This document shows positions 1 to 35,423 of a stretch of 35,423 bases of DNA, piece after piece. This DNA comes from Clostridia bacterium (GTDB lineage: Bacteria > Bacillota > Clostridia > Oscillospirales > CAG-272). Where the stretch lies: positions 1 to 35,423 of the forward strand of contig JAFOEU010000026.1 of NCBI GenBank assembly GCA_017387685.1, given 5' to 3'. Within the stretch, counting starts at the first letter, position 1, and every line of letters starts with the position of its first letter. The notes below the pieces were generated by a model. That model was given only the letters and a program-made list of their open reading frames with translations. It had not been told where the DNA came from and did not search any database. The translations under genes and the position numbers were made by a program.

Positions 1-242
1 GAGCCCAATGTAACTTTTGCTTTGTATTTAATCAAGGAAATAGTATTATATTTCTTGATTATATAAGCATATATAATTTTGTGCTACTCGGGAGGTCGAG
101 GACGCCCTCCCCTACAGATTTTTAATATAATTATTACTCCTGAATTTGATCACTTATCAAATTTCGTGCTGCCCGGGACGGCGACATCTTTTGAAAAAGT
201 TTGACGAAAACCCTTTCCGCTTGCTTCTTTTTAATAAAATCA
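1..242. repeat. Non-coding region with interspersed-repeat-like palindromes
   Basis: I see no credible gene here. The stretch holds an AT-rich imperfect hairpin (30-60, arms AATCAAG/CTTGATT), a GC-rich hairpin (GGGAGG 90-95 with CCTCCC 106-111) and an 8-bp hairpin AATTTGAT/ATCAAATT (143-163). Two blocks begin alike: GTGCTACTCGGGAGG at 81-95 and GTGCTGCCCGGGACG at 166-180. They look like diverged copies of one interspersed repeat. Repeat-family membership is inference; no other copies were searched. Confidence 0.45.
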
Positions 243-274
243 AAAATTTCCGAGCCCGTGGGCTCGGAAATTTT
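243..274 (-). terminator. Rho-independent terminator of the minus-strand operon
   Basis: A perfect 15-bp stem (AAAATTTCCGAGCCC at 243-257 and its complement at 260-274) has a 2-nt loop. On the minus strand it is followed by a T-rich tract. It lies 36 bp past the spoIID-like stop codon and should end the coaE-to-spoIID transcript. The A/T arms are symmetrical, so it could also stop plus-strand transcription. Confidence 0.85.
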
Positions 275-280
275 CCTTCA

Positions 281-309
281 TTTTGCATTTTGCATTATGC
301 CTTTTGCAT
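281..309. repeat. Short direct repeats of TTTTGCAT
   Basis: TTTTGCAT occurs at 281-288, 288-295 and 302-309, between the terminator and the stop codon of the SpoIID-like gene. It is a small slippage-type tandem repeat. No function is visible. Confidence 0.5.
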
Positions 310-2283
310 TTAATTAAAGAAGTCCTTGATATTAACTATCTCGCTTCCTACATAGTACGCCCGTACGATCTGATCGTATGTCGCGCCGGCTTTTGCGAGG
401 TGGAGGGTGCCGTACTGGCTTGCTCCGACTCCGTGGCCCGAGCCCATTCCGACGATAACGTAGGAATTCGGATCGGATGCGCGTACGGTCTTCGTTATAT
501 CCTGAACCTCCGAAACGATAAGAAAGTCGCCGAAGTTTGAAACAACTGTATAAATGCCGTTTTCATCAGGTTGGGTGGATACGGGAATGTCAACGTCGGA
601 GGAGGTCAGTATCGCTGTGCCTTCTCCCGTGTTTAAAAACAGTGCTCCCGAAATGTCATTCAGAGCTTTGCCGAGATCGGTGAAGAAATTAAGCACGGAT
701 ACGTCCTTCTTGACCAATCCTTCGGACGTGAGGATAGTTACCTCACCCTCATAGTTGCCGCCGAGGTTGATGATTCGGTTGGATAGAACGTCGGTGTATG
801 TATAGGTAAGCTCGCCCTTGGCTATCTTGAAGTTCGAGGATTTGACCTTTGATCCGAAAAGGGATTTGACCTTGGAACATCTTGTTGCCGTTGCCGAGTT
901 GCCCTTTTCGTCCGTTCCCGTGAAGCTGTAAAGATAGGGCGAATCGTCCGCGGTTTCGAAGCTGATATCAACTATTTTGCTTCCTTTTATAGAGGAATAT
1001 CCTTGATTCTTGAATGCAGAAGCAAGCTCTTTTTCACTGATCTCCGCTTGCCAAGTGCCATTCTTGACGTCAGCGTAGTCCTCCCAGGCGGTCCGCTGAT
1101 TGACGAGGTATCCGAGCGTTCCGCCCCAAACGTATTGGGAGCCGACCGAATATCCGCCCTGCGAGGATGAATATGCAGCGTTTGCTATCGTGTTGCCGTA
1201 AACGAGTATCTTGCCCGCTGTTGCGGTTACCGCATCAATGACGCTGTCGGTGACGAGCTGTCGTCCCCTGTATACCTGACAGCATGATGATGCGCAGATA
1301 TCGAAGCCGTAGGCGTTATAGTGTCGGTTGAGGTTTGCCATTGCGAAGGAGCGAACCATGAGCGAGAACGCTTTAAGGCATTCCGCGGGCCAGGTGCTCG
1401 AGATCTCGTAGGGAAGTACGCCCTCGACGTAGCTTTGCATATCGATGAGATTGATCATCGAGAGACCTTCCACGCCATCGTATATCGAACGCTTGAAGCA
1501 GAAAACTCCGTCGTAGAGATATGATGTCCGGGAGTAGTAAAGGTATGCGTAATCGGTGTAGGTCTTCTGGAGTGCCGTTGCTCCGACACAGCTGTCCTCG
1601 TCACCGCTATACTCAAAAAGAATGGTGTCGTAGTCGGAGTTAAGAAAGGTGACTCCGCTTGATGTCGGGGATACGACTGAAATTCCGAAATCGTCAAGCA
1701 TCGCGCCGATCGCGCCCGCCGCCGAGGAGGCTGTAGCGTAATTGGGAAAAGCACCGACACGAACGGTTTTTTTGCCGTTTGAGTATGAGGGGAAGACGTG
1801 CTCGTATTCCGCAATGAACAAGCCCTGAAGATCGTCGAGGAGGCTCCATATCTCACCCGCGGGAAGCGTGAGCTCGACGTTATATCCGCCGATATCGGTA
1901 TCCGACTCCTTGGTGGCAATCTCGCAGGATTCGTATCCCGTTTTGAGATTGGCGTCTATCACGGCTGAGACGTCGGTTTCATAAAGCTCGTAAAGAGGCG
2001 TAAATCTATGCTCTGTTTTGCTTATATCCGCTTCTCCTATGACGATTCCATTGGGCGACGTGATAGAATGAAGTGGATATGCGCTCGAGCCGTATCTGAT
2101 TCCAACTGCGAGACGAAAATCATCCGCGGTCTTTTCGGTATTGAAGGCATAGCTGTCAAGCGGCGCTGCGGAGGTTTCGATTTTGAAGAGGATCGCAGTA
2201 CCGAGCGCGCTGACAGTTATGAGCGAGGCGAGAAAAAACGCAGTCAGACGCAGCGAGCGTGAGCTTTTCTTACGGGTTGACAA
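310..2283 (-). CDS. SpoIID/LytB-domain cell-wall protein
   Basis: This is an exported protein of 657 residues with a SpoIID/LytB domain. That family includes the peptidoglycan lytic transglycosylase SpoIID used for engulfment during sporulation, and LytB-type autolysin modifiers. I place the start at a TTG (2283-2281): GGAGGTGA lies 8 nt upstream, whereas an ATG at 2319 has no such site. A basic N-terminus and one membrane segment (about residues 10-35) come first. A SPOR-like stretch (RVGAFPNYATASSAAGAI, about 175-195) follows. The SpoIID core holds VLPYEISSTWPAECLKA (about 289-305), whose Glu fits the catalytic acid. The C-terminus has the family signature SGHGVGASQYG near 615. It is longer than B. 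subtilis SpoIID (about 340 residues). It overlaps the upstream coiled-coil gene by 14 bp, so the two are probably translationally coupled. A LytB-like vegetative role is possible instead of a sporulation role. Confidence 0.85.
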   Translation of the reverse strand: MSTRKKSSRSLRLTAFFLASLITVSALGTAILFKIETSAAPLDSYAFNTEKTADDFRLAVGIRYGSSAYPLHSITSPNGIVIGEADISKTEHRFTPLYELYETDVSAVIDANLKTGYESCEIATKESDTDIGGYNVELTLPAGEIWSLLDDLQGLFIAEYEHVFPSYSNGKKTVRVGAFPNYATASSAAGAIGAMLDDFGISVVSPTSSGVTFLNSDYDTILFEYSGDEDSCVGATALQKTYTDYAYLYYSRTSYLYDGVFCFKRSIYDGVEGLSMINLIDMQSYVEGVLPYEISSTWPAECLKAFSLMVRSFAMANLNRHYNAYGFDICASSCCQVYRGRQLVTDSVIDAVTATAGKILVYGNTIANAAYSSSQGGYSVGSQYVWGGTLGYLVNQRTAWEDYADVKNGTWQAEISEKELASAFKNQGYSSIKGSKIVDISFETADDSPYLYSFTGTDEKGNSATATRCSKVKSLFGSKVKSSNFKIAKGELTYTYTDVLSNRIINLGGNYEGEVTILTSEGLVKKDVSVLNFFTDLGKALNDISGALFLNTGEGTAILTSSDVDIPVSTQPDENGIYTVVSNFGDFLIVSEVQDITKTVRASDPNSYVIVGMGSGHGVGASQYGTLHLAKAGATYDQIVRAYYVGSEIVNIKDFFN

Positions 2284-3229
2284 TAGTGAAGTCACCTCCA
2301 AGCAAGAAATATGCGCCATCGAGCGACGTGACGGTCACGCCTCTTCCGTCGTCACCGCCGCGGGGGATCATAATGCTGTGATAGGGGGGGATATTTTCGC
2401 CGTTGCAGATATCTGTTCCGAGGGTGAGGTTATTGAGTCCCTGAATGGTGCCGACCTCAACGTATGGCGAAACGGCAACCGCAGAGCCCGTTCGGAGAAT
2501 GAGCATTACGGTGTCTGCCTCGTCCGTTGCGATAACGGTTGCGCCGTAGGGAACGTAAACAGCCTCGTATACCTTGCCAAGCTCCGAAAGCACGGAATCG
2601 AGCTGGCCTTCAAGATGCGCCACCTGCTCCTTGAGAACGGTGATGTCACCGCCCGCCGAGGTCAGAGCGTCCACCTTGTGCTTGAGTGTATTTAGCTGGG
2701 TTGAAATATCAGCTATCTGCTTGAAATTGTTCGAGAGTGTGGTCAGATCCTTTTTCTGCGAGGTTATCTGGCTTTGCAGGCTCTTGATATCTGTCGAGAG
2801 CGAGGATATCGAAGACTGAAGCTCGTTGAAGCTTGCGCTGAGCTCATCATAGAGTGAGCGGAACTCGTTCTTTGCATTTTTGAGATCTGTTTTGAGCGCG
2901 CTGTTTTCCTTTTGAAGTGCGGATACGGTATTGGAGAGCTCGTCAAGCTTTTTCATCAGCTCTGCAACCTGTGCGGAGCTTGCGCCCGAACCCGAGCCGC
3001 CACCACCGTTGATTTCGACCGAAGCAATACGCGCCTCAAGGGTGTTAAGCTTTTCCCATACGTTTGAGAGAACGCTCTCAACGTAGGAGACCATACCCGA
3101 ATAAGCCACAACGGGGTCCTTTGAGCTGTCGTAGCTTACTGCGGCGTATACTCCGAGGGAGGATATAGCGGCGAGAATTATTGCAAGAGCGAGGACCGTT
3201 CCTCTTTTTAATTTGTTTTTTAACTTCAT
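2270..3229 (-). CDS. Membrane-anchored or secreted coiled-coil protein, function unknown
   Basis: The protein has 319 residues and I do not recognise a named family. The N-terminus (KLKNKLKRGTVLALAIILAA) is a signal peptide or membrane anchor. Residues about 45-75 and 85-225 are heptad-rich and charged, interrupted by a Gly/Ser linker (NGGGGSGSGASS, about 74-85), which predicts long coiled coils. The last 90 residues form a separate Gly-rich globular domain containing IMIPRGGDDGRGV and ending FLLGGDFTIVNP. The start has AAGGAAAT about 11 nt upstream. Its stop overlaps the TTG start of the SpoIID-like gene, so the two products are probably made together at the cell surface. A scaffold or partner role for the SpoIID-like enzyme is inference from context only. 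Confidence 0.75.
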   Translation of the reverse strand: MKLKNKLKRGTVLALAIILAAISSLGVYAAVSYDSSKDPVVAYSGMVSYVESVLSNVWEKLNTLEARIASVEINGGGGSGSGASSAQVAELMKKLDELSNTVSALQKENSALKTDLKNAKNEFRSLYDELSASFNELQSSISSLSTDIKSLQSQITSQKKDLTTLSNNFKQIADISTQLNTLKHKVDALTSAGGDITVLKEQVAHLEGQLDSVLSELGKVYEAVYVPYGATVIATDEADTVMLILRTGSAVAVSPYVEVGTIQGLNNLTLGTDICNGENIPPYHSIMIPRGGDDGRGVTVTSLDGAYFLLGGDFTIVNP

Positions 3230-3249
3230 TTACTTTATTTCCTTGGTTA

Positions 3250-5487
3250 TCAGACGTCGATTGTGAGCTGCATCTTGGTGATATCCTTTTCAACAAGCAG
3301 CACGGGGGTTGCAGGTATCTTGGTCTTCTTATATCCCTTGGTTGATTCAAATTTATCGGTGAAGTCGCGAAGGACGAGCGAGACTACGGCATCCTTCTTA
3401 AGGAGAAGAAGCTGCGAGCCGGCTGCGGTTCTCGTTGTCTTGAGGGGGATGAGGTTGGTCGAGAGCACGATCGCGCGGTCGGCACTCGTTACGATCAGAA
3501 GCTCGAAGGGATCCTTGTATTCCTCGAAGATTCCTACAATTGGAGATCCGCCGAAATATGCGCCCGTCATCTTGCGGCGCGTGCCCTTGACGGCGTATGC
3601 GGAGAGCGGCACTTTGACGCCCTTTCCGTTTTCAAAGACGAAGACCATATTACGCTTGTCATCCCAATCCTTGTCAAGACGGATGTAAAGCGGCTTTTCG
3701 CCGTCATCGAATTTCAGCTTTGCGGGGAGGAATTCACCCATTTCGCTCGCTTTGCAGGGCGCGATGTCGGATGCCTTGAAGCGGTAGAGCTGTGCCTTGT
3801 CCGTGAAGATTGCAAGCTCGGTGATGTTCTCACCGTCGAATTCGGCGATCAGGCGGTCACCCTCCTTGAATCTCTGCTCATCGTTGCCGCGGAGCGATTT
3901 TTCGGTGATCTTCTTGAAATAACCGTCGGCGGTGAGGAAGAAGTGACAGGGGAAGTTTTCAACGTGTTCCTCGGGACGGTAAACGTCGATCTTTTCCGCG
4001 CTTGTGATAGTCGAGCGGCGGGGCTGGGCGTATTTTTTCTTGACCTCGCCGAGCTGCTTGGCGATAAGACGCTTGAGTTTGATCTCGTCTGCGAGGGTTG
4101 CCTCGAGCTCCTCGATCTCCTTGCGGAGGGAGTCGATCTCGTTGATTCGGTTGATGAGATATTCGCGGTTGAGGTAGCGGAGCTTGATCTCGGCGATGTA
4201 TTCTGCCTGACGCTCGTCGATTGAGAAGCCCGCGCAGAGGTTTTTGATGACCTCGGATTCCTTCTGGGTGTTGCGGATGATCTTGATCGCCTTGTCTATG
4301 TCGAGCAGTATCTTTCCGAGACCGAGGAGGAGGTGGAGCTTATCCTTTTTCTTTTCAAGCTCAAAGGTCAGCTCGCGGGAAAGGCAAGCCTTACGGAAGG
4401 TGATCCACTCGCGGAGAAGCGGGAGGACACCGAGGGTCATAGGCGTCGAGTTGATTATTACGTTGAAGTTGCAGGAGAAATTGTCCTCAAGCGCGGTGGT
4501 CTTGAAGAGCTTGAGCATGATCGCGTCGGGATCAGCGCCCTTTCGGAGGTCGAGGGTGAGCTTGAAGCCCGAGATGTCGATCTCGTCGCGGAAGTCGACT
4601 ACGTCGCGGAGCTGATTGTTTTTCATCATTTCCGCGATCTTCTTCATAATGATCTCGATCGAGGTGGAATACGGGATCTCGAGGATGTCGATGCAGTTGG
4701 CATCCTTGTCGAAGCGGTATTTCGCGCGGATCTTGACGGGACCTTCACCGGTTTCGTAGACTCGCTTCATCGTTTCGCGATCGTAGATGATCTCGCCGCC
4801 GCCGGGGAAGTCGGGTGCGGGCATGATCTCAAGGAGCTCGTCGACCGTCAGTTTTGGGGAACGGAGAAGGGCGATCGTTGCGTCGCAGACCTCTTCAAGG
4901 TTAAAGGAGCAGATTCTCGATGCCATACCGACCGCGATACCCATATTGGGCGTTACGAGGATGTTAGGGAAGGTAGTGGGGAGGAGTGAGGGCTCCTTGG
5001 TGGTGTTATCGTAGTTATCGACCATATCGACGGCGTTTTTGTCGATGCCGACAAAGAGCTCGGTCGCGAATTTTTCAAGGCGGACCTCGGTATAACGCGA
5101 TGCCGAGGGAGCCATATTCGAGCTGTACTGCTTACCGAAAGCACCCTTGGAGTCGATGAAGGGGTGGAGAAGTGCGGCGTTACCCCTTGTCAGACGGACA
5201 AGTGTATCGTAGATTGCGGCATCGCCGTGAGGGTTGAGGCGCATCGTCTGACCGACGACGTTTGCGCTCTTGATTCTCGCGCCCGAGAGCAGACCCATTT
5301 TATACATCGTGTAGAGCAGCTTTCTGTGCGAGGGCTTGAAGCCGTCGATCTCGGGGATCGCACGCGACACGATAACGCTCATAACGTAGGGCATATAGTT
5401 CTTTTCTATCGTTTCAGTTATAGGCTGATCCGTGGCGGGGGCGGGAGGAAGAACCTCAACGACCTCCGCTTTTTTCTTTCTTGCCAT
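3250..5487 (-). CDS. parC: DNA topoisomerase IV subunit A (ParC/GyrA family)
   Basis: This is the DNA-cleaving subunit of a type IIA topoisomerase, 745 residues. Residues about 30-490 are the breakage-reunion core: VMSVIVSRAIPEIDGFKPSHR (about 36-55), NPHGDAAIYD (85-94) and the active-site Tyr132 in SASRYTEVRL. A charged coiled-coil arm lies around 370-490, and a C-terminal beta-pinwheel-like domain fills the rest. I see no canonical GyrA box (QRRGGKG), which favours topo IV over gyrase, and 745 residues is short for GyrA. At the quinolone-critical position (Ser83 of E. coli GyrA, Ser80 of ParC) this protein has Ala90, followed four residues later by Asp94. A ParE partner normally sits next to parC; none is in this window. 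GAGGTAA lies upstream of the ATG. The gene sits between the t6A enzyme and the coiled-coil gene. Confidence 0.88.
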   Translation of the reverse strand: MARKKKAEVVEVLPPAPATDQPITETIEKNYMPYVMSVIVSRAIPEIDGFKPSHRKLLYTMYKMGLLSGARIKSANVVGQTMRLNPHGDAAIYDTLVRLTRGNAALLHPFIDSKGAFGKQYSSNMAPSASRYTEVRLEKFATELFVGIDKNAVDMVDNYDNTTKEPSLLPTTFPNILVTPNMGIAVGMASRICSFNLEEVCDATIALLRSPKLTVDELLEIMPAPDFPGGGEIIYDRETMKRVYETGEGPVKIRAKYRFDKDANCIDILEIPYSTSIEIIMKKIAEMMKNNQLRDVVDFRDEIDISGFKLTLDLRKGADPDAIMLKLFKTTALEDNFSCNFNVIINSTPMTLGVLPLLREWITFRKACLSRELTFELEKKKDKLHLLLGLGKILLDIDKAIKIIRNTQKESEVIKNLCAGFSIDERQAEYIAEIKLRYLNREYLINRINEIDSLRKEIEELEATLADEIKLKRLIAKQLGEVKKKYAQPRRSTITSAEKIDVYRPEEHVENFPCHFFLTADGYFKKITEKSLRGNDEQRFKEGDRLIAEFDGENITELAIFTDKAQLYRFKASDIAPCKASEMGEFLPAKLKFDDGEKPLYIRLDKDWDDKRNMVFVFENGKGVKVPLSAYAVKGTRRKMTGAYFGGSPIVGIFEEYKDPFELLIVTSADRAIVLSTNLIPLKTTRTAAGSQLLLLKKDAVVSLVLRDFTDKFESTKGYKKTKIPATPVLLVEKDITKMQLTIDV

Positions 5488-5521
5488 GTGTTACCTCAAA
5501 TTTATGTTAATGGAATTATAT

Positions 5522-6565
5522 TCAAAGTTGATCGGGATAAACGACGGTGTGCGCCGCCGCGCGGATAAGGCGGTTGTAGAGCGCAAGTCCGAAGCCGTCG
5601 GTGGAGGGGAGATTTGCAAAAACGCATTTACCCTCGAGGGAATTGCATTCGCGGAGTGCCGCGAAAAGGCGGTGTCCCTGTGCTTCAAGGTCATTCTTTT
5701 TACCGATCGTAATGACCTGATCGGAGGGAAGATGCTCTGCCTGCTCATCGTAGCATATAATTACCGCGCCTTCCTTTTGTCTTTCGGCGAAGAAGGAAAG
5801 ACGTGCTTCGTCCGAGCCGCCGACGAGCGTCAGAGGCTTATCGGGGGCGTAGTGGCGGTATTTTGAGCCGGGGCAGATGGGGCGTTCGTTTTCCTTTAAT
5901 TTGTTCATCACGTTGTCCGAAACGCTGACGTCGGAGCAAACGCAACAGAGCGCATCGTAAGTGACCGCGCCGGGGCGGAGAAGGACGAGCGAATCCTCGC
6001 CCGTGATCTTGACTATGGTGGATTCGACGCCGAACGTGCATTCGCCGCCGTCGATGATGCAATCAACGCGTCCGTCAAGGTCCTCAATAACGTGAGCGGC
6101 GCAGGTGGGGGAGGGCTTGCCCGAAATGTTTGCCGAGGGGGCGGCAACGGGAAGTCCCGTCAGTTCAAGCAATTTCAGTGCCACGGGATGGGCGGGACAG
6201 CGTACTGCGACGCTGTCAAGTCCGCCCGTGACCGTTGATGGAATGGTGTCCTTTTTCGGAAGGATAACTGTCAGGGGACCCGGCATAAAATGCTTTGCCA
6301 GACGGTGCCAGAGCGCGCTTGTTTCCGCGTAGGGCTCGACTTCGTCGGGGTTTGAGATATGGATGATAAGAGGATTATCCGAGGGTCTGCCCTTTGCGGC
6401 GTAGATTTTTTCTGCGCTTTCGCTGTGAGTCGCGTCTCCGCCGAGACCGTAAACGGTTTCGGTGGGGAAAACTACAGTACCGCCGTTTTTCAGTATTTCT
6501 GCAGCGGGGGCGAGAGCTTCAACGCTCGGATTTTCGGGGTCTACCTTGATCAGTATCGTTTTCAT
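5522..6565 (-). CDS. tsaC: L-threonylcarbamoyladenylate synthase (Sua5/YwlC type)
   Basis: It makes threonylcarbamoyl-AMP from threonine, bicarbonate and ATP, the first step of t6A37 modification of ANN-decoding tRNAs. At 347 residues it is the long Sua5 form: an N-terminal YrdC domain (about 15-205) followed by a linker and the C-terminal Sua5 domain. Visible family motifs are GGTVVFPTETVYGLGGDA (about 28-45), KGRPSDNPLIIHI (about 59-71), VAVRCPAHP, APSANISGKPSPT, GVESTIVKI and LRPGAVT. The Sua5 linker KYRHYAPDKPLTLV is present near 235-248. AGGAAG precedes the ATG. It lies 19 bp downstream of prfA, an association also seen in Firmicutes, although prmC, which is often between them, is absent. 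Confidence 0.93.
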   Translation of the reverse strand: MKTILIKVDPENPSVEALAPAAEILKNGGTVVFPTETVYGLGGDATHSESAEKIYAAKGRPSDNPLIIHISNPDEVEPYAETSALWHRLAKHFMPGPLTVILPKKDTIPSTVTGGLDSVAVRCPAHPVALKLLELTGLPVAAPSANISGKPSPTCAAHVIEDLDGRVDCIIDGGECTFGVESTIVKITGEDSLVLLRPGAVTYDALCCVCSDVSVSDNVMNKLKENERPICPGSKYRHYAPDKPLTLVGGSDEARLSFFAERQKEGAVIICYDEQAEHLPSDQVITIGKKNDLEAQGHRLFAALRECNSLEGKCVFANLPSTDGFGLALYNRLIRAAAHTVVYPDQL

Positions 6566-6584
6566 AAAGAACTTCCTAAAATGT

Positions 6585-7655
6585 TTATTGATTTTCGCCG
6601 CGAAGTCTTTCCGCGGTGTCGGCGGCGATCAGAGCGTCGATCATATCGCCGATGTTGCCGTTGACGTAGGTGTCAAGGCTGTGGAGCGTAAGACCGATTC
6701 TGTGATCGGTCACGCGGTTCTGCGGGTAGTTGTAGGTTCGTATTTTTTCGCTTCTGTCGCCGCTACCGACCATTGAACGGCGCGCACCCGCGATGGCGTT
6801 TTCCTGCTCGGTGCGCTTTATATCGTAAAGCTTGGCGCGAAGCATTGCAAGGGCTTTGTCCTTATTCTGGAACTGCGAGCGCTCTTGCTGGCATTCGATA
6901 ACGATGCCTGTGGGTTTATGCGTGAGACGGACTGCGGATTCGGTCTTGTTGATATGCTGACCGCCCGCGCCGCTTGATTTGCAGGACTCGAAAATAAGGT
7001 CTGCGGGGAGAATTTCAATTTCTACCGCATCTGCCTCGGGGAGAACGGCAACGGTTGCCGCCGAGGTGTGGATTCGTCCTTGGGATTCGGTCTCGGGGAC
7101 GCGCTGAACGCGGTGAACGCCCGATTCGAATTTAAAGCGCGAGTACGCGCCGTCACCCTCGATAGAGAAGGTGATCTCCTTGAAGCCGCCGCGGTCGGTC
7201 TCGTTTGCGTTGGCAACCGAGATCTTGAATCCGCAGTTGTCGCAGTACATCGAGTACATTCTGAAAAGCACTGCGGCAAAGAGAGCCGCCTCGTCGCCGC
7301 CCGTGCCCGCGCGGATCTCGACGATGACGTTCTTGTCGTCATTCGGGTCGCGGGGGAGAAGAAGGACTTTAAGCTTTGCGACGGAATCCTCGATTGTAGC
7401 CTTGGCTTCGGTAAATTCCTCCTGCGCAAGCTCGTGAAGCTCGGATGCGGAGCTGTCATCGAGGACCATTCTTGCCTCCTCCTCGGAGTCTACCGCCGCA
7501 AGATAGCGGCGGTATTCCTCGATGATGGGAGTGAGATTTTTATACTCTTTGAGTAGTTTTGTGTATGCTTCGATATCCGAGATAACCGCGGGATCCTCAA
7601 GGGATGCGGAGATATCGGAATATTTTTCGTTGAGTTTGGCGAGTCGCTCGAGCAT
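6585..7655 (-). CDS. prfA: Peptide chain release factor 1
   Basis: RF1 recognises UAA and UAG stop codons and triggers peptide release. The length of 356 residues is standard. The GGQ catalytic loop is SSGAGGQHINKT (GGQ at 231-233). The stop-codon recognition tripeptide lies in RVPETESQGRIHTS (PET at 187-189, where E. coli RF1 has PAT). The conserved AGTGGDEAALF is at 116-126. The gene starts only 3 bp after the aminopeptidase stop, and I see no convincing Shine-Dalgarno sequence in front of the ATG. Translation therefore probably depends on re-initiation after the upstream gene. Confidence 0.96.
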   Translation of the reverse strand: MLERLAKLNEKYSDISASLEDPAVISDIEAYTKLLKEYKNLTPIIEEYRRYLAAVDSEEEARMVLDDSSASELHELAQEEFTEAKATIEDSVAKLKVLLLPRDPNDDKNVIVEIRAGTGGDEAALFAAVLFRMYSMYCDNCGFKISVANANETDRGGFKEITFSIEGDGAYSRFKFESGVHRVQRVPETESQGRIHTSAATVAVLPEADAVEIEILPADLIFESCKSSGAGGQHINKTESAVRLTHKPTGIVIECQQERSQFQNKDKALAMLRAKLYDIKRTEQENAIAGARRSMVGSGDRSEKIRTYNYPQNRVTDHRIGLTLHSLDTYVNGNIGDMIDALIAADTAERLRGENQ

Positions 7656-7658
7656 ATC

Positions 7659-9059
7659 TTAATAGCGGTTGAATGCCGAGAAGCCGCGGTGTGCCTCGTA
7701 GAGGTCAACCTTGGAGATGACCTCGTAGGGCGCGTGCATAGCGATTACGGGAACGCCGAGGTCAACGACCTCAATGTTGTGCTTGGAGATGAACTTTGCA
7801 ACGGTTCCGCCGCCGCCGAAGTCAACCTTACCGAGCTCGCCTGCCTGCCATACAACGTCGTCCTTTGCCATCATAGCGCGGAGACGTCCGATGAATTCAG
7901 CGGATGCATCGTTTGTTCCGCCCTTACCGCGCGAGCCGGTGTACTTGGTGAGTACTACGCCGCAGGAGAGGAGGGAGGAGTTGCGCTTCTCGAATGCTTC
8001 GCCGAAGTTGGGGTCGAAAGCTGCGGAAACGTCTGCGGAGAGGCAGATGGATGCCGCGCGGACTGCTGCGGGGGATGCGTTCTGCGAAGCCGCAATAGCG
8101 TCGATGAGGTCGAGGATGAGATCGCACTGCATACCGCTGTTGCCGTCGCTTCCGGTCTCTTCCTTGTCGGCAAGTATGCACATCATAGTGTGGGGAGTGC
8201 CCATCTTGAGTGCCTCGAACATTGCGGTCATTGCGGGATAAGCACAAACGCGGTCATCATGACCGTAAGCGCAGATCATGGAGCGGTCAAGTCCGACGTC
8301 GCGCGCGTTGCCTACGGGAACTGCGGAAAGCTCTGCGGAAAGGAAATCTTCCTCGCAGATGCCGTACTTTTCGTTGAGAATACGGAGGACGTTGAGCTTG
8401 ATTCCGTCAGCCTCGTTTACGAGAGGACGGCTACCGACGAGGAGATTGAGCTTTTCGCCGGGGATCGCCTCGCCGAGGGGCTTGCGGTCATCGTTGTGAC
8501 CGAGGTGGGGGAGAAGATCGTTGATGTAGAGAACGGGATCGGTGGGGTCTTCGCCGATGGATACCCATACGCTCTCGCCATCAGCCTTGATGACTACGCC
8601 GTGAAGTGCGAGGGGAGTTGCTACCCACTGGTACTTTCTGATACCGCCGTAGTAGTGAGTCTTGAGGAATGCCATTCCGCTGTCCTCATAGAGGGGAACC
8701 TGCTTGAGGTCGATGCGGGGGGAGTCGATATGAGCCGCGGAGATGCGGATACCCTCGGTGAGAGCTTCCTCGCCGACGGAGAAGAGGAAGAGGTTCTTGC
8801 CTCTGTTGTTGTAATAGTACTTGCCGCCGACGGTGATCTCGTCGCCGAATGCGTAGGGAACAAATCCCTCTGCCTCTGCGAGCTTGATGGATGCCCATAC
8901 AGCCTCGCGCTCGGTCTTTGCTTCGTCGAGGTACTTTGCGTAGCCAACTGCATAATCGTAAGCCGCCTCGATGGCAGCCTCGTCGCGGCGCTCGTAAACG
9001 CTCTTTTTCTTGTAGAGAAGCTCGCGTGCGGCTTCTGCGGGAGTTTTGATTTCGCTCAT
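7659..9059 (-). CDS. M18 family zinc aminopeptidase
   Basis: This is a 466-residue metallo-aminopeptidase of the M18 (aspartyl aminopeptidase/ApeA-like) family, likely a cytosolic dodecamer acting on short peptides. Metal and catalytic motifs are visible: ISAAHIDSPRIDLKQ (His110, Asp112), AYGHDDR (about 264-270), ADKEETGSDGNSGM (Glu300/Glu301) and a late His in VIAMHAPYEVIS. There is no signal peptide, consistent with a cytoplasmic enzyme. AAAGGA lies 10-15 nt upstream of the ATG. It lies between the lytic transglycosylase and prfA in the same transcript. The exact substrate preference cannot be read from the sequence. Confidence 0.92.
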   Translation of the reverse strand: MSEIKTPAEAARELLYKKKSVYERRDEAAIEAAYDYAVGYAKYLDEAKTEREAVWASIKLAEAEGFVPYAFGDEITVGGKYYYNNRGKNLFLFSVGEEALTEGIRISAAHIDSPRIDLKQVPLYEDSGMAFLKTHYYGGIRKYQWVATPLALHGVVIKADGESVWVSIGEDPTDPVLYINDLLPHLGHNDDRKPLGEAIPGEKLNLLVGSRPLVNEADGIKLNVLRILNEKYGICEEDFLSAELSAVPVGNARDVGLDRSMICAYGHDDRVCAYPAMTAMFEALKMGTPHTMMCILADKEETGSDGNSGMQCDLILDLIDAIAASQNASPAAVRAASICLSADVSAAFDPNFGEAFEKRNSSLLSCGVVLTKYTGSRGKGGTNDASAEFIGRLRAMMAKDDVVWQAGELGKVDFGGGGTVAKFISKHNIEVVDLGVPVIAMHAPYEVISKVDLYEAHRGFSAFNRY

Positions 9060-9077
9060 TTTGTGTATTTTCCTTTC

Positions 9078-9650
9078 TTAATTTGCAGATTCATATAATT
9101 CACGGTAAATTCCTACCGTTTTTTCAAATTTTTTGACGTATTTTTCGGTGTCGCGGTCGGGAATTATCAGCAGATTTCCTTCTTCATCGAGATTTTCCTT
9201 GTTTGCAAGCCAACCGTCAACCTTCCTCTCGCCCGCGTAAAGTGCGGCGTAAACTGCGCGCCAATTCTGATATTTTTCAAAAAGCTTTGCAATCTTATAA
9301 GTGCCGATCTCGATATTTGTCTGCGGCTCAAAAAGCAGACCCGAATCGACTTTTTTGCCGATCTCGGCTGAAAGAATATCGTATTCCGCACGGCTCAGCT
9401 GCATAAGTCCGATCTCGCCGTCCTCCGAAACGAGTGCGGAATCGTAGTCGCTCTCGATCTTTATCGCGCCGTAAACGACCGAAACGGGCACAGCGTATTC
9501 GTAGTAGCAGGCAACGACGGTATCGTTATACTGCCTCGGATATTCGTGCATCTGATATTTTGTGAAAAGATGATCGTAGGTAAATCCGCATAGGACGGAG
9601 AATGCAAGGATCAAGATTATTAAGATCGAATTTAAGAATTTATTTCTCAT
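9078..9650 (-). CDS. Membrane-anchored lytic transglycosylase (SLT domain)
   Basis: A 190-residue protein with one N-terminal membrane segment (about residues 6-24) and a goose-type/SLT lysozyme fold outside the cell. It should cleave peptidoglycan glycan strands to give anhydro-muramyl ends. The catalytic Glu66 lies in GAIKIESDYDSALVS, followed by the family motif GEIGLMQLS and the later QTNIEIGTYKIAKL and WRAVYAALYAGE segments. It resembles YjbJ/CwlQ-type Firmicutes transglycosylases. The ATG overlaps the coaE stop (ATGA), so translation is coupled to coaE. Confidence 0.9.
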   Translation of the reverse strand: MRNKFLNSILIILILAFSVLCGFTYDHLFTKYQMHEYPRQYNDTVVACYYEYAVPVSVVYGAIKIESDYDSALVSEDGEIGLMQLSRAEYDILSAEIGKKVDSGLLFEPQTNIEIGTYKIAKLFEKYQNWRAVYAALYAGERKVDGWLANKENLDEEGNLLIIPDRDTEKYVKKFEKTVGIYRELYESAN

Positions 9651-10237
9651 TTGATTGATGCTCGGAGTATTTTTTCGGCTTCGGCGCGGAGCTTTTCAGC
9701 GTCGCCGTCGTTGATTACTGTGTAAGTCGCGCGCGAGGAATAAAACTCATCGGAGGGAGCGGCATTCATTCGTGCGCGAAGTGCCTCTGCGGTGCGGTTG
9801 TCGCGCAGAGTGAGCCTTGAAAGGCGACACTCGGGGGATGCAAGGAGGGCGACGGTGAAGTCACATTCCTTTTCAAAATTCGCTTCAAAGAGCAGGGGAG
9901 CGTCTATGACGGCACAGGATTTGTCGGTGCTTTTTATTGCCTTTCTAACTTCAGCAAGAACGAAGGCGTGGGTGATCTCGTTTAGTCTTGCGCGGAGCCC
10001 GTCTGCACCGGGTGCGAAAACTATCGCGCCGAGGGCGATACGGTCAAGGCTGCAGTCGGGCTTGATTACCGATGCACCGAATTCGGCTTCAAGCGCGCGG
10101 GTACATTCGGACGGAGAGTCGACAAGAGTATGGTAAATTTTGTCGCAGTCGAGATGCAGACATCCGAGCTCTTCAAGATACGAACAGAAAAGCGATTTGC
10201 CCGCCCCGCTTGGGCCGGTTATACCGATTACAGTCAT
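9647..10237 (-). CDS. coaE: Dephospho-CoA kinase
   Basis: It phosphorylates the 3-prime hydroxyl of dephospho-CoA, the last step of coenzyme A synthesis. The 196-residue length is typical. The P-loop is GPSGAGKS (8-15). The family hallmarks LDCDKIYH (about 33-40), VIDAPLLFEANFEKECD (about 111-127) and the lid-region SRLTLRDNRT follow. It is the first gene of the long minus-strand run, with GAGAGGT in front of the ATG and a promoter candidate at 10298-10326. Confidence 0.94.
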   Translation of the reverse strand: MTVIGITGPSGAGKSLFCSYLEELGCLHLDCDKIYHTLVDSPSECTRALEAEFGASVIKPDCSLDRIALGAIVFAPGADGLRARLNEITHAFVLAEVRKAIKSTDKSCAVIDAPLLFEANFEKECDFTVALLASPECRLSRLTLRDNRTAEALRARMNAAPSDEFYSSRATYTVINDGDAEKLRAEAEKILRASIK

Positions 10238-10297
10238 TATTTACCTCTCTTTCCTTAATTAGACAATATTTCTGCATTATATTAATATACATAGTAC

Positions 10298-10326
10298 ATT
10301 ATAGCACATTTGGGAAGAAAATGCAA
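10298..10326 (-). promoter_or_regulatory. Sigma-A-type promoter candidate for the coaE operon
   Basis: On the minus strand TTGCAT (10326-10321), a 17-bp spacer and a perfect TATAAT (10303-10298) stand about 60 bp upstream of the coaE ATG. The -35 box is weak. It is the best candidate in the divergent spacer. Confidence 0.55.
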
Positions 10327-10374
10327 GTATTATTTTTATATAGATATCAATACTGACAATTTTGCATTTTTCTG

Positions 10375-10403
10375 TTGCAAAATCCTTTTATTTGTTGTAT
10401 AAT
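10375..10403 (+). promoter_or_regulatory. Sigma-A-type promoter for the yjjG-murB-whiA-dnaE operon
   Basis: TTGCAA (10375-10380), 17 bp and TATAAT (10398-10403) are followed by GGAGG at 10421-10425, 8 nt before the ATG at 10434. It is back to back with the coaE promoter. Confidence 0.75.
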
Positions 10404-10433
10404 ATATTTTGAGAAAGTATGGAGGTATGAAAA

Positions 10434-11123
10434 ATGCCCAAGAAATATGAATGGCTGCTTTTTGATGCAGACGATACCCTGCTTGACTTCAAGCTCGGTG
10501 AAAAGAGAGCGATCACAGCGACTTTCCTTGCGGCGGGACTGCCGACCGATGACGAGGTTATCGAAACCTACAGCAGGATCAACGACAATCTCTGGAAGAT
10601 GCTTGAGCGCGGAGAAGTGACGAAGGATCGCCTCAAGGTTCTGCGTTTTGAGCAATTCTGCGAGCATTACGGCTTCGACTATGACGGCGCGGCGCTTGCC
10701 GACGCTTACGTTGAGCATCTGAAAAAGCAGACTGTGCTGCTCGACGGAGCGGAGGACGTTTCCCGCGCGCTTTACGGAAAATATAAAATGTACATCATCA
10801 CCAACGGCATCGAGGCGGTGCAGACCGCTCGCTTCGGCGGTTGTGCGATCAAGGATTATTTTGAAAAATGCTATATTTCGGATGCCATTGGAGTGGCGAA
10901 GCCGAAAAAGGGATTTTTTGATGCCGTCGCGGCAGATATTCCCGATTTTGATAAGTCGCGTGCGCTTATAATAGGCGACTCGCTGACCTCGGATATCAAG
11001 GGCGGCGTCGAGTACGGAATCGACACCTGCTGGCTCAATCCCGCGGGCAAGGAAATCCCTGAGGGAATGGATATCACCTACGTTATCGGCGATATCTGCG
11101 AACTGCTTAATATTTTGGAGTAA
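10434..11123 (+). CDS. yjjG: YjjG-like HAD nucleotidase
   Basis: A 229-residue haloacid-dehalogenase phosphatase of the YjjG subfamily, which removes phosphate from non-canonical pyrimidine nucleotides. The nucleophile motif is LLFDADDTLLDF (Asp11/Asp13). Motif II is IITNGIEAVQ (about 120-129, TNG), Lys is in GVAKPKKGFF (about 160-169), and motif IV is IIGDSLTSDIKGG (about 181-193). A helical cap lies between motifs I and II. A strong GGAGG sets the start. It is the first gene of the murB-whiA-dnaE operon; the metabolic link to those genes is unclear. Confidence 0.88.
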   Translation: MPKKYEWLLFDADDTLLDFKLGEKRAITATFLAAGLPTDDEVIETYSRINDNLWKMLERGEVTKDRLKVLRFEQFCEHYGFDYDGAALADAYVEHLKKQTVLLDGAEDVSRALYGKYKMYIITNGIEAVQTARFGGCAIKDYFEKCYISDAIGVAKPKKGFFDAVAADIPDFDKSRALIIGDSLTSDIKGGVEYGIDTCWLNPAGKEIPEGMDITYVIGDICELLNILE

Positions 11124-11125
11124 TT

Positions 11126-12055
11126 ATGGACAGAGATCTTGTTTTGTTGTCGCTAATGCGAAAATTTGAAGAAGAGGGGATCGAATGCGCGAATGCGCTT
11201 CCGCTTTCCTCGAAAACGAGCTTTAAGATAGGCGGCCCCGCAGATCTTGCGGTCTTCCCGAAAGACGAGGGTGAGCTCGAATATATAATGGCGTATCTTG
11301 GCGACCGTGAGATGCCCTACATAGTCATCGGCAACGGCTCGAATATACTTTTTGATGACGCGGGCTACCGCGGATGCGTTATTTTCACCGAACGGATGAA
11401 CAAGGTCACGGTTGACGGAAACCGAATCACCGCGGGTGCGGGAGCATCCTTTACCGCACTTGCCGTTACGGCAAAAAACGCGTCGCTGACGGGACTTGAA
11501 TTTGCTTACGGCATCCCCGGAAGCGTGGGAGGTGCGGTCGTTATGAATGCGGGCGCGTACGGCGGAGAGGTTGCGCAGGCGCTTGAATCCTGCACACTCT
11601 ATGATGCTGAAAAGTGCGAAGTCCGTATTTTAACCAAGGACGAAATGGAGCTTTCGTACCGACACAGCATTTTTTCGGAAAATAAAAAATATATCTGTAT
11701 TTCGGCAACCTTTACCCTCAAAGAGGGTAAAAAGGATGAGATCGACGCGGTTATGCGCGATCTTATGCAGAGAAGAATATCGAAACAGCCGCTTGAATAT
11801 CCGAGCGCGGGAAGCGTTTTCAAGCGCCCCGCTCCCGATCTTTTCGTCGGCAAGATGATAGAAGAATCGGGACTTAAGGGATACACGATAGGCGGTGCGC
11901 AGGTCTCCGAAAAGCACGCGGGATTCATCATCAACGTCGGCGGAGCGACCGCGAAGGACGTTCTTGACCTCGTCGGGCATATTCAGGGCGTTATCCGTCA
12001 AAACTACGGCGTGGAGATCGAATGCGAGATCAGAAGAGCGGGGACGGGCGAATGA
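11126..12055 (+). CDS. murB: UDP-N-acetylenolpyruvoylglucosamine reductase
   Basis: MurB reduces UDP-GlcNAc-enolpyruvate to UDP-MurNAc with NADPH and FAD, the second committed step of peptidoglycan synthesis. It has 309 residues. FAD-binding motifs are IGNGSNILFDD (68-78) and YGIPGSVGGAVVMNAGAYGG (128-147). The substrate motif SYRHSIF is near 177-183, the proton-donor Ser230 lies in PSAGSVFKRP, and the C-terminal Glu-containing segment GVEIECEIRR is near 295-304. These features and the length fit the short Gram-positive type. It starts 2 nt after yjjG, with GGAG inside the yjjG 3-prime end, and overlaps whiA by ATGA. Confidence 0.96.
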   Translation: MDRDLVLLSLMRKFEEEGIECANALPLSSKTSFKIGGPADLAVFPKDEGELEYIMAYLGDREMPYIVIGNGSNILFDDAGYRGCVIFTERMNKVTVDGNRITAGAGASFTALAVTAKNASLTGLEFAYGIPGSVGGAVVMNAGAYGGEVAQALESCTLYDAEKCEVRILTKDEMELSYRHSIFSENKKYICISATFTLKEGKKDEIDAVMRDLMQRRISKQPLEYPSAGSVFKRPAPDLFVGKMIEESGLKGYTIGGAQVSEKHAGFIINVGGATAKDVLDLVGHIQGVIRQNYGVEIECEIRRAGTGE

Positions 12056-12930
12056 AGAGCTTCACCGAACGCGTGAGAGACGAGATAGCGGAAAATCTGC
12101 CTTCGCCTCAATGCTGTCGCCGCGCGATGCTCTGCGGAATGCTGATCAATGCCGATTGCTCGCCCTCAGGCAGTGTTTACGCCAAACTTTCGGGGAATGC
12201 GTCTATCGAGCTTTTACCCAAGATCCTGCGCGAGACCTACGGCAGAGAGGCAACCGTGAATCTGCAGAAAAACTACGGCAGAATAGCCGCGGAGGTTGCG
12301 TTTACCTCCGAAAAGCTTGCGGATAAGCTGCGCGAGCTTTCAGGAGATGCCGAGCCCACGCTTTTTAAATGCAAGGATTGCTCATCCGCTTTTTTGGCGG
12401 GAATTCTGCTTTCCTCCGCTAATTTCTCGAATCCCGACAAGGAATCGAGGATCGAGATAAGAATAAACGATCCCGCACGCGCCGAAAACGTTGTGCATTA
12501 TTTTGAGGAGATTGGACACCGTCCGGGACTCTCGAATCGCGACGGCATCTCTTCGCTGATCTTCAAGCGCAGTGAGGACGTCGAGGATATTCTCGCCATC
12601 GCGGGCGCGGTCAGCTCGGTTATGGAGCTGATGCAGGGCAAGCTGATGCGCGAGCTCCGCGGTCAGGTCAACCGCAATTCAAACTGTGAGGTTCGTAACA
12701 TCGGACGTGTTGCGGTTGCTTCTCAAAATCAGATCGACGCCATTGCCGAGATACGCGCCGCGGGAAGATTTGCCGCCCTTCCCGATGAATTAAAGGAAAC
12801 GGCAACACTCCGCGAGGATTTCCCCGAGCTCTCGCTTGCCGACCTTGCGGCAAAGCATTCACCCCCGATAACGAAATCGGGGTTAAACCACAGACTAAAA
12901 AAGCTTCTCGCTCTTGCGGGAATAGAGTAA
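12052..12930 (+). CDS. whiA: WhiA-family sporulation/cell-division regulator
   Basis: A 292-residue DNA-binding protein conserved in Gram-positive bacteria. In Streptomyces it activates sporulation division genes, and in Bacillus it influences division and chromosome segregation. I chose the ATG at 12052 (KSFTERVRDEIAENLP), which overlaps the murB stop as ATGA, over an upstream in-frame ATG at 12022. The N-terminal LAGLIDADG-like domain includes CCRRAMLCGML. The C-terminal helix-turn-helix ends with the family hallmark SPPITKSGLNHRLKKL (about 270-285). In many Firmicutes whiA follows rapZ and yvcK; here it follows murB directly. Confidence 0.94.
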   Translation: MKSFTERVRDEIAENLPSPQCCRRAMLCGMLINADCSPSGSVYAKLSGNASIELLPKILRETYGREATVNLQKNYGRIAAEVAFTSEKLADKLRELSGDAEPTLFKCKDCSSAFLAGILLSSANFSNPDKESRIEIRINDPARAENVVHYFEEIGHRPGLSNRDGISSLIFKRSEDVEDILAIAGAVSSVMELMQGKLMRELRGQVNRNSNCEVRNIGRVAVASQNQIDAIAEIRAAGRFAALPDELKETATLREDFPELSLADLAAKHSPPITKSGLNHRLKKLLALAGIE

Positions 12931-12951
12931 AAAATATAGGGAGGTGCGGCG

Positions 12952-15900
12952 ATGGGAGACTTCGTCCATCTGCATTTGCATACCGAATATAGTCTGCTTG
13001 ACGGCGCGTGCCGTATCAAGGATATCCCCGAGGCGGTCATCGCGGCGGGGCATTCTGCCGTTGCAATGACCGATCACGGCGGGATGTACGGTACGATGCA
13101 ATTCTACCGCGCCTGCAAGGAAAAGGGCGTAAAGCCCATAATCGGATGCGAGGTCTACGTCGCTCCCGGATCGCGCTTTGACAGAGTTTCGGGGCGCGAG
13201 GGCGGCTCGCATCACCTCGTTCTCCTTTGTGAAAACGAAACGGGTTACAGAAATCTGACCTTTATGGTCTCAAAGGCTTTCACCGAGGGCTTTTATGCAC
13301 GCCCCCGCGTTGACCTTGAGCTTCTCCGAAACCATTCCGATGGACTGATCGCGCTTTCCGCGTGCCTTTCGGGCGAGATCCCGTCTGCACTTTGTGCCGG
13401 AGACCGCGAGAGGGCGGAGAATATTGCAAAGACTTATCAAAAGATTTTCGGAGACCGATTCTATATTGAGCTTCAAAACCACGGTATTGCCGAGGAAAGG
13501 CAAATTTTGCCCGAGCTTTACGATATTGCGAAGAGCCTCGGTATTCCCGTAGTAGCCACCAACGACGTCCACTACATCCGCAAGAGCGATGCTCGCGCAC
13601 AGACTGTTCTGATGTGTATTCAGACGAATACCACGTTGGCGGACGGCGGCAGACCCGGCTTTGAAACCGATGAGTTTTACTATAAATCCACCCTCGAGAT
13701 GGAGCGGCTTTTCGGCGGCTTTGAGGGTGCGATCGAAAATACCGTCAAGATCGCGGAGATGTGCGATCTTGAGCTTGAGCACGAGGGCTATTTGCTGCCG
13801 ACTTATCCTTTGAATGAGGGTGAGAATGCCGCAGACTTGCTCCGCCTTCGTACCTACGAGGGCATCGAGCGGCTTATGCTCGCGGGCAGAGTCCCCGCGG
13901 ATGGTTTTACGGTAGCCGACTATATGGAGCGCGCCGACTATGAGCTTGACGTCATCCATTCGATGGGCTTTGACGATTATTTTTTGATCGTTTCCGACTA
14001 CGTAGGATTTGCCAAGAGCGAGGGGATTCCCGTCGGTCCCGGCAGAGGCTCGGGATGCGGAAGCCTCGTTGCCTTCGGTACGGGCATTACGGATATTGAT
14101 CCGCTTCGGTTTGATCTGCTCTTTGAGCGATTCCTCAACCCCGAGCGAGTCAGTATGCCCGATATTGATATCGACTTTTGCTATAACCGCCGCGACGAGG
14201 TACTTGCTTACGTCAAGGAAAAATACGGTACGGAGCGCGTTTCGCAGATCATCACCTTCGGTACTCTTGCCGCGCGTGCGGCAATACGCGACTGCGGACG
14301 TGCTCTCGGAATGAGCTACGCCGACGTTGACGAGATTGCAAAGCTGATCCCGCGCGAGCTTGACGTTACGATAGATCAGGCTCTCGTCGTTCCCGCACTT
14401 AAAGAAAAATATAATTCATCCGACGATATCCGCGAGCTGATCGACACCGCGCGTCTGCTCGAGGGTATGCCGAGAAACGTATCTATCCACGCCGCGGGCG
14501 TGGTTATCACCGAGCGTCCCGTTCACGAATATCTTCCTCTTGCGGTATCGGGCGGCGCGGTCATAACCCAGTTTGACATGGATACAGTCGCCTCGCTCGG
14601 ACTTCTTAAATTCGATTTCCTCGCTCTGCGTTATCTGACGATAATAGATGATGCGGTGAAGATGATACGCGAAAATCAGCCCGATTTTGAGATCGAAAAG
14701 GTTGATCTTTCGGATAAAAAGACCTACGAGCTCATCTCTTCGGGACAGACGAGCGGAGTTTTTCAGCTTGAGTCCTCGGGTATGAGAGCGATGCTCCAAA
14801 ATCTTTGCCCCGAGAATATCGACGATATCCTTGCGGCGATCGCGCTCTACCGACCGGGACCTATGGAGTCGATCCCGAAATATATCGAGGGCAAAAACGC
14901 CCCCGAAAGCGTTGAATACGCGCATCCCCTGCTCGAACCGATACTTTGCTCGACCTACGGCTGTATTGTTTATCAGGAGCAGGTTATGAATATTTTCCGC
15001 ACGGTTGCGGGATTTTCGTTCGGACGTGCGGATATCGTCCGCCGTGCGATGTCGAAGAAAAAAGCCTCTGCTCTTGCGGCAGAGAGGGATAACTTTATCA
15101 GCGGTGCCGCCGAGCGCGGAATCGAGCGCGAGGTTGCAGAAAAGCTCTTCGAGGATATGTCAAGCTTTGCTTCCTATGCCTTCAACAAGAGCCACGCGGC
15201 GGCTTACGCGATGCTTTCTTTCAGAACCGCATACCTCAAGGCGCATTATCCGCGCGAGTATTTCTCCGCGCTCCTGACCTCGGTGCTCGGAAATGCCGAC
15301 AAGATAGCGGAATATATAGCCGAGGCGAACCGCGCGGGAATACGCGTTCTGCCACCGGACGGTAACCGCAGTATGCATGATTTCCACGTAAGCGGAAAGG
15401 ATATCACCTTCGGTCTGCTTGCACTTAAAAACGTCGGACGGCAGTTCGTTGACAGGATAATTATCGAGCGCACCGACAGACCCTTTTCGTCCTTCTCGGA
15501 CTTCCTTGACAGAATGTCCGAGGGCGATCTCAACCGCCGTATGGTCGAGTCACTCATCAAGGCGGGAGCTTTCGATTCGCTCGGCACGTTCCGCTCACGT
15601 CTGCTATCTGTGCTCGACGAGGCACTCGGAGCGATAGCGCGAAAGAACCGCGGAAATATCGCGGGGCAGATGGATATGTTCTCGATGCCCGACAGCGAGG
15701 CGGGAGGCGGTGAGAGCATCGTTTATCCCGAAATTCCCGAGCTGCCGACGCGAGACCTCCTTTATATGGAGCGCGAGGTTGCGGGGCTCTTCTTCTCGGG
15801 TCATCTGCTTGACGGATACGGACTCCACATCAAGTCGCTTTCACCTCAGAATATAGTTGACGTTGCGGGAAGAGAGGATGAGGAGGAAGAAACCGAAACT

Positions 15901-16491
15901 CTGCCCGACGGAGCAAAGGTCTGCCTTTGCGGAATTATTTCTTCTGTAACGCAGAAAAACACGCGCAAGGGTGACAGTATGGCTTTTGCTACCCTTGAAG
16001 ATAAATCGGGCTCGCTTGAGCTTGTGGTTTTCGCGAAGCAATACGAAGCCTACCGCAGACATATCGATACGGATAACGCCGTGTGCGTGACGGGTACGGT
16101 CTCACGCCGCGACGGAGAGCGGGCGAAGGTGCTTGTCAATACCGCCGCTATGCTTCTGACGGACGAGGATTTCAAGCGCCGTAAGCCCGAGGCGCCGAAG
16201 CCTGTTTCGGTGCCGCCGCAGAGAACCGTTCAAAAGCCAACCGTCCCTGCACCTCGATCGGAGCAGAGAAAGCCGCCCTCCGTGGTCTATATCCGTGTTC
16301 CCTCGAGGGGATCGGAGATATACAAAAAATGCGAGAATATCGTTGAGATATTCGAGGGATTTACACGCGTCAGCTTCTATTTTACCGACACGAAAAAATA
16401 CGAGGACCATCCGCACGGAATGATCCTCGGAGACGTTCAGATAGCCGAGCTTCGCCGTCTTGCGGGCGAGGATTCGGTGGTCATCAAGTGA
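12952..16491 (+). CDS. dnaE: DNA polymerase III alpha subunit, DnaE type
   Basis: A C-family replicative polymerase of 1179 residues, typical for DnaE. The N-terminal PHP domain starts VHLHLHTEYSLLDG (HxH at 8 and 10) and includes AMTDHGGMYG. The polymerase core has GPGRGSGCGSLVAF, the catalytic PDIDIDF (Asp404, Asp406) and a third acidic residue in LKFDFLAL (Asp555). The finger region YRPGPMESIPKYI and the tandem HhH region (ALKNVGRQFVDRII) follow. An OB-fold lies near 990-1070 (VCLCGIISSVTQKNT), then a Pro-rich linker and a C-terminal tail. In Firmicutes DnaE usually extends primers for PolC; PolC is not in the window. GGGAGGTG lies 9 nt before the ATG. No terminator is visible before the convergent gene 3 bp away. 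Confidence 0.97.
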   Translation: MGDFVHLHLHTEYSLLDGACRIKDIPEAVIAAGHSAVAMTDHGGMYGTMQFYRACKEKGVKPIIGCEVYVAPGSRFDRVSGREGGSHHLVLLCENETGYRNLTFMVSKAFTEGFYARPRVDLELLRNHSDGLIALSACLSGEIPSALCAGDRERAENIAKTYQKIFGDRFYIELQNHGIAEERQILPELYDIAKSLGIPVVATNDVHYIRKSDARAQTVLMCIQTNTTLADGGRPGFETDEFYYKSTLEMERLFGGFEGAIENTVKIAEMCDLELEHEGYLLPTYPLNEGENAADLLRLRTYEGIERLMLAGRVPADGFTVADYMERADYELDVIHSMGFDDYFLIVSDYVGFAKSEGIPVGPGRGSGCGSLVAFGTGITDIDPLRFDLLFERFLNPERVSMPDIDIDFCYNRRDEVLAYVKEKYGTERVSQIITFGTLAARAAIRDCGRALGMSYADVDEIAKLIPRELDVTIDQALVVPALKEKYNSSDDIRELIDTARLLEGMPRNVSIHAAGVVITERPVHEYLPLAVSGGAVITQFDMDTVASLGLLKFDFLALRYLTIIDDAVKMIRENQPDFEIEKVDLSDKKTYELISSGQTSGVFQLESSGMRAMLQNLCPENIDDILAAIALYRPGPMESIPKYIEGKNAPESVEYAHPLLEPILCSTYGCIVYQEQVMNIFRTVAGFSFGRADIVRRAMSKKKASALAAERDNFISGAAERGIEREVAEKLFEDMSSFASYAFNKSHAAAYAMLSFRTAYLKAHYPREYFSALLTSVLGNADKIAEYIAEANRAGIRVLPPDGNRSMHDFHVSGKDITFGLLALKNVGRQFVDRIIIERTDRPFSSFSDFLDRMSEGDLNRRMVESLIKAGAFDSLGTFRSRLLSVLDEALGAIARKNRGNIAGQMDMFSMPDSEAGGGESIVYPEIPELPTRDLLYMEREVAGLFFSGHLLDGYGLHIKSLSPQNIVDVAGREDEEEETETLPDGAKVCLCGIISSVTQKNTRKGDSMAFATLEDKSGSLELVVFAKQYEAYRRHIDTDNAVCVTGTVSRRDGERAKVLVNTAAMLLTDEDFKRRKPEAPKPVSVPPQRTVQKPTVPAPRSEQRKPPSVVYIRVPSRGSEIYKKCENIVEIFEGFTRVSFYFTDTKKYEDHPHGMILGDVQIAELRRLAGEDSVVIK

Positions 16492-16494
16492 ATT

Positions 16495-16998
16495 TTATGA
16501 AATAAGATCGTAAACCGCGCTCATCGCCTCTTCAAGCTTGGAAAAATCAATTCCCGACGAAAGTGCCTCGCGATCCTTCGGGTGAAATCCGTACTGATCG
16601 ACTATTCGCTCGTAGACCTCCTCACCCTCGGGCGAGAGGATAACGAGCCTTTCGCCCGAGAGAGTGAGCCTGAAGAATGCAGGCTCGGTCAGCGAAATCG
16701 TTGTTTCCGCTATCGTGCTCTCTGCCTCCTCAATCTCCGCCGTCGTTTCGTGAGTATCGGACGTTTCTGCTGCTTCCGTCTCCGACGGGGGAGTGGAGAG
16801 GACGTCGAGCGAGGTGCTTTCCGCGGGAGCCGACACCGATATTTGGGGTGGCGTGATTTCTTCGGCGAGAGAATCGCTTTCATCCCGCATAAGCGATGTG
16901 CTGTAGGTTCTTGCTACTGCAAAGACTGCAAAGGAGGAGACGATCAGTGCGGCTATCGAAACGGCTATAAATGCTATCATTAGCTTTTTGCTGTTCAT
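16495..16998 (-). CDS. Exported/anchored protein with BofC-like C-terminal domain
   Basis: The protein has 167 residues: one N-terminal membrane segment (about 8-30), a low-complexity acidic Ser/Thr/Glu linker (about 40-105), and a C-terminal domain of about 60 residues (FRLTLSGERLVILSPEGEEV then an L..GI.....EL...YDLIS pattern). That last pattern resembles the C-terminal domain of BofC and related clostridial proteins, small domains found on membrane-anchored proteins, some linked to sporulation signalling. The similarity is by eye and short, so the function is open. It is transcribed toward dnaE with only 3 bp between stop codons. Confidence 0.7.
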   Translation of the reverse strand: MNSKKLMIAFIAVSIAALIVSSFAVFAVARTYSTSLMRDESDSLAEEITPPQISVSAPAESTSLDVLSTPPSETEAAETSDTHETTAEIEEAESTIAETTISLTEPAFFRLTLSGERLVILSPEGEEVYERIVDQYGFHPKDREALSSGIDFSKLEEAMSAVYDLIS

Positions 16999-17074
16999 TT
17001 TGGTATCCTTTCAATGAAATTTCGAAATATTTTCGGTTAATCTAAAGATATTATTGACCGCGGTTCATAAAATA

Positions 17075-17103
17075 TTCAAAAATGTATGATAATATGGTAT
17101 AAG
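17075..17103 (+). promoter_or_regulatory. Promoter candidate for the PBP1A gene
   Basis: TTCAAA (17075-17080), a 17-bp spacer and TATAAG (17098-17103), preceded by TGG as in an extended -10, stand 30 bp before the ATG at 17134. A second possibility is TTGACC at 17054 with a poorly placed -10. Confidence 0.45.
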
Positions 17104-17133
17104 TAACCTTTCGTACGAAAACGGAGAAAATAT

Positions 17134-19806
17134 ATGGCAAGTAAAAAAATCAATTGGGGAGAAGAGCTGAAGACGGCGGGTATCGTCGGTCTTCGTGGAA
17201 TTGGCAAGTTCTTTCAGATATTTGCAAGCTTTCTTATAACGCTTCTCCTGATAATCGCGCTGACGGGTATAATCGTTGTTTGTGCGTTTTCGGTCTATAT
17301 CAACAAGTACGTTGAAACCGAGATCAATGCGGATCAGTTCCGCATCGATATGTCCAGCACCACGACTACGCACGTATACCGCTACGATTTCACCGACCGC
17401 GCAAACAGAATCGGAGATGTCGTTCCGATGGATTCTGCTGCCGATCATCAGCTTCAGGGCGAGGTCGACCAGACATTCGTACCGATCGACCGAATTCCTG
17501 ACAATATGATAAATGCAGTAATCGCGATCGAGGATAAGCGTTTTATGACTCACAGCGGCGTCGACTGGAGACGTACTGCGGGTGCGGGACTTACTTTCTT
17601 TACGGGAAGCGGAGACGGCTTCGGCGGCTCGTCGATAACTCAGCAGCTTATCAAGAACGTAACGGGCAACGATGAATATTCCATTCAGCGTAAGATCCAG
17701 GAAATATTCTGGGCGCTCGACCTTGAAACGAAGATGGATAAGGAAGAGATCATCGAGCTTTATCTTAACATCGTAAACTTCGGTAACGGCTCAAACGGCG
17801 TTCAGGCTGCGGCTTATAACTACTTCTCAAAGGACGTCTCCGAGCTTACGCTCATCGAGTGCGCCGCGATCGCCTGCATAACCAAAAACCCCTCGCGCTT
17901 TAATCCCGTTATCTATCCCGAATATAATGCTGAAAGACGAAATATCGTTCTTTACGAAATGTACGATCAGGGTCTTATCACCTACCGCGAGTTCGAGGAG
18001 GCGTACGGCAAGGAGCTCGTTCTCAATCTTCCCGGAAGTCAGGAGAAGGAGGAGAATGCCGACCTCAGCGGAGTTAACTCGTGGTATACCGATATGGTTA
18101 TCGAGGACGTCATCCACGATCTTATGGATCAGCACGGATATTCGCAGAAAATGGCTGCGATGTACGTTTATAACGGTGGTCTCGATATTTATACTCTCGT
18201 TGATCCTGAAATTCAGAGAATTCTTGAAGAAGCGTATCTCGACGATTCTCTATTCCCCGCGGACGGCTCGGGTATAAAGGCACAGAGCTCGGTTATCGTT
18301 ATCGATCCTTATACGGGTGACGTTCTGGGTGTCGTCGGTGCAAGAGGAGAGAAAAAGGCGAACAGACTTCAGAACTTTGCAACGCAGACCAAGCGCCCCC
18401 CGGGTTCGGCGATCAAGCCGCTTGCGGTCTATTCTCCCGCATTTGAAAAGGGAATTATGACATGGTCGACTGTTATGGAGGATACACCGCACAGCTTCTT
18501 GCCCGATGCTACTGGAAAGCTTAAGGCTTGGCCGAGAAACTCCTACGGTAACTACAAGGGTTATGTTAATACCCTTTATGCCCTCAAGGTATCGACCAAC
18601 ACAACGGCGGTCAAGATACTCGAAAAGGTCGGGCTTAAAAACTCCTTCGACTTTTGTTATAATACTCTCAATATGAAGAGCATGATCGAATACGGCGAGT
18701 TTTCCGACGGTACGGGATATACAGATATCGGTCTTGCATCTCTCGCACTCGGTCAGCTCAACTACGGTGTCACCGTACGCGAGATCACCGCGGCTTACTC
18801 GATGTTCGTAAACAGCGGAATTCACAGTAACCCCAATTCCTACCTCAAGGTCACCGATTCAAGCGGAAACGTTATCCTTGAAAACGATTATAAGGGTACC
18901 GTTGCCATCAGCGAGGAGACCGCATCGCTTATGACTATGCTTATGGAGACCGTTCCGAGAACGGGCGGTACTGCGGCGGCTATCGAGTTTGACAAGAAGT
19001 ACGATATCGACGTTGCCGGTAAGACGGGTTCTGCGGGTGACTACTTCGACAGATGGTTCATCGGCTATACCCCCTATTATATCTGCGGCGTATGGTACGG
19101 CTACGAATACCCCAAGCATATCGATAATATTTCCACCAACCCCTGCGTTAAGCCTTGGGATGCAGTTATGGGTAAGATCCACGAGGATAAGGTTATTTCC
19201 CAAATGAAGGAAGGCGACAAATACCTTGAATTCAACGTGCCGAGCACGCTCGTTCAGGCAACCTACTGTATGGATTCGGGACTCCTTATGAGTGAGGCTT
19301 GCTATCACGACGGCAGAGGAAGCCGCGCAGAGACGGGATGGTTCGTCAGGGGTACCGAGCCGACCGAGTATTGCACCACGCATATTATGGTCGATTACGA
19401 CAGTGTCGAGGGAGCGATCGCATGCGAATGGTGTCCGATATCGAATATCACTCAGGTTGCTTTGATCAAGGCGGACAGAAAATTCCCGATCGATGTTCAG
19501 GTGGTTGACGCGCAGTACGTTTATATGGAGCTGCCCTTCGACGTTATGCCCTCGAGCTCGGTCTACCGTCCCTACTATTATAATCTCGGAGACAAGGATT
19601 ATTATTGCGGCTGGACCTACGGACCGAAGCATTTCAATCGCACTTGCTCGGCGCATTTCGATAAGATTGAATGGCAAAAGAAGGTAGCGGAGATACTTGC
19701 TTCGATGGAAACTACTTCGCCCGAGCCCGAGATAACTGCCGAGCCCGCAGAAGCACGCCGAAAATTTTGGAGCTTTTTCTCTATGCCCCGAAATGATAAT
19801 CGGTAA
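17134..19806 (+). CDS. Class A penicillin-binding protein (PBP1A type)
   Basis: A bifunctional peptidoglycan glycosyltransferase/transpeptidase of 890 residues. A cytoplasmic tail and one membrane helix (about 28-55) precede a GT51 domain: catalytic Glu133 in AIEDKRFMTHSGVDW, GGSSITQQLIKNV (164-176) and RKIQEIFWALDLE (about 186-198). The transpeptidase carries SxxK in PPGSAIKPLAVY (Ser425, Lys428), SxN in VSTNTTAV (487-489) and KTG in AGKTGSAGDYFDRWF (630-632). The domain order and all three penicillin-binding motifs are intact. A C-terminal extension of about 150 residues includes several Cys residues (CMDSGLLMSEACYHD) and ends in a Pro/Glu-rich tail. CGGAGA precedes the ATG. Confidence 0.95.
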   Translation: MASKKINWGEELKTAGIVGLRGIGKFFQIFASFLITLLLIIALTGIIVVCAFSVYINKYVETEINADQFRIDMSSTTTTHVYRYDFTDRANRIGDVVPMDSAADHQLQGEVDQTFVPIDRIPDNMINAVIAIEDKRFMTHSGVDWRRTAGAGLTFFTGSGDGFGGSSITQQLIKNVTGNDEYSIQRKIQEIFWALDLETKMDKEEIIELYLNIVNFGNGSNGVQAAAYNYFSKDVSELTLIECAAIACITKNPSRFNPVIYPEYNAERRNIVLYEMYDQGLITYREFEEAYGKELVLNLPGSQEKEENADLSGVNSWYTDMVIEDVIHDLMDQHGYSQKMAAMYVYNGGLDIYTLVDPEIQRILEEAYLDDSLFPADGSGIKAQSSVIVIDPYTGDVLGVVGARGEKKANRLQNFATQTKRPPGSAIKPLAVYSPAFEKGIMTWSTVMEDTPHSFLPDATGKLKAWPRNSYGNYKGYVNTLYALKVSTNTTAVKILEKVGLKNSFDFCYNTLNMKSMIEYGEFSDGTGYTDIGLASLALGQLNYGVTVREITAAYSMFVNSGIHSNPNSYLKVTDSSGNVILENDYKGTVAISEETASLMTMLMETVPRTGGTAAAIEFDKKYDIDVAGKTGSAGDYFDRWFIGYTPYYICGVWYGYEYPKHIDNISTNPCVKPWDAVMGKIHEDKVISQMKEGDKYLEFNVPSTLVQATYCMDSGLLMSEACYHDGRGSRAETGWFVRGTEPTEYCTTHIMVDYDSVEGAIACEWCPISNITQVALIKADRKFPIDVQVVDAQYVYMELPFDVMPSSSVYRPYYYNLGDKDYYCGWTYGPKHFNRTCSAHFDKIEWQKKVAEILASMETTSPEPEITAEPAEARRKFWSFFSMPRNDNR

Positions 19807-19825
19807 AGAAAAAATACAAAAACTG

Positions 19826-19854
19826 TTGACAAATCGCTGACGGTGTTGTATAAT
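19826..19854 (+). promoter_or_regulatory. Consensus sigma-A promoter
   Basis: A perfect TTGACA (19826-19831), 17-bp spacer and perfect TATAAT (19849-19854) lie 33 bp before the lipoprotein ATG at 19888. This predicts strong, largely constitutive expression of the DUF4430-like gene, independent of PBP1A. Confidence 0.9.
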
Positions 19855-19887
19855 ATGTATACCACTTTTATGGAGGACTCATTGACT

Positions 19888-20397
19888 ATGAAAAATTTCA
19901 AAAGAATGATCGCGCTTCTTCTTGCGCTTCTTGCTCTCCCCATGTGCCTTTTCGCTTGCGAAGAGGGCTCTAAGGGCAACGAGGAAGGAACTATCGACCC
20001 CAACGATACCACCGACGGTTTCCGTATTGATATCAACGTAAGATCCCTTCCCACCGCAGAAGGCGAGCTTGGTGATTTCTTTATCAAGACAGGCAAAAAC
20101 TTCAGAGTTGAGCCCGGAACCACTCTTCTCGCGGCTCTCGATGCACTTTGCGCAGAGCGTTCCGCAACCTACGTTATCGATACCGCAGGCGATTTCGCAT
20201 CCTTCACCTTCGACGGCTCTACCCTCGAGGCTAAGACCGAGAAGGTTGCAGGCAAGGAGAACACCTTTGTTGCAACCTCCTTCAAGGTAACCGTTAACGG
20301 TGCCGAGGTTAAGGATTGGGCAGAATACGCTGTTAATCACAACGACGTTATCGAAATCTTCCTTGCTAAGGGCGCAGAATTCACCGCAACCGAATAA
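19888..20397 (+). CDS. DUF4430-like surface lipoprotein
   Basis: A 169-residue secreted protein. I use the ATG at 19888 (KNFKRMIALLLALLALP) because GGAGG lies 11 nt upstream and a signal peptide follows at once; an in-frame ATG at 19843 overlaps the promoter. The lipobox is LFAC, with Cys near residue 22, so it should be lipidated at the outer face of the membrane. After a short Asp/Glu/Gly-rich spacer there is one domain of about 125 residues with the pattern RVEPGTTLLAALDAL and, later, VNGAEVKDWAEYAVNHNDVI. This fits the ubiquitin-like DUF4430 (transcobalamin-like) fold found in ligand-binding or cell-surface proteins. The ligand is unknown. It is a monocistronic unit with its own promoter and terminator. 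Confidence 0.82.
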   Translation: MKNFKRMIALLLALLALPMCLFACEEGSKGNEEGTIDPNDTTDGFRIDINVRSLPTAEGELGDFFIKTGKNFRVEPGTTLLAALDALCAERSATYVIDTAGDFASFTFDGSTLEAKTEKVAGKENTFVATSFKVTVNGAEVKDWAEYAVNHNDVIEIFLAKGAEFTATE

Positions 20398-20403
20398 GTG
20401 AAT

Positions 20404-20436
20404 AAAAACCACGGCTGATTTTCAGCCGTGGTTTTT
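20404..20436 (+). terminator. Rho-independent terminator after the lipoprotein gene
   Basis: A 10-bp GC-rich stem (CCACGGCTGA 20409-20418 with TCAGCCGTGG 20422-20431) is flanked by AAAAA and TTTTT. It follows the stop codon by 6 bp and is symmetrical enough to act in both directions. Confidence 0.93.
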
Positions 20437-20457
20437 ATTAGTAAAAAGCGAAAATTC

Positions 20458-20492
20458 GAGGCTGAGATCGCTAAAACAAGCGACTCAGCCTC
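20458..20492 (-). terminator. Terminator of mnmA
   Basis: The arms GAGGCTGAG (20458-20466) and CTCAGCCTC (20484-20492) continue inward with TCGCT/AGCGA after a one-base bulge. On the minus strand the stem is followed by a T-rich tract. It lies 10 bp past the mnmA stop, facing the lipoprotein terminator. Confidence 0.85.
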
Positions 20493-20502
20493 TATTTTAC
20501 TC

Positions 20503-21543
20503 TTATATTTCACTCGACTCAATTATTCCTCCGCCGAGGAGGTCGTCGCCGTCGAAGAAAACTGCGGATTGACCCGGCGCGGGAGCTCTTTGCGGCTCGG
20601 TGAATTCTATCAGGACACGGTTGTCGGGGAGCGCGGTGACCGTCGCTCTGCCCGGCTTTTTGGTGTAGCGCAGGCTGACGGTTGCTTCAAACGGTTCTTT
20701 GGGGAGCTTTCCTGCGAAATAACTGCAGTTCTCTGCGTATACCTTGGTGCGGTAAAGCTCGTTTTCTCGGCATAGGATGACGTTCCCGCTTTCCGCATCA
20801 ATATGGCTGACGTAAAGCGGGGAGGTAGATGATACGCCGAGTCCCTTGCGCTGACCGACGGTGTATGCGCTGATACCTTTATGTTTGCCGAGTACCTTGC
20901 CGTCCGTGTCGACGAAATTGCCGAGCACGGGCGGTTTTTTTGATCTTCCCGCGACGAAATCCGCGCAGGAGATATCCTTGATGAAGCAGATATCCTGACT
21001 GTCGGGCGAGGATGCCGAGGGGAGCTTCAGTTCTTCAGCAAGCGCACGGATCTCGGGCTTAGTCATTCCCGAAAGAGGGAAGAGAAGGCGGGAGAGAATG
21101 TTCTTGCCGAGCATATAGAGAAAGTAGCTTTGATCCTTTGCTTTGTCAGTAGCGGCTGTGATTACGGGATGACCGTCGCGGTTGCCGATCGCGGCGTAAT
21201 GCCCTGTGGCAATATATTCACAGCCGAGGCTGTCAGCCGCTCTGATGAGTCCGGGGAATTTTATATATCCGTTGCAGATAACGCAGGGATTTGGCGTTCT
21301 GCCGTTTTCGTATTCCGAAACGAATGGCGAGAGAACGTATTTTTCAAAATCGCCGCGCATATCGACGGTGTAGTGTGTTATGCCGAGTGCATCCGCAACC
21401 GTTTTTGCCGCCGCGGCATCCTTTTCGTGTATATCGTGCATAACGAGCGTTGCGCCGATGACCTCGTATCCCGCGCGCATAAGAAGTGCCGCAGCTACAG
21501 AGCTGTCCACTCCGCCGCTCATTCCGAGTAAAACCTTTGACAT
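20503..21543 (-). CDS. mnmA: tRNA-specific 2-thiouridylase MnmA
   Basis: It thiolates U34 of the Lys, Glu and Gln tRNAs, using sulfur relayed from a cysteine desulfurase. It has 346 residues. The PP-loop is MSGGVDSSVAA (SGGVDSS 9-15). The catalytic cysteines are Cys87 in TPNPCVICNGYIKF and Cys186 in SPDSQDICFIKD. The TGHYA motif is at 113-117, and the C-terminal beta-barrel includes YTVGQRKGLG. GGAGG lies 5 nt before the ATG. It is monocistronic, with a clear promoter on one side and a terminator on the other. Confidence 0.96.
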   Translation of the reverse strand: MSKVLLGMSGGVDSSVAAALLMRAGYEVIGATLVMHDIHEKDAAAAKTVADALGITHYTVDMRGDFEKYVLSPFVSEYENGRTPNPCVICNGYIKFPGLIRAADSLGCEYIATGHYAAIGNRDGHPVITAATDKAKDQSYFLYMLGKNILSRLLFPLSGMTKPEIRALAEELKLPSASSPDSQDICFIKDISCADFVAGRSKKPPVLGNFVDTDGKVLGKHKGISAYTVGQRKGLGVSSTSPLYVSHIDAESGNVILCRENELYRTKVYAENCSYFAGKLPKEPFEATVSLRYTKKPGRATVTALPDNRVLIEFTEPQRAPAPGQSAVFFDGDDLLGGGIIESSEI

Positions 21544-21571
21544 TGTTGCCTCCGAGCTATTGATTATATAT

Positions 21572-21600
21572 ATTTTAATACATATTTATGTTTTTGTCAA
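21572..21600 (-). promoter_or_regulatory. Sigma-A promoter of mnmA
   Basis: On the minus strand a perfect TTGACA (21600-21595), a 17-bp spacer and TAAAAT (21577-21572) precede GGAGG (21553-21549) and the ATG. Confidence 0.85.
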
Positions 21601-21619
21601 TAAAATTTACAAATCCCTA

Positions 21620-21648
21620 TGGTATTTTCTCTTAAAATGTTGTATAAT
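21620..21648 (+). promoter_or_regulatory. Promoter candidate for secA
   Basis: A perfect TATAAT sits at 21643-21648, 36 bp before the secA ATG. The -35 region at 17 bp (TGGTAT, 21620-21625) is poor, so only the -10 box is well supported. Confidence 0.5.
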
Positions 21649-21683
21649 AAACTGAATATATTTACACAAATAAGGATTTTGAT

Positions 21684-24458
21684 ATGAAACTTGAAACATT
21701 GCTCTTCGGAGATTACAGTAAAAGAGAGATTAAAAAGATCAAGCCGATCGCGGATGCGGTCGAGGCTTTGGCGGATAAATACCGCGCTATGACTGAGGAG
21801 GAACTCCGCGGAACCAGCGAGGTTCTTCGCGCGCGCCTTGATGCGGGTGAGACTCTTAACGATATTCTTCCCGATGCTTTTGCCGCTGTGCGCGAAACTG
21901 CTGACAGAATTCTCGGCAAGCGTCCCTTCTACGTTCAGATCCTCGGCGGAATCCTGCTCCATCAGGGTAGAATCTCCGAGATGAAGACGGGTGAGGGTAA
22001 GACTCTCGTTGCAACTATGCCCGCATACCTCAACGCGCTGACGGGCAAGGGCGTTCACGTCGTTACTGTCAACGATTACCTTGCCTTCCGTGACTCGAAC
22101 GAAATGGGCAGAATTTACGAATTTCTCGGACTCAAGACGGGCGTAGTTCTTAAGCAGATGTCGGGTGCTGAAAAACGCCGTCAGTACGCTTGCGATATAA
22201 CCTACGGTACGAATACAGAGTTCGGCTTCGACTACCTGCGCGACAACCTTGCCAAGAGCAAGCCTGAAATGCTTCAGCGCGGTCATAATTTCTGCATCAT
22301 CGACGAGGTTGACTCGATCCTCATCGACGAAGCGCGTACTCCCCTTATTATCTCGGGCGTAAGCGATAAGACCTCGGATATCTACGAAAAGTGCGATGCC
22401 GTCGTCCGCAGGATGAAGGCAAAGGTTCTCAAGGAAATGGACGATAAGGAGGAGACCGACGATGTCGATGCCGACTATATCGTTGACGAGAAGAGAGGCA
22501 GCGCAATGCTTACTCCCCGGGGCATCAAAAAGGTCGAGGCTCATTTCGGTATCGAAAATCTCAACGATCCCGAAAATGCGGTTATTTCCCACAACGTAAA
22601 TCAGTCCGTTCACGCCTGGGGCGTAAAAAAGCGCGAGGTAGACTACGTTATCGTGGACGGCGAGGTCATCATTGTTGACCCTCATACCGGCAGACTTATG
22701 CACGGACGCCGCTATCAGGACGGTCTTCATCAGGCAATCGAGGCAAAGGAACGCGTCAACATCAAGGGTGAGAGCCGTGTTACCGCTACCGTCACCATTC
22801 AGAACTATTTCCGTATGTACTCGAAGCTTTCGGGTATGACGGGTACCGCAAAGACCGAGGAGGACGAGTTCCGTCAGATCTACGGTCTTGACGTTGTCGA
22901 GGTACCCACCAACAAGCCGATGATCCGAAAGGATAATCCCGACCGCGTTTTCGTTGATGAAAAATGTAAGTATGCCGCTATCATCAAGCATGTCGGCGAG
23001 TGCCACGCTAAGGGTCAGCCGATCCTGATCGGTACACCCTCTGTTGAAAAGTCGGAGAATCTCGCAAAGCATCTCAAGGCGGCGGGCTTCAAATTTAATA
23101 TGCTCAACGCGAAAAATCACGAGCGCGAGGCTGATATAATCGCAGAGGCAGGCCGTCCCGGCGCAATCACTCTTGCAACCAATATGGCGGGCAGAGGAAC
23201 CGACATTATGCTCGGCGGTAACCCCGAGCATATGGCAAAGTCGGAAATGGCTCGTCTTGGCATCCGTCCCGAGCTTATTGCGGAGGCGACCGGTTCCGCT
23301 CCCACCGAAAATCAGGATATCAAGAACGCGCGCAATACCTTCAAAATCTATTTTGAAAAATACAAGGCACAGATCGAGCCCGATAAAGAAAAGGTTATCG
23401 AGGCGGGCGGACTTTGCATCATCGGCTCGGAAAGACACGAATCAAGACGAATCGATAATCAGCTTCGCGGCCGTGCGGGACGTCAGGGCGACCCGGGTGC
23501 ATCCACCTTCTATATCGCGCTGACCGATGATATTATGCGTCTCTTCGGTGACGACAGAATGCGCCGTTTCTCGGCGTTCTCTGCAACCCTGCTGAAGGAT
23601 ACCGACGGCGATCTTTCGCAGAATACCAAGATCCTCTCCGACGTTATGGAAAAGGCACAGAAGAACGTTGAGGCTAACCACTTCAAGGCGAGAAAGAACG
23701 TGCTTCAGTACGACGATATCCTCAATGAGCAGAGAAAGCAGATCTATTCGCTTCGCGACGAGATCATCGAGGAGGGAGACATCTCCGACCGCATTCTCCA
23801 TATGATCGGCTCTACGGTTGAGGATTCGGTTGAGGATTGCATGATCACTATCGAGGGAGAGAGATATCCCGTGATCGACGTTGCGGCGCTTGAGTCGAGA
23901 TACCTCGGCTGGGGCTGCGAAAAGGGCGATCTTGACTTTGCAGAGGGACGTCCCGCGGCAGAGGTAGCTAAGGATCTGCGCGATCTTATCACTCAAAAGG
24001 CAACTGCGATCTATCACGAGAGAGAGGCGGAGTACGGCGAGCTGATGCGCCAGTTTGAGCGCGTAGTGCTCCTTCACAATATGGACGAGCGTTGGCTTGA
24101 CCATATTGATGCTATGGATGCGCTCAAGGAGACTGTAATGCTTCAGGCTTACGCGCAGAAGGATCCTCTCAAGGAATATAAGATCATAGGCTCGAGTATG
24201 TTTGCCGACCTTATAAACGAGATCAGACAAAGCACCGTCAGAATGCTTCTGACCGCGAAGATACAGCCCGCACAGGCTCCCGCGCCCTCCGTTAAGAATA
24301 TTCAGGAGGGAAGAGCGGGAGGCTCGTCTGCGCGCAATGCAAAGCCTCTGACTCCCGCGCAGAGAAGAGCGGAGAAGGTCGGACCTAACGATCCCTGCCC
24401 CTGCGGAAGCGGAAAGAAATATAAGAAATGCTGCGGCGCGGGCGGCGGTGAAAGCTGA
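21684..24458 (+). CDS. secA: Preprotein translocase ATPase SecA
   Basis: SecA is the ATP-driven motor that pushes unfolded preproteins through SecYEG. It has 924 residues. Nucleotide-binding domain 1 has Walker A KTGEGKT (101-107) and the DEAD motif in IIDEVDSILIDEARTPL. The preprotein-binding region includes GMTGTAKTEEDEF. Domain 2 carries IGTPSVEKSE, ATNMAGRGTDI and GSERHESRRIDNQLRGRAGR. The helical wing and scaffold contain VVLLHNMDERWLDHID. The C-terminal zinc-binding tail is PCPCGSGKKYKKCCG (Cys905, 907, 916, 917), which contacts SecB or ribosomes in other species. AAGGAT lies upstream of the ATG. The stop overlaps the next start by one base (TGATG), so the next gene is coupled. Confidence 0.98.
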   Translation: MKLETLLFGDYSKREIKKIKPIADAVEALADKYRAMTEEELRGTSEVLRARLDAGETLNDILPDAFAAVRETADRILGKRPFYVQILGGILLHQGRISEMKTGEGKTLVATMPAYLNALTGKGVHVVTVNDYLAFRDSNEMGRIYEFLGLKTGVVLKQMSGAEKRRQYACDITYGTNTEFGFDYLRDNLAKSKPEMLQRGHNFCIIDEVDSILIDEARTPLIISGVSDKTSDIYEKCDAVVRRMKAKVLKEMDDKEETDDVDADYIVDEKRGSAMLTPRGIKKVEAHFGIENLNDPENAVISHNVNQSVHAWGVKKREVDYVIVDGEVIIVDPHTGRLMHGRRYQDGLHQAIEAKERVNIKGESRVTATVTIQNYFRMYSKLSGMTGTAKTEEDEFRQIYGLDVVEVPTNKPMIRKDNPDRVFVDEKCKYAAIIKHVGECHAKGQPILIGTPSVEKSENLAKHLKAAGFKFNMLNAKNHEREADIIAEAGRPGAITLATNMAGRGTDIMLGGNPEHMAKSEMARLGIRPELIAEATGSAPTENQDIKNARNTFKIYFEKYKAQIEPDKEKVIEAGGLCIIGSERHESRRIDNQLRGRAGRQGDPGASTFYIALTDDIMRLFGDDRMRRFSAFSATLLKDTDGDLSQNTKILSDVMEKAQKNVEANHFKARKNVLQYDDILNEQRKQIYSLRDEIIEEGDISDRILHMIGSTVEDSVEDCMITIEGERYPVIDVAALESRYLGWGCEKGDLDFAEGRPAAEVAKDLRDLITQKATAIYHEREAEYGELMRQFERVVLLHNMDERWLDHIDAMDALKETVMLQAYAQKDPLKEYKIIGSSMFADLINEIRQSTVRMLLTAKIQPAQAPAPSVKNIQEGRAGGSSARNAKPLTPAQRRAEKVGPNDPCPCGSGKKYKKCCGAGGGES

Positions 24459-25144
24459 TGGGATACGGACTTGTTCTCATCGGCTACGCGCTGACCTTCT
24501 TTACATCGCTGACACTTTACGGCTGGCTCTTCCGCCTGCTCGGATATGCGGCAATGGCTTACGGTCTTTTCAAGCTTAAGGATTATTTCCCCTTCTATAA
24601 GCTCTCGCTCTTTGCCGTCCTCGCACTTTTCCTTACGGGAATCGGCGAGGCGGGAGCGGAGATGTTCTACTCGCTCGGAAAGGATACGGAGCTTTTCAAA
24701 ACAGTAGTTTTTTATACGCGCGACGCGCTCGTGCTCGTGTTTCACGTTCTGTTTCTTATCGCTACCTACATTGCCTACGGCGTAGTGAGTATGACGGAAA
24801 AAAAGGTGAACGCGGTCACGGATATTTGCGCGGTCGTGCTCGGTTACGTATTTTACATACTCGCGGCACTCAAGATAGTTGAGGGAAGTGTTGCCGTTTT
24901 CGTTCAGCTCATCTGGACGGTGATGGTATTTTTCCTCATTTTCGGATGCTATATGCGAATTTGTCCCGAGGGGGATGAGAATATGCCGCGCCGCGAATCG
25001 AAGATACCTTTTATCAACAGATTCTCCGAAGCGCTTGAAAAGCGCGAGGCAGAGGCGATCGAAAGAACTCGCCGCGATATTGAGGAAAAGAAAAGGAAGG
25101 TCGCCTCAGGCACCTCAAAGAAAAAACATAAAAAACGCAGATAA
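24458..25144 (+). CDS. Polytopic membrane protein of unknown function
   Basis: A 228-residue protein I do not recognise. Five or six hydrophobic segments fill residues about 3-170 (GYGLVLIGYALTFFTSL, LSLFAVLALFLTGIG, ALVLVFHVLFLIATYIAYG, CAVVLGYVFYILAAL, FVQLIWTVMVFFLIFG). A very basic cytoplasmic tail ends VASGTSKKKHKKRR. Translation is coupled to secA by the TGATG overlap, and the next membrane gene follows 11 bp later. A link to secretion is possible from position only. Confidence 0.75.
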   Translation: MGYGLVLIGYALTFFTSLTLYGWLFRLLGYAAMAYGLFKLKDYFPFYKLSLFAVLALFLTGIGEAGAEMFYSLGKDTELFKTVVFYTRDALVLVFHVLFLIATYIAYGVVSMTEKKVNAVTDICAVVLGYVFYILAALKIVEGSVAVFVQLIWTVMVFFLIFGCYMRICPEGDENMPRRESKIPFINRFSEALEKREAEAIERTRRDIEEKKRKVASGTSKKKHKKRR

Positions 25145-25155
25145 GGAGGCAGATT

Positions 25156-26562
25156 ATGGCTCAATTGCAGAAAAAAGTGAGATTCGGCAAATATATGGGA
25201 CTCGGCGCGGCTGTCGCGTCCGCTGTGTTCCTTTTCAATCCCGATATCGCGCTTATTGATATTCTTCCCGATTTTATCGGATATTTGCTGCTTACCCTGT
25301 CCTTGCGTTTTGCGCGTGATCTCTCTCCTCATTTTGAAAATGCTTGGAAAAGATTCCGCTTGTTGACACTCGTCACCGTCGCGAAGTTTATTGCGCTCTT
25401 CTGGGTTATGGGTGTGCTTACGAATGCTCTCGAGAAGCCGACTATGCTTCTGCTTCTTTCGTTCGTATTCTCGATTCTCGAGCTCATTTGGGGCATTCCC
25501 GCGTGGTTCTCCCTTACCGAGGGACTTATTCTGCACGCACAGACCGCGGGCGGCGAGTATCCGCTTCTTGAAAGGGGCGCAAAATCCTACCGTCCGGGAA
25601 AGAACGTCAGCGTTTCCTTCCGCAATACTACTGTATTCTTTATGATCGCAAAGGCGTTCTTCGCAAATATTTCGGAATTTTCCGCGCTTTCGGAGCATTC
25701 CTATGACGATAAGGCGTTCAACTGGTATCGTTTTATCGGACTTTACCGCATTCTCGCGGTCTTCATCGGTGCTGTGATCGGCGTGATATGGCTCGTTTGT
25801 GCGCTTCGTTTCTTTATCGGTATCATAAAGGACGAAAAGCTTATTGAAAGCGCAAAGCATAAATACGAAGCTCAGGTCCTTCCGAACACGGGACTTTTCA
25901 TCAGACGTGATATTTCGTTTTTGCTTACAGTTCTCTGTGCCGCCGCGCTTTTGTCCGCAGATTTTTACATTGACAAGGTGAATTTTATTCCCGATACCCT
26001 ATCTGCCATACTTTGGGCGTGGACATTCATCAAGCTCAAGCCTTACTATGCAAAGTATAAGATAGGACTTACTATCACGGGTGTCTATGGCGTCCTTACC
26101 GTTGTAGGCGCAATTATGTCGGGGAATTTTGTATCCGGCGCTTGGGTTGAAAAGACCTGGGCTAACCGCGAGGTGTTTATTGAATTTATAACGATGTACC
26201 CTGTCAGAGTGGCAGAGGCAGTATTCTTTTTCATAACCGTACTGCTCGCCCTGAACGGTGTCCGTGCGGTTATTGACGGTCATTGCGGATACATCCCCTC
26301 GACGATGAGCGAGGAATACAGAAGCTCGCGCCTTGCCGCGATAAGAAAAGAGGTCTGCGCCAAGGTGTGGCTCTGCCTTGCCATAGCCGCGATCACCGCC
26401 GCTGTGTCGGGACTTTACGAGTTCATTCTCTCGCTTGATCTGTTCATCAGCCCGATATGGTGGATAATCAGCTTCGTTGCATCGCTTGCATTCTTTGCCT
26501 CCGCGGTATATATGATGAGCGCGGTCAATGAAGAGGTCGAATCGAGATATATGCTCGATTGA
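25156..26562 (+). CDS. Large polytopic membrane protein of unknown function
   Basis: A 468-residue protein with roughly ten membrane segments and no family I can name. There are signs of internal duplication: an N-terminal NPDIALIDILPDFIGYLLL (about 28-46) and a mid-protein NFIPDTLSAILWAWTFIKL (about 276-294), both with a PDxxxxxL core entering a helix. A LPDFIGY-type motif recurs in uncharacterised clostridial membrane proteins (family knowledge, not searched). AGGAGG lies 8 nt before the ATG. It is the last gene of the secA operon; no clear terminator follows. Confidence 0.78.
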   Translation: MAQLQKKVRFGKYMGLGAAVASAVFLFNPDIALIDILPDFIGYLLLTLSLRFARDLSPHFENAWKRFRLLTLVTVAKFIALFWVMGVLTNALEKPTMLLLLSFVFSILELIWGIPAWFSLTEGLILHAQTAGGEYPLLERGAKSYRPGKNVSVSFRNTTVFFMIAKAFFANISEFSALSEHSYDDKAFNWYRFIGLYRILAVFIGAVIGVIWLVCALRFFIGIIKDEKLIESAKHKYEAQVLPNTGLFIRRDISFLLTVLCAAALLSADFYIDKVNFIPDTLSAILWAWTFIKLKPYYAKYKIGLTITGVYGVLTVVGAIMSGNFVSGAWVEKTWANREVFIEFITMYPVRVAEAVFFFITVLLALNGVRAVIDGHCGYIPSTMSEEYRSSRLAAIRKEVCAKVWLCLAIAAITAAVSGLYEFILSLDLFISPIWWIISFVASLAFFASAVYMMSAVNEEVESRYMLD

Positions 26563-26597
26563 CGAATAATTTTCCCTCTTGTTGCCGATAATTCTAT

Positions 26598-26624
26598 TGC
26601 GGTCAACTAAAAATTTTTACCGCA
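26598..26624 (+). promoter_or_regulatory. Palindromic hairpin upstream of the micro-ORF
   Basis: Arms TGCGGT (26598-26603) and ACCGCA (26619-26624) enclose a perfect AT palindrome TAAAAATTTTTA (26608-26619). The structure ends 13 nt before the micro-ORF ATG, next to its ribosome binding site (AGAGGA). It could be an operator or a leader RNA stem. No convincing promoter was identified in this 75-bp spacer. Confidence 0.4.
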
Positions 26625-26637
26625 CGAGAGGATTATT

Positions 26638-26742
26638 ATGAACAACAAGAATCAGAATCAGAACAACAACCAGAACAAGAATCAGAACAATCAGAATCAG
26701 AACAAGAACAACCAGCAGAACAATCAGAACAAGAACAACTGA
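26638..26742 (+). CDS. Asn/Gln/Lys-only micro-protein (34 residues)
   Basis: An ATG with AGAGGA about 6 nt upstream opens a 34-codon frame made, after Met1, of only three amino acids: 20 Asn, 9 Gln and 4 Lys. All Gln codons are CAG and all Lys codons AAG, while Asn uses both AAC and AAT. The mixed Asn codons argue against a pure trinucleotide slippage product. There is no membrane or signal segment. It is followed by a strong terminator 20 bp later, then pcrA. Possible roles are a spore-associated Asn/Gln-rich storage or coat peptide (gamma-type SASPs are also Asn/Gln-rich), or a regulatory leader peptide for pcrA. It could also be untranslated low-complexity sequence. The function is unknown. 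Confidence 0.6.
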   Translation: MNNKNQNQNNNQNKNQNNQNQNKNNQQNNQNKNN

Positions 26743-26762
26743 GGATAAACTAAAAATTCAGC

Positions 26763-26798
26763 TTCCGACTGTTGCACTTGCGGCAGTCGGAATTTTTT
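26763..26798 (+). terminator. Strong intrinsic terminator directly in front of pcrA
   Basis: A 13-bp stem (TTCCGACTGTTGC 26763-26775 with GCGGCAGTCGGAA 26780-26792, two G-T wobbles) has a 4-nt loop and is followed by TTTTTT (26793-26798). It ends 11 bp before the pcrA ATG, leaving no room for a promoter between them. It is therefore either a leaky terminator or a regulated attenuator. Confidence 0.9.
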
Positions 26799-26809
26799 AA
26801 GGAAAGAAA

Positions 26810-29251
26810 ATGCCAACTTTAAGTGAAAGATATATAAAAGCCAAAAGGCGTCTTTTTGAAAAGGCGCAGTCAAATCTGAATGACCGTCAGCGCGATGCGG
26901 TTTTTGCGACCGAAGGACCTCTTCTCGTTATCGCGGGCGCGGGAAGCGGAAAGACGACAGTACTCGTTCGTCGCATTGCGCAGATAATCAAGTACGGCAA
27001 TGCTTATTGGAGCGAGGAAATCCCTGCGGATCTATCGGAGCTCACGGTTGCCGCGCTTGAGGAGGCGGTGACCTATCCCGCCGAATTTATCTCGCCGATA
27101 CTCGACGAGTTTATCGAACAGCCTTGCGCGCCCTGGAACGTGCTTGCCATCACCTTTACCAACAAGGCGGCAAACGAAATGAAGGAGCGTCTCGGAAAAA
27201 TGTTCGGTGATGAAACTATTACAAAGGATATCTGGGCGGGTACGTTCCACTCGATCTGTATGCGCATCCTCCGCAAATACGGCGACAGACTCGGCTATAA
27301 GGATAACCTCACCATTTACGATACCGACGATACGAAAAAGCTCCTCTCCGCAGTTATGAAGGAGCTTAATATTGATGAGAAGTCCTTCACGATCAAGAGC
27401 GTTGTCAGCACCATCAGTAAGGCAAAGGAAAATCTCCTCGATCCCGACGGCTACGAAGAACAGTCTAAAATGGGCTACCGCGAGAAGATCTACGCGAAGA
27501 TCTACCGCGAATATCAGAAGCGCATGGAGGCTTCCAACGCGCTCGATTTCGACGATATCATTATGCAGACGGTGCTTCTCCTTCGCACCGACGAGGAGGT
27601 TCGCAGATATTACGCGAACAAGTTCAGATACATCTGCGTTGACGAGTATCAGGACACCAACCCCGCGCAGTTTGCGCTCTGCTCACTCTTTGCCTCGGCT
27701 TGGAGAAATATAATGGTAGTCGGAGACGATGACCAGAGTATCTACCGCTTCCGCGGCGCGACAATTGAAAATATTTTAAGCTTTGATACTACATATCCAG
27801 ATGCAAGGGTAATTAAGCTCGAGCAGAATTACCGCTCGACCAAGACCATCCTCGACGCGGCGAACGCCGTTATCGGCAAAAACTCGGGCAGACGCCCCAA
27901 AACTCTCTGGACCGAGAACGGCTCGGGAAAGAAGATAGTTCTCGAGGAATGCGAGGACGAGGCGAGTGAGGCAAGACGTATCTCGGATCTCATTCTCAAG
28001 CTTGTTGCCGAAAAGAAATACAGCTACCGCGATTTTGCCGTGCTCTACCGCGTAAACGCGCAGGCGAACACCATCGAGCGTACATTCGCAAAGAGCGCAC
28101 TTCCTTACCGCATTTACGGCGGTGTCCGATTCGGTGACCGCAAGGAAATCAAGGACGTTGTTGCATACCTTCAGCTTATAAACAACACCTCCGACCGCGT
28201 GCGCCTTAAGCGTATCATCAACGAGCCTCGCCGAAAGATCGGTGAGGTCACGCTGAATGCCGTTGAGAGCATCGCGAACGAAACGGGCAAGTCGATGTTC
28301 GAGGTAATGCGCGAGGCGTACCGCTACATTGTCCTTTCCCGCTCGGCGCATATTCTCGTCTCCTTTGCCGAAATGATCGACGGTCTTCGCAAGATGCTTG
28401 ACGACGGCTGTCCGCTTGATGCTTTTGTCACCAACGTGCTCGAAAAATCGGGTTACCGTCAGATGCTCATTGACGGCGGTGAGGCTGAAAAGGACAGACT
28501 TGACAATGTCGACGAATTCGTTTCGGGCGTTATCGAATATATGAAGAATAACGAAGAACCTACCTTGACGGGCTTCCTCGAGGAAACCGCGCTCGTTGCC
28601 GACGTTGACCGCTTTGACGAGACCGCAGATGCAGTTGTTCTTATGACCATCCACAGCGCAAAGGGACTCGAATTCCCCGTTGCGATCATTCCCGGACTTG
28701 AGGAGGGAATCTTCCCTGGTATGCAGTCGCAGAGCGACCCGAGCGAGCTTGAGGAGGAGCGCAGACTCGCCTACGTTGCGATCACGCGCGCAAAGCGTGA
28801 GCTTTTCCTTTTCCACTCGGAGCTCAGACTTCTCTACGGTCGCACGATGCGTAACCCCATCTCGCGTTTCGTAGAGGACATTCCTACCGAGCTGATTGAC
28901 GAAAAGGTTAAGAAACAGCAGAAACCCGCGAGCGAGTATTCGTGGGGCGGCGGAAAGACATATTATACAAGCTCTGCCTCTCAGTCGGGCGGAAATATGC
29001 GCCCCGTTCAGCGTCCCGGCACGACATCCGCCAAGACGGTTCAGCGTCCCGCTGCTGTTGCTAAGACCGCACCAATGAAGAAGCCTGCCGAGTTTTTTGC
29101 GCTCGGCGACAGGGTAAAGCATCTCACGTTTGGCGAGGGCGAGGTCATCTCGGCAAAGCAGATGGGCTCGGATATCCTTTACGAGATCATCTTCGATAAC
29201 GTAGGAACAAAGAAGCTTATGGCGACATACGCCAAGCTTACAAAAGCGTAA
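26810..29251 (+). CDS. pcrA: UvrD/PcrA-type superfamily 1 DNA helicase
   Basis: An ATP-dependent 3-prime to 5-prime DNA helicase for repair, plasmid replication and transcription-conflict resolution. It has 813 residues, longer than typical PcrA (about 720-740). Motifs: Q-motif SNLNDRQRDAV (21-31), Walker A GAGSGKT (43-49), Ia LAITFTNKAANEM, motif II VDEYQDTNPAQF, motif III VGDDDQSIYRFRGA, IV LEQNYRST, V TIHSAKGLEFPVAII and VI RRLAYVAITRAKREL. An insertion of roughly 45 residues (about 62-106, WSEEIPADLSELTVAALEEA) separates motif I from motif Ia. The C-terminus has a linker and a Tudor-like domain (DRVKHLTFGEGEVISA) that binds RNA polymerase in relatives. AAGGAAAG forms the ribosome binding site right after the terminator. 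Confidence 0.96.
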   Translation: MPTLSERYIKAKRRLFEKAQSNLNDRQRDAVFATEGPLLVIAGAGSGKTTVLVRRIAQIIKYGNAYWSEEIPADLSELTVAALEEAVTYPAEFISPILDEFIEQPCAPWNVLAITFTNKAANEMKERLGKMFGDETITKDIWAGTFHSICMRILRKYGDRLGYKDNLTIYDTDDTKKLLSAVMKELNIDEKSFTIKSVVSTISKAKENLLDPDGYEEQSKMGYREKIYAKIYREYQKRMEASNALDFDDIIMQTVLLLRTDEEVRRYYANKFRYICVDEYQDTNPAQFALCSLFASAWRNIMVVGDDDQSIYRFRGATIENILSFDTTYPDARVIKLEQNYRSTKTILDAANAVIGKNSGRRPKTLWTENGSGKKIVLEECEDEASEARRISDLILKLVAEKKYSYRDFAVLYRVNAQANTIERTFAKSALPYRIYGGVRFGDRKEIKDVVAYLQLINNTSDRVRLKRIINEPRRKIGEVTLNAVESIANETGKSMFEVMREAYRYIVLSRSAHILVSFAEMIDGLRKMLDDGCPLDAFVTNVLEKSGYRQMLIDGGEAEKDRLDNVDEFVSGVIEYMKNNEEPTLTGFLEETALVADVDRFDETADAVVLMTIHSAKGLEFPVAIIPGLEEGIFPGMQSQSDPSELEEERRLAYVAITRAKRELFLFHSELRLLYGRTMRNPISRFVEDIPTELIDEKVKKQQKPASEYSWGGGKTYYTSSASQSGGNMRPVQRPGTTSAKTVQRPAAVAKTAPMKKPAEFFALGDRVKHLTFGEGEVISAKQMGSDILYEIIFDNVGTKKLMATYAKLTKA

Positions 29252-29277
29252 TTTTTATCCGAAAGGAGATAATCATT

Positions 29278-29967
29278 ATGAAAAAATCAAAGGCAATCAT
29301 CTGGGGAGTGATCCTCATCGCGGCGGGACTCTGCTGGGCACTTTCCTCCCTCGGACTTTTGGAGATCGATATCTTCTTCGATGGTTGGTGGACGCTCTTT
29401 ATCATCGTTCCTTGTGCCATCTCGCTTTTCACCTCGCCCGATAAGGTCAGCTCGGCTGTCGGTATTGCTGTCGGCGTTCTGCTGCTCCTTTCTGTGCGCG
29501 GTATTATCGAGTGGGATCAGATCGTGAAGCTTGTTATTCCCGCGATCATCGTACTTATAGGTATCAAGCTCATCGCAAACGCATTCGGAGAAAAGAAGAC
29601 CGAAAAGATCGAGGAAAGCCTTCGCAAGAATGCTGACAGCCTTGAAAACGTATTCTGTCTTTTTAACGGTGAAGAAATCAAGTGCGACGGCAAGGTCTTC
29701 CGCGGCGCGGAGCTCAACGCCATCTTCGGCGGCATTGATTACGATCTGCGCGGTGCTGTTATCGAGCCCGATTGCGCCATCAAGGCGACCGCCATCTTCG
29801 GTGGCATCGAGATAATCGTTCCCGATAACGTCAAGGTTCGCGTTAAATCCACGGGCATCTTTGGCGGCACTTCGAATAAGGCTCGCCGTCCCGATGACAA
29901 GGCTGAGGGCGTGATCACGCTCTACGTCAGCTCGCTCGCGCTCTTCGGAGGAGTTGATATAAAATGA
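29278..29967 (+). CDS. LiaF-like membrane protein
   Basis: A 229-residue protein. Residues about 1-105 hold four hydrophobic segments of the LiaI/LiaF-like transmembrane type (IIWGVILIAAGLCWALSSLG, WWTLFIIVPCAISLF, VGIAVGVLLLLSV, LVIPAIIVLIGIKLI). Residues about 125-229 are the LiaF C-terminal beta domain with the repeated phrase ATAIFGGIEIIVPDN ... STGIFGGTSNKA. In Bacillus, LiaF holds the LiaRS two-component system inactive until the envelope is damaged. GAAAGGAG precedes the ATG. It overlaps the next gene by 4 bp. No LiaR or LiaS gene is in this window. Confidence 0.88.
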   Translation: MKKSKAIIWGVILIAAGLCWALSSLGLLEIDIFFDGWWTLFIIVPCAISLFTSPDKVSSAVGIAVGVLLLLSVRGIIEWDQIVKLVIPAIIVLIGIKLIANAFGEKKTEKIEESLRKNADSLENVFCLFNGEEIKCDGKVFRGAELNAIFGGIDYDLRGAVIEPDCAIKATAIFGGIEIIVPDNVKVRVKSTGIFGGTSNKARRPDDKAEGVITLYVSSLALFGGVDIK

Positions 29968-30707
29968 AGCCGTGGCAAACTGCCGTAAGATACGGCGCGA
30001 TAGTGCTTGCGGTCATTCTTATAATCAATATCGTGGGCTGGGGACTTAAAATAGTCGGTGCCGTCCTCGGATTAGCCTCGTCGGGCACTCTCGACGAATC
30101 GAAGGCATACGAATGTGATGCCGATACCGACAAACTTGAAATTGATATTTCCGCGGCAATGCTTATCATCCGCGTTGAAAAATGCGAGAGCATCACGGTC
30201 AAGACCAATCTCAAGGGCGTGAGTGTCAAGGAAAGATCAAATACGCTGAAGATCAACGATAACAAGGGCTTTTTGTCTATACCCGACACCGAGGGCTTCG
30301 TTGAGATAATGATTCCCGAGGGGGCCGTACTGCGCGAGATCGACCTTGATCTCGGCGCGGGCGAAACGCTCTTGTCCGCAATCTGCGCCGATGAGGTCGA
30401 TATCGACGGCGGCGCAGGTGAGTTGCTGTTTACAGATTGTGAAATCTCCGAGCTCGACCTCGATATGGGCGTCGGTGAGCTCGACTTCCGAGGACGTATC
30501 ACGGGTAAAGCCGATATTTCGCTTGGCGTAGGCGTTGCGAAATTTCAGCTCCTCGGCGATAAGGATGAATATAGACTTTCCGTTGACAAGGGGATTGGCA
30601 ACGTCTCGGTTGACGGTCAGGACGTTGGAAGCACCAAGATCGGCAACGGCGGCGTACGCATCAATATCGACGGCGGTGTAGGTGATATTACCATCGACTT
30701 TGAATAA
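29964..30707 (+). CDS. DUF4097/LiaG-like anchored beta-repeat protein
   Basis: A 247-residue protein with one N-terminal membrane segment (about 8-38) and an extracytoplasmic beta-solenoid-like domain. The repeats have a regular pattern of acidic beta strands ending in Gly turns: LDLGAGETLL, DGGAGELLF, LDMGVGELDF, SLGVGVAKF, DKGIGNVSV, DGGVGDITI. This is the DUF4097 (putative adhesin) architecture, which also occurs in LiaG of the Bacillus lia operon. The ATGA overlap with the LiaF-like gene means the pair is coupled. A role in sensing or holding the stressed envelope is inferred from the pairing. Confidence 0.82.
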   Translation: MKPWQTAVRYGAIVLAVILIINIVGWGLKIVGAVLGLASSGTLDESKAYECDADTDKLEIDISAAMLIIRVEKCESITVKTNLKGVSVKERSNTLKINDNKGFLSIPDTEGFVEIMIPEGAVLREIDLDLGAGETLLSAICADEVDIDGGAGELLFTDCEISELDLDMGVGELDFRGRITGKADISLGVGVAKFQLLGDKDEYRLSVDKGIGNVSVDGQDVGSTKIGNGGVRINIDGGVGDITIDFE

Positions 30708-30717
30708 GAGGTTTACA

Positions 30718-32565
30718 ATGAAGAAAAGACTTATATTTATTTCGCTTGCTATGATCATTTCGATCTCTCTGTCGCTCTGTGCTTTCGCGGCGGATGACGG
30801 AGTGATTTCGAAAACCAAGGACGGACTTACCGCCAATATGACGCTTACCGCCGAGAACGAGAACGTCGCGCTCGACGTTGAGCTTATCGGTACAGGCGGC
30901 ACTGACGTTACGAACGTGGCTGTAACACTTACTCTCCCCGAGGGCTTTGAGTGCAACGAGGCTGACGTGACCCGCCCCGTCGATCTTGAGCTTGCGCTGA
31001 ACAATACGCAAACGCTTTCGTATTCGATCGTCAATACTCTCGCGCTTCCCGAGACCGAAGCCTCGATCGAGGTTGTCGAGCCGAGCGGTTGCGGCGCGGT
31101 CATTTCGTCCGCGGCGGTCATTTTCACGCTCATCTGCGCGGTATTCTTCCTTATGAAGAATCCGAAACGCGGCGCGGCTTGTCTGCTTGCTTGTCTGATG
31201 CTCGTTCCGATGGCACTTCCCATCGGCGCGGCAACGACCGAGAGAAAGATCGTGCTTGAGGGTATCGTGTCTTACGAGGAAAAGGAATATCCCATTCTGG
31301 TCACGGTGTCCTACGATTATACCTTTACAGAGCAGAGAGGAACGGATACAAAGGGTATGGAAAAGTTTGAGATCACGTATTATTGGGGTCCGCAGGGTCA
31401 GGACCTTTGCAACGAGGAATACATAAAGAAGATCGCGGAGTGCGGCTTTACGAGCATCCCGATCGAAAGCTGGGAGCCTACGATCAACAAGACCGCGCTC
31501 GAATATCTGTGCAAGTACGGTATGACCTGCTCGGCTCTTGCGGATTACAGAATTCAGAGTGCACTCGCGATCAGCGATCAGACGGCGATCGACGCGTACG
31601 TCAGAGAAGTTGTCGTCGAATATAAGGATTATCTCGACGTTATCAAGGGTTGGCTTCTCAGAGACGAGCCCTCGGCGTCGGATTTCCCCGCGCTTGCGAG
31701 AGTTGTCGATGCCTTCCACCGCATCGACCCCGAGCGAACCACGATGATCAACCTCTTCCCGACCTATGCCAAAGACGAACAGCTCGGAACAAACGGCTAT
31801 CAGGAGCATCTTGATAAGTTCATCTCGATAGTTGATCCCGATTATCTCAGCTACGACCACTATCATTTCCAGAAGAATACTACCCGAAAGGGCTTCTTTG
31901 AGAATATCGAGATTGTTCGCGATACGGCTATTGCAAACGAGATAGATCCGATGCTCATTATCCTTCTGACCGAGCATATGAGCTATGCCGATCTGACGAA
32001 GCATCAGATCGAGTGGGAGGTCAATATGTGCCTGACCTACGGTATGAAACGAATCTCCTACTTCACCTATTGGCTCAGCCAGGATCTCCTCGATCAGGGC
32101 TGGAACGACGCTTGTATGGATTGCACGGGCAAGATATATCCTCACTACTATGACGTTCAGGAGATCAATAAATGGCTTCTGCCGCTCGGAGGTCAGTTGT
32201 TCGATAAGAACTCTACCGCAGTCTTCCATTACAAGATGCGCGGCGGAGCGAGCCTTGAGAAGGGCTGTGAGGCTTATACCTCTTACGGCAACCTTGGCGA
32301 GATCAGCGCGGACGCGGGACTCGTCATCGGCTTCTTCAACGACGAGAGCTTTATGATCACCAATAAAATGTATACGGATACCGAGAATTCGAGAAATACC
32401 GTAGAGTTCCTCGACATTGCATCGGGACTTGAATACTTCGACACGACCACCTCCGAGTGGAAGGATGCCGAAGCTGACGGAACCGTTACAAGAAACGAAA
32501 ACGGCGTGCTGACCTATACCTTTGAGCCCGGAGAGGGAATGTTATTCAGGGTTAAAGGAAAATAA
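30718..32565 (+). CDS. Membrane-tethered glycosidase-like TIM-barrel protein
   Basis: A 615-residue protein. I use the ATG at 30718 (KKRLIFISLAMIISIS), which has AAGAGG upstream and opens a signal peptide; the longer frame from 30682 overlaps the previous gene. Order: signal peptide (1-24), a beta-rich DUF11-like domain (about 25-120), a hydrophobic segment (about 127-146), a basic loop NPKRG, and a second hydrophobic segment ending like a signal-peptidase site (PIGAA, about 168-172). A catalytic-looking domain (about 215-490) follows, with YYWGPQGQDLCNEEYIKKIA, GWLLRDEPSASD (Glu317), LSYDHYHF and ISYFTYW. That region resembles glycoside hydrolase barrels of the GH42-like clan A type, with Glu317 as candidate acid/base. 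A small C-terminal beta domain ends the protein. Substrate unknown. It follows the LiaF/LiaG-like pair by 10 bp, probably in the same operon. Confidence 0.75.
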   Translation: MKKRLIFISLAMIISISLSLCAFAADDGVISKTKDGLTANMTLTAENENVALDVELIGTGGTDVTNVAVTLTLPEGFECNEADVTRPVDLELALNNTQTLSYSIVNTLALPETEASIEVVEPSGCGAVISSAAVIFTLICAVFFLMKNPKRGAACLLACLMLVPMALPIGAATTERKIVLEGIVSYEEKEYPILVTVSYDYTFTEQRGTDTKGMEKFEITYYWGPQGQDLCNEEYIKKIAECGFTSIPIESWEPTINKTALEYLCKYGMTCSALADYRIQSALAISDQTAIDAYVREVVVEYKDYLDVIKGWLLRDEPSASDFPALARVVDAFHRIDPERTTMINLFPTYAKDEQLGTNGYQEHLDKFISIVDPDYLSYDHYHFQKNTTRKGFFENIEIVRDTAIANEIDPMLIILLTEHMSYADLTKHQIEWEVNMCLTYGMKRISYFTYWLSQDLLDQGWNDACMDCTGKIYPHYYDVQEINKWLLPLGGQLFDKNSTAVFHYKMRGGASLEKGCEAYTSYGNLGEISADAGLVIGFFNDESFMITNKMYTDTENSRNTVEFLDIASGLEYFDTTTSEWKDAEADGTVTRNENGVLTYTFEPGEGMLFRVKGK

Positions 32566-32576
32566 AGTTGTTTTTA

Positions 32577-32690
32577 TCCCGCTTCGCGGGAGTGATAATC
32601 TCGCTTCGCGAGAGTGATAATCTCGCTTCGCGAGAGTGATAATTTCCGCAAGCGGAAAGTGAAGGAAGATTTTCGCCGAGGCGAAAATCT
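32577..32690 (+). repeat. Left half of hairpin array 1 (linker GTGATAA)
   Basis: Five hairpins lie in a row. Units at 32577-32598, 32599-32620 and 32621-32642 have an exact 22-bp period: a 6-bp stem, a ttc loop and the linker GTGATAA. Units 1 and 2 differ at exactly two positions, which pair with each other (C-G against T-A). Unit 4 (32643-32658, TTTCCGC/GCGGAAA) keeps the period, and a longer stem (32667-32690, 11 bp, 2-nt loop) closes the half. It starts 11 bp past the glycosidase-like stop codon. Confidence 0.9.
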
Positions 32691-32702
32691 TTAATAAAAC
32701 AA

Positions 32703-32735
32703 TGCCTCATTGATGTACTTGACACCAATGAGGCA
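32703..32735. terminator. Central hairpin of array 1, likely bidirectional terminator
   Basis: TGCCTCATTG (32703-32712) pairs with CAATGAGGCA (32726-32735). Both strands continue with T-rich sequence, so it can end both the glycosidase-like transcript and the convergent S1-protein transcript. It lies at the exact centre of the two inverted hairpin half-arrays. Confidence 0.7.
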
Positions 32736-32779
32736 TGAATTTTAATATTTTTCGAGCAACGCGAGAAAATTACCTTTGT

Positions 32780-32862
32780 TTTGCCCTAAGGGCAAATTAT
32801 CACTCTCGCGAAGCGAGATTATCACTCCGCCGCAGGCGGATTATCACTCGAGCGTAGCGAGA
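32780..32862 (-). repeat. Right half of hairpin array 1 (linker TTATCAC)
   Basis: Hairpins TTTGCCC/GGGCAAA (32780-32796), TCTCGC/GCGAGA (32804-32818), TCCGCC/GGCGGA (32826-32840) and a partly mispaired TCGAGC/GCGAGA (32848-32862) are separated by three exact copies of TTATCAC. That linker is the reverse complement of the left-half linker. Between the second and third hairpins all three changed stem positions are compensated on the other arm. A further imperfect hairpin at about 32748-32769 lies toward the centre. Confidence 0.9.
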
Positions 32863-32877
32863 CAGCACCAACAATAT

Positions 32878-33822
32878 TCAGAACACCGTCTCAATAACCC
32901 TTCCCGCGCATTCGGGCGAATATCTCCATCTGTCCATCCTCGGTACGTTTTCGCAATCGACGAAGTATCGGAGCGGGGCGATCTCGCCGATGTTCTGATG
33001 AGTGTCGATGAGGATGAGCTTGATCTTCATCCGCTCGGGGATGATGCTCTTGATGAAAACTGCGGCGGTGTCGCCGATCTCGATGTCACGCGCGTCGGGG
33101 CGGAGCTCGGCGAGTCCCGCGAGGTTCGGCATAAGCTCTACGAATATGCCGTAGCTCTCTATACTGCGCACAGTGCCCGCTACCGTCTGCCCGGGGGTGA
33201 AGAGTGCCGCGTTTTCTTCCCACGTTCCAAGGAGCTCCTTTTGCGTCAGAAAGAGCCTTCCTGTTTCGCGGTCGACGCTCTTGACCGCCGCCCAGACGAA
33301 ATTGCCGCAGCAAAGTCTGTCGCGCGGGTGCGAAATTCTCGATACCGAAAGTGAATCAACCGGCATCAGTGCGGAGATACCGCATCCGACGTCGGCAAAG
33401 GCGCCGAAGGGCTCGAGGTGTGTGATCTTGACGCGGATGAGATCACCCGCAGCGAGTGTTGAAAGATATTCGCGTATGCAATCGCGCTGAACTATGCGGC
33501 GTGAAAGGTGCACGACGGGCACGCCGCTTTCCTTATCTATACCGATTACGCGAAAACAGACGGGCTTACCGACGCGCGTGATTACGGCAATATCCTTCTG
33601 TACCTCGCCGGGGCGTGAATAAACGCATTCCTCTTTCGGAAGAATACCCATAATTCCTCCGAGATCGAAGTGGAGATTCATCTCGGAGTCGCAGAGAAGA
33701 GCGGTCTCCTCGAGCACCGTTCCGTTTATCATCGCACGCTCGAGACCTGCGAGCGATGAGGTGAATGATCTGTTTTCGGGTGTATGTATAAGCGATCCTT
33801 CGGGTTTATACTTGGGATACAT
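32878..33822 (-). CDS. S1-domain RNA-binding protein
   Basis: A 314-residue protein with S1/OB-fold repeats, as in ribosomal protein S1-like and general RNA-binding proteins of Clostridia. I choose the ATG at 33822 (YPKYKPEGSLIHTPENRSF), 8 nt after AGGAGG; a longer in-frame ATG at 33864 lacks this site. A degenerate S1 repeat spans about 33-107 (NGTVLEETALLCDSEMNLHF ... HLSRR). Repeat 2 is at about 124-196 (GDLIRVKITHLEPFGAFADV ... LFLTQKELLGTWEE). Repeat 3 is at about 211-275 (GQTVAGTVRSIESYGIFVEL). It is shorter than a full S1 (four to six repeats). It may act in mRNA binding or translation, but the exact role is not visible. It is divergent from rplM. Confidence 0.85.
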   Translation of the reverse strand: MYPKYKPEGSLIHTPENRSFTSSLAGLERAMINGTVLEETALLCDSEMNLHFDLGGIMGILPKEECVYSRPGEVQKDIAVITRVGKPVCFRVIGIDKESGVPVVHLSRRIVQRDCIREYLSTLAAGDLIRVKITHLEPFGAFADVGCGISALMPVDSLSVSRISHPRDRLCCGNFVWAAVKSVDRETGRLFLTQKELLGTWEENAALFTPGQTVAGTVRSIESYGIFVELMPNLAGLAELRPDARDIEIGDTAAVFIKSIIPERMKIKLILIDTHQNIGEIAPLRYFVDCENVPRMDRWRYSPECAGRVIETVF

Positions 33823-34015
33823 CGTGTTGACCTCCTGATTTTTCGTGGATTTATTTGATGTCAACGATAATATATTCGTAACAATTCGTTTTTAGAACGA
33901 TAAAAAATATGTGATCGCGCATATTGCTTGAATGAGCTTTTTGGGCAAAAAACGGAGAAAATCAAAGAAAATGGGGTGCTATTTTAAAAAAATATAATTT
34001 TTTTCAAAAAAGGTA

Positions 34016-34044
34016 TTGACAAGCGGAAAAGTATGTGGTATAAT
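34016..34044 (+). promoter_or_regulatory. Consensus sigma-A promoter of rplM-rpsI
   Basis: A perfect TTGACA (34016-34021), 17-bp spacer and perfect TATAAT (34039-34044), preceded by AT-rich runs that could act as an UP element, fit a strong ribosomal-protein promoter. Confidence 0.92.
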
Positions 34045-34050
34045 ATGCAA

Positions 34051-34098
34051 GTCTTAAATGAGGGCTAACTATGCCCGTAAAATTCTGGAGGAAAAAGA
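34051..34098 (+). promoter_or_regulatory. rplM 5-prime leader, candidate L13 autoregulatory RNA
   Basis: The short leader between the expected transcription start and the rplM ATG holds a small hairpin (GGGC 34062-34065 with GCCC 34073-34076), then GGAGG at 34086-34090. Firmicutes rplM operons often carry a compact L13 leader that binds the ribosomal protein. Position and size fit, but I cannot match the consensus without a covariance model. Confidence 0.4.
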
Positions 34099-34524
34099 AT
34101 GTCCACTTTCATGGCAAAGGCTGAGACTATCGAGCGCCGTTGGTTCGTTATCGACGCAGCAGGCGAGTCCCTCGGTAGAACAGCAGTTAAGGCTGCGAAC
34201 ATCCTTCGCGGCAAGCATCGCCCCGAGTTCACCCCCCACGTTGACTGCGGCGAATACGTAATCATTATCAACGCTGACAAGGCAGTACTCACCGGCCGCA
34301 AGCTCGAGCAGAAGTACTACCATCACCACTCCGGCTACATCGGTGGCCTCAAGAGCATTCAGTACAAGACTATGATGGCAACTCGTCCCGAGATGGCAAT
34401 GGAGCTTGCTGTTAAGAGAATGCTTCCCGCAAACACTATCGGCAGAAAGTCTATGACCAGACTTCACATCTACGCAGGCGCTGAGCACGCACACGCAGCT
34501 CAGAAGCCCATCGTACTCGACTGA
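34099..34524 (+). CDS. rplM: 50S ribosomal protein L13
   Basis: An early-assembly 50S protein of 141 residues, standard length. The sequence shows the family hallmarks WFVIDAAGESLGRTAVKAAN (15-34), LRGKHRPEFTPHVDCGEYVI, TGRKLEQKYYHHHSGYIGGL and AVKRMLPANTIGRKSMTRLH. GGAGG lies 8 nt before the ATG. It is the first gene of the rplM-rpsI operon. Near-exclusive use of a few favoured codons fits high expression. Confidence 0.98.
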   Translation: MSTFMAKAETIERRWFVIDAAGESLGRTAVKAANILRGKHRPEFTPHVDCGEYVIIINADKAVLTGRKLEQKYYHHHSGYIGGLKSIQYKTMMATRPEMAMELAVKRMLPANTIGRKSMTRLHIYAGAEHAHAAQKPIVLD

Positions 34525-34550
34525 TCGGAAGTAGAAAGGAGTAATTGAAG

Positions 34551-34952
34551 ATGTATACCAGTGCAAAGCCTTATTTCTACGGAACCGGCAGAAGAAAGAA
34601 GTCCGTTGCTCGCGTTAGAGTATATCCCGGTACCGGTGCTATCACCATCAACGGCCGCGACATTGACGAGTACTTCGGTCTCGACACAATGAAGCTCATC
34701 GTAAACCAGCCCTTCGAGGTTACCGGCAACGTTGGCAAGTTCGACATCGTTGCAAACGTAACCGGCGGCGGTTTCTCCGGCCAGGCAGGCGCAATCCGCC
34801 ACGGCCTCGCTCGTGCACTCGTTCTCGCTGACGAGGCAAACAAGCCCGCTCTCAAGGCAGCAGGCTTCCTGACTCGCGATCCTCGTATGAAGGAAAGAAA
34901 GAAGTACGGTCTCAAGGCCGCTCGTCGCGCAAGCCAGTTCTCGAAGAGATAA
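34551..34952 (+). CDS. rpsI: 30S ribosomal protein S9
   Basis: A 30S head protein whose C-terminal tail reaches the P-site tRNA. It has 133 residues from the ATG at 34551. A TTG two codons earlier lies only 3 nt from the AAAGGAG, whereas the ATG has a 9-nt spacing. Family motifs: [66 protein letters not shown] and the terminal QFSKR that ends in the invariant Lys-Arg. The last codons themselves form a small hairpin (TCTC GAA GAGA) that is repeated inverted after the terminator. Confidence 0.98.
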
Positions 34953-35024
34953 TTTCGACCTTTGGTCGAAACTTGCAAAAAACACTCTGCAAAGCAGGGT
35001 GTTTTTTGTTATCTCTTCGAGAAC
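34937..35024. repeat. 16-bp inverted repeat around the rpsI terminator
   Basis: GTTCTCGAAGAGATAA at 34937-34952 (the last codons of rpsI with its stop) recurs as a perfect reverse complement at 35009-35024. The repeat encloses both hairpins of the rpsI terminator, and each copy can also fold alone as a 4-bp stem with a GAA loop. Confidence 0.9.
34953..35007 (+). terminator. Tandem hairpin and rho-independent terminator of rplM-rpsI
   Basis: Directly after the rpsI stop is a perfect stem TTTCGACC/GGTCGAAA (34953-34971). The terminator follows at 34977-35007: AAAAAACACTCTGC pairs with GCAGGGTGTTTTTT around an AAA loop, with a T6 tail. Confidence 0.92.
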
Positions 35025-35166
35025 AACTATGATTGCCTTGCGGCAAGTTATGAGTTATGATTGGCTACGCCAAGTTATGAGCGACTGCGTCGCGTTGAGG
35101 GGATGCGGGCAATCATATCATAACTACGCGAAGCGTATTATAACGTTTGCGAAGCAAACTCATAAC
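35012..35166. repeat. Hairpin array 2 (linkers GTTATGA / TCATAAC)
   Basis: Left half: TCTC/GAGA (35012-35022), TTGCC/GGCAA (35033-35046), TTGGC/GCCAA (35061-35073) and GCGAC/GTCGC (35081-35093), joined by GTTATGA (35047-35053, 35054-35060, 35074-35080) or degenerate forms. Right half: TACGC/GCGTA (35125-35137) and GTTTGC/GCAAAC (35145-35159), with TCATAAC at 35118-35124 and 35160-35166 and TTATAAC between. The second linker is the reverse complement of the first, so the halves are inverted as in array 1. Neighbouring stems differ only by compensated changes. Confidence 0.88.
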
Positions 35167-35284
35167 TCTAAACTAAAACGCTCACATCTTCAAAAAATAC
35201 AAAGCCAAGATGGACGAAACAATCGACCACGATTTGCTTTAATCAAAAAGGGCGGTTCAATTTGTAAAGAATTGAGCCGTCTTA
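35167..35284. other. Non-coding spacer with a terminator-like hairpin
   Basis: I see no credible gene between array 2 and the next promoter. GGCGGTTCAATT (35251-35262) pairs with AATTGAGCCGTC (35270-35281) with two G-T wobbles. The minus strand reads into CTTTTT, so it could be a weak terminator, better placed for minus-strand transcripts. A 21-codon open stretch ending at 35242 has no start and follows a stop. Confidence 0.5.
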
Positions 35285-35313
35285 TTTACTTTTCACCGTT
35301 TTTATGGTATAAT
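35285..35313 (+). promoter_or_regulatory. Promoter of the gene at the right edge
   Basis: TTTACT (overlapping 35285-35290), a 17-bp spacer and TATAAT (35308-35313) with an upstream TGG (extended -10) precede the ATG at 35353 by 39 bp. Confidence 0.7.
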
Positions 35314-35352
35314 ACAACTAATAGGTAAACTTGAATTTGTGAGGATGATAAG

Positions 35353-35423
35353 ATGGTCAATATAACAGATGTAAGACAGATTCTTCAATTCGCAATAGAT
35401 GCGGAGATTAAAGTCTTTCTTGA
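35353..35423 (+). CDS. 5-prime end of an unidentified gene (runs off the window)
   Basis: The ATG at 35353 has GAGGAT 6-8 nt upstream and a good promoter before it. Twenty-three codons are visible (VNITDVRQILQFAIDAEIKV after Met). The start is soluble, with a predicted amphipathic helix and no signal peptide. It is too short to identify. Confidence 0.65.
   Translation, partial: MVNITDVRQILQFAIDAEIKVFL

Follow-up and report, generated by a model that had tools for sequence, protein, structure and literature searches.

A spacer near one end of the window, the 35,423-nt stretch of a Clostridia bacterium genome analysed here, contains two facing arrays of short hairpins. Both are copies of a Gut-1-like intergenic element found across the genome, an element that, in our tentative reading, most likely works as folded DNA. 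Here, we find that these arrays share an architecture with dozens of other copies in the genome, that their stems covary, that their loops and mismatches distinguish one DNA strand from the other, and that they lie mostly at gene edges and are retained in some of the orthologous spacers. Rfam already lists this kind of element as Gut-1, a fact that an earlier note on this DNA missed. As far as our literature search shows, its multi-copy nature at gene edges, its turnover at orthologous sites, and its strand and DNA signature are new.

The spacer extends from the stop codon of the left gene (32563-32565) to the 3' end of the S1-domain gene (32878), and each array within it has an orientation (Table 1). 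Read from the gene inward, an array consists of hairpins H1, H2 and H3 with GTGATAA between them, an A+T-richer H4, a tail of the RTGAAGGT type, and H5; the hairpins joined by GTGATAA are 15-17 nt long, and the arrays occupy 32577-32691 (left) and 32749-32862 (right). The linker sequence GTGATAAT occurs six times in the window, always within the arrays, compared with 1.06 expected and a maximum of 4 in shuffled sequences.

Table 1. Features of the array-containing spacer and its adjoining genes, in window coordinates
Feature	Position	Strand	Description
Left gene	30682..32565	+	627-aa ORF; no Pfam match at E 0.001
Left array H1	32577..32591	+	TCCCGC-TTC-GCGGGA; starts 11 nt past left gene stop codon
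Left linker 1	32592..32598	+	GTGATAA
Left array H2	32599..32613	+	TCTCGC-TTC-GCGAGA
Left linker 2	32614..32620	+	GTGATAA
Left array H3	32621..32635	+	Same sequence as H2
Left linker 3	32636..32642	+	GTGATAA
Left array H4	32643..32658	+	TTTCCG-CAAG-CGGAAA; innermost unit, A+T-richer
Left inner tail and H5	32659..32691	+	GTGAAGG, then H5 (32666-32691) with arms AAGATTTTCGCC / GGCGAAAATCTT
Central hairpin between facing arrays	32702..32736	.	Arms 32702-32716 and 32722-32736; centre 32719; terminator-like on the - strand only
Right array tail (H5' and AAAGGT)	32749..32778	-	H5' at 32749-32769, TTTTCGAGC-AAC-GCGAGAAAA on +, with tandem G.A pairs
Right array H4	32780..32796	-	TTTGCCC / GGGCAAA
Right linker	32797..32803	-	TTATCAC on +
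Right array H3	32804..32818	-	TCTCGC-GAA-GCGAGA on +
Right linker	32819..32825	-	TTATCAC on +
Right array H2	32826..32840	-	TCCGCC-GCA-GGCGGA on +
Right linker	32841..32847	-	TTATCAC on +
Right array H1	32848..32862	-	TCGAGC-GTA-GCGAGA on +; tandem G.A/A.G and GTA loop on +
Right gene	32878..33864	-	S1 RNA-binding domain, PF00575 (Pfam)

The sequence details of the earlier note, including the positions and sequences of the linkers, all hold on rechecking: left H1 and H2 differ solely at the pair of positions 3 and 13 (C-G to T-A), three compensated pairs and the middle loop base separate the hairpin at 32804 from that at 32826, and the midpoint of the two halves (32719.5) lies next to the centre of the central hairpin (32719). 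Some of its descriptions are modified here. The hairpins were called perfect, yet on the + strand the outermost right one has a G.A next to an A.G pair; the arrays are wider than described, each running on inward through the tail and fifth hairpin; and the central hairpin, described as a terminator, is terminator-like by a simple scan, on the - strand only. Pfam recovers the S1 domain of the right gene and gives no support for a ‘glycosidase-like’ left gene, leaving that identity unconfirmed.

A terminator scan of 32500-32950 listed the central hairpin and H5, both on the - strand, and none of H1-H4 of either array; H1-H4 do not have the hairpin-then-T-run form of an intrinsic terminator. The central hairpin was ruled out as the core of the element because its sequence differs in every orthologue seen, and at its position the orthologues in the related genomes G004 and G003 carry other long hairpins. 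Pairs of linkers (GTGATA, 18 bp, GATAAT) at 32592-32643 and 32796-32847 score as weak sigma-70-like promoters (9/12), two per array and in the direction of the array, compared with 0.3 expected in all in shuffled sequences; these scores belong to the GTGATAA linker type and arise from the linker sequence and its 22-bp spacing.

A genome-wide search for the exact linker-hairpin-linker unit gave 19 forward and 32 reverse copies (51 in all), and a reversed control pattern gave 0 in either orientation, so local duplication of one palindrome, the outcome that would have deflated the earlier note, is not the case. A covariance model likewise gives 51 matches at E<=1e-3. In 15 regions of this genome taken for their arrays (14 fetched regions and the window), we parsed 68 units, 60 with a perfect stem of at least 4 bp and 8 without. 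These regions hold 31 arrays, 16 of which form 8 facing pairs by hand count, and 2 of the 8 pairs enclose an ORF of at least 100 aa. Arrays with a different linker, GTGATGAT, lie at C48:50866, C48:51411 and C35:51072.

Stem differences among the genome copies are compensated. In 21 arrays of the genome, helices 2, 3 and 4 are 98.4, 98.4 and 97.6% paired, and helix 1 is 68.3% paired, a figure lowered by misalignment and by a hybrid hairpin type. Among relatives, 83 loci, mostly better matches, were given to the model, yielding 104 aligned matches; in this alignment, which is fitted to the covariance model and therefore biased towards pairing, 97.3% of 2374 cells are paired and 689 cells are changed on both sides. 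The covariation score of the 104 arrays is 0.709, versus at most 0.091 when the partner is slid and 0.157 in shuffled alignments. Array copies are related, and so these counts are not independent. The covariation in both the genome and its relatives bears out the earlier proposal that the folded shape is kept and the stem sequence is free.

The arrays also occur in relatives, with other linkers. Covariance model R1 matches 21 of 59 genomes, with 51 matches in the window's own genome, 63 in G004, 35 in G003, 34 in G007, 27 in G034, 26 in G006, 20 in G038 and at most 12 in each of the others; the 38 genomes without R1 matches include 8 of the 12 other genomes of the genus. The exact pattern of the window's genome was found in none of those 12, a null result that misleads because relatives carry other linkers, including GTGATAT(T), GTTAAGA(T), ATGGTTA(T), ATGATAA(T), ATGATGA(T) and GTGAAAT. 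The linkers that the earlier note called fixed are thus constant in the window arrays and different between species. Several linker types coexist in a genome and single arrays are nearly uniform: among 86 arrays of four genomes, each with at least two parsed 7-base linkers, mean mismatches number 0.82 within an array, 1.89 between arrays of a genome, and 1.08 between facing arrays of the same spacer less than 450 bp apart. The likeness of facing arrays (permutation p 0.007) is drawn from 8 pairs, a set from which most facing pairs of the window's own genome dropped out. A wider exact-pattern scan of genome contigs gave at least 117 stretches, rejected as chance matches since none of those listed has a stem of at least 5 bp counted from the linkers inward, and an IMG/VR scan with a stricter pattern gave 0 matches.

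Gut-1 was described as a candidate RNA of undetermined function (Weinberg et al. 2010, PMC2864571) and is typed as an sRNA in Rfam. In the open literature, supplements excluded, that paper alone names RF01706, and the phrase ‘Gut-1 RNA’ returned nothing. The arrays share with Gut-1 a row of three or more short covarying hairpins with a constant linker between them; in Gut-1 this linker is of the GUGAAAU/GUGAUAU, or UGA(A/U)AU, type. The window arrays score 28.5 and 22.8 bits against RF01706, below the gathering threshold of 50 (Rfam 15); the best copy in the genome reaches 48.2 bits, and among relatives the loci L166, L176 and L168 exceed the threshold at 58.6, 57.2 and 55.4 bits. Judged by sequence, the window copies are a sub-threshold linker variant of Gut-1. 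They differ from it in their linker GTGATAAT, in their plan of four hairpins, tail and H5, and in belonging to a genome with dozens of copies, mostly at gene edges; moreover, Rfam models a top-strand RNA, whereas the loop and mismatch rules described below point to the bottom strand. In surveys that scored at most 15 candidates per genome, and in which 1 of 14 control genomes (E. coli) matched, below the cut-off, the E<=1e-3 cut-off was passed by RF01706 matches in 49 of the 291 genomes surveyed from the class (above gathering in 32) and in 3 of 299 genomes across the phylum: the window's own, one of its order, and one outside the class.

Like REP, BIME and REPIN sequences, the arrays are extragenic palindromes present in many copies, often in inverted pairs and often just after stop codons, and compensatory changes have been reported in the REPIN spacer hairpin too (PMC3116915). 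REPs are described as having a common consensus motif (PMC12306157), whereas here the linker and loop type are conserved and the stems are not: the 456 hairpins parsed in our array sets A2 and A3 include 110 distinct stems with no common motif, in agreement with the contrast to REP that the earlier note drew. That note also suggested a Y1/RAYT-like transposase as partner. PF01797 has 0 matches in the genome, which is 84.7% complete, and over 59 genomes it matches 9 of 21 with arrays and 17 of 38 without (hand count), so that we reject a RAYT partner on both its absence and its lack of association.

We assessed position for 133 arrays (A2, A3 and 8 added by hand) relative to ORFs of at least 80 codons with a stop or start within 80 nt. 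The outer end lies within 80 nt of a gene edge in 88 arrays, following a same-strand stop codon in 65 (38 within 15 nt) and facing the start of an opposite-strand gene in 23, with neither in 45; the inner end does so in 32 arrays, at a stop in 22 and a start in 10, with neither in 101. Because arrays lie just outside genes, mostly with the outer end toward the gene, we infer a role in marking or buffering transcription-unit ends; the 10 arrays with their inner end at a gene start run against this rule. In other families of the class, a same-strand tRNA ends at most 45 nt before the Gut-1 match in 17 of 30 loci (10 of the 20 returned by the RF01706 class search, and 20 chosen from the genomes G193, G270 and G250), and 17 of the 20 chosen canonical copies start at a junction of a T-run and CAAYGAAAT. 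A tRNA link was rejected for the window's own genus, since in 0 of 14 regions of its genome does a tRNA adjoin an array. Four Gut-1 copies in G193 (L339, L341, L343 and L345) share one terminator-like hairpin (GCATCGACTTTGTCGGTGC) in front of them, and two of the four follow different tRNA genes; terminator and array look as if they had moved together as a unit.

Several features bear on the identity of the folding strand and on whether it folds as DNA or RNA. In the 104 relatives' arrays, helices 2-4 contain 6 G-T and 5 A-C pairs in 1772 cells; over all four helices there are 16 G-T versus 7 A-C pairs in 2374 cells, with the excess confined to helix 1. Terminator-like hairpins of the same regions contain 23 G-T and 4 A-C pairs among 611 in the window's genome and 23 and 16 among 824 in relatives, a control of limited power because G-T exceeds A-C over all array helices and the G-T excess in relatives' terminators is small. 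On the top strand, the A2 and A3 arrays have T-N-C in 292 and G-N-A in 4 of 390 triloops, T-N-N-C in 44 of 61 tetraloops, and a C-G closing pair in 439 of 456 hairpins, all counted by a finder that requires at least four perfect pairs and thus omits mismatched hairpins; terminator-like hairpins have T-N-C in 2 of 32 triloops. A second, linker-based unit set, read on the bottom strand (the strand reading ATTATCAC), gives GNA in 361 of 472 triloops, GNNA in 96 of 131 tetraloops and C-G closing in 569 of 625 hairpins; 176 of its 801 linker-to-linker stretches did not fold, many of which we take to be chance linker matches outside arrays, and we draw no paired fraction from it.

Mismatches follow a similar rule. 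Among 35 hairpins with two adjacent mismatches, 23, from 19 loci, are of the type 5'-GA/3'-AG on the bottom strand, 1 is AG/GA, and 0 are the mirror of GA/AG; this strand claim rests on the linker-based set, as a separate search near arrays counts each hairpin on both strands and covers, in each group, just the six most frequent types. In the window's genome, the hairpin that most often departs from compensation, CTCGC-TTC-GCTCGA, is of the GA/AG type, like the window hairpin at 32848-32862, and the pairs adjoining the tandem mismatch covary (ATCGAGCGAAGCGAGAT, ATCGAACGAAGTGAGAT). In DNA, tandem G.A pairs are stable when flanked as pyrimidine-GA-purine; in RNA, both tandem G.A pairs and G-N-R-A loops form stably as well. 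GNA loops are reported to make extraordinarily stable DNA mini-hairpins (PMC6479982). ViennaRNA, with DNA and RNA parameters, gave no energy difference between top and bottom strands, with the same value in six examples. Taken together, the scarcity of wobble pairs, the loop type, the closing pair and the tandem G.A pairs favour the bottom strand and DNA. The nearest alternative is bottom-strand RNA, which is weakened by the rarity of G-U and by the 36 of 96 bottom-strand G-N-N-A loops that are not GNRA, and helped by the 60 that are.

The same features recall the promoter hairpins of phage N4 virion RNA polymerase, which have a short stem with free positions, a 3-nt loop with 5'G and 3'A, and a C-G closing pair; N4 promoters are reported to need this closing pair and loop, to tolerate changes of non-conserved stem bases that preserve the hairpin, and to extrude at sub-physiological superhelical density with Mg2+ (PMC4496689). 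In our arrays too, C-G closing and G-N-A loops fall on one strand, and stem positions in the 104-array alignment are free as long as they pair. The N4 hairpins are single, whereas ours form arrays on a bacterial chromosome and resemble them in stem, loop and closing pair. We propose that in the cell the bottom strand would fold into mini-hairpins, each closed by a C-G pair and capped by a G-N-A or G-N-N-A loop; these hairpins may extrude from negatively supercoiled DNA or form on DNA made single-stranded in replication or transcription. If only pairing and loop type matter, stems would drift freely as compensated pairs, and the 7-8-nt linkers would stay alike within an array because a putative protein partner reads them single-stranded. 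Arrays might then mark or buffer the ends of transcription units as a supercoil sink, a barrier or a protein loading site. Against this DNA reading, many arrays follow a stop codon and are probably transcribed, so that they may act as RNA.

The 2010 candidate RNA is thus a sequence with many copies per genome in several relatives that obeys rules familiar from DNA folding. Should the DNA reading be true, covariation alone would be no proof of RNA structure, the Rfam strand and type for Gut-1 would need review, and bacteria of the class would have natural extrudable-hairpin arrays at the ends of transcription units, whose role in topology or genome plasticity would be testable on plasmids. More speculative, and doubtful as a whole, is the generalization that Gut-1 is a class-wide DNA element rather than an RNA family: same-strand arrays of extrudable mini-hairpins would mark transcription-unit ends (those of tRNA operons in some families and of protein genes in the window's genus), and a putative factor would read the linkers, with linker and factor drifting together between species.

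The rival that survives best, though we consider it unlikely, is that the arrays act as structured RNA, a transcript whose hairpins alternate with single-stranded UGAUAA-type linkers that bind a protein, or one that protects mRNA 3' ends or stalls ribosomes just past the stop codon in the manner of REPs. The Rfam listing as sRNA, the arrays that follow same-strand stop codons, the GNRA share of the tetraloops, and a report that REPs at most 15 nt from a stop codon lower translation (PMC12306157) are all consistent with it. It fits poorly with the near absence of G-U pairs in helices 2-4 on either strand and with loop and mismatch rules that indicate the strand opposite to the annotated one. 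It also leaves the 23 arrays with their outer end at a gene start antisense to that gene, and canonical Gut-1 copies often come after tRNA genes and their terminator-like hairpins, a place in which one expects little transcription.

To follow single copies between species, we compared eight array sites of the genome (window left, window right, A at C48:67451, B at C48:70661, C at C48:75273, D at C48:76176, E at C48:113011 and F at C48:115614) with G003, G004 and G007, judging orthology by the adjoining gene. An array is present in 13 of 24 cases (6 of 8 in G004, 5 of 8 in G003 and 2 of 8 in G007), and none or only a relic in 11. One hairpin is left at window left in G004; the array is absent or a relic at site B in all three genomes, at sites A and D in G003 and at site F in G007; and a tail relic marks sites C and D in G007. 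Neither window array occurs in G007, where the convergent spacer (L234, G007:C170) holds an insertion of ~3.2 kb and other hairpins beside both genes. Where arrays are present, linkers and most stems differ and the stems are still paired: G003 keeps both window arrays with the linker GTTAAGAT, the right window array of G004 keeps the outermost hairpin and, one place away from its position in the window's genome, one further stem, with all others changed, and site A has three linker types in the window's genome, G004 and G007 at the same place and in the same orientation. At some sites, then, stems and linkers turn over within a lasting architecture, and the 11 cases with no array or a relic, which weigh somewhat against the DNA reading, show that single copies are dispensable. 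At site E in G007 (L256, G007:C96, ~270-520), the array has grown to 13 reverse units with the linker ATGGTTAT, including two hybrid units of two stem types and a last unit with an inverted loop, and is a natural record of unit duplication.

Loss of arrays at some sites and replacement of stems at others would also suit mutational upkeep, in which template switching during replication copies one arm onto the other and maintains a fold without function. Template switching is reported to create and repair perfect stems and to give multi-base compensatory changes (PMC8794818), and the two hybrid hairpins of the 13-unit expansion, with arms of different types, look as if left uncorrected. We nevertheless consider this explanation improbable. 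Template switching is reported to invert spacers too (PMC8604942), whereas T-N-C outnumbers the inverted G-N-A by 292 to 4 triloops, and this constant loop direction makes frequent whole-loop switching unlikely; nor does copying alone explain the constrained loop type, closing pair and tandem G.A pairs. A correction process acting on arms only is possible.

Least probable is a miniature mobile element with ends that fold in single-stranded form for a trans-acting transposase or integrase, in which constant linkers and free stems follow from what the enzyme reads: it would account for dozens of dispersed copies in several genomes, the shared linker type of facing arrays, the common CAAYGAAAT junction behind different tRNA genes in several copies, and a gene at C48:75521-76150 between facing arrays whose matching spacers are shorter in relatives (253 bp in G004, 446 in G003 and 133 in G007, versus 1011 bp), but arrays persist in more than half of the orthologous cases, a Y1 transposase is absent from the genome and unassociated with arrays elsewhere, and the loci inspected, unsystematically, include no clean empty site or target duplication. 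In G003, the place orthologous to C48:75273-76289 (L238, G003:C24, ~4630-4990) contains an inserted segment bounded by inverted ends, CTAGCCGTACGGGAATCGAACC / GGTTCGATTCTCGTACGGCTAG, resembling the 3' end of a tRNA.

Other repeats accompany the arrays. A second hairpin-rich interspersed repeat (GCGGGAAAGTTTT...TTAAGGAAC...GTTCCTTAAG...) occurs at C48:67263-67450 and similar places (L156, L155 and L154), often directly inside the array tail, and on visual comparison of G000 with G004 some of its stems carry paired differences. Between facing arrays at C48:132670-132830 and 142560-142930 (L158) lies a repeat with CTTCCCC..GGGGAAGG and GGATGAGGGGA-like parts, which recurs in the genome.
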